The notes beneath the pieces were generated by a model. It did not search any database. It was not told the DNA's origin and saw only the letters and a list, made by a program, of their open reading frames with translations. The translations under genes were made by a program, and so were the position numbers. A DNA stretch of 39,531 nucleotides from Wohlfahrtiimonas larvae (lineage in GTDB: Bacteria; Pseudomonadota; Gammaproteobacteria; Cardiobacteriales; Wohlfahrtiimonadaceae): the NCBI RefSeq assembly GCF_002006755.1, contig NZ_MVDO01000001.1, positions 1 to 39,531 of the forward strand. Direction: 5' to 3'. How positions within the stretch are numbered: position 1 is the first letter of the stretch; each line of letters begins with the position of its first letter. Shown here piece by piece: positions 1-39,531 of the stretch.

Positions 1-3000
1 CAGATGCACCAGTGATTGATGCTGTGATTGATGATGTCGCTCCCGTTGAAGGTAGTATTTCTAATAATGGGCATACAAATGATCAAACCCCGACACTTCA
101 AGGGACTGCCGAAGCTAATAGTTTTGTTATTATTTACAGTAAAACTGATAGCGGTTTAGTAAAATTGGGTGAAGCAACTTCAAATGCTGATGGCCAATGG
201 GAATTTACAACATCTACTCTAGGAGATGGAAACTATACATTCATTGCAAAAGTTAGAGATAATGTAGGCAATGAAAGTGTTGAAAGTAATGAGTTTTCTG
301 TGAATGTAGACACATCACAGCCTGCTGATAATACTATTACAATTGATAGTATTTCGGATGATACGGGAGCATTGGATGATGACTTTATTACTAACGATAA
401 TACGTTAATTTTCCATGGCTCATTAGGATCTGAATTAAAAGCTAATGAAAAAGTTGAAATCAGTTTAGATGGTGGTAAAACCTGGATAACGACAACAGTT
501 AATGGTACAAGTTGGACGTATGATCATAGTGCAATTGAATTGGTGGATGGTTCTTATGATGTCATTGCTCGTATTGCAACTTTAGCAGGTAATGAAGGGG
601 CATCTGCGAATCAAATAGTAGTAATAGATACGACAGGTCCTGATGTTCAAGGGTTAACTATGACAGTAGGAATTAGCACAGATACTAGTCATGGTTTGGA
701 TGCGGGAGATGGCAATAGCCATAGTTCTACTGCCACTAATAATGATTTGATTACTCGTGATCAAACTTTAACATTGTCTGGTAATTTATCAGCTGAATTG
801 GCAGCGGGTGATTCTTTACAGATATCGAGCGATGGTGGTAAAACATGGACTTCTTTAGCATTAACAGGTACAAGTTGGCAGTACGCTATTCCTGAGTTTG
901 AAGGTAATGGTTCTATCACTTATCACTTCCGTGTTGTGGATACGGCAGGTAATGTTGCCACAAATACGACATTTAAGGATGAAGGTTATACTGTTGTTGT
1001 TGATGTTACTAATCCCGATGCTTTGACAAAAGCACCGATTATGCCAGACTCAGTAAATACTTCGACATATTATGAATTTAATAGTGATACTTATGGAAAG
1101 GTTGGTGCAGGAGAAATAGTTTCATTAGTTAATGATGTTGATCGTGATGGTAAGTATCGAGAAGGTTTAGATAAAATTATTGGTTATGTAAAAGCAGATG
1201 AAAATGGTGATTGGAGTTTGTCTGTAAGATTACCAGCAGGTTCTAGCAATCTTGGTTTTGTAGTTTGGGATGAAGCTGGCAACCGTTCAGACATGAGCAC
1301 ACCGACTCCTGTAGGTGCGACAGATGGTGTGGGTTATATTGCAGTGGAGCAAACATGGGGACAAAGTAGTGAAGGTTTCTATGGAATTAACGTAGCATCA
1401 GTAACGTTACAGAATGGTCAATGGGTCTTTTACCAATCTCCTCCTCGTAATGCGGATGGTGGTAGAGGGTATAATAATGGTAGCTTGTATTTTATGAAAG
1501 ATACTGTGAATGGCGATGCTGATTATAACTACTTATATTTACCAGATGGGGTTCAAGAGGCTGGCTATGGTGGTTTCTTAAGTGGTGCTACTATGTTTGA
1601 TGTTAACCGTGATGGCTTAATAGATGTCATTGGCGCGAAAAGTGGTTATGGTACTCCATATAAAACCTCGGCGTGGTTCCAGAATGCAGATGGTACATTT
1701 ACACCGAACCATATAGATACACCTAATGGGACTTTTCAGCATTTAGGCGGCACAATTGCGATTGACCTAAAAGGTGATGGATATGTTGATATTTTCATGT
1801 CAACTTCTGAAACTAGTGTTGCTGGTAAAAATCATATCTTTACCTTACTTGAGAATAATGGCGGGACGTTACAGTTAAATAATTCTGTACCTACAGGTGC
1901 AGATGGTGCATTAACTATGCTGCATGAATTATCCGGTGTGGATATCAACAATGATGGTACGGTGGATATTGTCGGTCACTCTAATCGTAGAGCAAATGGC
2001 ACATATGGCAATACAGGTACTTCATTAACAGTGATAACCAATGATGGACATACATTAAGTGGTGTAACACATTATGATAATATATTCCAAACAAATGGTT
2101 ATGAGGATAATGGTGATGAAGTTGCTAATATGGTTTGGGCTGACTTTGATGGTGATGGATATTTAGATTTATTCATAGGGAAAGGTTATGGCAAAAATGG
2201 TGCAGCTAGAGATAGTGAAAGTCGTATTTATCTCAATGATGGTAAAGGTGGGTTGTTAACCTCAGTTGATGATACATTATGGTTTGGAGATGATATCGAT
2301 GCAGCAGCATCATTAGCCATCGACTGGAATCATGATGGTATGATGGATATCATTGAAATACCAAAATATAGAGCGAGTGGATCACCAACCCTATATTTAA
2401 ACACAGGAGATAATGTTTGGAACTCTTCTGCTCAGAAACATATTATTGCGCCTGAAGGCAAATATTCTGGTGCGATGGCAGTTGATTATAACTGGGATGG
2501 TAATGTTGATTTATTGCTATATACCAAAGGTAAAACTATTTTGGTTGAAAATACCAATGCGGTTGCAGATGGTACAAGCTTAAATGTTTCAATTGTTGAT
2601 GGTAATGGTATTAATATATTCTTTGGTAATACGGTTAACTTATACAATAGTAAAGGTGAGCTTGTAGCAACACAGGTCATCAATGCTCAATCTTCAGGGA
2701 CTACCATTAGTTCAGGGCTTCTTAATTTTTATGGATTAGATCCTAATGAGACTTATTCATTACAACTGTTAAGAATCACGGATGGTGTTGCTAACCATGT
2801 TGGCGGTGGTGGTAATTTGGGTGGCTATAATGAAACCACTGTTAACAATGCATGGACAAATATTAAGACAGGGCAAGCTAATACAAACTTAGTGTTAACG
2901 GCTGAAGCAGATGATGCGGTTAATCATGCATTAGGCAATGGTATTAGTGGTACAGGTTATAATGATACGTTCTTTGCAACCGAAGGTGATGACATTTACA

Positions 3001-3638
3001 GCGGTGGCGGTGGCTGGAACAGCTCTCTCACTGGTGAAAAAGTGTGGAGTGCAACTGAAGGCTTGGATATCGTTGATTATAGCAATGCAACTCAAGGTAT
3101 TATTGCAGACCTAACAGCAGGTACAGCAACAGGTATGGGTAATGATAAATTGATCAGTATCGAAGGTTTGATCGGTAGTGATTATGATGATGTGTTTACC
3201 AATAGTACTGCAAATAACGTCTTTGAAGGTAAAGGAGGCAATGATATATTCCACTTAACTCATACAGGTAATGATATTTTACTCTACAGATTATTGGACC
3301 ATGCTGATGCAACTGGTGGTAATGGACAAGATACTGCCTATGGCTTCCATATTGGTAATACTATTACTGATAAAGATGCTGATGCGATTAATATCAGTGA
3401 GCTATTAGATTATGATGGTATAGTTTCTTTCTATACTGATGAAGGTGAAATGAAATTAGACTATAACTCAAAAGGTATTTTAGATTATCTTAAAGTTGAA
3501 GTGGTTGATGGTAGTACAATCATCAGTATTGACAGAGATGGTAAGGGTGATGCACACGATTTTGCAACAGTGATCACTTTAGAAAATACTGAAACTGATT
3601 TGTTGACTTTATTAGCTAATAATCAAATTATTATTTAA
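1..3638 (+). CDS. Type I-secreted giant adhesin, C-terminal part (5' partial)
   Basis: The reading frame is open to the left edge, so the true start lies outside the window; the GTG at 12 is not a convincing start. The visible ~1,210 residues begin with about four Ig-like modules of the BapA/LapA kind (roughly residues 1-430). Each carries a strand pattern ending in a VRDNVGN-, VVDTAGN- or WDEAGN-like motif. Next come six FG-GAP/VCBS-type calcium loops with a D-x-[ND]-x-D-G-x-x-D core (for example DVNRDGLIDV, DFDGDGYLDL, DWNHDGMMDI; about residues 525-850), as in integrin-like propellers. RTX-like nonapeptides follow (GDDIYSGGGG, GKGGNDIF). The tail has the GGNGQDTAYGF...DAINISELL pattern of the type I secretion C-terminal target domain. 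The exporter genes lie directly downstream. It is probably a surface or biofilm adhesin; the ligand cannot be inferred. Confidence 0.9.
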   Translation, partial: DAPVIDAVIDDVAPVEGSISNNGHTNDQTPTLQGTAEANSFVIIYSKTDSGLVKLGEATSNADGQWEFTTSTLGDGNYTFIAKVRDNVGNESVESNEFSVNVDTSQPADNTITIDSISDDTGALDDDFITNDNTLIFHGSLGSELKANEKVEISLDGGKTWITTTVNGTSWTYDHSAIELVDGSYDVIARIATLAGNEGASANQIVVIDTTGPDVQGLTMTVGISTDTSHGLDAGDGNSHSSTATNNDLITRDQTLTLSGNLSAELAAGDSLQISSDGGKTWTSLALTGTSWQYAIPEFEGNGSITYHFRVVDTAGNVATNTTFKDEGYTVVVDVTNPDALTKAPIMPDSVNTSTYYEFNSDTYGKVGAGEIVSLVNDVDRDGKYREGLDKIIGYVKADENGDWSLSVRLPAGSSNLGFVVWDEAGNRSDMSTPTPVGATDGVGYIAVEQTWGQSSEGFYGINVASVTLQNGQWVFYQSPPRNADGGRGYNNGSLYFMKDTVNGDADYNYLYLPDGVQEAGYGGFLSGATMFDVNRDGLIDVIGAKSGYGTPYKTSAWFQNADGTFTPNHIDTPNGTFQHLGGTIAIDLKGDGYVDIFMSTSETSVAGKNHIFTLLENNGGTLQLNNSVPTGADGALTMLHELSGVDINNDGTVDIVGHSNRRANGTYGNTGTSLTVITNDGHTLSGVTHYDNIFQTNGYEDNGDEVANMVWADFDGDGYLDLFIGKGYGKNGAARDSESRIYLNDGKGGLLTSVDDTLWFGDDIDAAASLAIDWNHDGMMDIIEIPKYRASGSPTLYLNTGDNVWNSSAQKHIIAPEGKYSGAMAVDYNWDGNVDLLLYTKGKTILVENTNAVADGTSLNVSIVDGNGINIFFGNTVNLYNSKGELVATQVINAQSSGTTISSGLLNFYGLDPNETYSLQLLRITDGVANHVGGGGNLGGYNETTVNNAWTNIKTGQANTNLVLTAEADDAVNHALGNGISGTGYNDTFFATEGDDIYSGGGGWNSSLTGEKVWSATEGLDIVDYSNATQGIIADLTAGTATGMGNDKLISIEGLIGSDYDDVFTNSTANNVFEGKGGNDIFHLTHTGNDILLYRLLDHADATGGNGQDTAYGFHIGNTITDKDADAINISELLDYDGIVSFYTDEGEMKLDYNSKGILDYLKVEVVDGSTIISIDRDGKGDAHDFATVITLENTETDLLTLLANNQIII

Positions 3639-3645
3639 AAAGTAA

Positions 3646-3680
3646 TTCCCTCTATCGTATTGATTGCGATAGGGGGATTT
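3646..3680 (+). terminator. Hairpin terminator after the adhesin gene
   Basis: A 10-bp stem (CCCTCTATCG at 3648-3657 with CGATAGGGGG at 3667-3676, one T-G wobble) lies 9 bases after the adhesin stop. The following T-run is short (ATTT), so termination may be incomplete. The rest of 3681-3879 shows no ORF and presumably holds the promoter of the exporter genes. Confidence 0.55.
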
Positions 3681-3879
3681 CCGTATAGTAAAGTTGTTTT
3701 GATCTTCCTTTTGTTATTAAGAAATAGACTAGTTTTATGAAAAAAAATTATGTTAATGGCTTTGTGCCATTATCAGTATTAATAGTTATTAAAGATATAT
3801 TGCATTCTCAAACTGTATTTTCGTTATGTTGTAAATTCCCTAGATTATCAGGTAGGTTTGACAATATAGGAGAATATCG

Positions 3880-6027
3880 ATGAGCAGAAAAAATAGTGCG
3901 TATCAACAATGGTTATTATCTTTCATGGCGGTAGCACGTCATTATCGTTTAGATATTTCAGAAGAAAATGTACGAGTTTTTTTAGATTGGGAAAGAAATA
4001 CGGATAAAGATGAATTGTTAAGCCGTATGGCAAAACATTTAGGGTTAACGTTACGTTTTCAAAAGTTTACAGCTAAAAGGTTAGATCCCTGGAGTTTGCC
4101 TTTAGTCATTGAGTTTATGAATGACACAGTTGGTGTTATTACCAAAGTTAATTCTGAAGGGCAATGTACGATTTTAATGGGAAATGATGATGGTTTAGCC
4201 ATAGATTTAGATATGGCTGAAGTGACAAAGAGTGTCAAACGTATCATTGTCTTGCGCCCTGAATCATCTGTCGAAGATGTTCGAGTAGATGATTATATTA
4301 AACCTTTTAAACCTAATTGGTTTTCTAGTATTTTATTTAAAGATTGGCGCAGTTATGGACATATTGTTACAGCATCATTTTTGATTAATATATTAGCGTT
4401 AGCATCGGTTGTATTTTCTATGCAGGTTTATGATAGGGTGATTCCCGCACAATCTGAATCTACGTTATGGGTTCTATTTATGGGGGTTGCATTAGCAATT
4501 GTTTTTGAATTTTTATTAAGAATAGCTCGTACTCATATTTCAGATATTGCAGGTAAAAAAGTAGATTTAAGAGTCTCAGATACAGTATTTGGGAGATCGC
4601 TTCGTTTACGTAATGATGTGAGGCCGCAATCTACAGGCTCATTTGTATCTCAATTAAGAGAACTTGATCATTTAAGAGAAGTAGTGGCATCAAGTACGGT
4701 GAATGCGATAGCAGATCTTCCTTTTGTTTTATTATTTTTAGTTGTGTTATTTATTATTGGTGGGCCTTTAGGATTTGTTGCATTAGGTATATTACCCCTA
4801 TTAATTTTGCCAGGTGTGATTGTTCAAAAAACTTTGGCTAAACTTGCTAAAGAAGGAATGAGGGAATCTGCTTTACGTAATACAATTATGATTGAGTCAG
4901 TTGAAGCTATTGAAGATATTAAATTGTTGCGAGCGGAACACCGTTTTCAAAGTCAATGGAATCAGGCAAATAGCGTTTCTGCAAGTATTAATTTGCGACA
5001 GCGTAGAATAACAAATTTTTTATTATCTTGGGCGCAAGAATTGCAAAATCTAACTTTTGCATTGGTGCTTTTGATTGGGGCATATTTGGTAATCAATGGT
5101 AGTATTACAACTGGGGTGTTAGTTGGAACATCTATTTTGTCATCTAGAATGATGGGACCTATTTCTCAATGGTCTGGTATTTTATCTAGATTGCAACAAG
5201 CGAAAACTGCTTATGCAGGATTAACTGATTTAATGGATAAGCCGTTAGATCAATCATCAAGTAGTAAATTATTGCATCGTCCAGTATTATTGGGTCATTA
5301 TGAATTGGGTTCTGTAATCCTTAGATATAGTGATAAACAAAAACAGCCAACTTTAGATATTAAGTCGCTTAATATTAAACAAGGTGAACGTATCGGTATT
5401 CTTGGTAAAATGGGGGCGGGGAAGTCTACTTTATTACAATTATTAGCAGGTATGGTTAGAGCACAACAAGGGAGTGTGTTGTTGGATGCAACTGATATTT
5501 TACAGATTGATCCTGCTGATGTTCGAAGAGATATTGGCTTGCTAACCCAAAATTCTCGTTTATTGTTTGGATCAATCCGAGAAAATATCATCATGGGATC
5601 GCCATTAGCTTCTCATCAGGAAATATTGAAAGCATTACAAATTTCAGGTGCTTTGCCTATTATTCAAAACCAAACACAAGGACTTGATTTTTTAGTTCGA
5701 GAAGGTGGTGCAGGATTATCTGGTGGGCAAAAACAGGCATTATTATTAGCAAGAACACTGATCAAAGATCCCAATATTTTATTATTAGATGAACCTACCG
5801 CTTCGATGGATGAAATTACAGAACAACATGTTGTCCGTTCATTGGGAGAATGGTTGGAAAGCCGTACTTTAGTTGTAGCTACTCACAAGCCTGCTTTATT
5901 GAAGCTAGTTGACCGTATTATTGTTATTGATAATGGACGTATTGTATTAGATGGCCCCAAAGAAACTATTTTGGCAAATTTATCTGGTCAGAATAATGTT
6001 AATGCTCAGAGGGGAAATCATGGATAA
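3880..6027 (+). CDS. Type I secretion ABC transporter (permease/ATPase, LapB/HlyB type)
   Basis: Inner-membrane ABC exporter of 715 residues, the usual length for HlyB/LapB proteins. The N-terminal ~125 residues form a C39-peptidase-like domain but lack the catalytic Cys, which is the non-cleaving form found in exporters of RTX proteins. A transmembrane domain follows (about 160-450). The nucleotide-binding domain has Walker A GKMGAGKST, Q-loop LLTQNSRL, signature LSGGQKQ, Walker B ILLLDEPTASMD and the H-loop His in VVATHKPA. An AGGAG ribosome site precedes the ATG. It ends 8 bases inside the adaptor gene. By position it exports the upstream adhesin with that adaptor; the outer-membrane TolC/LapE partner is not in this window. 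Confidence 0.93.
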   Translation: MSRKNSAYQQWLLSFMAVARHYRLDISEENVRVFLDWERNTDKDELLSRMAKHLGLTLRFQKFTAKRLDPWSLPLVIEFMNDTVGVITKVNSEGQCTILMGNDDGLAIDLDMAEVTKSVKRIIVLRPESSVEDVRVDDYIKPFKPNWFSSILFKDWRSYGHIVTASFLINILALASVVFSMQVYDRVIPAQSESTLWVLFMGVALAIVFEFLLRIARTHISDIAGKKVDLRVSDTVFGRSLRLRNDVRPQSTGSFVSQLRELDHLREVVASSTVNAIADLPFVLLFLVVLFIIGGPLGFVALGILPLLILPGVIVQKTLAKLAKEGMRESALRNTIMIESVEAIEDIKLLRAEHRFQSQWNQANSVSASINLRQRRITNFLLSWAQELQNLTFALVLLIGAYLVINGSITTGVLVGTSILSSRMMGPISQWSGILSRLQQAKTAYAGLTDLMDKPLDQSSSSKLLHRPVLLGHYELGSVILRYSDKQKQPTLDIKSLNIKQGERIGILGKMGAGKSTLLQLLAGMVRAQQGSVLLDATDILQIDPADVRRDIGLLTQNSRLLFGSIRENIIMGSPLASHQEILKALQISGALPIIQNQTQGLDFLVREGGAGLSGGQKQALLLARTLIKDPNILLLDEPTASMDEITEQHVVRSLGEWLESRTLVVATHKPALLKLVDRIIVIDNGRIVLDGPKETILANLSGQNNVNAQRGNHG

Positions 6028-7195
6028 GCATCATTTTAGTATGTGGGAGTTGACAGAGAGAGATACCCAACAATCACGTATCATTATTTGGATCATCTTA
6101 TGTGCTTTTGTAACATTTTTTATTTGGGCTTACTTCTTTGAATTAGATGAGGTATCTTCTGGATCAGGAAAAGTAGTCGCTTCTTCTAAAGAACAAATTA
6201 TTCAATCCTTAGAGGGAGGGGTTTTAGCAAAGTTATTAGTGAAGGAAGGAGATATTGTACAGCCGGGGCAAGTGCTAGCTCAATTAGATCCGACACGGAT
6301 GGAATCTAGTGTAGGTGAATCATTAGCTAAATTACATGCAGCTAAAGCAACTGTAGCAAGGTTAGAGGCTGAGGTTAGTGATGCACCACTAATATTTCCA
6401 AGTGAAGTTATTAATGATACTTCATTGGTAAATTCTGAAACAGAGCTTTTTAATTCTAAAAGAAAATCATTACAAGAAACGATTGCTAATTTACAAGAAT
6501 CACAAAGCTTAATTCGACAAGAATTAGATTTAACAGAACCCTTAGTCATAAAAGGTGCAGCAAGTAGTGTTGAGGTTTTGAGATTAAAAAGGCAATTGGT
6601 AGAGTTACGTACAAAAGAAATTGATATTCATAATCAATATTTTGTAAAGGCACGAGAAGAGTTAGCAAAAGCGAAAGTAGATGTTGCAACTCAAGAACAG
6701 ATTATTCTTGGTAGAAGTGATGTGTTATCTAGAACAACAATTACATCCCCGGTTCGTGGTATTGTTAAGGATGTGGAAATTAATACAATTGGCGGTGTCA
6801 TTCCTCCAAACGGCCGTTTAATGGAAATTATTCCAATGGATGAGCGATTGCAAATTGAAACAAAAATATCACCACGAGATATTGCCTATATTCGCCCAGG
6901 TTTAAAAGCTACAGTAAAAATTAGTGCGTATGATTATTCTATTTATGGTGGTTTAGAAGGCACTGTAGAGTTGATTTCTCCTGATACAATACAAGATGAA
7001 GTAAATAGGGAGATATATTATTACAGGGTTTATATTCGAACCAATACTGATTCATTAAAAGGTAAGGATAATAAAGATTTCCCTATTGTACCGGGTATGA
7101 TTGCTACAGTAGATATTCACACAGGGAGCAAGACTATTCTCAGTTTTTTAATTAAGCCATTTAATAAAGCAAGAGAAGCTTTGAGAGAAAGATAA
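6020..7195 (+). CDS. HlyD-family type I secretion adaptor (LapC type)
   Basis: Periplasmic membrane-fusion subunit, 391 residues. I chose the ATG at 6020 (MDKHHFSMWEL) because an AGAGGGGA ribosome site sits just upstream and it overlaps the ABC gene stop by 8 bases, which indicates translational coupling; a longer frame starting at 5951 has no such support. One transmembrane helix near residues 22-42 is followed by a lipoyl-like half (SLEGGVLAKLLVKEGDIV), a long coiled-coil hairpin (about 85-240), the second lipoyl half (TSPVRGIVKDVEINT), and a beta-barrel domain ending VPGMIATVDIHTGSKTILS, typical of HlyD/LapC. It should bridge the inner-membrane exporter and an outer-membrane channel. Confidence 0.93.
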   Translation: MDKHHFSMWELTERDTQQSRIIIWIILCAFVTFFIWAYFFELDEVSSGSGKVVASSKEQIIQSLEGGVLAKLLVKEGDIVQPGQVLAQLDPTRMESSVGESLAKLHAAKATVARLEAEVSDAPLIFPSEVINDTSLVNSETELFNSKRKSLQETIANLQESQSLIRQELDLTEPLVIKGAASSVEVLRLKRQLVELRTKEIDIHNQYFVKAREELAKAKVDVATQEQIILGRSDVLSRTTITSPVRGIVKDVEINTIGGVIPPNGRLMEIIPMDERLQIETKISPRDIAYIRPGLKATVKISAYDYSIYGGLEGTVELISPDTIQDEVNREIYYYRVYIRTNTDSLKGKDNKDFPIVPGMIATVDIHTGSKTILSFLIKPFNKAREALRER

Positions 7196-7210
7196 TGCTT
7201 AAATTGAACT

Positions 7211-7240
7211 AAAAGCGAGTCTTAAAGACTCGCTTTTAGT
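7211..7240. terminator. Bidirectional terminator between the T1SS genes and nhaA
   Basis: Perfect 11-bp stem, AAAAGCGAGTC (7211-7221) and GACTCGCTTTT (7227-7237) around a 5-base loop. It has A/T runs on both sides and sits between two convergent genes, so it can serve both strands. Confidence 0.85.
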
Positions 7241-7261
7241 TATTTGAGTAAACCATTTGGA

Positions 7262-8407
7262 TTACTTTGCTTCCGGATGTAGTCTTAATATCATATAACC
7301 CAACCCGCCTGATAAGAATGAGCCAATAAATACGCCAATTTTGCTTAGATCTTGTAATTCAGGTGAAATAAATGCAAGCATGCTGATGAATAAACTCATG
7401 GTAAAGCCGATGCCACACAGTAATGCAACACCATAAACTTGTAGCCATGTCGCACCATTTGGTCTCTTGAATAATCCTAATTTTTCACCCAAGTAAACAA
7501 TGCCAAAAATACCAATTTGCTTACCAAAGAATAAGCCTAAAGCAACACCTAAAACGACAGGATGAGCAAGCATTGATAATTCTAATCCTGCAAAGGAAAC
7601 GCCCGCATTGGCAAAGCCAAAAATTGGAATGATTAAGAAACTGACCCAATTACTTAAACCATGTTCCCAGGCAATCAATGGTGGCTCATTTTTTGCATTG
7701 AGTGGAACATTATTGAGCGGAATCGTTAATGCTAATGTTACACCTGCCAATGTGGCATGGATGCCCGATTTCAAAACCATGAACCATAAAATGGCACCAA
7801 AGAATAGGTAGAAATGAGGTGCGGTAATCTTTTTAAAATTTAAGAAGATCAGCGCTAAGATGCTCACGAACGCGCCCACAAGATAAAGTAAATTTAAGTC
7901 TTGCGTGTAAAATACAGCAATGATGATAATGGCTGCCAAATCATCAATGATAGCAAGAGCAGTTAAGAATACTTTTAAGGATAATGGCACTCTGCTGCCT
8001 AATAGCGCTAATATGCCTAATGCAAATGCGATATCTGTCGCTGTTGGGATTGCCCAGCCATTCAGAGCAGCAGAATCCCCTTTATTGAGATAATAATAGA
8101 TCATAGCAGGTACAGCTAAACCTGCTAACGCTGCTAATCCGGGTAAAATTCTTTGAGAATTTGTGGCTAATTCGCCCACTAAAAATTCGCGTTTCAATTC
8201 TAAGCCGACATATAGAAAGAAAATTGCCATTAATGCATCATTAATCCAATGCAAAATAGATAATCCTGCAAGATAACTATTTAACATTAAAAAGTAGGAT
8301 TCTGATAATGGGCTGTTCGCAATGATCAATCCTAGTAAGGCGCAAATCATTAAAATGATGCCACCTGCAGTGGGTAAAGCAAAAAAGTATTGTAGTTTTT
8401 TATACAT
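7262..8407 (-). CDS. nhaA: Na+/H+ antiporter NhaA
   Basis: Inner-membrane electrogenic Na+(Li+)/H+ exchanger of 381 residues with about 12 hydrophobic segments, matching the usual NhaA length. Diagnostic motifs are GLELKREFLVGEL, ATDIAFALGILALLG (the Asp corresponding to D133 of E. coli) and ALAIIDDLAAIIIIA, which carries the paired transport aspartates (D163/D164 in E. coli). A Lys in FFGKQIGIF fits the conserved Lys of the late helices. An AGGGGAATGG stretch precedes the ATG. The gene is followed by the shared terminator at 7211-7240. The 175-bp upstream region shows only AT-rich sequence and small hairpins; I see no known riboswitch there. Confidence 0.95.
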   Translation of the reverse strand: MYKKLQYFFALPTAGGIILMICALLGLIIANSPLSESYFLMLNSYLAGLSILHWINDALMAIFFLYVGLELKREFLVGELATNSQRILPGLAALAGLAVPAMIYYYLNKGDSAALNGWAIPTATDIAFALGILALLGSRVPLSLKVFLTALAIIDDLAAIIIIAVFYTQDLNLLYLVGAFVSILALIFLNFKKITAPHFYLFFGAILWFMVLKSGIHATLAGVTLALTIPLNNVPLNAKNEPPLIAWEHGLSNWVSFLIIPIFGFANAGVSFAGLELSMLAHPVVLGVALGLFFGKQIGIFGIVYLGEKLGLFKRPNGATWLQVYGVALLCGIGFTMSLFISMLAFISPELQDLSKIGVFIGSFLSGGLGYMILRLHPEAK

Positions 8408-8582
8408 CCATTCCCCTAAAAGTATTTTGTTAAAAACATAAAATTATTAAAAACCACAGGTAAAATATATAAAAACTTTTTAAAAGTCGATAAAAATCGT
8501 TATTTTTAATTATCTTGTTTTTTTGAATGCTATTGTTTGTAAGGGATTAGTTGTTGTTTTTAAAATATAAAATAATATGGTA

Positions 8583-9359
8583 TTAACTATTATGTTTGTC
8601 TAAAAACGTATGAATCGTGCGGAGCACAGCATCTGTTTTTTGGGCATGGACCCAATGGCCTGCGCCAGCGATTACTTTTGCAGTTGCCTTAGGGAATTGT
8701 GCAGTGATCAATGCTTGATCCTCTTGGCGCACATATTCAGACTCGCCACCAATGATGAACAGTATTGGTTTTGCAAATGTTGGTACATCCTGCCAATCAA
8801 TGATCTCTAAATAGCGATCTTGTAAGGTTGCCACATTGAATTTCCATGTACCTTGTTTGAATGATTTTAATAAGAACTGAATAACAAATTCTTCATCCAA
8901 AATTGTACGCATTAATTCAGCAGCTTCTTTGCGGTCTGTGATGTTTGCATCACTCACAGCATTTAAAGCTGCAAAGATTTCAGTATGGCGATGAACATTG
9001 TAAGCCACAGGTGCTACATCAATTACAATAAGATTTTTGATTTTCTCAGGAATATATTCTGTGACTTTCATTGCAATTTTACCACCCATAGAATGGCCGA
9101 TAATAGTCACTTCAGGAATATTTAAATCATCAAGTAGAACAATAATATCTTGCGCCATTGCAGAATAATTCATTTCATCAGAATGGAAAGAATCACCATG
9201 ATTACGCATATCAACTTGGATGACCGTGTAATCCGTTAAACCTCGCGCGATCATACCAAGGTTGTTCATATCGCCAAATAAACCATGAATTAATAAAATT
9301 GGTGTTGTGTGAAGCCTGGTTTCAGGTTGGGTGATTTTATAGTTTAATAATGTTGCCAT
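8583..9359 (-). CDS. ybfF: Alpha/beta hydrolase, YbfF-type esterase
   Basis: Cytoplasmic alpha/beta-hydrolase of 258 residues. The order of motifs is that of YbfF: LLIHGLFGDMNNLGM (oxyanion-hole region), VDMRNHGDSF, nucleophile elbow IIGHSMGGKIAM (Ser), the YbfF-like stretch LIVIDVAPVAY, and a C-terminal AGAGHWVHA carrying the catalytic His. YbfF hydrolyses short acyl esters and acyl-CoA-like substrates; the physiological substrate here is not predictable. It runs in the same direction as nhaA, 175 bp upstream, and is probably a separate transcript because its upstream neighbour ends in a strong terminator. Confidence 0.88.
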   Translation of the reverse strand: MATLLNYKITQPETRLHTTPILLIHGLFGDMNNLGMIARGLTDYTVIQVDMRNHGDSFHSDEMNYSAMAQDIIVLLDDLNIPEVTIIGHSMGGKIAMKVTEYIPEKIKNLIVIDVAPVAYNVHRHTEIFAALNAVSDANITDRKEAAELMRTILDEEFVIQFLLKSFKQGTWKFNVATLQDRYLEIIDWQDVPTFAKPILFIIGGESEYVRQEDQALITAQFPKATAKVIAGAGHWVHAQKTDAVLRTIHTFLDKHNS

Positions 9360-9408
9360 TCGATCAAATCCTCAGTGACTGCATAACATAGGGGGATATT
9401 ATGCCATG

Positions 9409-9444
9409 AAAAAAGCAAAGGGTGGGAGGAACACCATTTGCTTT
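9409..9444 (-). terminator. Rho-independent terminator after the hglS-like gene
   Basis: Read on the minus strand, AAAGCAAATGGTG (9444-9432) pairs with CACCCTTTGCTTT (9424-9412) with one mismatch, around a 7-base loop, and is followed by a T-run. It ends the aminotransferase-hglS transcript. Confidence 0.8.
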
Positions 9445-9456
9445 ATAAAGATGAGA

Positions 9457-10845
9457 TTAGATTGCTAGGGCTTTCTTGCATGCTTCCCATGAACGTGCTT
9501 GAGATGAAGCATATAATTCTAATTCATCAATTGTTTTTGCGCCTAAATCTCTCATGAATTCTTCTTGGTTTGAGCTGATTGTATATTCTGCTTGTGCATT
9601 GTCGCCCAAGTTAGATTGGAAAATACCTGCCGCGCTCACTGGCAAGAAATCTTCATAAACGATAGGCTCATAGCTAATTGCGCCAGCTGCGATTAAATCT
9701 TCAATCGTGGAATGCTCTGTAAATGAACCCGCTTTTGCTAATCCTTCTTCGGTAGGATAGTAAGCAAAATATGCTAATTTTTCATCATGCAATTCTTTGT
9801 AGCTATCAGGGAATGTTGCAAAGTGTTTTGTCAATGCTGCACGGTATTGGTCTGCATTAGATTCATTGGTTGTACCAATTTCTGCACGCGTTTGATTCAG
9901 CAATTGATCATATAAAATTCTACCTTTTGGCGTTAATGCTGCACCGCGTTGTTCGATTTCACCAAAGCGAGCAGTGTGATGACCTGTGTTTTCACTAGCT
10001 GTTTGATCTGTGAAACGTACATTTTCTTGCAATGCTTTAAAGCTCGTTTGACGAAGTAAAATAGGGCATTGACGAGCAGGAGGGCCTTCTACAACTGCCT
10101 TTGGTGTGATACCGCGTTTTGGCATTAATTCTTGTACTTGATCAATATCAACTGTTCTTGGTGTTAAATGGTTAATATGTGGGCCTTTGAATGCCACAAC
10201 GTCGGCGATTAAGCGATGTTGGTCATGTAAAGTTTGATATTGATCAGCTGTCACTGTTGCATCAGAATGCCAACGGAAAGTTTCTAAAACTTCTTGGATG
10301 AATTCATCGGCATCGGCTTCATTCAAGCCACCTTCTTTCTCATTTTTTTCAATCAAGCGCATTGCGCCATCTGTGAAGATATTGCGTTGAGAAAGGATTT
10401 CTTTGGCTTCTTTTTGTAGATCCTCATCATCAATCAATTCTAAGCGCAATAATGATGTGAATACACGGAATGGGCTCACATTCAAAGAATCTTCATGAAT
10501 CGCACGGAATGCTGTTGAATGAACAGGAACGCCCGCAGGTGTTAAGTCATAATAGCCTACAGGGAACATGCCCATCACTGAGAATAAACGGCGCATCGTG
10601 TGTAATTCTTGTGCTGTACCTAAACGAATGGCGCCGTGTCGCTCTTCATCTAGGCGCTCGATTTCGCCTGTTTTGATCAAGTGTTGATGTAGTTTAGGAT
10701 CATTCTCCAATGTAGATTGGTTCACATCAGAAACCAATTGCATTAAGTCGCCATACAATGGCACTTCATCGCGGTACATGTGGGACATTGCTCTAGAAAA
10801 TTTCGCTCTGATTAAATCAGGCGAGATAAATGCTGTATTTGACAT
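9457..10845 (-). CDS. hglS: 2-oxoadipate dioxygenase/decarboxylase (HglS/YdcJ, DUF1338 family)
   Basis: 462 residues from the ATG at 10845, which has a GGAGGA ribosome site 8 bases upstream; a longer TTG-initiated frame at 10860 would include that site and is rejected. The family signature MGMFPVGYYDLT...VPVHSTAFRAI is present. The metal-binding His-His-Glu set of HglS can be matched to the His of VHSTAFR, a His in GPHINHLTPR, and the Glu of RFGEIEQRGAAL. HglS-type enzymes convert 2-oxoadipate to D-2-hydroxyglutarate in bacterial lysine catabolism (established for Pseudomonas putida HglS). The gene lies 32 bp downstream of a class III aminotransferase that could supply 2-oxoadipate from 2-aminoadipate; that pairing is inference. 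Confidence 0.87.
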   Translation of the reverse strand: MSNTAFISPDLIRAKFSRAMSHMYRDEVPLYGDLMQLVSDVNQSTLENDPKLHQHLIKTGEIERLDEERHGAIRLGTAQELHTMRRLFSVMGMFPVGYYDLTPAGVPVHSTAFRAIHEDSLNVSPFRVFTSLLRLELIDDEDLQKEAKEILSQRNIFTDGAMRLIEKNEKEGGLNEADADEFIQEVLETFRWHSDATVTADQYQTLHDQHRLIADVVAFKGPHINHLTPRTVDIDQVQELMPKRGITPKAVVEGPPARQCPILLRQTSFKALQENVRFTDQTASENTGHHTARFGEIEQRGAALTPKGRILYDQLLNQTRAEIGTTNESNADQYRAALTKHFATFPDSYKELHDEKLAYFAYYPTEEGLAKAGSFTEHSTIEDLIAAGAISYEPIVYEDFLPVSAAGIFQSNLGDNAQAEYTISSNQEEFMRDLGAKTIDELELYASSQARSWEACKKALAI

Positions 10846-10877
10846 GGTGAGTTCCTCCAAATGAATTTTTAATATTA

Positions 10878-12122
10878 TTATTGATTTGCTTCAGCTAAAC
10901 ATTCACCTAAAATGTTCAAGCCTTCTTCTAATACTTCAGGTTCGATCGTAATGGGTGCTAATAAGCGGATGATGTTTCGGCTTTTACCGCTTGGCATTAA
11001 TAGCAATCCACGTTCACGGGCACTTGCTAATACTTTTGCCAACACTTCTGTACCTGCTGAACCATCTTTATTCAATAAAGTAATGCCACGCATTGCATCT
11101 ACGCCAGTTAATGGGCCAACACAAGTTAAACCTTCGGCTTGCCATTTTGCATGGTACTTTTCGATCATTTGCGTATATTGTGAGTTCCACTTAGCCAATT
11201 GTTGATCATCAGACATGATCTCCATCGTTGCAACTGCTGCTGCACAAGCGATAGGATTACCTGAATAAGTCCCACCTAAACTTCCTTTCGGTAAGTTATT
11301 CATTAAGTGCTCTTTGCCCATCACAGCGCCCAATGGCAAACCACCTGCGATACTTTTTGCAAGCAATAATAGATCAGGTTCAATGCCTAAATGCTCAAAA
11401 CCAAAGCGCTTGCCTGTGCGGCCAAAGCCCGATTGAATTTCATCTAAAACTAAGAGAATGCCATTTTGATCACAGAATTCACGCAAGTATTGTGCAAATT
11501 CTTTATCCATGAATTGGAATCCTGCTTCACCTTGGATTGGCTCTAGGAAAATGCATGCGATGTTTTGAACATCCACTTCTACGCTGAGTAAACGTGTCAA
11601 TGCAGCTTTTGCTTCTGCTGATGTTACACCAGTATCTTTGCTAGGAAAAGGTAAGTGATAAACAGGGCCAGGCAATGGGCCAATGCCTTGTTTGTACGGT
11701 GCAACTTTACCATTCAAATTTAATGCCGCTAATGTACGGCCGTGAAAGCCGCCATCAAATGCAATTACTCCTGTGCGCTTAGTTTGTAAGCGTGCAATTT
11801 TCAAAGCATTTTCTGTCGCTTCTGCACCGCAGTTTGTGAACATGCCCATCATGGGTTTTTCAGTTGGGATAAACTTTGCTAATGCATCCATTGCTTTTTG
11901 ATATTGGCCGTGTGGCACAGCATTGTAAGCATAATGAGTAAGCTTTTGTGCTTGTTCAGTAATTGCTGTAACGATCTTAGGATTACAATGACCTAAGTTT
12001 AAAACGCCAATGCCGCCAACAAAGTCGATGTAAGATTTACCATTTTCATCCCAAGCTTTAGCATTTAAGCCATGTGACAAAGTAATAGGGTGCACGATAG
12101 AAAGTGCGGATGTAATGCTCAT
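10878..12122 (-). CDS. Class III PLP aminotransferase (GabT-like; likely 2-aminoadipate transaminase)
   Basis: 414-residue fold-type I PLP enzyme of the 4-aminobutyrate/ornithine transaminase family. Visible motifs are NCGAEATENALKIAR, FDGGFHGRTLAAL, LVLDEIQSGFGRTG (PLP-pyridine Asp), the catalytic Lys in LLLAKSIAGGLPLGAV, and GGTYSGNPIACAAA. A strong GGAGGA site precedes the ATG. Sequence alone suggests GABA aminotransferase. The neighbour hglS, however, suggests that its substrate is 2-aminoadipate giving 2-oxoadipate, as proposed for a GabT-like enzyme in P. putida lysine degradation. The two genes form one transcript ending at 9409-9444. Confidence 0.88.
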   Translation of the reverse strand: MSITSALSIVHPITLSHGLNAKAWDENGKSYIDFVGGIGVLNLGHCNPKIVTAITEQAQKLTHYAYNAVPHGQYQKAMDALAKFIPTEKPMMGMFTNCGAEATENALKIARLQTKRTGVIAFDGGFHGRTLAALNLNGKVAPYKQGIGPLPGPVYHLPFPSKDTGVTSAEAKAALTRLLSVEVDVQNIACIFLEPIQGEAGFQFMDKEFAQYLREFCDQNGILLVLDEIQSGFGRTGKRFGFEHLGIEPDLLLLAKSIAGGLPLGAVMGKEHLMNNLPKGSLGGTYSGNPIACAAAVATMEIMSDDQQLAKWNSQYTQMIEKYHAKWQAEGLTCVGPLTGVDAMRGITLLNKDGSAGTEVLAKVLASARERGLLLMPSGKSRNIIRLLAPITIEPEVLEEGLNILGECLAEANQ

Positions 12123-12246
12123 GTAGTTTCCTCCAAAGATAGCAATGATGGCTTTTCTCTAGTGGAAAAGTGTGATCAATGCTATTGATGATGGGGTTAT
12201 GAAATCAAAAATCCGAATGGGGTTCAAACGAAAAAAAAGCGGTGAA

Positions 12247-13188
12247 TTATTCCTTTTTTTCCGATTCTATGGCATTTATATTTGATAAATGGCTTTTAAG
12301 CCAAGTAATGAATTTTTTAATTCTAGGAATATCAATGGATTGTGCTTCGTAGGCTAAATAATAAGCACCATGACTATCAAGTTCATAATCCCAAGGAATG
12401 ACCAAAGTTCCACGTTCTAATTCCTCTTGTGCTAAAAATTTTGGCACTAAAGCGATGCCATAGCCCATTTCAGCAGCACGAATACAGGCTGACCAAGTCT
12501 CGAATTCAGGGCCTTGATAGCAATGATCGATGTTGGCACCTTGACTAGAAAAATATAAGTACCAAGAAGCTACACGAGATTGGCATTGTAATAAGGTATA
12601 ATGTTTGAAATCTTCCAGCGTATTAATGGGGTAGCCCTTATCTTGTAGAAAAGTTGGGTGACAGACAGGAACCATCCATTCATCAAATAATTTAATACAT
12701 TCGATATCTTCCCAAACGCCACCACCAAAGATGAATGCAACATCAATCCCCGCTTTAGCTAAATCAAAAGGCTGAACATAATCTTTAAGATTCAAATGAA
12801 TGTTCGGGTAGATATCATAAAATTCTTTGAGGGCGGGAATAAGCCAGCGCGCGCCAAATGTTGGGTGCGCAGCTAAACTTAAAATTTCACGATCACCGCC
12901 ATAAGTGAGCATGTGCAAAGTAGAATCTTCCACAATGCCAAGGATTTTTCGTACTTCTGGCAAATAAGCTGCGCCCGCTGCAGATAATTTTAAGCGTTTA
13001 CGTACGCGATAAAATAAACTTGTTTGGAGAGTGGATTCTAATTGTGCCACTTGCTTACTCACAGCACTTTGGGTTAAAAAGAGTTCTTCGGCTGCTTGCG
13101 TAAAGCTTAAATAGCGCGCTGAGGCTTCAAAACACTGCAAAGAAGCCATCGATGGAATCTGTTTGCGCGGTATTTGAGAAAGGTTCAT
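12247..13188 (-). CDS. LysR-family transcriptional regulator (GcvA-like)
   Basis: 313 residues using the ATG at 13188 (MNLSQIPRKQIPSM), preceded by an AAGGACAAG ribosome site. A 29-residue upstream extension of the frame is basic and unlike the family, so it is left out. The N-terminal winged helix-turn-helix is plain (ARYLSFTQAAEELFLTQSAV, then SKQVAQLE), followed by a type 2 periplasmic-binding-like effector domain (for example LSLAAHPTFGARWLIPAL). It lies between the aminotransferase-hglS pair on the same strand and a divergent cation symporter, so it most likely controls both in response to a transported amino or dicarboxylic acid. The effector is unknown. Confidence 0.9.
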   Translation of the reverse strand: MNLSQIPRKQIPSMASLQCFEASARYLSFTQAAEELFLTQSAVSKQVAQLESTLQTSLFYRVRKRLKLSAAGAAYLPEVRKILGIVEDSTLHMLTYGGDREILSLAAHPTFGARWLIPALKEFYDIYPNIHLNLKDYVQPFDLAKAGIDVAFIFGGGVWEDIECIKLFDEWMVPVCHPTFLQDKGYPINTLEDFKHYTLLQCQSRVASWYLYFSSQGANIDHCYQGPEFETWSACIRAAEMGYGIALVPKFLAQEELERGTLVIPWDYELDSHGAYYLAYEAQSIDIPRIKKFITWLKSHLSNINAIESEKKE

Positions 13189-13299
13189 ACATCTTGTCCT
13201 TAAAAATATAAAACTACTATTCAATCCAATATGGAATGAATTAATGCGGAAAGCTCGCTTGCATTTATAACACATTTACTACTAATCTAGCCGATCTTA

Positions 13300-13311
13300 T
13301 GATCTAGATCA
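13300..13311. promoter_or_regulatory. Perfect 12-bp palindrome in the LysR/symporter intergenic region
   Basis: TGATCTAGATCA reads the same on both strands and lies between the divergent LysR and symporter genes. It is a candidate operator by position and symmetry only. Confidence 0.35.
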
Positions 13312-13332
13312 AAAATTAGATTGTGTGAATTA

Positions 13333-13364
13333 AAAATGCTGGACATCTGTTTTATCAGCATTTT
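13333..13364. promoter_or_regulatory. 9-bp inverted repeat upstream of the symporter promoter (candidate LysR site)
   Basis: AAAATGCTG (13333-13341) and CAGCATTTT (13356-13364) are perfect inverted copies 14 bases apart. If transcription starts near 13407, the repeat spans about -74 to -43, where LysR-type regulators usually bind. A hairpin in RNA is the alternative reading, but no transcript of this segment is evident. Confidence 0.45.
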
Positions 13365-13371
13365 ACCGAGA

Positions 13372-13400
13372 TAGTCAATTTTTATATAGAAAATTATGAT
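13372..13400 (+). promoter_or_regulatory. Probable promoter of the DAACS symporter
   Basis: A weak -35 TAGTCA (13372-13377) and a good -10 TATGAT (13395-13400) are separated by 17 bases. They lie about 23 bases upstream of the AGGAGG ribosome site at 13423. A poor -35 fits an activator-dependent promoter. Confidence 0.45.
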
Positions 13401-13434
13401 CGGTAAAAATAAGAATATTTTTAGGAGGAATGTA

Positions 13435-14694
13435 GTGAAGTTGTTGTGGAATTGGTACATGAGCAAATCTTTTATGCTCAAAATTACGGTAGGTTTTATT
13501 CTTGGATTGGTTTTTGGTGTTGTACTAGGCCCACAAAATGCAATTTTTTCACCGCTTGGTGCTATCTTTATGAATTTATTGAAAATGATCGTAATTCCGC
13601 TTATTTTCTTATCATTGGTAGTTGCGGTTAATCATTCAAGCCCATCTGAATTGGGTCGTATTGGTGTCAAAGTTTTCCCAATTTATATCGTAACGACGGC
13701 ATTATCTGTTGTGATCGGTATTGTGATTGCGAAATTGATGAATCCTGGTGCTGGCGTAAAGTTACAAGAAGGTATTTCTGTGACTGTGCCTGATCGCCCA
13801 AGCTTCGTGGATACGATTATTAATATGGTGCCAACGAATATTGTGAAAACATTTGCTGATGGCAATATTTTAGCAATCGTGTTTGTGGCAATCATCATTG
13901 GTATTTCGATGTTGTACATGCGCCATTCGGATGATGCTACTCACAAAAATATGGGTGAAACACTCATGAAATTTGTGGAAGCTGCGAATGAAGTGACATT
14001 AAGAATCTTGAGCGGTATTTTGCAATATGCACCGATTGGTGTGTTTGGCATCACAGCAGCAACAATTGGCGCGCAAGGCTTAGATACAGTGATTGCATTG
14101 GGTAAGTTTATTTTAACTTCATACATCGGCGTTGGTTTATTGTTGGTTGTGTTCTATCCATTAATTTTAAAATTGTGGGGCTGTAAGGTTATTCAATTTT
14201 ACCGTGATATTAAAGAATGTATGCTGACATCATTTGTGACAGCAAGCAGCTTAGGTACATTGCCAATTTCAATTCGTGCAGCGAAAAAAGCAGGCATTGA
14301 TGAAAGCATTGCGAACTTAACATTGCCGATTGGTGCAACTGTGAATATGAATGGTACAGCATTGCGCTTGGGTGTTGCGGTGATCTTTGCCTCAGAAATC
14401 ATGGGTATCGATTTAAGTATCGTTGAACTTGTGTCGATTATCTTAATTGGTACATTGACAGCAGTTGGGACAGCTGGTGTTCCTGGTACTGGTTTGATCG
14501 CGATGTCCGCAGTATTTGCTCAAGCAGGTTTGCCAATTGAGATTGTTGCGTTAACAGCAGGGATTAATATTTTGGTGGATATGGTGTTTACATTAGGAAA
14601 TGTAACAGGTGACTTGGTTGCAGCTAAAATGGTGGATCTATCAGAAAAGCGAGCAGCTGCTAAATTAGGAGCACCTTCTGTAGAACTTTCTTGA
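13435..14694 (+). CDS. Dicarboxylate/amino acid:cation symporter (DAACS, DctA/GltT family)
   Basis: 419 residues from the GTG at 13435, chosen because AGGAGG (13423-13428) sits 6 bases upstream; the ATG at 13459 is an alternative. The glutamate-transporter fold is recognised from the HP1 loop TASSLGTLPISI, the TM7 motif NMNGTA, the HP2 stretch GTAGVPGTGLIAM, and TM8 LGNVTGDLVAAK. It imports dicarboxylates or acidic amino acids coupled to Na+ or H+. Its divergent position to the LysR regulator and the 2-oxoadipate genes suggests uptake of a substrate for that pathway (inference). Its TGA stop overlaps the -35 box of the following tyrosine-leader promoter. Confidence 0.92.
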   Translation: MKLLWNWYMSKSFMLKITVGFILGLVFGVVLGPQNAIFSPLGAIFMNLLKMIVIPLIFLSLVVAVNHSSPSELGRIGVKVFPIYIVTTALSVVIGIVIAKLMNPGAGVKLQEGISVTVPDRPSFVDTIINMVPTNIVKTFADGNILAIVFVAIIIGISMLYMRHSDDATHKNMGETLMKFVEAANEVTLRILSGILQYAPIGVFGITAATIGAQGLDTVIALGKFILTSYIGVGLLLVVFYPLILKLWGCKVIQFYRDIKECMLTSFVTASSLGTLPISIRAAKKAGIDESIANLTLPIGATVNMNGTALRLGVAVIFASEIMGIDLSIVELVSIILIGTLTAVGTAGVPGTGLIAMSAVFAQAGLPIEIVALTAGINILVDMVFTLGNVTGDLVAAKMVDLSEKRAAAKLGAPSVELS

Positions 14695-14718
14695 CATCTT
14701 TTTTAAAAAGATTATGAT
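14691..14718 (+). promoter_or_regulatory. Promoter of the tyrosine-leader/trpF-like transcript
   Basis: Consensus -35 TTGACA (14691-14696) and near-consensus -10 TATGAT (14713-14718) with 16-bp spacing. The -35 overlaps the stop codon of the symporter gene. The expected start near 14725 leaves a short 5' leader before the 19-codon leader ORF. Confidence 0.75.
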
Positions 14719-14751
14719 CAATCTGTTATCTAAATTATTTTAATTAAATAT

Positions 14752-14811
14752 ATGAACCAATTTTTTGCGAACTACTATTATTACTATTATCTCCACAAGC
14801 GGGAGATATAG
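14752..14811 (+). CDS. Tyrosine-rich leader peptide (attenuator leader, 6 consecutive Tyr)
   Basis: The ORF encodes the 19-residue peptide MNQFFANYYYYYYLHKREI and ends at TAG 14809-14811. The six Tyr codons (14773-14790) mix TAC and TAT. It sits between a strong promoter and a rho-independent terminator, with a gene just after, which is the exact layout of an amino-acid attenuation leader. Two Phe codons precede the Tyr run. No strong Shine-Dalgarno is seen upstream (AATTAAATAT). The 3' part of the ORF (CACAAGCGGGAGATATAG) resembles the equivalent part of the trp leader in this window (CACAAGGCGGGAGATTTAG). I read it as a sensor of charged tRNA-Tyr, possibly with a Phe contribution. Confidence 0.82.
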   Translation: MNQFFANYYYYYYLHKREI

Positions 14812-14878
14812 CTGTTCGTGAATCAAAAATAGTTCACCCTATATCAAATGAAAGCCCGCTAGAAAGCGGGCTTTTTTT
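14788..14878 (+). promoter_or_regulatory. Tyrosine-responsive transcription attenuator (alternative RNA structures)
   Basis: Three mutually exclusive structures can be drawn. The protector hairpin TATCTCC/GGAGATA (14788-14794 with 14802-14808) overlaps the last Tyr codon. The antiterminator stacks AGCGGG (14798-14803) with CCCGCT (14855-14860), GATATAG (14805-14811) with CTATATC (14839-14845), and GTGAA (14818-14822) with TTCAC (14833-14837). The terminator is at 14851-14874. A ribosome stalled on Tyr codons would break the protector and allow the antiterminator, giving read-through. A ribosome reaching the stop codon would cover the antiterminator's 5' strand and allow termination. The pairings are directly visible; the regulation is inferred from the classical trp/phe attenuation model. 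Confidence 0.78.
14851..14878 (+). terminator. Attenuator terminator before the trpF-like gene
   Basis: Perfect 10-bp stem AAAGCCCGCT (14851-14860) and AGCGGGCTTT (14865-14874), loop AGAA, continuing into a T-run. It lies 18 bases before the next start codon. Confidence 0.9.
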
Positions 14879-14896
14879 ATATCTAAAGGAAATGAA

Positions 14897-15487
14897 ATGG
14901 CAGCGTTAACACAATTGAAAACATTACAATCGAAAGAATCCATTGTGAGTGGTATTACAAGTCGTGCAGATTTAATGGCAGCACATGCAGCAGGTGCAAC
15001 TTATGCAGGCTTTATTTTTGTGTTGACGTCGCCTTATGGCATTGCGATTGAAGAAGCGAAAGAGATCGCCAAAAATTCACCTTTAAAGCACATTGGTATT
15101 TTCCAAAATTCAGATTTAGCGGATATTTTGTATGTGGTGAATGAAATAAAACTTGATGCCATTTTATTGAATGGCTGGGAAACTCAGGCATTTATTACCC
15201 AATTGCGTACGCAATTACCTGAATCTATTAAAATTATCAAAATTGCTCATTTAAAGGATGATGCGCCCAAAATGAATTACCAACATGTGGATTTTTACTT
15301 ATTGGGCGGCCATGTTGGGGAAATTCTAGAGCCGAATTGGACATTACTCCAAAATATAGATTTGAGTAATGTATTTTTATCAGGCAACTGGAGGGATAGT
15401 ACATTGCTACCTAATATTGAATCTCGACCATTGGGTTTTGAGTTGAATTTTAAGATGTCAACTGCAAAAATGCATTGGTCCCATTAG
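14897..15487 (+). CDS. Stand-alone TrpF-like protein, probably a catalytically inactive pseudoenzyme
   Basis: 196 residues, AAGGA ribosome site, ATG start. It aligns along most of its length with the TrpF half of the trpCF product at 32965-34338: SGITSRADLMAAHAAGATYA against CGLKSLEAATAAYESGAYYG, then GFIFVLTSPYGI, HIGIFQNS, LDAILLNGWETQAFITQLRT. Phosphoribosylanthranilate isomerase needs a Cys in its K-x-C-G motif and an Asp near D-x-x-x-GGTG. Here the Cys is Ser (VSGIT), the QLHG motif is LLNG, and the Asp/GGTG/FDW region reads LLGGHVGEILEPNW. The last ~35 residues do not follow TrpF. It is therefore unlikely to isomerise PRA. It is the only gene behind the tyrosine attenuator, which suggests a tyrosine-linked regulatory or scavenging role (speculative). 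Its 3' end overlaps the convergent gene by 38 bp. Confidence 0.8.
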   Translation: MAALTQLKTLQSKESIVSGITSRADLMAAHAAGATYAGFIFVLTSPYGIAIEEAKEIAKNSPLKHIGIFQNSDLADILYVVNEIKLDAILLNGWETQAFITQLRTQLPESIKIIKIAHLKDDAPKMNYQHVDFYLLGGHVGEILEPNWTLLQNIDLSNVFLSGNWRDSTLLPNIESRPLGFELNFKMSTAKMHWSH

Positions 15488-16124
15488 AACGAATATCAAT
15501 GGGAAATACTTCGATGGGCAATTGAAAGATAGGCCCATCAATGACTAATGTATGAAATTCACCTGCTTCACCGCAAGGATCAATGCCACGATCTTCTAGG
15601 TTTTGGATCATCTCTAATGTGAGCATTTTACCTAGATCCTCTGTTGTCATGCCCATTGTGAGATTCACTGAAACAATCATGGCTTTAAAACCACGATTTA
15701 CAAATTCTTCAACAATTTCCCTGCGTGGGCGATTCCACAATGGCATGTATAAATCTAAATCCACTTTTTGCACGATTTGTTCATGCCATGAAGCATGTTC
15801 AGGCACATCGATATCACCTGTGACTAAAAGCTCCGCGCCTTTGAGCTTGGCATCCTCTAAAAGCTTTAGATAATTGACTTCATAATCATCCCAACTGGAT
15901 TGTGCGCTGAGAATAGGGAAGCCCAAAGAATTTGCTTGTTTTTGCGTGATGGGCATCGGTACACCATGGGAACGAGAATGATCGCCTTCATCCGATAACA
16001 TCATGATTAAGCCAATACATTCACCTTGTTGCAATGCATAATATAGCGCTAAAGTGCTATCTTTACCGCCACTGAAAGATAAGATGAATTTAGGATTAGA
16101 GTTTTGTGGCCATTGATTGAGCAT
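15450..16124 (-). CDS. PP-loop ATP-binding protein, Dph6/DUF71 (adenine nucleotide alpha-hydrolase superfamily)
   Basis: 224 residues with an N-terminal PP-loop, ILSFSGGKDSTLALYYA. Family motifs follow: LLVTGDIDVPEHASWHEQ, YMPLWNRPRREIVEEFV, and a C-terminal DPCGEAGEFHTLVIDGPIF that is diagnostic of the Dph6-like (diphthine-ammonia ligase-related) group. Bacteria do not make diphthamide, so the substrate is unknown; family members adenylate a carboxyl or carbonyl group and transfer ammonia. AAGGATTCTC precedes the ATG. It converges on the trpF-like gene with a 38-bp overlap of the two coding 3' ends, and no terminator separates them. Confidence 0.88.
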   Translation of the reverse strand: MLNQWPQNSNPKFILSFSGGKDSTLALYYALQQGECIGLIMMLSDEGDHSRSHGVPMPITQKQANSLGFPILSAQSSWDDYEVNYLKLLEDAKLKGAELLVTGDIDVPEHASWHEQIVQKVDLDLYMPLWNRPRREIVEEFVNRGFKAMIVSVNLTMGMTTEDLGKMLTLEMIQNLEDRGIDPCGEAGEFHTLVIDGPIFQLPIEVFPIDIRSNGTNAFLQLTS

Positions 16125-16201
16125 GAGAATCCTTATCGAGGTTCGAATTTAAACATATTAATTGTGAAATTTTCGCTATGATTAATAGTAGCATTTGATA
16201 A

Positions 16202-16213
16202 TGATTGCAATCA
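16202..16213. promoter_or_regulatory. Perfect 12-bp palindrome just before the SDR gene
   Basis: TGATTGCAATCA is a perfect palindrome partly overlapping a GATAATGATTGC stretch and ending next to the ribosome site of the SDR gene. It may be an operator. The preceding GATAATGAT recalls half a Fur box, but the full 19-bp match is poor. Confidence 0.3.
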
Positions 16214-16224
16214 AAGGAGATGTC

Positions 16225-17007
16225 ATGGATTTAGGGATTAAAGATCGTTGGGCGATTGTATGTGCTGGCAGTAAAGGTTTAGGGAAAGCATGTGCGAAAG
16301 CATTAGTGAGTGAAGGTGTGAATGTTGTGATTAATGGTCGTACAGAATCATCCTTGTTGGCGGCACAAAAAGAATTAGAAGCATTGCCTAATGCAGGCAA
16401 AGTGATTGTTGTGGCAGCAGATATTACAACACCAGAAGGCCGTGAAAAAGTATTGGCAGCAGCGCCTCAAATTGATATTTTAATCAATAACGCAGGTGGC
16501 CCACCGCCAGGAAATTATTTAGATTGGACAACAGAAGATTGGATGAAGGCATTGAATAATAATATGCTTACAGCCATTGAATTAATCAAAGCTGTTACAC
16601 CAAAAATGCAAGCACAACAATTTGGTCGCATAGTGAATATTACCTCGAGTGCTGTGAAAGCACCGATCAGTGTTTTGGGATTATCTAATGGTGCGCGAGC
16701 AGGTTTGACAGGATTTGTTGCTGGTATAGCACGGACAACAGTTCATGATAATGTCACGATTAACAACATTTTACCTGGAGCATTTGCAACAGATCGTTTA
16801 TTACAGACCATTGCAGCAGAAGCAGATAAAAATGGCATTTCACAAGAAGAAGCAGTGGATGCGCGTATGCAAAAAATTCCTGCGAAACGTTTTGGTCAAC
16901 CTGATGAGTTTGGTGCTTTGTGTGCATATTTATGTAGTGAGCAAGCAGCTTACATAACTGGACAAAATTTTCTAATTGATGGGGGGGCATATCCTGGCAC
17001 ATTTTAA
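16225..17007 (+). CDS. Atypical short-chain dehydrogenase/reductase (FabG-like)
   Basis: 260 residues from the ATG at 16225, with AAAGGAG five bases upstream; an earlier in-frame ATG at 16195 lacks a site. Rossmann-fold features are CAGSKGLGKACAKAL (nucleotide-binding glycines), VVINGR (NADP-type Arg possible), ILINNAGG and NITSSAVKAP with the catalytic-type Ser. The usual Y-x-x-x-K is replaced: the KAGL-equivalent reads SNGARAGL, so Tyr becomes Ser and Lys becomes Arg. This SNGAR-type variant occurs in a divergent SDR group of uncertain activity. The C-terminus PAKRFGQPDEFGALCAYLCS...GQNFLIDGGAYPGTF is normal. Substrate unknown. Confidence 0.87.
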   Translation: MDLGIKDRWAIVCAGSKGLGKACAKALVSEGVNVVINGRTESSLLAAQKELEALPNAGKVIVVAADITTPEGREKVLAAAPQIDILINNAGGPPPGNYLDWTTEDWMKALNNNMLTAIELIKAVTPKMQAQQFGRIVNITSSAVKAPISVLGLSNGARAGLTGFVAGIARTTVHDNVTINNILPGAFATDRLLQTIAAEADKNGISQEEAVDARMQKIPAKRFGQPDEFGALCAYLCSEQAAYITGQNFLIDGGAYPGTF

Positions 17008-17109
17008 AATAAATTGGGCTAAACATGAATTGAATTGCTCAAAATAATGATTTATGTACTATTCTGATAACTCTTTAATTTTATAATTATTCATAATAAG
17101 TGGGATAAC

Positions 17110-17538
17110 ATGTTTCAAGAATTTAAGAAGTTTTTATTACGCGGTAATATTCTAGATTTATCAGTAGGTGTTGTCATTGGTACAGCATTTACAGCAATCG
17201 TGAATAAAATTGTAGAAGGATTATTAACGCCTATTATTAGCTTAATTTTTGTAGTGACAACAGGTAATACTTCAGCTGATGATGCATTAGGAAATTTAGT
17301 TTTTCAGGTTAAAGGTATAACTTTTAATGTTGGCTCAGTATTAAGTGCATTGATTACATTTTTAATTACAGCCATTGTATTATTTGCCATTATGAAAACT
17401 GTGAATAAAGTGATGGCAGCGACTCATAAGGCAGAACAAGAAGCTGCAGCGGCAGCGCCTGTTGAGCCACCAGCACCGACTGCAGAAGATTACTTGAAAG
17501 AGATTCGTGATTTGTTAGCAAAGCAGGCTGAAAAATAA
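17110..17538 (+). CDS. mscL: Large-conductance mechanosensitive channel MscL
   Basis: 142-residue inner-membrane channel subunit. The N-terminal amphipathic FQEFKKFLLRGNILDLSVGV and the first transmembrane helix VVIGTAFTAIVNKIVEGLLTPI are the MscL hallmark. A periplasmic loop and TM2 (ALITFLITAIVLFAIMKTVN) follow, then an Ala/Pro-rich linker and the cytoplasmic helix DYLKEIRDLLAKQ. The pentamer releases solutes under hypo-osmotic shock. It has its own upstream intergenic region (17008-17109) and is followed by a terminator shared with the convergent dcuC-like gene. Confidence 0.96.
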   Translation: MFQEFKKFLLRGNILDLSVGVVIGTAFTAIVNKIVEGLLTPIISLIFVVTTGNTSADDALGNLVFQVKGITFNVGSVLSALITFLITAIVLFAIMKTVNKVMAATHKAEQEAAAAAPVEPPAPTAEDYLKEIRDLLAKQAEK

Positions 17539-17561
17539 TGTTTTGAAAGTGATATATTATA

Positions 17562-17605
17562 TGTGCCCCAGACTTTGATTGAGTAACTGGGGCATTTATA
17601 TTTTA
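17562..17605. terminator. Bidirectional terminator between mscL and the dcuC-like gene
   Basis: TGCCCCAG (17564-17571) pairs with CTGGGGCA (17587-17594) and is flanked by AT-rich runs on both sides. It lies between two convergent genes. Confidence 0.75.
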
Positions 17606-18985
17606 GCCAAAGAAATAATAAGATAGTATTAAACAGACAAAAATACCTGTGAACACAGGAATAGAAGTTCGTTTTACAATCTCAATGGGGCTGACCTTTA
17701 ATGTAGAAGCCACAACGATGATAACAGCAGCCACAGGTGAAACGGAGCGAATTAAGTTTGCGGTTAATTGCATAGGTAAAGCAACAAGTACAGTATTAAC
17801 ATTCATTTGTTCTGTAATTTCAGGAATGATTTTGATAAAAGAGTGAAATACAGCAATTCCACTACCACTGATAAAGCCAATGAGTGCAGCCATGCCAGAA
17901 AAGAATAACATTAATATTGAGCCTGCACCTTGAACGTTGTTTAGACTATTAGTTAATAAGTCAATTACGCCGATAGACTTTAATCCCTCTACAAATAAGC
18001 CTGCTGCAATGATTAAAGAAACGACTTGATAAAATCCTTGCCCCATTCCTTCAAAGAATAGATTAAAATCCTTGATGCTTTGTTTGATATCTCCTTTGCG
18101 AATGAGTTCTATAAACATGGGAATGATGATGGAGATTAATGTGATTTCAACTAAGCCGATATTGATGGTGGACTTTTGTGTCTGTGAATCAATGAACCCC
18201 AAGTTGAAAATAAGTAATAGAATGATTGGCATGATTGGAAAAATTGAATACCAAGAAGGCGGCAATGGTTGATTTTTCTCATCTGCTGAATGGGGGATTT
18301 CAAATGGAACATGAATTGTGCCTTGGCGTTTATCCATATAACGTTGCCAAAGTAAGTGCGCAATCGCCATCGCAAGTAAAGCGGGAATAGAAACTTTAGC
18401 ATGAAACTGCATTACATATTCTAATGAAGAAATGCCTAAGCGCTGTGCAACAACGACATTATCAGATCCTAGAGGTGTTGGTGTGATTGTTGCTGTTGTT
18501 GCGATAACAGCACCTGCTGTTAAAGGTGACATACCTGCACTTCTCAATACAGGATATAAAGTTGCCATTAATAGGATGGCTAAGCCAGCTGCGCTTGGTA
18601 AAACCATTTGCAATGCATTACCCAATAGAAAAACTATGGGGACTAAAATATAAACCGATTTAATTTTTTTGATAGGCTTGGATAAAGCATGTACCATTGC
18701 ATCATTAGCACCAATATGATTCATATAATTGGCAAACCCAAAAAGTACCATAATAGTTAAACCGACGATACCCATTTGCATGGTGAAAACATTGGTTGCC
18801 ATTTTAAATGGATCTAGCCATATTGAACCTGTAGATCCTTCTTGAAAAATAGGTTTTCCCATCATAACAGAAGCATAAAGTAAAGTTAGGCCAGAGAGAA
18901 AAAGAATAATTTTAGCATCGTAATTCTTGGCAATGAGATAACCAACGATGATTAAAAAAGTAACGCTGATGATAATTTCGATCAT
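17603..18985 (-). CDS. dcuC: C4-dicarboxylate transporter, DcuC family
   Basis: 460-residue polytopic inner-membrane protein with about 12 hydrophobic segments. The stretch VFLLGNALQMVLPSAAGLAI and then ATITPTPLGSDNVVVAQRLG is typical of DcuC-type carriers, as is the second-half motif GFISGSGIAVFHSF. DcuC proteins export or exchange succinate and other C4-dicarboxylates, mainly under anaerobic conditions in E. coli. The start ATG has only a weak ribosome site (AAAGCTC). It stands alone, with 245 bp of non-coding sequence upstream (18986-19230) that presumably holds its promoter. No clear FNR site was seen there. Confidence 0.88.
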   Translation of the reverse strand: MIEIIISVTFLIIVGYLIAKNYDAKIILFLSGLTLLYASVMMGKPIFQEGSTGSIWLDPFKMATNVFTMQMGIVGLTIMVLFGFANYMNHIGANDAMVHALSKPIKKIKSVYILVPIVFLLGNALQMVLPSAAGLAILLMATLYPVLRSAGMSPLTAGAVIATTATITPTPLGSDNVVVAQRLGISSLEYVMQFHAKVSIPALLAMAIAHLLWQRYMDKRQGTIHVPFEIPHSADEKNQPLPPSWYSIFPIMPIILLLIFNLGFIDSQTQKSTINIGLVEITLISIIIPMFIELIRKGDIKQSIKDFNLFFEGMGQGFYQVVSLIIAAGLFVEGLKSIGVIDLLTNSLNNVQGAGSILMLFFSGMAALIGFISGSGIAVFHSFIKIIPEITEQMNVNTVLVALPMQLTANLIRSVSPVAAVIIVVASTLKVSPIEIVKRTSIPVFTGIFVCLILSYYFFG

Positions 18986-19192
18986 GATGAGCTTTGTAAA
19001 AAAGATGAAAGTTTAGCTCATTGTGCGTTAGATTCACATGAAAAATAGTGATTTTTTTATAAAATTAATAGGAGAAATTTGATTCATTAAGGTTTGTTGA
19101 GCATTCTAGATAGAACATGTATAAAAATGTTACATAAATTTGGTTTGCCATAGAGATTTTATAATATAGGCTCCTATGTATTCAGCAAATTT

Positions 19193-19223
19193 AAACCCTT
19201 TAGAAAAATCTTCTAAAGGGTTT
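19193..19223. terminator. Terminator after the thioesterase gene
   Basis: Perfect 13-bp stem AAACCCTTTAGAA (19193-19205) and TTCTAAAGGGTTT (19211-19223) with a 5-base loop, 8 bases past the stop of the minus-strand six-gene unit. The T-run on the minus strand is interrupted but the stem is strong. Confidence 0.75.
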
Positions 19224-19230
19224 ATTAATA

Positions 19231-19722
19231 TTACTGATCGTTTTTATCAATCATTTCTTTTGCAATTTTACGTGCTTCACGTCTCATTAATGCTTTATTC
19301 CAACGTTCTTTTTGTTCTTCATTTTCTATGCAAAGTGGTGGAACCTTTGTTGCCTTACCATCTTTAACTGCAACCATTGTAAAATAGCAGCTATTGGTAT
19401 GACGTTTTTTACGTGTAGTAATATTTTCAGCTTCTACGCGTACACCAACTTCCATCGATGAATTACCAACATAATTAATAGATGCTTTAAATGTTACTAA
19501 TTCTTGTACATGAATGGGTTCTTTAAATAGAACATAATCCACAGATAAAGTTACGACATATTGCCCAGCATAACGGCTGGCACAGCTATATGCGACTTGG
19601 TCGAGTAGTTTTAATAAATCACCACCATGAACATTACCAGAAAAGTTAGCCATGTCGGGCGTCATTAAAACAGTCATCTCTAATTCGCGTTCAGGAGCGA
19701 GTGTGCTTTCTACATTACTCAT
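19231..19722 (-). CDS. Acyl-CoA thioesterase, hot-dog fold (YciA/Acot type)
   Basis: 163 residues from the ATG at 19722 (MSNVESTLAPERE), preceded by AAAGAG. The longer frame from 19752 would overlap the upstream gene and lacks a ribosome site. The hot-dog domain is shown by MTPDMANFSGNVHGGDLLKLLDQVAY, where Asn, His and Asp occupy the usual active-site positions, followed by VDYVLFKEPIHVQELVTF and VGNSSMEVGVRVEAEN. These enzymes hydrolyse acyl-CoA thioesters in the cytoplasm, and substrate length cannot be told. It is the last gene of the mraZ-led unit, 10 bp after the TSUP gene. Confidence 0.88.
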   Translation of the reverse strand: MSNVESTLAPERELEMTVLMTPDMANFSGNVHGGDLLKLLDQVAYSCASRYAGQYVVTLSVDYVLFKEPIHVQELVTFKASINYVGNSSMEVGVRVEAENITTRKKRHTNSCYFTMVAVKDGKATKVPPLCIENEEQKERWNKALMRREARKIAKEMIDKNDQ

Positions 19723-19732
19723 TTTGGTCTCT

Positions 19733-20506
19733 TTAGTTTGTGAAATACTCAATATATGTTAATCGCCCTGCAATAATAAATACAAGGGTGATGAAAAGTG
19801 GTTTGATAAATTTTTCGCCGTATTTGATGGCGCTGCGTGCGCCAACATAACTACCAAGCATAAATCCAACCACCATGAAAGCACCCATGAACCATGCGAC
19901 TTTACCTGCGGCAGCAAAGATCACAAGTGCAGCAATATTGCTCATGCTATTCATTAAGCGAGCAACACCAGAAGAAATCATAAAATCTTGATTGAAGATT
20001 CTATTATATAAGACAGTCCAGAATGACCCCGTACCTGGGCCAATAAATCCATCATAAAACCCTAAACCCAAACCAGAGATAATCTGTTTAGATTTGGATA
20101 CTGTGCTATCTTCAGATTCAACTTGTTTCTTAGATTTTGGAATCAGCATATAGATGCCTATAGCAATTAGTAAGGGTGGGATCATTTTTTTAATAAAGCT
20201 AGGATCTAAACTTAATAAGAAAAGTGCACCGATAAAACTGCCTAATAATGTCATAATAGCGCACCAAATCCACTCTTTGGGATTGATCACTTTTCGCTTA
20301 ATGTAAGCCCATGCGGCAATAGAGGTACCAAATACACCCATATATTTGCCCATGGAAAGTGCAATGTGAGGTGGGGCGCCAATGCTTAACATTAAGGGCG
20401 CGGTAATCAAGCCACCACCCCCAGCGATGGAATCAACAAATCCTGCTAGAATTGCAGCTAAGAATAAGATAATAAAGAGTAGAATCGTTGGGTCGGAATA
20501 ACTCAT
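19733..20506 (-). CDS. TSUP-family membrane exporter (TauE/SafE)
   Basis: 257-residue membrane protein with about eight hydrophobic helices. The TauE/SafE signature is clear: AGFVDSIAGGGGLITAPLML near the N-terminus and its inverted-repeat counterpart GLGFYDGFIGPGTGSFWTVL in the second half. Family members move sulfite, sulfonates or other organic anions; the substrate here is unknown. GGAG of the ribosome site overlaps the stop codon of the nitroreductase gene, leaving a 2-bp gap, so the two are translated from one mRNA. Confidence 0.9.
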   Translation of the reverse strand: MSYSDPTILLFIILFLAAILAGFVDSIAGGGGLITAPLMLSIGAPPHIALSMGKYMGVFGTSIAAWAYIKRKVINPKEWIWCAIMTLLGSFIGALFLLSLDPSFIKKMIPPLLIAIGIYMLIPKSKKQVESEDSTVSKSKQIISGLGLGFYDGFIGPGTGSFWTVLYNRIFNQDFMISSGVARLMNSMSNIAALVIFAAAGKVAWFMGAFMVVGFMLGSYVGARSAIKYGEKFIKPLFITLVFIIAGRLTYIEYFTN

Positions 20507-20508
20507 AT

Positions 20509-21054
20509 CTACTCCAAAATAGAAGAATATTTTTCAATATTTGGGCGTTCAAAAAACTTGGGTGCTTTATCAGCATAGCCATACCAAAGCATGCCAATGA
20601 TAATTTCTTCCTCTGCATTGATGCCACAAATTCTATACCATTCTTCTGTTTCGAATAAAGATGCAGTTGACCATTTTGCACCAATATCTTTTTCATCTAA
20701 AGCTAGCATTAAGATATACATTGCGATGCTGATGGTTGCATAATCTTCTCGAGCAGTTTTATCAACCTGAGAACGCTTTTGTGTTACCAATAGCCAACCA
20801 GGAATAGATGACCATTTTTTTAATTTCTGATCAGCTGTTTCTTGTGATTTTTGTGCAAAAGAATCATATGCATAGGCTAATAAATTATCACGTACTTGAC
20901 CTTTTACTTTGTAAAAGTGGTATGGGAAAGTTAAGTGGTGATTAGGAGCATGTACCACTAATGCCAAAGCTTCATCAATGATCGATTCATCAATGGGGAT
21001 AGGTTTGTAATGATGGGTGGTACGGCGTTTTATAATATGATCTTTAATACTCAT
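20509..21054 (-). CDS. Nitroreductase-family FMN oxidoreductase
   Basis: 181 residues, short like YdjA-type nitroreductases. The N-terminal phosphate-binding motif IIKRRTTHHYKP (the R-R-S/T-x-R/H region), LVVHAPNHHLTFPYHFY, and a C-terminal IIIGMLWYGYADKAPKFFERP fit the family. It should bind FMN and reduce quinones, nitro compounds or other acceptors with NAD(P)H; the substrate is not predictable. Its ATG overlaps the pepN stop (4-bp overlap), which indicates translational coupling. Confidence 0.86.
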   Translation of the reverse strand: MSIKDHIIKRRTTHHYKPIPIDESIIDEALALVVHAPNHHLTFPYHFYKVKGQVRDNLLAYAYDSFAQKSQETADQKLKKWSSIPGWLLVTQKRSQVDKTAREDYATISIAMYILMLALDEKDIGAKWSTASLFETEEWYRICGINAEEEIIIGMLWYGYADKAPKFFERPNIEKYSSILE

Positions 21055-23582
21055 AATGATTTACTCAACTGTTCTGCAAGGTTATTGGAGAGTTGGCTGC
21101 TAAGTTGTGCTTTAACTATGTTGCGAATTGCATCTTGATCAGATTTTTTTAGGAAATCTAATTGAGAGAATGGCGTGGCTAATCTTGCTGCAACTTGAGG
21201 ATTGATTTTATCGATCATCATGATGTTATCTAATAACCAAGGGTAGAATTGTAGTGGCTGCTGATATAATGCCACTTTATTTTGACCCAATGCACCTAAT
21301 AGTGAGCGAACACGATTAGGATTATGAGAATTAAATTCTTTATGATGACGTAAATGATTCAACATCTTTATTGTAATATATGGGCTAGATACTTGTAATG
21401 CAAACCATTTATCCACAACAGATGGGTAAGATTGATATTTTTCTAAAAAATTAGTGAGTAAAATTTTGGCTGTACTATGGTTATTCAATACTGAAGCACG
21501 CAATGCGGCCATGCGATCTGTCATATTAGTTGCAGATTCATATTGTTTAGTTACAGTAATTTCATGATTAGGTAATGTTGCTAGGTAATTTAAAACACTA
21601 TTTTTTAAATCACGTGCGGAAGCATTGCCAATCATATGTGATTGGTAAATTTCTAACCAATCTTTTTCATATATTTTTGCTGAGTATTGCATTAAATCAA
21701 AACGTTGTTGCCAAATTTTAGCTAAATCTTTTTCAGCTGTCGTGCTTTGAATGGAAATAGGGTCTGGTAAAGTGAAAAATAGTGCATAAAAACTTGGTTC
21801 TAGGCGACATGCTTCGAAAAAATCTTCTAAGGGGGCAATAAACTTAGCTTTTTTATCTTCAACAGGTTTATCCGATGCAATGAGCGCAGATAGATAGCGT
21901 TGTGCAGCTTCCCAGCGTGAAAAATAGTCGGTTTCAAAGAATGCAATTTTCATCAATTCTTCTTCTGTATATGGATAGTCTAAAATAACAGGAGCAGAGA
22001 AATCTCTCAAAAGTGATAAAGCGATATCTTTTTCTTTACAAGGGATTGTGATGGTATCTACCCAAGTTTTGAGAATAAAAGTATCCTCATAAATGATTTG
22101 ATCAGTATTACCAATAAGTGAAAAGCGAATAGGAATCCATTGAGGCTGAAGATTACTGCCTTCTGGAGATAGGAACTGTTTAAATGTAATTTTCACACCC
22201 TCATCAGTCATTTCTTTAATGACTTGTACTCTTGGTGTGCCTGCTTGACTATACCAATGTTCAAACCCATCCATATTTTGATTATTAGCTTCTGCCATGG
22301 CTGTTAAAAAATCATCACAAGTTGCAGCAGTACCATCAAATTTAGTGAGATAATGTGTTAATCCTTTTTTAAAGCCTTCTTCACCTAATATTGTTTGATA
22401 TAAGCGTACAACTTCAGCGCCTTTTTCATAGACTGTTGTTGTGTAAAAATTACGCATTTCAACGTAGCTATCGGGGCGAATTGGATGTTTTAAACGACCT
22501 GCATCTTCAGGGAATTGATAATTTCTTAGCATTTTGACATCGTCAATGCGTTTTAATCCACGATGACGCAAATCACTTGTAAATTCTTGGTCACGAAAAA
22601 CCGTTAATCCTTCTTTTAAAGATAACTGGAACCAATCACGACAGGTAACACGATTACCTGTCCAGTTATGGAAATATTCATGGCCAATAATGGATTCAAT
22701 GGTTTCAAAATCAGTATCTGTGGCAATTTCAGAGTTAGCGAGAACATATTTAGCATTGAAGATATTTAAGCCTTTATTTTCCATTGCGCCACCATTGAAA
22801 TCATGGATAGCGACAATATTATATTGGTCAACATCACACACCAAATTAAAGCGATCTTCATCCCATTTCATTGCGCGTTTTAACGCACCTAAGGCATAAT
22901 GGCATTGATCAACTTCGTTATGTGCTGCATAAATACGTAATTGTACAGGAGAATCATCAGGGCGTATGTGTTTGTCTTCAATATAGCCTAAATCACCTGC
23001 AACTAATGCAAAAAGATAGCTTGGCTTTGGGAATGGATCATGCCAAATTGCTTGATGTAAGCCATTATCTAAATCTTTGGCTTCAACTAAATTACCATTG
23101 GACAATAGAACAGGGCAGGTTGCTTTATCTGCAATGATGGTGACTGTATATCTTGCCATGATATCAGGACGATCAGGATAATAAGTAATATTTCTAAAGC
23201 CTTCAGGTTCGCAATCACTACAAAAAATATTGTTAGATAAATATAGACCTTCTAATGCGCTATTATTTGCAGGGTCCAACTGATTAGATAAAGTAACGGT
23301 TAATTCATCGTCTTGTAAATCTTTCAAATGAATATCATGTTCTAGATATTGGATATCATCTAAAGCAACTGCTGTATCATTGATTCTCAATGATAGAAGT
23401 TGTGAATGTTCTGTACCATTTAATACTAATGTGCGAGACGTTGTTTCACTGTTTTTAGAAAGTTTTAATTCTGTTGTGACTAAAGTCGCATTGGGATTTA
23501 ATATAAATTTGAGGGAAACATCAGTAACCCAAAAGTCTGGCGCTTGATAATCTTTACGAAAAATTTCTTTCAATGCTGGCAT
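21051..23582 (-). CDS. pepN: Aminopeptidase N (M1 zinc metallopeptidase)
   Basis: 843 residues from the ATG at 23582 (MPALKEIFRKDYQ), with AAAGGA 7 bases upstream; a TTG-started longer frame at 23600 would contain that site and is not used. The M1 signatures are complete: substrate-binding HDFNGGAMENKGLNIFN and zinc site HEYFHNW, with the third ligand Glu in SLKEGLT exactly 18 residues after the HExxH. The beginning (KDYQAPDFWVTDVSLKF) matches gammaproteobacterial PepN. It trims N-terminal residues from peptides in the cytoplasm. The gene lies 18 bp after murI and overlaps the nitroreductase gene by 4 bp. Confidence 0.96.
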   Translation of the reverse strand: MPALKEIFRKDYQAPDFWVTDVSLKFILNPNATLVTTELKLSKNSETTSRTLVLNGTEHSQLLSLRINDTAVALDDIQYLEHDIHLKDLQDDELTVTLSNQLDPANNSALEGLYLSNNIFCSDCEPEGFRNITYYPDRPDIMARYTVTIIADKATCPVLLSNGNLVEAKDLDNGLHQAIWHDPFPKPSYLFALVAGDLGYIEDKHIRPDDSPVQLRIYAAHNEVDQCHYALGALKRAMKWDEDRFNLVCDVDQYNIVAIHDFNGGAMENKGLNIFNAKYVLANSEIATDTDFETIESIIGHEYFHNWTGNRVTCRDWFQLSLKEGLTVFRDQEFTSDLRHRGLKRIDDVKMLRNYQFPEDAGRLKHPIRPDSYVEMRNFYTTTVYEKGAEVVRLYQTILGEEGFKKGLTHYLTKFDGTAATCDDFLTAMAEANNQNMDGFEHWYSQAGTPRVQVIKEMTDEGVKITFKQFLSPEGSNLQPQWIPIRFSLIGNTDQIIYEDTFILKTWVDTITIPCKEKDIALSLLRDFSAPVILDYPYTEEELMKIAFFETDYFSRWEAAQRYLSALIASDKPVEDKKAKFIAPLEDFFEACRLEPSFYALFFTLPDPISIQSTTAEKDLAKIWQQRFDLMQYSAKIYEKDWLEIYQSHMIGNASARDLKNSVLNYLATLPNHEITVTKQYESATNMTDRMAALRASVLNNHSTAKILLTNFLEKYQSYPSVVDKWFALQVSSPYITIKMLNHLRHHKEFNSHNPNRVRSLLGALGQNKVALYQQPLQFYPWLLDNIMMIDKINPQVAARLATPFSQLDFLKKSDQDAIRNIVKAQLSSQLSNNLAEQLSKSL

Positions 23583-23600
23583 GTAGATTCCTTTAGTCAA

Positions 23601-24383
23601 TTAAACAGCAAGTGCCTGTACAGAGCCTTCTGGCATCTGTAATTGTTGGGTTTGATTGTTAAATTGAACCCTGTTACCTGTTGTAAAATAATGATATGTG
23701 GATGAAGTATTAGTTTCAATGTTGTGCAGTTCTAAACAGTGTAAGGTATGTTTTGCAACCGCAGCAGCAGGATTAACTAATACAATGTCTGTATTAAGTA
23801 TAGAACGTAATTCTGATTCTAAGAATGGAAAATGTGTGCAACCTAAAATTAATTGATCAATGGGTAAGTTTTTGACTGACTGTAATGTATTGTGAATGAT
23901 AGCACGAGCTTGTGGTCCATTAAAGATTCCTTGTTCCACTAATGTTACCCAATGATCAGCAGGGATTTTAGAAACATTAACATCAGAAGCAAATTCATTG
24001 ATTAAACGTGTTAAACGTGGATTATTAATCATGGAAGTTGTGGCTAGGATTGCGATGGCTTTATTTTTAGATGCTAAGGCAGCAGGTTTAATGGCTGGTT
24101 CAATGCCAATGATTGGGAAATCTGGCATCTGTTTTCTGAGTTTTTCTGCACTGATGGCAGTTGCAGTATTGCAAGCGATGACTAAACAATCAATGTGATG
24201 AGTGTCGATGAGATAGCGTGTTAATTTCTCCACTCGGTCATGAATATAATCATGAGTTTTCAAACCATAAGGCAAATGAGCAGTATCTGCAATGTAGAAA
24301 TAATCCGCCAAAATGGGATAAGAAATAAAGGCTTTCATAACAGAAAGCCCACCAATACCTGAATCTATGAAGCCTATTTTCAT
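23601..24383 (-). CDS. murI: Glutamate racemase MurI
   Basis: 260-residue cytoplasmic enzyme that makes D-glutamate for peptidoglycan. The two catalytic cysteines are present in VIACNTATAISAEKL and LILGCTHFPFLE, with the N-terminal GFIDSGIGGLSVM and the SKNKAIAILATTSMI segment typical of the family. It begins 6 bp after mraZ without a strong ribosome site of its own, so translation is probably coupled to mraZ. Confidence 0.96.
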   Translation of the reverse strand: MKIGFIDSGIGGLSVMKAFISYPILADYFYIADTAHLPYGLKTHDYIHDRVEKLTRYLIDTHHIDCLVIACNTATAISAEKLRKQMPDFPIIGIEPAIKPAALASKNKAIAILATTSMINNPRLTRLINEFASDVNVSKIPADHWVTLVEQGIFNGPQARAIIHNTLQSVKNLPIDQLILGCTHFPFLESELRSILNTDIVLVNPAAAVAKHTLHCLELHNIETNTSSTYHYFTTGNRVQFNNQTQQLQMPEGSVQALAV

Positions 24384-24389
24384 TTTGGA

Positions 24390-24887
24390 TTAACGACGCA
24401 TGATGGGAACAACAATACTTTCATCGAACTCGAAGAGCTCTTCTTTTTCGTATTTTACCATGACTTCTTCAGCTAAGTTAGAGAAGTCTTCAGGATCTAT
24501 GGACAGCATTGAATCATAGGTATCACGATCCCAAACTTCTATCAGTGATCCATTGCCTGATAATATAATATCTGAGGTGATATTTGCATAGGACATTAAG
24601 CGACTAGGCATGATGAATCGTCCTTGAGCATCTAATTGTATTTCCGTTGCTCCACCTCGAACAAAGCGTACAAAATCTCTCTCTTTTTTAACAAAAGAAT
24701 TAAGTTTAGTGAGTTCTGCATCAACTTCTTGCCAAACATGGTAAGGATAAAGATTTAAACATTTATCAAAAGCACGATTCAGAACAAAACGGTCAGTATC
24801 TTCTAGTTGTTTTTTTAGGTTAGCAGGAAGCATTAGACGCTTTTTAGCATCTAGTTTAAGCTCAAACTCACCTAAAAAACTAGTCAT
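24390..24887 (-). CDS. mraZ: MraZ transcriptional regulator / nucleoid-associated protein
   Basis: 165 residues with the two MraZ (AbrB-like) half-domains: FLGEFELKLDAKKRLMLPANL at the start and GATEIQLDAQGRFIMPSRL in the middle, each with the D-x-(K/Q)-x-R core. MraZ is normally the first gene of the division and cell-wall (dcw) cluster, followed by mraW/rsmH, and represses that cluster from its own promoter. Here it heads an unrelated unit starting with murI and pepN. The ~120 bp upstream lack obvious repeated TGGGN-type MraZ boxes. The tail is acidic and longer than in E. coli (about 152 residues there). Confidence 0.92.
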   Translation of the reverse strand: MTSFLGEFELKLDAKKRLMLPANLKKQLEDTDRFVLNRAFDKCLNLYPYHVWQEVDAELTKLNSFVKKERDFVRFVRGGATEIQLDAQGRFIMPSRLMSYANITSDIILSGNGSLIEVWDRDTYDSMLSIDPEDFSNLAEEVMVKYEKEELFEFDESIVVPIMRR

Positions 24888-24943
24888 AATAATTGATCAA
24901 ATATTTAACATGTTCGAATGATTGTAACACAAATTTTGAAAGC

Positions 24944-24980
24944 TTAAAAAAGAAAACCTCAGTTATAAATATGAGGTTTT
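24944..24980 (-). terminator. Rho-independent terminator after the HdeD-like gene
   Basis: On the minus strand, AAAACCTCA (24980-24972) pairs with TGAGGTTTT (24961-24953) and is followed by a T-rich run (24952-24945). It separates the HdeD-like gene from mraZ. Confidence 0.85.
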
Positions 24981-25007
24981 AATTATGAATTCAACGAACT
25001 AACAAAA

Positions 25008-25559
25008 TTAACTATTCTTTTTTAAGAAGAAGCCCCAGTATAGTTCAAAAATACCAAAAGTAATGATTGCCATGCTAAAAATACCGACAATAAATCCACC
25101 AGAAAGCACAGGTGACATTAAAAAGATAAAACCGAAAATCATTCCAATGATGGGTAATGCGATGACTCCTTTGGGCGTATTAGCAATTGCAGGAATATTG
25201 GAATTTTTTAAACTTAAAACAATCCCTAAGCCTAAAATTGAACGAAATAAAACCCAAAAACCAAATAAAAAACAAATGACTAAAATAGCCTCACCTGCCG
25301 GCATTGTGACAAATAAAATACCAATGATAATATCAATCGCACCAGAGAGTAAGGACCATCCCCAGTTATTATTGCTAGTTGAAACAGAAAAGACTTCAAA
25401 AATTCCTGTGAGTAAAAACATAAAACCAACAAAATATGCAATTGTTAATAATGTTGATACTGGTGTGAAGAGACTCCAAAAGCCAATGATGATGAATAAA
25501 ATCCCGACAATGACTGTTAGCCACCAATTGTTGTTTTGTGGTGCAGATGTATTTGTCAT
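25008..25559 (-). CDS. HdeD-like (DUF308) membrane protein
   Basis: 183 residues with six hydrophobic segments arranged as repeated G-x-x-x-I-I-x-G-(I/F)-(W/L)-x-x-x-x-P units (for example VIVGILFIIIGFWSLFTPVS and GAIDIIIGILFVTMPA). This is the DUF308/HdeD pattern. E. coli HdeD is an inner-membrane protein linked to acid resistance at high cell density; function here is unproven. AGGAG precedes the ATG, and the gene has its own terminator, so it is probably monocistronic. Confidence 0.85.
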   Translation of the reverse strand: MTNTSAPQNNNWWLTVIVGILFIIIGFWSLFTPVSTLLTIAYFVGFMFLLTGIFEVFSVSTSNNNWGWSLLSGAIDIIIGILFVTMPAGEAILVICFLFGFWVLFRSILGLGIVLSLKNSNIPAIANTPKGVIALPIIGMIFGFIFLMSPVLSGGFIVGIFSMAIITFGIFELYWGFFLKKNS

Positions 25560-25654
25560 ATGTACTCCTTTTATATAATTATTGAATGAACTCTATCACT
25601 AACATAGTAATTCTACCCTCTAAATAATTATATCAGCCATTTATCTAATTTGCT

Positions 25655-26119
25655 TTATGGGTTTATCGTTGTTAAATTATCATCTGTTAATCCATCCAAT
25701 AAAAATTGTTGGGGCGATAAATAACGAAATTGTCCATATTTTGCAGACTCATATGATTTGGCATAACCTTCCTGAAAATAGAAACGGTTAGGCCTAAGTT
25801 GATCTTGGATGAGTAATAATCTTTGGTTTGGTTGAATATCTGTACCGACATAACGTTCAGCATCAATAACAACTTTTTGATCATTCAATGTGATTAAAAA
25901 CATTATTGTATTTTCTTTGGAATAGTTGCGTAAATTATGTTCAAAATTTAATGCCATGTAGTCACCTAGCATAAAAGCGCGAGGATCAGTAGGTGCCAAT
26001 TTAAAATAAATGCGTTCACCATATTTTTTAATTGTTTCTTTTTGGAATATTTGTATATTCATAAAAATGAAAACAACCATGAATACTAGTAATAGCAAGT
26101 AATTCTGTTTAGTGTTCAT
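25655..26119 (-). CDS. GDYXXLXY-domain protein
   Basis: 154 residues from the ATG at 26119, which overlaps the end of the DUF4401 gene by 11 bp; a longer TTG-started frame is less likely. There is one N-terminal membrane anchor (LLLLVFMVVFIFMNIQIF). A periplasmic domain follows with the signature APTDPRAFMLGDYMALNF, which gives the family its GDYXXLXY name. It forms a recurrent trio with DUF2157 and DUF4401 membrane proteins, all present here. The function of the trio is unknown. Confidence 0.88.
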   Translation of the reverse strand: MNTKQNYLLLLVFMVVFIFMNIQIFQKETIKKYGERIYFKLAPTDPRAFMLGDYMALNFEHNLRNYSKENTIMFLITLNDQKVVIDAERYVGTDIQPNQRLLLIQDQLRPNRFYFQEGYAKSYESAKYGQFRYLSPQQFLLDGLTDDNLTTINP

Positions 26120-27065
26120 GAGGGATTTTTCCAAAATAGCGAATGGTGTAGCGCATTATTAAAATTATAATGCCTGTTATGATTAATATGATGCCCTTGG
26201 TACTTAAGGTACTGTCTAAATTATAGTAATACATAAACAGTGAAGAGATAAATAGTAATATACCAATAACATGTAATGTTCGAGCTTGTAAATAAAAGCT
26301 GATGGTAATTAATAATATGCCAGCAATGGTTGAGATGGGTAAAAAATAAGTCAGTATTAATATACTAATCGTACCAATAAGATAGCAAATATTATATTGT
26401 ATATTTTGATTTTTCCATTGAAAAAGTAGATGTGGTATAAAACTTAAACCTAATAAAATATAAATGATGGTAGGTGTTGTTAGTGAGACATCTATATAGT
26501 GAAATCCAAATGATTGCCATAGTGACCATAAGAATAAGCATAATGATAAGGCAATTAATAATGTGTAATAACGTATTGCATAATTTGATAATCCCAAGAT
26601 AACTAAAGTCACTAGGTTTAGTATTAATATGGTATTCATGCCAATTTCAGGAAAATACAATGTCATCACTACGTTGAAGATAGTGAGCGCTACGGTTAGT
26701 GTTAAAATTCTAATAAAAGGATTTCGGAAAAATAATGGCATGCTTGCAAAATATAGAGCGCTGATCAGTAATAAAAATTTTTCAGAAATTGAAAAAAAAT
26801 ATTCATAATTAATCAATGTTGCTAGCATCAATAAATATGTTGAAGTGAATAATGATAGTTTTAAAATCGTTGTCATAAAATTATCTTGTCGGATGCAATA
26901 ACCATAAATGGATGATCCAATGGCAAAGATAACCAAGAGAAAAACGGTTGCTCCTTTGTTTTGAAATACTTCTACAAAGAGATAAGTGGGAAATGCCATA
27001 ATAAATAGCATTAGTACAATGGCAGAGCCTGTGAGTAATAAATTTCTTAAATTAAGGCTGTTCAT
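26109..27065 (-). CDS. DUF4401-like polytopic membrane protein
   Basis: 318 residues, almost entirely hydrophobic, with about ten predicted transmembrane segments. Recognition rests on its position between DUF2157 and GDYXXLXY genes and its topology, since short diagnostic motifs are few (YHYID-like segment, a final MRYTIRYFGKIPHEH). It overlaps DUF2157 by 14 bp at its start and the GDYXXLXY gene by 11 bp at its end, so the three are one translational unit. No function is known. Confidence 0.75.
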   Translation of the reverse strand: MNSLNLRNLLLTGSAIVLMLFIMAFPTYLFVEVFQNKGATVFLLVIFAIGSSIYGYCIRQDNFMTTILKLSLFTSTYLLMLATLINYEYFFSISEKFLLLISALYFASMPLFFRNPFIRILTLTVALTIFNVVMTLYFPEIGMNTILILNLVTLVILGLSNYAIRYYTLLIALSLCLFLWSLWQSFGFHYIDVSLTTPTIIYILLGLSFIPHLLFQWKNQNIQYNICYLIGTISILILTYFLPISTIAGILLITISFYLQARTLHVIGILLFISSLFMYYYNLDSTLSTKGIILIITGIIILIMRYTIRYFGKIPHEH

Positions 27066-28017
27066 TGTGATTCACCTTGTTAGCATAATGAATGAGCCAA
27101 ATTGCGCCTTTATATGTAGGGTAAATGGCGATGATGGCACAGATAGACATTGTTAATGTGAGTGAAACAATATCTAAATGGCTTAGTGAAAATAGGCGAA
27201 GTAGTACCATAAATATGGTGTAGAGATAAAGCGCAATCATCATGGTTTTTTCATTTAAATGAATAAGTATGAAGATTGCAATTATGGATGAAAATAATGT
27301 GATCAGCCATGCAGTTGTTGTATTAGATCTGAATAAGAATTCAATGCTGGAGCCGAGTAATGCGAGTAATGTAATGCTGAAGAAAATATAACAAATAGAG
27401 TTAGCAATGCTTGGTATTTTAAAGCGCTTCGCAAAGATAATCACAAAAGTGAATAGAGCAGAGATTGCAATTGATGTGAGAGAGCTAAAATAGAAAATTT
27501 TATAATGTAAAGGTAGATATAGCATCAATGTACTATAAAATAGTAATGCTGTGATAATCGTAATGAATTGCTGGCGCAATATGATGGCAAATGGTAATAA
27601 GCAAATGCACCAAATTAAAGAAAAGTGATAGATGCTACTATTGATTTGATATATTTGTCCAAAAATAGCCCAAAATACACCGATCATAAGGGTAAATATG
27701 GCACCTGCAAGAGATTTATGATGCGGCTTTTTAGTGAATAATATTGCACCAAATGAAGGAATCAAAGCTATTTCAGCAATGGCTAATTTTGTAAAGTCTG
27801 ACATTTGAAACCAATTGAATGCAGTTAAACAAATAATTCCTGTGGCGATTAATATCCAACTGAGTAGTTGAATATAAATATCAGCATGATGAAACGGTTG
27901 GGTGCGGCTTAAATTTTTCGTCATAGCTTGCGTTAATTGATCATCCGAAAGCAATTTAGATTGATGTAAAAATCTCAGCATCATTCGTGGTTTTGAAGAT
28001 TTTTGACTATCTATCAT
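27052..28017 (-). CDS. DUF2157 membrane protein
   Basis: 321 residues: a soluble N-terminal part of about 45 residues with LHQSKLLSDDQLTQAM, then about nine hydrophobic segments. FWAIFGQIYQINSSIYHFSLIW is the conserved DUF2157 motif (G-Q-I-Y-Q). It is first of the DUF2157-DUF4401-GDYXXLXY set. The intergenic region to the divergent nhaC is 233 bp. The ribosome site is weak (AGGTTTT). Confidence 0.86.
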   Translation of the reverse strand: MIDSQKSSKPRMMLRFLHQSKLLSDDQLTQAMTKNLSRTQPFHHADIYIQLLSWILIATGIICLTAFNWFQMSDFTKLAIAEIALIPSFGAILFTKKPHHKSLAGAIFTLMIGVFWAIFGQIYQINSSIYHFSLIWCICLLPFAIILRQQFITIITALLFYSTLMLYLPLHYKIFYFSSLTSIAISALFTFVIIFAKRFKIPSIANSICYIFFSITLLALLGSSIEFLFRSNTTTAWLITLFSSIIAIFILIHLNEKTMMIALYLYTIFMVLLRLFSLSHLDIVSLTLTMSICAIIAIYPTYKGAIWLIHYANKVNHNEQP

Positions 28018-28099
28018 ATTTTAAAACCTATATTCGTATCATTAAATTTATGATAATTTAACATTGAATAAAACAATGATCAATTAAATAAAAAAAGGC

Positions 28100-28130
28100 T
28101 TGCTGATTGATAAAAAAAATTAATTATAGT
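28100..28130 (+). promoter_or_regulatory. Possible promoter of the nhaC leader RNA
   Basis: TTGCTG (28100-28105) and TATAGT (28125-28130) with a 19-bp spacer, longer than ideal. A start near 28137 would place the structured leader at the very 5' end of the transcript. Confidence 0.35.
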
Positions 28131-28140
28131 TTTTCCATAA

Positions 28141-28210
28141 ATGGGGATATGATTCGCCGGAATTTGCAATCTTGCAAGAGTTCACCCCAATCGCCGATCA
28201 GTTTCTGATT
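28141..28210 (+). promoter_or_regulatory. Structured 5' leader of nhaC (candidate ion-sensing riboswitch)
   Basis: The 5' untranslated region contains TGGGG (28142-28146) pairing with CCCCA (28185-28189). This closes a loop with a TTGCA/TGCAA hairpin (28164-28177). The element TCGCCG occurs twice (28153-28158 and 28191-28196), once inside and once just outside the closing stem. A further hairpin ATCAG/CTGAT follows (28197-28209). A repeated unpaired motif around a stem-loop at the start of an Na+/H+ antiporter mRNA recalls the nhaA-I/nhaA-II (Li+) and DUF1646 (Na+-I) riboswitches. I cannot confirm membership from memory of the consensus. The GC-rich motifs stand out from the AT-rich surroundings. 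Confidence 0.5.
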
Positions 28211-28250
28211 ACTTTATTTTCCACAATTTTTTATCTGAAAATTTGTACAT

Positions 28251-29702
28251 ATGGAAATTATTCCTCCAGCAGGCGAAGAGGGTCGCTTGCCATCTGTTTT
28301 AGAATCTCTAATCCCAATTATCTTTATGATTATCTCTTTGGTAACTGGCATATTCTTTTTTGGGACAAGTCCACATATTCCATTATTAGTCAGCGTTTGT
28401 GTTGCGGCACTTGTTGCTATGCGTTTAGGTTATTCTTGGCGCAGAGTTGAGCGCGGCATGTTAGATGCTGTGCGTTTAGCAATGCAGGCCGTTGTAATTT
28501 TGATGGTGATCGGTACGATCATTGCTTCATGGATCGCAGGTGGTATTGTGCCAACTTTGATTTACTATGGTTTAAATATTCTAGAACCTGCTTACTTTTT
28601 AGTAGCAGCTTGTGCGATTTGTTGCATCATTTCAATCGCAGCAGGCAATGCTTGGACAGCTGCAGGGACAATTGGTATCGCAATTATGGGCATAGGTTAT
28701 GGTTTAGGTATGCCGCCTGAAATGGTTGCAGGCGCTGTGATTTCTGGTGTTTATTTTGGTGATAAAATTTCACCTTTATCAGAAACAACTAATCTTGCAC
28801 CTGGTATTGTGGGCGTTGATCTATTTGAGCATATTCAATATATGCTTTATACAACAATTCCTGCATTGATCATTTCATTGATTTTATTTGCGATTTTGGG
28901 TTATACACAAGCAAGTGCAATGCCAGAAAGTATCACAGTAACGGCTGATTTACAACGTGATTTGAAAGAAATATTCTTGATTTCACCGTGGTTATTATTA
29001 GTACCATCTTTCATCATTGTGATGATGATTTTTAAGATCCCAGCATTTCCAGGGTTAATGATTGGCTCTACATTGGGTGTTTTATGTGCGATCTTCATTC
29101 AAGATGCAGATCCATCCATGGTTTTAAATTCATTATATGATGGTTATAGCATTACAACGGAGAATAAAACGTTGAATGAACTATTGAATAACGGTGGAAT
29201 CAGTGCAGTATTATCAACAGTTTCATTGGTGATCATTGCGATGTGCTTTGGTGGTATTTTAGAGTTCACAAAAATATTTGAAGTGATCGTGGGGCACATT
29301 GCGCGCAAAGTACAATCTACAAAAAGCTTGATCATTGCGACAGTATTTACAGGCATTACAGGTAATGCTGTAGGTTGTGACCAATATATGTCTATCATTA
29401 TTCCAGGTAGAATGTATGCAGATGAATATCGTAAGCGTGGCATTAAAGCGAAGGTTTTATCTCGCACATTAGAAGATGCAGGCACAATGACATCACCATT
29501 AATCCCTTGGAATACTTGTGGTGCCTTTATGACCGCAACTTTAGGTGTAGCTTCATTCAGCTACTTGCCTTATGCATTTTTATGCTTATTGAGCCCTGTG
29601 ATTGCGATTGTCTATGCGTGTACAGGTTGGACAATTGAGCATTATGATGATGGTGAAAAACCTGCTAAAGTCAGACGATTCAGAATACCTAAACGTATTT
29701 AG
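28251..29702 (+). CDS. nhaC: Na+/H+ antiporter, NhaC family
   Basis: 483-residue inner-membrane antiporter with about 11-12 hydrophobic segments. NhaC traits are GYSWRRVERGMLDAVRLAMQ, VILMVIGTIIASWIAGGIVP, GNAWTAAGTIGIAIMGIG, and SGVYFGDKISPLSETTNLAP, the highly conserved ion-translocation region; the second half has TGNAVGCDQYMSIIIPGRMY and DAGTMTSPLIPWNTCGAFM. It exchanges Na+ for H+. The start at 28251 has no clear Shine-Dalgarno, which fits a leader whose folding controls translation. Only 30 bp separate it from the GST gene, without a terminator. Confidence 0.9.
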   Translation: MEIIPPAGEEGRLPSVLESLIPIIFMIISLVTGIFFFGTSPHIPLLVSVCVAALVAMRLGYSWRRVERGMLDAVRLAMQAVVILMVIGTIIASWIAGGIVPTLIYYGLNILEPAYFLVAACAICCIISIAAGNAWTAAGTIGIAIMGIGYGLGMPPEMVAGAVISGVYFGDKISPLSETTNLAPGIVGVDLFEHIQYMLYTTIPALIISLILFAILGYTQASAMPESITVTADLQRDLKEIFLISPWLLLVPSFIIVMMIFKIPAFPGLMIGSTLGVLCAIFIQDADPSMVLNSLYDGYSITTENKTLNELLNNGGISAVLSTVSLVIIAMCFGGILEFTKIFEVIVGHIARKVQSTKSLIIATVFTGITGNAVGCDQYMSIIIPGRMYADEYRKRGIKAKVLSRTLEDAGTMTSPLIPWNTCGAFMTATLGVASFSYLPYAFLCLLSPVIAIVYACTGWTIEHYDDGEKPAKVRRFRIPKRI

Positions 29703-29732
29703 AATTTTCTTTCCAAAAATATGAGGTCTCAA

Positions 29733-30335
29733 ATGTTGAAATTGTATTATGCAAAAGGCACATGTTCTTCCGTTGTTTATATGACGGCAAAATCATTAGG
29801 CATTGAGCTTGAATTAATCACAGTGGATATTGTGAAAGCAGTGACAGAAGATGGGCGCGATTTTAAAGAGATTAACCCAAAAGCTTATGTGCCGGCATTG
29901 CAGCTAGATAATGGTGAAGTGATTACTGAGGTTGTGGCGATTTGTGCTTACCTTGCATCATTGAAGGGTGATAATTCAGTGTTTCCATTGTCTGGCAAAG
30001 GTATGATTGATCAGTTGGAATGGTTTAATTATATCGCAACAGAGATTCATAAAAGTTATATGCCGTTAATTTTTAAAGTATTTGGCATGGATGTTGGTGA
30101 ACAGTGGAATGGCCATGCTACAAAACAATTGGCATTTCGTTACCAATATGTTGAGAATCACTTAGCGAACCGACCATATTTAACAGGTGAAACAGTCACA
30201 AGTGCAGACTTTTACCTATTAATGACAACATTATGGGCGGTGAAAACGGGTTATGATTTGAGTGCTTGCCCAAATGTATTGGCATTCAAAGAGCGTATGA
30301 TGCAATTACCGGTGGTTCAGCAAGTGCTTGCATAA
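29733..30335 (+). CDS. Glutathione S-transferase
   Basis: 200 residues from the second ATG (29733, MLKLYYAKGTCSS), which has GAGGT six bases upstream; the ATG at 29721 includes that site. The thioredoxin-like N-terminal domain ends with PKAYVPALQL and ITEVVAICAYLA (the cis-Pro and the E-x glutathione gamma-glutamyl contact). The all-helical C-terminal domain has YLTGETVTSADFYLLMT. The Cys in KGTCSSVVY matches the beta-class catalytic Cys position. It follows nhaC closely and is probably cotranscribed. Substrate unknown. Confidence 0.87.
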   Translation: MLKLYYAKGTCSSVVYMTAKSLGIELELITVDIVKAVTEDGRDFKEINPKAYVPALQLDNGEVITEVVAICAYLASLKGDNSVFPLSGKGMIDQLEWFNYIATEIHKSYMPLIFKVFGMDVGEQWNGHATKQLAFRYQYVENHLANRPYLTGETVTSADFYLLMTTLWAVKTGYDLSACPNVLAFKERMMQLPVVQQVLA

Positions 30336-30359
30336 TCTAATCAGTATTTACATAGAATA

Positions 30360-30392
30360 ATAAGCTATGTAGTAATGCATAGCTTTATTTAT
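30360..30392 (+). terminator. Probable terminator of the nhaC-GST transcript
   Basis: AAGCTATG (30362-30369) and CATAGCTT (30378-30385) form an 8-bp stem followed by TATTTAT, 27 bases after the GST stop. Confidence 0.6.
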
Positions 30393-30403
30393 GGTTGCTC
30401 ATA

Positions 30404-30432
30404 TTGCTTACACTGCACATAGGCGCTATATT
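30404..30432 (+). promoter_or_regulatory. Probable alaA promoter
   Basis: TTGCTT (30404-30409) and TATATT (30427-30432) are separated by 17 bp, between the GST terminator and alaA. Confidence 0.45.
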
Positions 30433-30479
30433 AAAGTTTCGTTATTTTTAGTACTAAAAATGAAGGCTTGCGTGCGTTT

Positions 30480-31694
30480 ATGAAAACAATTGGAAAATCA
30501 GATAAGTTGAACCATGTTCGTTATGAAATTCGAGGTCCAGTTCTCGATAAAGCGAACCAAATGGAAGAAGATGGCCTCAAAATCATCAAATTAAACATTG
30601 GGAATCTTGCACCTTTTGGCTTTATGCCACCTGATGAAATCGTGCAAGATATGATCAAAAATATGCCAGAAGCTTCTGGGTATACGGACTCTAAAGGGAT
30701 CTTCGCCGCACGCAAAGCCATCGTCCATTATGCCCAACAGAAGAATATCAAAAATGTTGATGTGAATGATGTTTACATTGGTAATGGCGCCTCTGAGCTC
30801 ATCACAATGAGCTTGAATGCGTTGTTAAATAATGGTGATGAAGTACTAATCCCAACGCCAGATTATCCATTATGGACAGCCGCAACAGCACTGGCAGGTG
30901 GTCGCCCTGTGCATTATATGTGTGATGAAGACAATGATTGGCAACCAAATGTTGCTGATATTCGCGCTAAAATCACACAACGTACAAAAGGGATTGTGAT
31001 CATCAACCCGAATAACCCAACGGGCGCTTTGTATGGCGATAAAATTCTATTAGAAATTTTAGAGATTGCACGTGAATATGGTTTGGTGGTTTTCTCCGAC
31101 GAAATCTACGATAAGATTTTATATGATGGGCATACGCATACATCAACGGCTGCTTTGGCAGATGATGTTTTATGCTTAACCTTTAATGGATTATCGAAAG
31201 CTTATCGCTCATGTGGTTATCGTGCAGGTTGGATGATTGTATCAGGCCCTAAAAAGCATGCAAAAGATTATATTGCTGGATTGAACGTTCTATCTTCTAT
31301 GCGTTTATGCTCCAACTCTTTGGGGCAATATGCGATTCAAACAGCATTGGGTGGTTATCAAAGCATCAATGAATTAATCGCACCGAATGGTAGATTAACG
31401 AAGCAACGCGATTTGGCTTATGATTTGTTAACGAGCATTCCAGGGGTGACTTGTATGAAGCCAAAAGGTGCTTTGTATATGTTCCCAAAAATGGATCCTG
31501 AAATGTATCCTTTGTTATCTGATGAGGCTTTTGCACTCGATTTATTGGAATCAAAACGCGTATTAATTGTGCAAGGTTCAGGATTTAACTATCCAACACC
31601 TGATCATTTTAGAATCACATTTTTGCCGTATAGCGATGTTTTAACTGATGCAGTGGTGAGAATTGGCGATTACTTGGGTGAAATTAGAAAATAA
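30480..31694 (+). CDS. alaA: Alanine/pyridoxal-phosphate aminotransferase AlaA (YfbQ)
   Basis: 404 residues from the ATG at 30480, close to the 405 of E. coli AlaA and with a matching N-terminus (KSDKLNHVRYEIRGPVLDKA). The upstream TTG at 30468 is rejected, although GAAGG lies rather far from the ATG. Class I/II aminotransferase features are IKLNIGNLAPFGF, VIINPNNPTGALY (cofactor Asn), VVFSDEIYDKILYDG (Asp-x-x-Tyr) and the Schiff-base Lys in FNGLSKAYRSCGYRAGW. It transaminates pyruvate with glutamate to alanine. No terminator follows before the trp leader promoter, so some read-through into the trp attenuator is possible. Confidence 0.93.
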   Translation: MKTIGKSDKLNHVRYEIRGPVLDKANQMEEDGLKIIKLNIGNLAPFGFMPPDEIVQDMIKNMPEASGYTDSKGIFAARKAIVHYAQQKNIKNVDVNDVYIGNGASELITMSLNALLNNGDEVLIPTPDYPLWTAATALAGGRPVHYMCDEDNDWQPNVADIRAKITQRTKGIVIINPNNPTGALYGDKILLEILEIAREYGLVVFSDEIYDKILYDGHTHTSTAALADDVLCLTFNGLSKAYRSCGYRAGWMIVSGPKKHAKDYIAGLNVLSSMRLCSNSLGQYAIQTALGGYQSINELIAPNGRLTKQRDLAYDLLTSIPGVTCMKPKGALYMFPKMDPEMYPLLSDEAFALDLLESKRVLIVQGSGFNYPTPDHFRITFLPYSDVLTDAVVRIGDYLGEIRK

Positions 31695-31710
31695 TTTTTC
31701 AAATTAATGT

Positions 31711-31739
31711 TGACGGTTGCTTTTTATTCCGATAGATTA
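31711..31739 (+). promoter_or_regulatory. Promoter of the trp operon
   Basis: TTGACG (31711-31716) and TAGATT (31734-31739) with 17-bp spacing, just upstream of the trp leader ORF. No clear TrpR operator was recognised over it. Confidence 0.65.
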
Positions 31740-31767
31740 AAAAGCATCAATTTTAAGGAATTTATTC

Positions 31768-31854
31768 ATGACACGCATTACATCAGTTTCACGTAATTTT
31801 TGGTGGCAAATCTCTCACAAGGCGGGAGATTTAGTCGTGTCATGGCAAAAATAA
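31768..31854 (+). CDS. trpL: trp operon leader peptide TrpL
   Basis: A 28-codon ORF (begins MTRITSVSRNFWWQISHKAG, ends VSWQK) with tandem Trp codons at 31801-31806 and a third Trp codon at 31843-31845. An AAGGAA ribosome site lies about 8 bases upstream. It is followed by a rho-independent terminator and then trpD, the standard trp attenuation layout. Its central part, CACAAGGCGGGAGATTTAG, is clearly related to the tyrosine leader at 14752-14811. Confidence 0.88.
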   Translation: MTRITSVSRNFWWQISHKAGDLVVSWQK

Positions 31855-31901
31855 AAGTCAGTACATGAAAAAAGAAACCCGCATATAAGCGGGTTTTTTT
31901 T
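31808..31901 (+). promoter_or_regulatory. trp operon transcription attenuator
   Basis: The protector hairpin AAATCTCTC/GGGAGATTT (31808-31816 with 31824-31832, one G-U) starts 1 base after the Trp codons. The antiterminator can pair GCGGG (31822-31826) with CCCGC (31878-31882) around an inner TCATG/CATGA stem (31840-31844 with 31864-31868). The terminator is at 31875-31896. Stalling on TGG-TGG would open the protector and favour the antiterminator; completed translation would favour termination. The pairings are visible in sequence, and the behaviour follows the known trp attenuation model. Confidence 0.8.
31875..31901 (+). terminator. trp attenuator terminator
   Basis: AAACCCGC (31875-31882), loop ATATAA, GCGGGTTT (31889-31896) and a T-run: a perfect 8-bp stem 58 bases before trpD. 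Confidence 0.9.
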
Positions 31902-31959
31902 CGCCCGCTGTAGCACCCAAAATTTGAAATAAGCATTAAAAAATACAGCAGAGGCAGAT

Positions 31960-32958
31960 ATGAACCAATCATTACTAAAAGTTTACAACGGCGAATACTT
32001 ATCACAAGAAGAGAGCTTTGAAATCTTTTGTAATATCATCGAAGGACAAGTTTCTCCAATCCATTTAGCATCAATGTTAACGAGTATGAAAGTTCGTGGC
32101 GAATCCATCGCTGAATTAACAGGAGCTGCATTGGCATCATTGAAACATGCAGAAACTTTCCCAACGCCAGATTATATGTTTGCAGACATCGTTGGCACAG
32201 GCGGCGATGGCGCAAGCAGCATTAACATCTCTACAGCGAGCTCTTTTGTAGCAGCAGCATGTGGTTATCCAATCGCTAAACATGGTAATCGCAGTGTTTC
32301 AAGTTTGAGTGGTTCATCAGATGTATTGACAGAATTGGGCGTAGATATTTATTCAACACCAGAAAAATCAAGAAAATTGCTAGATGAATTGGGCGTTTGC
32401 TTCTTATTTGCTCAGCAATATCACAAAGGTTTTAAAAACGTTGCGCCAATTCGTGCAGAACTCAAAACTCGTACAATTTTCAATGTATTGGGCCCATTAA
32501 TCAATCCAGCGCGTCCTCGCATTGCGATCGTGGGTGTTTACCAAGATTCATTAGTTCGCCCAATGGCAGAAGTATTGAAAAACTTGGGTTACTTAAATGC
32601 AGCAGTGATCCATACAGCAGGTTTGGATGAAGTTTCATTACATGCAGATGCACATATTGCTGAATTGGCAAATGGTGACATTGAAGAATACTACTTAACA
32701 GCGAAAGATTTTGGCTTGCCAATCATGACGATTGATGACATTCGTGGTGGTACGCCAGCAGAGAACAAAATCTTATTGGAAAATATTTTACAAGGCAAAG
32801 GCAAGGCCGCACATGAAAATGTCGTTGCGGCAAACGTTGCATTGTTGATGCGTTTATTTGGTAAGCGCAACGTGAAGCAAAATGTGGAAGAGGTTTTAAG
32901 CATGATTCGTACTGCAAAACCTTATGAAGTATTACAACAAATGGTGAGCAGAGGTTAA
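31960..32958 (+). CDS. trpD: Anthranilate phosphoribosyltransferase TrpD
   Basis: 332 residues, the usual length of a stand-alone TrpD. It transfers phosphoribosyl from PRPP to anthranilate. Signatures are FADIVGTGGDGASSINISTA (PRPP-binding GTGGD), IAKHGNRSVSSLSGSSDVL, and the NVLGPLINPARP segment. It lacks the TrpG glutaminase domain that is fused to TrpD in enterics. It is first in the operon after the attenuator, and trpCF begins 6 bp after its stop. Confidence 0.96.
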   Translation: MNQSLLKVYNGEYLSQEESFEIFCNIIEGQVSPIHLASMLTSMKVRGESIAELTGAALASLKHAETFPTPDYMFADIVGTGGDGASSINISTASSFVAAACGYPIAKHGNRSVSSLSGSSDVLTELGVDIYSTPEKSRKLLDELGVCFLFAQQYHKGFKNVAPIRAELKTRTIFNVLGPLINPARPRIAIVGVYQDSLVRPMAEVLKNLGYLNAAVIHTAGLDEVSLHADAHIAELANGDIEEYYLTAKDFGLPIMTIDDIRGGTPAENKILLENILQGKGKAAHENVVAANVALLMRLFGKRNVKQNVEEVLSMIRTAKPYEVLQQMVSRG

Positions 32959-32964
32959 TTGATC

Positions 32965-34338
32965 ATGGCAACTATCTTAGAAAAAATCGTCGCAGACAAA
33001 TACATTGAAGTAAGTTTATTGAAGCAGGAGAAACCTTTCTGTAATTTCCAAATGGATATTGAACCCAATGATCGTGATTTCTACGCATCATTAGCTTCAG
33101 CAAGGCCAGCTTATATTTTGGAGTGTAAGCCAAAATCACCTTCAAAAGGCACGATTAACCCAAACTTTAACTTAACAAAAATCGTGACAGCTTATTCACC
33201 ATTTGCTTCTGCAATTTCAGTGTTAACGGATAATAAATATTTTGGTGGCGAATTTAAGAACTTAAAAATTGCACGTGAATTAACAGATAAACCATTACTG
33301 TGCAAAGATTTCATTATTGATGAATACCAGATTTATTATGCGCGCTTACATGGTGCAAGCGCAGTATTATTGATGTTGTCAGTGTTATCCGATGATAAAT
33401 ATTTAGCACTTCGTGAAGTTGCACATTCATTGAATATGGGCGTATTGACAGAAACCAGTAATGAAGCTGAATTAGAAAGAGCAATCACACTCGATGCAAA
33501 AGTGATCGGCATCAATAACCGCGATCTACATACTTTAACTGTGAATTTAGAAACCACAAAAAAATTGGCAGTGAAGATTCCTGAAGATCGCATTGTGATC
33601 AGTGAATCAGGCATTTCATCTCACAATGATGTAGTAGATTTATCACCATATGCAGATGGATTCTTAGTAGGTAGCCATTTAGTGGGTTCAGATAATTTAG
33701 ATTTAGCATTGCGTGAATTGATTTTTGGTACACACAAAGTCTGTGGCTTGAAATCATTAGAAGCAGCAACGGCAGCTTATGAGTCGGGTGCTTATTATGG
33801 TGGCTTAATCTTTGTAGAAAAATCACCGCGCTATATTTCACCAGAAGATGCGAAAGCATTGATGAATGTACCATTAAATTTTGTGGGTGTTTTTCAGAAT
33901 GCGGCGATTGAATTTGTAAGCACAATTGCAAAGGATCTGAATTTAAAAGCAATTCAGTTGCATGGTGATGAAAATTCAGCATATATTACTGAACTACGTG
34001 CGGAATTACCGCAATCAGTGGAGATTTTTAAAGCTATTGATGCGAGCAAAATGGAAGCACAGCAAGATTATTTAACAAATGAATTAATTGATTGCATCGT
34101 GCTCGATTATGGGCAAGGTGGTACGGGGAAAAGCTTCGATTGGTCAATCATCCAAACATTACCACAGCGTCGTTATTTATTGGCGGGCGGAGTGGGAGAA
34201 GAGAATATCAGTGATGCATTGAATCAAAAAGTGACAGGCGTAGATATGAATTCCGCTTTAGAAGTCATTAAAGGTGAAAAATGCACGCAGAAGATACAGA
34301 ACATTTTTAAAACCATTCGTGAATACAGAACGGTTTAA
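32965..34338 (+). CDS. trpCF: Bifunctional indole-3-glycerol-phosphate synthase / phosphoribosylanthranilate isomerase TrpCF
   Basis: 457 residues from the ATG at 32965; the TTG at 32959 is not used. The N-terminal TrpC barrel (about 1-255) has YILECKPKSPSKG, LLCKDFIIDEYQIYYARLHG, VIGINNRDLHTLTVNLETT and RIVISESGIS. The C-terminal TrpF barrel (about 256-457) has the catalytic Cys in KVCGLKSLEA, AIQLHGDE, the catalytic Asp in IVLDYGQGGTGKSFDW, and LLAGGV. It therefore performs both the isomerisation of PRA to CdRP and the closure to indole-glycerol phosphate. An active TrpF here makes the stand-alone TrpF-like gene at 14897 unnecessary for tryptophan synthesis. Confidence 0.96.
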   Translation: MATILEKIVADKYIEVSLLKQEKPFCNFQMDIEPNDRDFYASLASARPAYILECKPKSPSKGTINPNFNLTKIVTAYSPFASAISVLTDNKYFGGEFKNLKIARELTDKPLLCKDFIIDEYQIYYARLHGASAVLLMLSVLSDDKYLALREVAHSLNMGVLTETSNEAELERAITLDAKVIGINNRDLHTLTVNLETTKKLAVKIPEDRIVISESGISSHNDVVDLSPYADGFLVGSHLVGSDNLDLALRELIFGTHKVCGLKSLEAATAAYESGAYYGGLIFVEKSPRYISPEDAKALMNVPLNFVGVFQNAAIEFVSTIAKDLNLKAIQLHGDENSAYITELRAELPQSVEIFKAIDASKMEAQQDYLTNELIDCIVLDYGQGGTGKSFDWSIIQTLPQRRYLLAGGVGEENISDALNQKVTGVDMNSALEVIKGEKCTQKIQNIFKTIREYRTV

Positions 34339-34363
34339 GATTAAAGCACAGAAATAGTAATAT

Positions 34364-34388
34364 GCTTCCCACGCGAAGCGTGGGAAGC
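34364..34388. repeat. Strong intercistronic hairpin between trpCF and trpB
   Basis: GCTTCCCACGC (34364-34374), loop GAA, GCGTGGGAAGC (34378-34388): a perfect 11-bp GC-rich stem in a 97-bp AT-rich gap. No T-run follows, so it is not a standard terminator. It could be an mRNA stability or processing element, or a REP-like dispersed sequence. No second copy was seen in the window. Confidence 0.7.
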
Positions 34389-34435
34389 TAAGTAGATAAA
34401 AATTTAAAAATAGTTTTAAATAAGGAAGGAAAATC

Positions 34436-35638
34436 ATGGCAATTTTAGATGCATATTTTGGGGAGTTTGGTGGTCAATACGTGCCTGAGTTATTGATTCC
34501 AGCGTTAGATCAATTAGAAAAAGCATTTGTAGAAGCAAAAGAAGATCCAGAATTCCAAGCTGAGTTTATGGATTTATTGAAAAACTTTGCAGGCAGACCA
34601 ACAGCGTTAACATTGTGTCAAAACTTAACCAAAGGTACGAAATCAAAGTTATATCTAAAGCGTGAAGATTTATTGCATGGCGGTGCGCATAAAACTAACC
34701 AAGTATTGGGTCAGGCATTATTAGCAAAACGTATGGGCAAAACTGAAATCATTGCAGAAACAGGCGCAGGTCAACATGGTGTGGCAACAGCAATTGCATG
34801 TGCATTATTGGGCTTAAAATGCCGTGTATATATGGGTGCAAAAGACGTAGAGCGCCAAGAGCCAAATGTGTTTCGCATGAAAATGATGGGTGCAACAGTC
34901 ATTCCAGTGCATTCAGGTACAGCAACATTGAAAGCAGCATGTACAGAAGCATTGCGTGACTGGGCTGAAAACTACCAAACAACACATTATTTATTAGGCA
35001 CAGCAGCAGGCCCGCATCCATTCCCAACGATTGTACGTGAATTCCAAAAGATGATCGGTGAAGAAGCAAAAGCACAAATCTTATCAAGAGAAGGTCGTTT
35101 GCCTGATAAAGTTTTGGCTTGTATTGGTGGTGGTTCAAATGCGATAGGTATGTTTGCTGATTTTATCCCTGAAGAAGGCGTTGAATTGATTGGTGTTGAA
35201 CCAGGTGGTTACGGTATTGAAACAGGCAAGCACGGCGCGCCATTAGGGCACGGCAAAACAGGGATTTTCTTTGGTATGAAATCCCCAATGATGCAGGATC
35301 AAGAAGGGCAAATTGAAGAATCTCACTCAGTTTCAGCAGGTTTAGATTTCCCATCTGTCGGCCCACAACATGCGCATTTACAAGCCATTGGTCGTGCGCA
35401 ATATGTTTCTATTACAGATGATGAAGCATTAGAGGCATTTAAAGCACTGTGCCGTAATGAAGGGATCATTCCTGCATTGGAATCATCACACGCATTAGCG
35501 CATGCATTGAAGATCATCCACGAAAATCCTGAAAAAGAGCAGCTAATTTTGGTGAACTTATCAGGCCGTGGTGATAAGGATATTTTTACAGTGGCGAAAA
35601 TTTTTGCAGAGCAAGAAGCACAAGGAAAGGGAGAATAA
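34436..35638 (+). CDS. trpB: Tryptophan synthase beta chain TrpB
   Basis: 400 residues. PLP Lys lies in [20 protein letters not shown], followed by [32 protein letters not shown] (COMM-domain region), phosphate-binding [12 protein letters not shown], and the monovalent-cation/COMM segment EPGGYG. It condenses indole with serine. GGAAGG precedes the ATG. The gap to trpA is 2 bp, so the two subunits are translationally linked. The gap to trpCF carries the hairpin at 34364-34388. Confidence 0.97.
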
Positions 35639-35640
35639 TC

Positions 35641-36444
35641 ATGAGTCGTTACGCTAAAAAATTCAGCGAGTTGAAAGCTAAAAATGAAGGTGCTTTTATC
35701 CCATTTGTGATGATTGGTGATCCTAATCCTGAAGATTCTTTAACCATTATAGAAACTTTGGTGGAAAATGGTGCAGATGGCTTGGAGTTGGGCGTTCCGT
35801 TTTCTGATCCAATGGCAGATGGCCCAATCATTCAAGATGCAGGTATTCGTGCATTTGATGCTGGTACTAATGTTGCAAAATCTTTTGAGATCATTGCAAA
35901 AGTGCGTGCGAAATATCCTGAGATTCCAATCGGCTTATTGATGTATGCAAACTTGGTTTATCGCCCAACTTTGGATGTGTTCTATAAAAAAATGGCAGAA
36001 ATCGGTGTAGATTCTGTATTAGTTGTGGATGTGCCATTGAGTGAATTTAAACCATTCAAAGAAGTTGCACGTGCTAATGGTATTGAGTCAATCTTCATCA
36101 TTCCACCGAATGCGAGTGAAGAAACTGTTCGCAAAACAGCAGAAGCCGCAGAAGGTTACATCTATTTAATGTCACGCAGTGGTACTACAGGCTTAAATAA
36201 AGCAACGGATGCAGGTTTGCCTAACTTAGTGAAATTGATTCGTTCTGTAACAAATGTACCAATCGTGCAAGGCTTTGGTATCAGTACGAAAGAACAAGTG
36301 AAAGATGCGATTACAATGGGTGTGGATGGTGCAATTTCAGGTTCATATATTGTGTCATTGATCGCAAAGCATCATCACAATATGGATGAGCTGAAAGCAG
36401 TTTTGAAAGACACTGTAACAGCACTGAAATCAGGCACAAAGTAG
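35641..36444 (+). CDS. trpA: Tryptophan synthase alpha chain TrpA
   Basis: 267 residues, full length. The catalytic Glu and Asp are in DGLELGVPFSDPMADGPIIQ, with PFVMIGDPNPEDSL before and YLMSRSGTTGLNKA, VQGFGIST and DGAISGSYIV after (phosphate-binding loops). It cleaves indole-glycerol phosphate to indole and G3P. GGAGA precedes the ATG. The last 27 codons including the stop (36364-36444) are repeated almost exactly at 37480-37560. Confidence 0.97.
   Translation: MSRYAKKFSELKAKNEGAFIPFVMIGDPNPEDSLTIIETLVENGADGLELGVPFSDPMADGPIIQDAGIRAFDAGTNVAKSFEIIAKVRAKYPEIPIGLLMYANLVYRPTLDVFYKKMAEIGVDSVLVVDVPLSEFKPFKEVARANGIESIFIIPPNASEETVRKTAEAAEGYIYLMSRSGTTGLNKATDAGLPNLVKLIRSVTNVPIVQGFGISTKEQVKDAITMGVDGAISGSYIVSLIAKHHHNMDELKAVLKDTVTALKSGTK
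36364..36444 (+). repeat. 81-bp direct repeat, copy 1 (native 3' end of trpA)
   Basis: The last 27 codons of trpA (GCAAAGCATCATCAC... to TAG). It matches copy 2 at 37480-37560 at 79 of 81 positions. Both differences (AAG/AAA and TTG/TTA) would be synonymous in the trpA frame. Confidence 0.95.
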
Positions 36445-36459
36445 ATTATTTATGATTTG

Positions 36460-36502
36460 AAAGCCATCTATCTCTTTATGGAATAGATGGCTTTGTATTT
36501 TT
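36460..36502 (+). terminator. Terminator of the trp operon
   Basis: AAAGCCATCTAT (36460-36471) and ATAGATGGCTTT (36483-36494), a perfect 12-bp stem followed by GTATTTTT, 15 bases after the trpA stop. Confidence 0.85.
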
Positions 36503-36552
36503 ATCTTATAATTGCAACTATAATTAAATATTATAAATTTGCATGAGAGAGA

Positions 36553-37068
36553 ATGAATACAAGGATTGAACAAATAATTACAGCCAATAATGTTGATTTT
36601 ATCATTAACCTTGGGAGTTATGGCTGGAGTGATATTTTTTGGGTAGTTGATAATAAGCCTATTAATATTGATTCTATTACTCATGTTTTTAGTGACCCTC
36701 ATGATGAAATTTTAGATATTTGTTTAGATTTACTAGATTCTAAAAACTGTGAGCTTTATTTATTTCATGAGCCAGGTGCAACTAAAATTTCTTTTGAGGT
36801 TCTCAAAGAACATCAACATCTTGTAAAAGTCATCATCTATGATGTTTTAGATATAATTTATCAACCAACAAAAGATGTAGTTCTAAAAGAGGTAGAATCG
36901 TTTGTTATGGTTAAACAACAATTTTTAATTATTGCATATCTTCAGTATAAGAAAATTACGCTATTATTACGAAATAGGCTATATTCACGTAGTAGATGTA
37001 GCGATTTTCCAATTGTAAAGTTTAAAGAGTTAGAGTTAAAGATGAGGAAGGATAGTCTCATAGATTAA
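36553..37068 (+). CDS. Hypothetical protein (islet ORF 1)
   Basis: 171 residues, ATG with GAGAGA five bases before it. No family is recognised. It is predicted soluble, acidic in the first 90 residues (SDPHDEILDICLDLLDSKNC) and basic at the end (LLRNRLYSRSRCSDF...KMRKD), with no signal peptide or transmembrane helix. Codon use is more AT-rich than in the trp genes. It lies inside the segment bounded by the duplicated trpA 3' end, together with the next small ORF, which suggests recent acquisition. An immunity-type or orphan accessory role is possible by style only. Confidence 0.65.
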   Translation: MNTRIEQIITANNVDFIINLGSYGWSDIFWVVDNKPINIDSITHVFSDPHDEILDICLDLLDSKNCELYLFHEPGATKISFEVLKEHQHLVKVIIYDVLDIIYQPTKDVVLKEVESFVMVKQQFLIIAYLQYKKITLLLRNRLYSRSRCSDFPIVKFKELELKMRKDSLID

Positions 37069-37124
37069 AGTATGAATAGTAAGTGCATTAGGCTAATCTA
37101 AAGTAAGAATTATAGGAAAATCAT

Positions 37125-37454
37125 TTGGAAAACTTTAATTTTCAAATCACAACAATGCCAATCAGCCGTCCAGCAGATTACTATTTAACATGTTTGGATG
37201 GTAGTGTTTTTTTGGATTTTAATAATATTAATGGGTTGATTTATTTAGTCAGAGTATCATTTGATGGCTTTGGTTGTTGTAATTTAGGGGATGAATCAAA
37301 ACCGCTGAAGGAAGTTGATTCGATACAATTTATTGAAATGTTTCAAAGGCAGTGTTTAGAACAAAATACTATAGAAGGCTTAGTTAAAGAGTTAATTCTG
37401 ATAAATAAATCAATTGTTTGGCAAGATGCTATAGAGCAATATAATTTGATCTAG
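37125..37454 (+). CDS. Hypothetical small protein (islet ORF 2)
   Basis: 109 residues from a TTG at 37125, with AGGA seven bases upstream; the first in-frame ATG is at 37155 without a ribosome site, so the start is uncertain. No family is recognised. It is a soluble, acidic beta/alpha-looking sequence (YYLTCLDGSVFLDFNN, LIYLVRVSFDGFGCCNLGDE) with a C-terminal helical part (FIEMFQRQCLEQNTIEGLV). Size and composition resemble orphan immunity proteins, but this is only an impression. It lies 56 bp after islet ORF 1 in the same direction. Confidence 0.55.
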   Translation: MENFNFQITTMPISRPADYYLTCLDGSVFLDFNNINGLIYLVRVSFDGFGCCNLGDESKPLKEVDSIQFIEMFQRQCLEQNTIEGLVKELILINKSIVWQDAIEQYNLI

Positions 37455-37479
37455 TATTTTTCATGTTTAACCATTGGTT

Positions 37480-37560
37480 GCAAAACATCATCACAATATG
37501 GATGAGCTGAAAGCAGTTTTAAAAGACACTGTAACAGCACTGAAATCAGGCACAAAGTAG
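37480..37560 (+). pseudogene. Duplicated trpA 3' fragment (repeat copy 2)
   Basis: 81 bp identical to 36364-36444 except for two transitions. It is in the same orientation, still ends in TAG, and lies 62 bp upstream of the initiator tRNA gene. It cannot encode a functional protein and marks the right boundary of the islet. Confidence 0.93.
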
Positions 37561-37622
37561 TATGAGTACTATTTACGCAGTAATTTATTGAAAACTGTGT
37601 ATAATGCATCACTCAATACAGA

Positions 37623-37699
<77 letters not shown>

Positions 37700-37705
37700 A
37701 ATATT

Positions 37706-37736
37706 AAAGCCCTCATGATTTCATGAGGGCTTTTCT
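37706..37736. terminator. Bidirectional terminator between tRNA-fMet and ydhR
   Basis: AAAGCCCTCATGA (37706-37718) and TCATGAGGGCTTT (37721-37733), then TTCTTATTT. It serves the tRNA on plus and ydhR on minus. Confidence 0.88.
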
Positions 37737-37739
37737 TAT

Positions 37740-38042
37740 TTACAATGGCGCTTTGTCAATTTGAGATAAAGCTTCATTCACCGCGAAGATTTTGCCATTC
37801 ACATGAGGAATGCCAAATGACTTCAAACGAGCAGAATGCATCGCTAAATAACGTTCTGCATCTGCCTTGTTATCGAATAGATAAATACCACCAGCTTCAT
37901 TGGCATCTTTATTTTCTGTCCAAATTTTCCAAACTAATCCTGCTTCTTCAGCGATAGAATGAGCCAAATCATTCATTGCAGCAGTCATTTCATCACCCCA
38001 AGGGCCAGTATAAGGGAAATCAACTTGTAGAATATAGTTCAT
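37740..38042 (-). CDS. ydhR: YdhR-family putative monooxygenase
   Basis: 100 residues. The sequence follows E. coli YdhR along its length: LQVDFPYTGPWGDEMTAAM, GLVWKIWTENKDANEAGGIY, LFDNKADAERYLAMHSARL, and FAVNEALSQID. YdhR forms a dimeric alpha/beta barrel related to antibiotic-biosynthesis monooxygenases; the substrate is unknown. A strong AGGAG precedes the ATG. It lies 17 bp downstream of dbpA on the same strand, so the two are probably cotranscribed. Confidence 0.93.
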   Translation of the reverse strand: MNYILQVDFPYTGPWGDEMTAAMNDLAHSIAEEAGLVWKIWTENKDANEAGGIYLFDNKADAERYLAMHSARLKSFGIPHVNGKIFAVNEALSQIDKAPL

Positions 38043-38059
38043 ATTTATCTCCTAAATAT

Positions 38060-39454
38060 TTATTCGCCCACAATTCTTGCTCGGCAACGAATGCCTTTGA
38101 TTGGGGATTTCCAAATTTGATCCACAGCTTCTTTTGCGTATTTACGTGAAACAGCAACGTAAGCTTGTAGTGGCAATAAGTTGATTTTGCCCACATCTTT
38201 ACCTGCAATTTCGCCTTTTGCTGTTAAAGCACCTAAAATATCACCCGCGCTGATTTTAGATTTTTTACCTTCGCTGATTTCAATTGTCACCATTGGTGCG
38301 ATCAATGAAATTGGTTTTACATCTTTCAAATCATTCGCTGAAAATTTTGGGATAGATTTTTCGATATAAGCTTCTACTTCTTCCAAACGATGCAATTTAG
38401 AAGCTAACACTAAACTTGCTGCAATCCCTGTTTTGCCTGCACGGCCAGTACGACCAATACGATGTACATAAACTTCAGGATCAAATGGCAAATCATAGTT
38501 GATCACCATAGATAAATCCGCGATATCTAAACCACGAGCAGCAACATCTGTTGCCACTAACACACGGCAGCTACGATTACTGAAGCGCAACAATACTTGG
38601 TCACGATCACGCTGTTCTAAATCACCATGCAAGGATAAAACATCGATATCCTGCGCATATAAATAATTTTCTAATTCGATACAAGCGGCGATTGTGTTAC
38701 AGAAAATCACAGTAGATTCAGGCTCATGGCGATACAATAATTTAGCAACTAATGCATCTTTTTCGCTGTTGTTATCATGCAATACAACAGATTGATCAAT
38801 TTTAGGCTCATCCGCCTTTGTTTCTTCAATTTTAACCATCACAGGATTATGTTGAATGCGTGAGCTGATGGCTTGAATATTTTCAGGGTAAGTTGCTGAA
38901 AATAGCAAAGTTTGACGTTTTCTAGGTGCATAACTAATGATGGCATCCATTTCATCAGCAAAGCCCATATCGAGCATACGATCCGCTTCGTCGAGTACAA
39001 ACATTTTGATGTTTTTTAAGCTTAATGTGTTGCGCTTTAAGTGATCCAAAATTCTGCCAGGCGTACCAACCGCAATGTGCGGTGGATGTTGGCTCATGGA
39101 ATGCACTTGTCGTGCAACTGGAACGCCGCCACAAATGCTAGAAATCTTTAAGTTCGGAATGTAACGGGCTAAACGGCGCAATTCTTTGCTCACTTGATCA
39201 GCCAATTCACGCGTAGGGCACAATACTAAACTTTGTGTAGAGAATTGTGTTGCATCAATGGTTTCCAACAAGCCAATACCGAAAGCTGCTGTTTTTCCGC
39301 TCCCTGTTTTGGCTTGTGCCACAATGTCTTTACCGTTCAAAATTGCAGGCAAAGCAGCTGCTTGAATTGGCGTCATTGTTAAATAACCTAAGTCTTTTAG
39401 GTTATCTAATTGTGCGGTAGGAAGGGAAAGCTCAGAAAAGTTTTGGATAGCCAC
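38060..39454 (-). CDS. dbpA: ATP-dependent RNA helicase DbpA (DEAD-box)
   Basis: 464 residues from the GTG at 39454 (MAIQNFSELSLP), chosen because it matches the E. coli DbpA start and has a GAGA site upstream; the TTG at 39466 is the longer alternative. Motifs in order: Q-motif GYLTMTPIQ, Walker A AKTGSGKT, PTRELA, TPGR, DEAD in VLDEADRMLDMGF, SAT, then HGDLEQRDRD, VATDVAARGLDI and HRIGRTGRAG. The C-terminal ~75 residues (KKSKISAGDILGALTAKGEI onward) are the DbpA RNA-binding domain that targets helix 92 of 23S rRNA during 50S assembly. Confidence 0.96.
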   Translation of the reverse strand: MAIQNFSELSLPTAQLDNLKDLGYLTMTPIQAAALPAILNGKDIVAQAKTGSGKTAAFGIGLLETIDATQFSTQSLVLCPTRELADQVSKELRRLARYIPNLKISSICGGVPVARQVHSMSQHPPHIAVGTPGRILDHLKRNTLSLKNIKMFVLDEADRMLDMGFADEMDAIISYAPRKRQTLLFSATYPENIQAISSRIQHNPVMVKIEETKADEPKIDQSVVLHDNNSEKDALVAKLLYRHEPESTVIFCNTIAACIELENYLYAQDIDVLSLHGDLEQRDRDQVLLRFSNRSCRVLVATDVAARGLDIADLSMVINYDLPFDPEVYVHRIGRTGRAGKTGIAASLVLASKLHRLEEVEAYIEKSIPKFSANDLKDVKPISLIAPMVTIEISEGKKSKISAGDILGALTAKGEIAGKDVGKINLLPLQAYVAVSRKYAKEAVDQIWKSPIKGIRCRARIVGE

Positions 39455-39531
39455 GATGATTCTCAATATAATTCAATATAATAATGTGTGAACTATACTG
39501 AAAATCGATGAAACAATCTACTTTTGATGTG

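Follow-up and report, generated by a model that had tools for sequence, protein, structure and literature searches.

A probable tyrosine-codon attenuator precedes a TrpF-derived gene without catalytic residues in Wohlfahrtiimonas

The window analysed here, a stretch of 39,531 nucleotides from Wohlfahrtiimonas larvae, contains a gene derived from trpF that is preceded by a promoter, a short leader ORF with a run of tyrosine codons, three RNA stems and an intrinsic terminator (Table 1). These elements had been proposed in a preliminary description of the locus, which named a near-consensus promoter, a 19-residue leader ORF with six Tyr codons, a protector hairpin over the last of these codons, a three-part antiterminator (6+7+5 bp) and a terminator, and we found each of them at the place given, the terminator being a strong one. 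The next gene in the window is convergent with the TrpF-derived gene (hereafter pseudo-TrpF) and overlaps its 3' end, so that the attenuator is expected to control this gene alone there.

Table 1. Coordinates of the Tyr leader unit and of the elements compared with it
Feature	Position in the window	Strand	Remarks
Sigma-70-type promoter, TTGACA-16-TATGAT	14691-14718	+	11/12 consensus positions
Leader ORF, MNQFFANYYYYYYLHKREI-stop	14752-14811	+	19 codons; homologous leader in 8/8 loci
Sensor, six consecutive Tyr codons (TAC TAT TAT TAC TAT TAT)	14773-14790	+	
Protector (1:2) hairpin, AUCUCC:GGAGAU	14789-14807	+	Arms 14789-14794:14802-14807; overlaps last Tyr codon
Three-part antiterminator (2:3)	14798-14860	+	
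Antiterminator, outer helix	14798-14803/14855-14860	+	6 bp
Antiterminator, middle helix	14805-14811/14839-14845	+	7 bp
Antiterminator, inner helix	14818-14823/14832-14837	+	5 bp plus a G-U
Intrinsic terminator (3:4) with T run	14850-14879	+	11 bp stem, 6 G-C pairs, within 14850-14875
Pseudo-TrpF, TrpF-derived gene without catalytic residues, 196 aa	14897-15487	+	PF00697, E 3e-18
Trp leader of the trpD-CF-B-A operon, MTRITSVSRNFWWQISHKAGDLVVSWQK-stop	31768-31854	+	TGG TGG; comparison element, outside the Tyr unit
Terminator of the trp attenuator, ACCCGC/GCGGGT	31875-31898	+	
trp operon, trpD-trpCF-trpB-trpA	from 31960	+	
trpCF fusion	32959-34338	+	Intact TrpF domain (KVCG, HGDE, VLD, GGTG, AGG)
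Tyr/Phe leader loci	L106 (G000:C74:3043-3143 region); also L107, L108, L109, L112, L113		

The gene was present in 6/6 Wohlfahrtiimonas genomes and in 2/2 genomes of a second genus of the same family (g3). The other genomes of the order that were compared had only a fused or ordinary TrpF, or no match, and sampling 369 genomes of the class yielded no further member. All eight loci having the gene also had the promoter, the Tyr run, the stems and the terminator together, with a promoter of the form TTGAC[AT]-16-TATGAT/TAATAT and a constant 16-bp spacer. A covariance model made from the Tyr leaders alone (R1) recovered the eight loci at E 5e-18 to 1e-14, the model having been built on them or on near copies; it gave no second strong Tyr-only leader, and most of its matches above about E 0.005 are probably due to chance. 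Other stretches of the genome coding for four consecutive Tyr residues had no recognisable leader among the open frames checked, which were part of the total. At the protein level, W. populi is 91% identical to the window genome at the Tyr-leader locus. Leader and gene stay linked in three different neighbourhoods: beside an SDF symporter and a Dph6-like gene in the window, G002, G004 and G005; beside a cupin-sized gene and, on our own reading, a malate:quinone-oxidoreductase-like gene in G001 and G003; and beside a permease-like gene in G021 and G022.

The leader peptides of the eight loci, exemplified by MNQFFANYYYYYYLH, MNQFFTSYYYYYYLH, MTHLFATYYDYYLH and MNLNFATYYYYYYLH, contain four to six Tyr codons each, in one case as YYDYY. 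Except for this single Asp, Tyr is retained throughout, and TAC and TAT swap synonymously between species. Isolated Phe codons are also present in the Tyr leader. The stop codon is placed differently among species, indicating that the tail of the peptide is not a target of selection. In the window species and in W. populi, the start codon of the leader is preceded by a weak Shine-Dalgarno match or by no clear one. Since a short ORF containing a Tyr run lies behind a promoter in 8/8 loci, we class the ORF as a putative peptide-leader sensor.

Structure in the leader RNA goes far beyond that of its dinucleotide shuffles (z = -5.07, 0/200 shuffles), and the protector and terminator folds are mutually exclusive with the antiterminator fold. 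Conservation of the Tyr run with covariation in the three stems had been suggested as a check, and the comparison bears out the Tyr-sensing reading. Stems and Tyr run were kept in 8/8 loci, and the antiterminator scored 0.210 for covariation, compared with 0.117 for shuffles (0/500 reach it) and 0.02-0.08 for slid pairings. Its middle helix has three pairs altered on both sides in a compensatory manner, with 90% of cells paired. Its outer helix, on the other hand, is invariant among homologues, and the inner helix is paired in 57% of cells in a fixed alignment, each sequence still folding a local hairpin there. Protector and terminator are paired in 100% of cells across the seven distinct sequences and hardly vary, so that covariation speaks neither for nor against their pairing.

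To model switching, we folded nascent transcripts of the seven distinct sequences that end before the 3' arm of the terminator, with a stalled ribosome covering 14 nt downstream. The probability of the 2:3 core was 0.0-0.38 on naked nascent RNA, mostly 0.9-1.0 with a ribosome stalled inside the Tyr run, and 0.0 in 7/7 sequences with the ribosome at the stop codon. Lower values were obtained for stalls on the last Tyr codon (several species) or on the first (two species). The ordinary trpD leader of the window, used as a control, gave the same pattern for naked, stalled and stop states. In this model it is thus a stall at the sensor codons, and not the end of leader translation, that favours the antiterminator, and alternative folding of the region yields the switch anticipated from its geometry. 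The Tyr run is the final codon block able to change the fold. Stalls at several codons preceding it in the window leader, and at nearly every codon up to it in G001 and G003, are also predicted to give the antiterminator; selectivity for tyrosine would consequently rest on codon composition and not on the fold alone. When equilibrium is assumed, the complete transcript adopts the terminator fold in every case, from which it follows that antitermination must be kinetic, as for the trpD control.

The arrangement is what would be expected of a transcription attenuator worked by ribosomes on a leader peptide, like those of trp, phe and his, spanning 14691-14879 and having Tyr codons as its sensor. 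When tRNA-Tyr is charged, the ribosome would reach the leader stop and prevent the 2:3 antiterminator, and the 3:4 hairpin would end transcription at about 14875. Should tRNA-Tyr be uncharged, a ribosome stalled within the Tyr run would mask the 5' arm of the protector; the nascent RNA could then fold the three-part antiterminator, letting RNA polymerase enter the gene. On comparative sequence grounds we regard this RNA mechanism as well supported, and a response to tyrosine itself is what we infer from it.

The Tyr leader resembles the leaders of the tryptophan genes, which lie at two separate loci, trpE and trpD-CF-B-A, each with its own Trp-codon attenuator (L120 and window 31768-31898, respectively); the trpE locus had its own WW leader wherever the sequence was read. 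R1 detected the trpD leader of the window at E 3e-4, Wohlfahrtiimonas trpD leaders at 2e-4 to 1e-3 and those of g3 at about 0.015, as well as two trpE leaders, MTHFTQYLWWHISSSREMVLCVQ in G003 (E 3e-4) and MTHLTQYLWWHISSSREMVLCVQ in G001 (E 1e-3). Within the window, pairwise similarity between the Tyr and trpD leaders had a z of 6.1 against mononucleotide shuffles, and the hairpin TCTCTCACAAGGCGGGAGAT of the trpD leader corresponds in place to TATTATCTCCACAAGCGGGAGATAT of the Tyr leader. The two hairpins are offset by one base, because of which RNAalifold mispaired the protector on a mixed Tyr/Trp alignment. The G003 Tyr and trpE leaders were closer still (z 13.3), and the G001 trpE leader is nearly identical to that of G003; this likeness (L110, L111) could reflect lineage-specific replacement or conversion between leaders. 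No similarity was detectable between the window's own trpE leader and its Tyr leader (z 0.4), and more than one trp leader could accordingly be the parent. In the genomes of a group without pseudo-TrpF (g4, probably Ignatzschineria), the Trp leader has a Tyr beside the Trp pair (NYWW or SYWW). Altogether, the Tyr leader is probably a paralogue of a trp-operon leader in which Trp codons were exchanged for Tyr, the change presumably having run from Trp to Tyr. Owing to this resemblance, its origin is better explained by duplication of a trp attenuator and replacement of codons in the copy than by free invention.

The ancestry of the downstream protein in TrpF is clear from the PF00697 domain (66.7 bits against a cut-off of 22.7) and from E. 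coli TrpCF (1PII), its top match both by sequence and by fold. The NCBIfam equivalog cut-offs for TrpF and TrpCF were missed widely (101.9 against 380 and 57.8 against 215 bits). The predicted structure is a TIM barrel of middling confidence (mean pLDDT 67, poor past residue 163), from which the last helix is missing. In 7/7 orthologues the catalytic Cys (general base) is Ser and the catalytic Asp (general acid) is Gly, and the phosphate-binding residues (GGTG/AGG) are replaced. At positions chosen as invariant across six TrpF domains of the family, the substitutions are C18S, R47Y/F, H92N, D137G, G142E, A162S and G164N, mostly to one common residue in all seven orthologues, which points to a pocket that was rebuilt rather than one that is decaying. 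Residues S18, N92, W94, E95, H118, G137, E142, N164 and W165 would belong to this rebuilt pocket. Pairwise dN/dS values of 0.04, 0.06 and 0.10 indicate purifying selection; the frame is open in 8/8 loci and 70/196 residues are invariant in seven sequences. Conservation is higher at the catalytic strand ends of the barrel (17/28) than at the opposite ends (7/28), with p 0.007 when four positions per strand are taken and p 0.06 with three. The seven orthologues form one clade on a long stem (100/100) and are about 39-46% identical to the TrpF domains of g4, compared with 28-31% to the TrpCF of their own genome. Judged by its sequence, pseudo-TrpF is not a working TrpF and is very unlikely to act as a normal phosphoribosylanthranilate isomerase. 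The earlier idea of a Tyr run controlling a TrpF homologue therefore holds as regards the Tyr leader and the ancestry of the gene, but not as regards a working TrpF, an intact TrpCF being encoded in the trp operon. With the catalytic residues gone from the one gene and TrpCF intact elsewhere, the paradox of a Tyr switch on a Trp-branch enzyme dissolves in part.

Leader-peptide attenuators are established for Trp, Phe, His, Thr, Leu and Ile/Val. A Tyr-only example was not found in our search of freely accessible papers, and going by that literature the present one would be new. Like trpL (RF00513, Trp_leader), the Tyr element has a short leader with tandem codons for the sensed amino acid just 5' of the 1:2 stem, a GCGGG:CCCGC 2:3 core and a terminator, and similarity at the sequence level extends to the trpD leaders, and to some of the trpE leaders, of its genus. 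It differs in having Tyr codons for the tandem Trp, a long three-part antiterminator and a target that is, by sequence, not a working Trp enzyme; it scored 22.0 bits with RF00513, below the gathering score of 41, and the window's trpD leader scored 40.6. Phe_leader (RF01859; pheA, pheST) likewise senses an aromatic amino acid through a codon run, but the amino acid is Phe, and with 26.4 bits the Tyr leader stayed below the gathering score (55). The top sub-threshold Rfam match to the whole Tyr leader was RF00512 (Leu_leader, E 5e-7), a leader-peptide attenuator with Leu codons (39.2 bits, gathering score 50). Tyr T-boxes (tyrS and others) read Tyr-tRNA charging via transcription attenuation, but they bind the tRNA directly, without a leader peptide. 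No T-box covariance match was found at the gathering threshold in the window, nor up to E 10 in 14690-14900. The aroR-aroF attenuator of Corynebacterium glutamicum has a Tyr codon in a leader ahead of an aromatic gene, but that leader is Phe-Tyr-Phe and responds to Phe, not Tyr (PMC11802643), and the Acholeplasma aroF motif reads Phe (PMC8632094). As for the protein, pseudo-TrpF resembles TrpF/PRAI (PF00697; E. coli 1PII, T. maritima 1NSJ) in sequence and predicted fold, and differs in the replaced catalytic Cys, Asp and phosphate-loop residues and in the absent last helix. The same search of freely accessible papers returned no TrpF pseudoenzyme. Pseudo-TrpF is a rare candidate for a conserved one.

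Computation established the conservation of the unit, its alternative folds, its likeness to trp leaders, the replacement of catalytic residues and purifying selection. We consider it very likely that 14691-14879 is a Tyr-codon attenuator, most likely a paralogue of a trp attenuator, whose target is a TrpF-derived protein that, in all likelihood, does not serve as a normal phosphoribosylanthranilate isomerase. Sensing of a signal different from Tyr-tRNA charging, be it queuosine or another modification of tRNA-Tyr, general translation stress or arrest by the poly-Tyr peptide, seems improbable to us. Queuosine and i6A-type modifications on tRNA-Tyr do affect Tyr decoding, according to one report (PMC13326639). 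Stalls at additional upstream codons also favour the antiterminator in some species. But TAC and TAT are both used and interchange, and since queuosine effects are usually codon-biased, this counts against queuosine sensing; moreover, in where it lies and how it is built the Tyr run corresponds to the WW sensor of the paralogous trp leaders, and those are expected to read charging. Still less credible is the view that a trp attenuator and a trpF fragment were duplicated and are now decaying, with no present function and a Tyr run arisen by chance drift; to this view we attach almost no weight. The lost catalytic residues, the missing helix and the restriction to two genera of one family would suit such decay, but the open frames, the low dN/dS and the invariant residues would not, and neither would the conservation of Tyr run and stems or a linkage kept although the neighbours changed.

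For the protein, it appears highly improbable that an altered active site still supports a TrpF-like isomerase activity. The PF00697 match, the TrpF fold and the catalytic face as the best-conserved side of the barrel (less marked with the narrower choice of positions) would fit it, but the general base, the general acid and the phosphate-binding residues have all been replaced, and every genome carrying pseudo-TrpF also has an intact TrpCF. Our best guess is a role other than isomerization, induced by tyrosine starvation, with a new ligand-binding or catalytic role among the possibilities; the protein would be either a pseudoenzyme or a TIM barrel of new function. Somewhat short of even expectation, we propose that a trp attenuator was duplicated and recoded from Trp to Tyr and that the TrpF under its control was remodelled into a regulator induced by Tyr starvation, or into a new TIM-barrel protein, that links the Tyr and Trp branches. 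If true, sensor and pseudoenzyme output changed pathway together. A narrower form of our main reading, which we think conceivable but rather unlikely, is that the protein holds back the Trp branch, perhaps through contact with TrpCF, TrpD or TrpE, such that tyrosine starvation would divert chorismate from Trp to Tyr. The gene would be on when Tyr is short, it has the ancestry of a Trp-branch enzyme and its leader is kin to a trp leader; in addition, type II was the sole kind of DAHP synthase detected, so that the three branches draw on one chorismate pool. Interaction with Trp enzymes is nevertheless purely hypothetical, and simple competition for phosphoribosylanthranilate is unlikely given the loss of substrate-binding residues. 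Pseudo-TrpF would offer a concrete entry to how tyrosine supply might be tied to the Trp branch.

Regarding the pathway setting, the compared genomes carry a prephenate-dehydrogenase (TyrA) gene, and the type II DAHP synthase was found in 5/6 genomes. The stretch read upstream of the DAHP synthase genes contained no leader ORF of the aromatic type. PF00793 matched only what is, on our own reading, a KdsA-like gene of about 285 aa. We also observed a second aromatic attenuator, whose leader MNKIIALVYFFYFYFKPCGTRRIL contains Tyr and Phe codons. It lies ahead of a gene for a metabolite/H+ symporter; in the genome from which the window comes, a ureidoglycolate-dehydrogenase-like (AllD) gene follows the symporter gene. 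One small genome thus combines leaders with Trp, Phe/Tyr and Tyr codons, and the evolution of attenuator specificity becomes traceable codon by codon. Just upstream of the trpE promoter region (L120, G000:C106) lie the repeats GTTAACTGCCGAATAGGCAGCTTAGAAA, which resemble a type I-F CRISPR array. Finally, at 9457-12122 of the window, a 2-aminoadipate transaminase gene (NF049976, above cut-off) adjoins a DUF1338/2-oxoadipate dioxygenase-like gene. The pair, which suggests a role in lysine catabolism, lies next to genes for a GcvA-like LysR regulator and an SDF symporter.

Follow-up and report, generated by a model that had tools for sequence, protein, structure and literature searches.

The window analysed here, a stretch of 39,531 nucleotides from Wohlfahrtiimonas larvae, carries a stand-alone gene derived from trpF, called the orphan below, whose product appears to be a barrel without the active site of PRA isomerase. 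Selection keeps it intact in eight related genomes, and it lies behind an apparent tyrosine-shortage switch; the orphan has therefore probably been repurposed instead of decaying as a duplicate. The first-pass annotation had taken the same view, and it is borne out by intact copies in all eight genomes of two genera, low dN/dS (0.04-0.10), and conservation of the barrel mouth and of the attenuator. We give a probability of about one half to the reading that the orphan is a pseudoenzyme derived from TrpF and produced under a shortage of charged tRNA-Tyr, a relic of a trp operon that acts as a ligand-binding effector of the chorismate branch.

The orphan occupies positions 14897..15487 of the forward strand, and its reading frame, already reported in the first-pass annotation, is confirmed as open from ATG to TAG. 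It encodes 196 aa with a conserved core at residues 14-165. The best public match is the W. populi copy (91% identity). The Pfam PRAI model places the protein in the TrpF family, with a match confined to residues 18-163 (66.7 bits, cut-off 22.7), and none of the NCBIfam TrpF/TrpCF equivalog cut-offs is reached (best 101.9 of 380). By sequence, the closest solved structure is the TrpF half of E. coli TrpCF (1pii, E = 1e-27). The last ~35 residues had been described as divergent; the end does differ, but what lies behind this is an early stop in the orthologues of the genus, which terminate after '...NFKM' or '...NVKM(MV)', at strand 8 and before the last helix, together with a run-on of nine residues found in the window copy only. 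In this copy the ancestral stop at 15458-15460 has been lost through a change of TAA to TCA, and the resulting 9-aa tail overlaps the convergent downstream gene, a bacterial diphthamide-synthase-like ATP pyrophosphatase (PF01902; 15450-16124, reverse strand), the overlap with the orphan 3' end amounting to 38 bases. In the two orphans of the sister genus g3 (L043:5805-6395 and L046:703-1293) the last quarter is unlike that of the first genus and ends in SPPPKKRALLC, a divergence which suggests that this part of the sequence is free to change. The orthologue of genome G003 (L042:5562-6116) has a deletion of five residues at helix 1 relative to its close relative G001, with the frame kept.

The AlphaFold2 model of the orphan is a TrpF-like (beta-alpha)8 barrel (pLDDT 69.4, pTM 0.70). 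It is a modest model: the input consisted of three sequences (the window orphan, the W. populi orphan and the window TrpF), which leaves its C-terminal part uncertain. Confidence is good for strands 1-5 and weak past residue 137, and the modelled chain stops at strand 8, lacking the last helix. The prediction is poor in the C-terminal quarter, where pLDDT falls below 50 in several stretches; this quarter also varies among orthologues and takes another form in g3, which means that the barrel may not be needed in full. At the other end, a short helix before strand 1 replaces the end of the TrpC domain. TrpF structures top both structural searches, with 1pii first (Foldseek E 1.3e-14, TM 0.69; VIA Z 19.1, rmsd 3.3, 178 aligned).

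We compared the active site between eight orphans and 20 TrpF domains of the TrpCF type. For T. maritima TrpF we take Cys7, Arg36, His83 and Asp126 to be the PRA isomerase active-site residues, with Cys as the general base and Asp as the general acid. D126 is stated to be the catalytic Asp of TrpF (PMC9088769). The orphans carry Ser18 (codon 14948..14950, forward strand) where TrpF has its catalytic Cys (Cys7 of T. maritima, Cys260 of E. coli 1pii) and Gly137 (codon 15305..15307, forward strand) in place of Asp126; both replacements are found in 8/8 orphans, while Cys and Asp are found in 20/20 TrpF domains. The changes extend to nearly every strand-end position that is invariant in TrpF: in orphan numbering, K16 is replaced by I/L, C18 by S, R47 by Y/F, Q90 by L/V, H92 by N, A116 by I, D137 by G, G142 by E, G144 by L/V/I, A162 by S and G164 by N, and S185 and E188 of TrpF are lost. 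At the level of motifs, the Arg motif SPR has become SPY, the His motif QLHG has become LLNGW, and the invariant Lys before Cys, the GG-T/S-G loop, the AGG loop and the DxNS...E motif are all replaced. The first-pass annotation was therefore right that the general-base Cys is Ser and that the catalytic Asp/loop region is rewritten, and the replaced set is wider, taking in Arg, His, Lys, AGG and DxNS...E. The new residues are themselves conserved: S18, N92, W94, T96, H118, D121, K125, G137, E142 and N164 are invariant across the two genera. As the phosphate-binding loops are missing, phosphate binding is presumably lost too. The structure prediction and active-site alignment that had been proposed as a check point to a protein of TrpF fold without the known catalytic and phosphate-binding residues of PRA isomerase.

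Intact orthologues are present in all six genomes of the window's genus and in both genomes of g3. The orphan is absent from the 10 other genomes of the family; no orthologue scoring above ordinary TrpF was found among the sampled genomes of the order (32) and class (185), none beyond W. populi in a genome-contig search covering close relatives, and plasmid records returned ordinary trpCF-type matches only. The evidence for selection comes from these eight genomes, which represent few independent lineages. The comparison of dN/dS across relatives, also proposed with the first-pass annotation, gave Nei-Gojobori values for close pairs of 0.043 (G000-G004), 0.097 (G001-G003), 0.062 (G002-G005) and 0.056 (G007-G009), similar to or lower than those of the intact TrpF half (0.052, 0.110 and 0.168 for the first three pairs). 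The deficit of nonsynonymous changes is significant (p = 1e-5 to 1e-34), all frames are open, and in a simulation of neutral drift 0.05% of copies were still open at 0.8 substitutions per site. Invariant residues make up 39/70 positions at the catalytic face and 17/88 in helices and bottom loops (p = 2e-6). The low dN/dS of close pairs and the strongest conservation at the barrel mouth argue that the gene is not decaying; the codon-level comparison points to strong purifying selection.

The first-pass annotation had also credited the orphan with a promoter, an attenuator and a ribosome site of its own, and all three are in place on the forward strand. The sigma-70-type promoter TTGACA-16-TATGAT (14691..14718) fits the consensus at 11/12 positions, and TTGAC and an AT-rich -10 hexamer are aligned in 8/8 genomes. 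It is followed by a predicted leader peptide of 19 aa, MNQFFANYYYYYYLHKREI (14752..14811), which has a run of six Tyr codons at 14773-14790. The leader is present in all eight orphan genomes, most of them having 5-6 Tyr codons; in G001 one Asp interrupts the run. The 1:2 (pause) hairpin CTCCAC/GCGGGAG (14788..14808) follows the Tyr codons immediately and has a 3' arm that doubles as the 5' arm of the antiterminator. The intrinsic terminator GAAAGCCCGC-TAGA-AAGCGGGCTTTTTTT lies at 14850..14878, and its 5' arm can alternatively pair with GCGGG at 14799-14803; the putative ribosome binding site AAAGGA (14885..14890) is largely conserved in the genus. The leader region folds with z = -4.57. When region 1 is masked in folding, GCGGG pairs with CCCGC as a 2:3 antiterminator that pre-empts the terminator in 8/8 genomes. 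The region thus combines a short leader frame of clustered Tyr codons with antiterminator and terminator hairpins predicted to be mutually exclusive. Promoter, leader, hairpin and terminator keep this layout before 8/8 orthologues. The motif Tyr-Tyr-CTCCAC-GCGGG occurs once in each of the eight orphan genomes and is absent from the family's other 10 genomes. Base-pair covariation is slight, since the attenuator stems hardly vary. At gathering scores no Rfam leader family matches the window, and no other run of at least four Tyr codons in the genome has a leader-plus-terminator layout. The regulatory anatomy of the orphan is well supported: conserved sequence and predicted pairing identify a ribosome-mediated attenuator with a Tyr codon run, and the switch appears to read tyrosine shortage.

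A second leader of this kind is found in the window, before its trp operon trpD-trpCF-trpB-trpA, in which trpA is called by position and operon order and neither trpE nor trpG is recognised. The leader peptide MTRITSVSRNFWWQISHKAGDLVVSWQK (31768..31854, forward strand), part of a leader region with attenuator at 31768-31920 before trpD, is a proposed homologue of the Tyr leader. The trp leaders of g1 (the window's genus), g3 and g4 (another genus of the family) are built alike, with WW: NFWWQISHKAGD, NFWWQISREREI and NFYNYWWHISQ-REV, next to NYYYYYYLHKREI and NFATYYYYYYLHHAGG for the orphan leaders in the same comparison. With the terminator removed, orphan and trp leaders reach z of about 6-8 over shuffles in many pairs; some pairs show no excess similarity, for example the orphan and trp leaders of G007 (z = 1.0), and a leader from G170, a genome of a distant family, does not match the orphan leaders in this comparison. 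The trp leader has a similar 1:2 hairpin, and the trp-form hairpin pattern matches nowhere else in the genome. These similarities make it likely that the Tyr leader and the trp leaders of the family share an origin, though shared function may explain part of the likeness.

By sequence the barrel itself is closer to the TrpF of another genus than to the window's own copy. The orphan is 31% identical to the TrpF of its own genome (33709..34335, forward strand, the intact half of trpCF used as comparison sequence), and 42-48% identical to the TrpF halves of TrpCF in g4. In the tree the orphans form one clade (100/100) grouped with g4 TrpF (98/96), apart from the TrpF of g1. The stem of the orphan clade is long (1.39), and its exact position is therefore uncertain. 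By the AU test, a g4 clade that excludes the orphan is not rejected (p = 0.17), so that placing the orphan as sister to g4 is as good as nesting it within g4. There is no good support for the first-pass annotation's view of the orphan as a paralogue of the TrpF in the same window: a tree that joins the orphan to g1 TrpF has a log-likelihood 16.5 lower (AU p = 0.059), and a simple duplication of the g1 gene is disfavoured. Most likely the orphan is a relic of a trp operon whose leader became joined to the TrpF end.

Neither neighbouring nor co-occurring genes point to a target of the orphan. Its flanking genes differ between sub-lineages, and the upstream transporter and the downstream genes are common to only part of the genus. 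The type of DAHP synthase was considered as a co-occurring trait and set aside: type II is present in 17/18 genomes of the family, with or without the orphan, and hence provides no link between the two. In the window's own genome the only recognised DAHP synthase is of type II (PF01474; loci L104 and L102 examined), and the single PF00793 match is KdsA-like by length and sequence. No leaders were seen before DAHP synthase or tyrA.

We propose that a copy of a trp operon of the type now present in g4 lost everything between its leader and the trpC end by deletion, which would have left the trp leader driving the TrpF half alone, and that the Trp codons of the leader were swapped for Tyr codons. 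When charged tRNA-Tyr is low, a ribosome stalled on the Tyr codons would cover CTCCAC and GCGGG would pair with CCCGC; the terminator could then not form and the orphan gene would be read. The protein would no longer isomerise PRA. It probably binds a ligand, which may be an aromatic-pathway metabolite held by the rebuilt and conserved barrel mouth (S18, Y/F47, N92-G-W94-E-T, H118, D121, K125, G137, E142, N164), and in tyrosine shortage it might shift the use of chorismate toward Tyr/Phe, for example via a chorismate-branch enzyme or DAHP synthase. This fuller scenario, in which a trp attenuator fused to a TrpF end was recoded from Trp to Tyr and TrpF, once dismantled, turned into an effector that rebalances aromatic amino-acid synthesis in tyrosine starvation, is put forward tentatively, at somewhat less than even odds.

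The main rival to an effector is a new catalytic activity, in which the rebuilt pocket would catalyse another reaction wanted in tyrosine shortage, on a metabolite of the Tyr/Phe pathway or an unrelated one. Fixed polar residues at the barrel mouth, in positions where TrpF lacks them (N92, W94, H118, D121, K125, E142), speak for it, as does conservation being strongest on the catalytic face. However, all three phosphate-binding regions are altered, the last helix is gone, and the barrel varies in its 3' part, which would be unusual in a catalytic TIM barrel; we regard this reading as a serious but less likely alternative. It is unlikely that the orphan serves purely as a protein-interaction subunit without a ligand, a truncated barrel docking on TrpC, TrpCF or another enzyme as spacer, competitor or inhibitor. 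Descent from the fusion partner domain of TrpC and a barrel that is modelled as open and incomplete would fit such a role, but the helices and bottom loops are poorly conserved, whereas the mouth is conserved. That the protein is still a PRA isomerase with an unusual active site is very improbable: fold and family match agree with it, but the general base, general acid, substrate Arg and His and phosphate sites are all replaced, and intact TrpCF is present in every orphan-bearing genome. A decaying duplicate open by chance, for which the stop loss and run-on in the window copy, the deletion in G003 and the rewritten 3' end in g3 might be cited, is already contradicted by the open frames, the low dN/dS and the conserved promoter, leader and ribosome site, and is the least credible reading of all.

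TrpF is a standard textbook case for studying the gain and loss of activities in barrels. If the effector reading is true, the orphan would be a natural, conserved case of a biosynthetic enzyme becoming a regulator or gaining a new role; a literature search, itself incomplete, found no report of a TrpF pseudoenzyme. The orphan shares with PRA isomerase (TrpF/TrpCF, 1pii, 1lbm) the fold, the strand order and many helix and core residues. Unlike TrpF, it has neither the Cys/Asp pair, the substrate Arg/His, the phosphate-binding loops nor the last helix, stands alone and is controlled by Tyr codons. A truncated E. coli TrpF of residues 255-384 (2kzh; 39% identity over 122 columns) is also shortened at the C-terminus and has a solved structure, but it is an engineered fragment, whereas the orphan occurs naturally as a conserved gene and extends to strand 8. 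An attenuator sensing Tyr-tRNA is listed for Shewanella aroF (PMC2659441), so that the kind is already known. Aromatic attenuators such as the trp leader and that of Shewanella aroF have in common with the orphan's leader the runs of sensed codons, the 1:2, 2:3 and 3:4 hairpins and the intrinsic terminator. Unlike the known attenuators, the Tyr leader of the orphan resembles the trp leaders of its own family and precedes a pseudoenzyme instead of a biosynthetic enzyme; if our reading is true, it would be a case of an attenuator changing the amino acid it reads, and of the joint exaptation of a switch and the enzyme once under its control.

Follow-up and report, generated by a model that had tools for sequence, protein, structure and literature searches.

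A Tyr-codon attenuator before a trpF-like gene in Wohlfahrtiimonas and its likely common origin with the trp attenuator

The E. coli trpL leader (Rfam RF00513) has a leader ORF, tandem Trp codons, three alternating helices, and a terminator before trp genes. The E. coli pheA and pheST attenuators contain a run of Phe codons and use ribosome-mediated attenuation (PMC11802643). The AroR leader of Corynebacterium glutamicum (Phe-Tyr-Phe), the only Tyr-containing leader described in the papers searched, is reported to respond to the availability of Phe and not of Tyr (PMC11802643). In bacilli, the hisS/hisZ leaders belong to paralogues with related attenuators, and switches of the sensing system have occurred (Naville and Gautheret 2010; PMC2965389). 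A survey of actinobacterial elements places tyrosine under T-boxes (PMC1262725). In the literature that we searched, we found no ribosome-mediated Tyr-responsive attenuator and no documented example of a natural change in the amino acid sensed by an attenuator; for the Tyr-responsive attenuator, absence from the literature as a whole is not established. Vitreschak et al. reportedly published a comparative paper on proteobacterial attenuators in 2004.

Wohlfahrtiimonas (Gammaproteobacteria) is a fly-associated bacterium. We analyzed a stretch of 39,531 nucleotides from Wohlfahrtiimonas larvae (the window). It contains two amino-acid attenuators, one of Trp type and one of Tyr type. From their sequences, both are predicted to be classical ribosome-mediated attenuators. 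The first precedes trpD-trpCF-trpB-trpA (operon at 31960-36444), and the second precedes a monocistronic trpF-like gene (14897-15487). Family genomes were grouped as Wohlfahrtiimonas (g1), a sister genus or lineage (g3), and a sister genus (g4) that is most likely Ignatzschineria, a name that we infer. G015 and G013 are W. chitiniclastica-type genomes. Our overall reading is that the two are classical attenuators with a common ancestor and that the Tyr leader was copied once and now drives a pseudoenzyme derived from TrpCF. We consider this reading fairly likely.

The Trp and Tyr leaders

The Trp leader was found 5' of trpD in 17/17 family genomes with the trpD operon, nine of them from g4. 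In the window, the leader and operon contain the following features.

31710-31738, + strand: promoter-like TTGACG-17-TAGATT, 5' of the Trp leader (consensus scan, 9/12 matches; such sites are no commoner than in shuffles)
31768-31854, + strand: Trp leader ORF, MTRITSVSRNFWWQISHKAGDLVVSWQK (sequence; trpD leader kept in the 17 genomes)
31801-31806, + strand: two Trp control codons (sequence; TGGTGG invariant across 17 leaders)
31808-31832, + strand: protector hairpin, AAATCTCTC (31808-31816) / GGGAGATTT (31824-31832) (sequence, folds)
31822-31826, + strand: GCGGG antiterminator arm (5 pairs with CCCGC once the ribosome-covered stretch is removed)
31875-31901, + strand: intrinsic terminator, arms AAACCCGC (31875-31882) / GCGGGTTT (31889-31896) (folds; hairpin and T-run read directly)
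31960-32958, + strand: trpD (TIGR01245, 387.5 bits)
32959-34338, + strand: trpCF fusion with intact PRAI active site (NF006945, 603 bits; residues intact)
34436-36444, + strand: trpB and trpA (TIGR00263, TIGR00262)

The trpD leader shares with E. coli trpL its ORF, tandem Trp codons, three alternating helices, and terminator before trp genes. Unlike trpL, it lies before trpD and not trpE. It scores 40.6 bits against the RF00513 Trp_leader model, 0.4 below the curated cut-off of 41, and the Tyr leader scores 22 bits. It also differs from RF00513 in its core, ATCTC..GCGGGAGAT, which was seen in this family only. The distance from the last control codon to the start of GCGGG is 16-18 nt in trpD leaders. 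When Trp is scarce, a ribosome stalled at TGG TGG would cover the 5' arm of the protector. GCGGG would then be free to capture CCCGC, and the terminator would be prevented. When Trp is sufficient, the protector would re-form and transcription would end 5' of trpD.

The Tyr leader lies before the trpF-like gene in 8/8 genomes that have this gene, six from Wohlfahrtiimonas and two from g3. In the window, it contains the following features.

14691-14718, + strand: promoter-like TTGACA-16-TATGAT, 5' of the Tyr leader (consensus scan, 11/12 matches)
14752-14811, + strand: Tyr leader ORF, MNQFFANYYYYYYLHKREI (sequence; orthologous in the eight genomes)
14773-14790, + strand: six consecutive Tyr control codons, TAC TAT TAT TAC TAT TAT (sequence; mostly synonymous changes between species)
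14788-14808, + strand: protector hairpin, TATCTCC (14788-14794) / GGAGATA (14802-14808) (folds)
14799-14803, + strand: GCGGG arm that can pair with terminator CCCGC (all 5 pairs with the covered part removed, Tyr codons 1-5)
14850-14878, + strand: intrinsic terminator, arms AAAGCCCGC (14851-14859) / GCGGGCTTT (14866-14874) (terminator scan, folds)
14897-15487, + strand: trpF-like gene, predicted pseudoenzyme with PRAI fold (PF00697, 66.7 bits; dN/dS; AlphaFold2)

TAT/TAC exchange dominates in the Tyr run among the eight genomes, with a single Asp interruption in G013. The last TAT of the run is part of the 5' arm of the protector. Measured from the last Tyr codon, the distance to the start of GCGGG is 11-12 nt, which is too near; from the third last it is 17-18 nt. 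The third-last codon is at a trpD-like spacing, and effective stalling therefore probably takes place within the run. The leader appears to sense Tyr, and a shortage of Tyr is predicted to raise the trpF-like pseudoenzyme. As in the pheA and pheST attenuators, an aromatic amino acid would be sensed by a codon run. Those attenuators differ in having Phe codons and in controlling pheA or pheST, and the Tyr leader scores 26.4 vs 55 bits on Rfam Phe_leader. The AroR leader resembles it in that its peptide includes a Tyr codon and an aromatic pathway gene follows, but it has no Tyr run. No leader with a terminator was found in the pheA upstream regions.

In both leaders, a short ORF carries consecutive copies of the sensed codon. 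The 3' arm of each protector overlaps GCGGG, and CCCGC is part of the 5' arm of each terminator. Ribosome cover was assumed to be 13 nt from the A-site codon. In both leaders, the free form is predicted to fold into the terminator, and removal of the covered stretch is predicted to give the GCGGG/CCCGC antiterminator. The protector, antiterminator, and terminator helices are mutually exclusive in these folding predictions. The preliminary description had placed a protector after the control codons, GCGGG in the leader ORF, and CCCGC in the terminator of both leaders, and its sequences and coordinates check out.

In the Tyr leaders of the window and G014, the core loop (14795-14803) has one base fewer than in other species, and the frame is shifted. 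As a result, the protector in the window has a stop codon at its end. Bases at the beginning of the leader ORF can also pair with the region behind the core and enclose the control codons (31768-31850 and 14752-14842 in the window). This outer helix was seen in the Tyr leaders, the trpD leaders, and several trpE leaders; its strength was variable, and single z-scores were modest. It was not counted as evidence of common origin because of its presence in many leaders, including those of trpE, and its modest z. It might also restrict leader translation.

The trpF-like gene and its origin

The trpF-like protein scores 66.7 bits against PF00697 (cut-off 22.7), which identifies a homologous (beta/alpha)8 PRAI domain. 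AlphaFold2 predicts eight strands with a mean pLDDT of 80.6, and the first-ranked Foldseek match of this model is 1PII (E 7.8e-13). The protein falls below the NCBIfam equivalog cut-offs, with 101.9 vs 380 bits for NF006945 and 57.8 vs 215 bits for the best single-domain model. It shares fold and homologous sequence with the PRAI domain of TrpCF (1PII) and differs in four replaced residues and a short C-terminus. In an alignment of the trpF-like proteins, all four checked active-site residues are lost: Cys260, Arg289, His334, and Asp379 (1PII numbering, E. coli enzyme) are replaced by Ser, Tyr/Phe, Asn, and Gly. We take C260 and D379 to be catalytic in PRAI, together with R289 and H334. The TrpCF of the same genomes keeps the four residues; the g3 row is gapped at 260, where the piece was cut, and the sequence there reads KVCG. 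Between species, dN/dS is 0.04-0.15 (strong purifying selection), so the gene is maintained. The protein is probably a pseudoenzyme and not TrpF, conserved apparently without catalysis. Its N-terminal helix could be what is left of the TrpC-TrpF junction. The preliminary description had each leader standing before a TrpF-encoding transcript. This holds loosely, as the TrpF domain of the operon lies behind trpD and the TrpC domain and the other gene encodes an inactive-looking relative.

In a tree of full-length TrpCF, g1, g3, and g4 formed one group (97/94). In a PRAI tree, the trpF-like proteins fell inside the family TrpCF, with g4 and g3 (96/91). A position outside g1, g3, and g4 was rejected (p 0.005), and the gene thus belongs within the TrpCF of the lineage, as the preliminary description had supposed. 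A grouping with Wohlfahrtiimonas TrpCF was rejected as well (p-AU 0.001). The trpF-like branch is long, which makes its precise position within g4 unreliable. The identity of the protein is 31% with the PRAI domain of TrpCF from its own genome and 42-48% with g4 TrpCF. The g4 genomes do not contain the trpF-like gene. Judged from these trees and identities, the gene is a copy from a Wohlfahrtiimonadaceae TrpCF PRAI domain and not of the present TrpCF of the genus. It would be either an old copy, lost in g4 while Wohlfahrtiimonas TrpCF changed fast, or a transferred one.

The leader and the gene may also have had separate origins. The source of the gene would then be a TrpCF of g4 type (Ignatzschineria type), perhaps through transfer, and later the gene would have come under a copied local trp leader. 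The gene tree points to g4 in agreement with this account, and the leader tree is neutral. The leader tree, whose support is low, places the Tyr leaders in one group (88/87). It does not identify the parent trp leader, so that a joint duplication of leader and gene is conjectural. Separate origins nevertheless seem somewhat unlikely, since leader and gene occur together in all eight genomes and at three different genomic positions. One group of genomes has a dicarboxylate-symporter-type gene and a diphthine-ammonia-ligase-like gene as neighbors, and other genes adjoin the pair in W. chitiniclastica and g3. Because the neighbors differ between groups, the Tyr leader and the trpF-like gene travel as a pair.

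In the window, the last 38 bases of the trpF-like ORF (15450-15487) also belong to the convergent diphthine-ammonia-ligase-like gene. The trpF-like ORF of G014 stops earlier than that of the window.

Likeness of the two leaders

The preliminary description had given the two leaders a shared CACAAG...TAG core. Part of the agreement in these exact letters is a local coincidence. Where the window has CACAAG, its Tyr orthologues have CACGAT, CACCAT, or CACTTC, and the TAG of the Trp leader is out of frame. A conserved core does exist and reads ATCTC-(loop)-GCGGGAG(A/G)T.

One search model was made from trpD leaders only (R1) and another from the core alone (R2). Models of this type were built from the core and not from whole leaders because MAFFT put the terminator arm in the wrong place when whole leaders were aligned. 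With R1, the Tyr leader was the best extra match genome-wide in G000 (E 0.016) and G016 (E 7.6e-4), and the G017 Tyr leader scored weakly. The other good R1 matches were in coding regions, save for the W. chitiniclastica trpE leaders. In G000, R2 matched exactly two sites, the Trp leader and the Tyr leader. The remaining 275 gammaproteobacteria scanned gave, by inspection, no leader. An occurrence of the core in unrelated leaders, which the preliminary description had named as evidence against its account, was therefore not found among these 276 genomes. Across the order, a Tyr-core pattern matched the Tyr leaders only, plus two coincidences in coding regions. A pattern for a Tyr-run attenuator with GCGGG/CCCGC matched this locus only in 370 gammaproteobacteria, plus one match in G302. 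By inspection, the G302 match is GC-rich and reads as an open coding frame, and it was rejected.

Leaders were also compared pairwise up to the terminator, with dinucleotide shuffles. Tyr vs trpD leaders gave mean z values mostly of 5-9, falling to 1-2 in some pairs (G013 and G003 Tyr leaders vs g3 or g4 trpD leaders). Most trpE leaders of the same family were near background against the Tyr leaders (mean z about -1 to 2). Some g4 trpE leaders were exceptions and reached a maximal z of 3-6 vs single Tyr leaders. The trpE Trp leaders of g4, G000, G014, and G016 are natural controls, having the same codons and terminator type with another intervening sequence. With the control codons and GCGGG masked, the trpD and trpE partner groups were still apart (partner-level p 0.001).

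The specific likeness, its survival under masking, and the absence of the core from other scanned leaders make a common origin of the Trp and Tyr devices quite likely. Relative to the trpE controls, they support the earlier view that the two leaders are copies of one device. Convergence would instead have independent attenuators become alike through mutual helix constraints and common GCGGG/CCCGC terminators. The shared core is indeed short (about 20 bases), functionally loaded, and in part fixed by the mechanism. GCGGG terminators recur in trpE leaders of the family, and masking shrinks the difference between partner groups (median 29 vs 21). Even so, the family has two further sets of Trp leaders that are under the same constraints, have different sequences, and as a group are unlike the Tyr leader. 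The scan of other gammaproteobacteria also turned up no leader with the core, and we regard convergence as unlikely.

On the reading of common origin, a trp leader of the family was most likely copied a single time, in a lineage that had not yet split into Wohlfahrtiimonas and g3, and the copy became the Tyr leader. The core would have been kept. Two Trp codons and the next codon would have become five or six Tyr codons, the last TAT doubling as a protector arm. A ribosome stalled three codons before the end would be 17-18 nt from GCGGG, as in trpD leaders. The Tyr leader would now drive a monocistronic pseudoenzyme gene from the PRAI domain of TrpCF. We infer the direction of change from Trp to Tyr and the single copying event.

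The preliminary description had proposed that trpL and trpF were duplicated together within the genus, from its own operon. Both the leader and TrpF do have relatives in the trp operon, and the N-terminal helix fits a remnant of the TrpC-TrpF junction. At the level of the genus, this proposal is refuted by the rejected grouping with own-genus TrpCF and by the lower identity to it than to g4 TrpCF, and we consider it very improbable. TrpF also does not adjoin the leader in the operon. Joint copying would need a deletion because trpD and the TrpC domain separate the two. A joint copy made at the level of the family, or one brought in by transfer, may nevertheless have occurred. Descent from a Leu-type leader is also very improbable: the best Rfam match of the Tyr leader is Leu_leader (RF00512; 39.2 bits, E 4.6e-7), but this is below the curated cut-off of 50, ten further family matches inspected were nine non-leaders (mostly plain terminators) and one trpD leader, and none of 18 genomes has a Leu leader above the cut-off.

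Implications and other trp loci of the family

In the Tyr/Trp pair, a sensor appears to have been re-tuned in nature to another amino acid. In the hisS/hisZ leaders, it is the sensing system that changes, from T-box to leader peptide. In Wohlfahrtiimonas, one design is kept and the sensed amino acid appears to have changed. Trp-type and Tyr-type leaders of this design coexist in several species, so that the re-tuning path, in which the codon run is extended into the protector arm and the switch is kept, is open to codon-swap tests.

An inactive-looking TrpF that is controlled by Tyr is a hint of cross-talk: the Trp and Tyr branches compete for chorismate. In one scenario, an ancestor among the Wohlfahrtiimonadaceae copied a single segment that carried both a trp leader and a TrpF domain, and the codons changed from Trp to Tyr with the RNA switch unaltered. 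The enzyme would have become a noncatalytic regulator induced by Tyr starvation, for example a brake that keeps chorismate from the Trp branch when Tyr is short. We put this forward as a speculation and regard it as improbable.

The trpE Trp leader of the W. chitiniclastica-type genomes G015 and G013 (L136:836-893, L137) carries the same core, MTHFTQYLWWHISSSREM. Elsewhere in Wohlfahrtiimonas, the Trp leader of trpE is a different one and lacks the core. The core-bearing trpE leaders suggest that leaders of this design were re-used elsewhere, and they offer a precedent for such re-use.

The TrpE of G015 and G013 is of another lineage. It is 57% identical to g3 TrpE and 44-48% identical to the TrpE of G000, G014, and G016. 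In the g3 genome G003 (L149), trpB and trpA are directly followed by trpE, and a single Trp leader may thus control trpD-CF-B-A-E. G026 (L063), from another family of the order, encodes a TrpCF fusion that groups with those of E. coli and G252, and its relatives have a separate TrpF. This fusion would reflect transfer or contamination. In the g4 genome G007 (L154, L174), trpE is present twice, and both copies have a Trp leader of their own.
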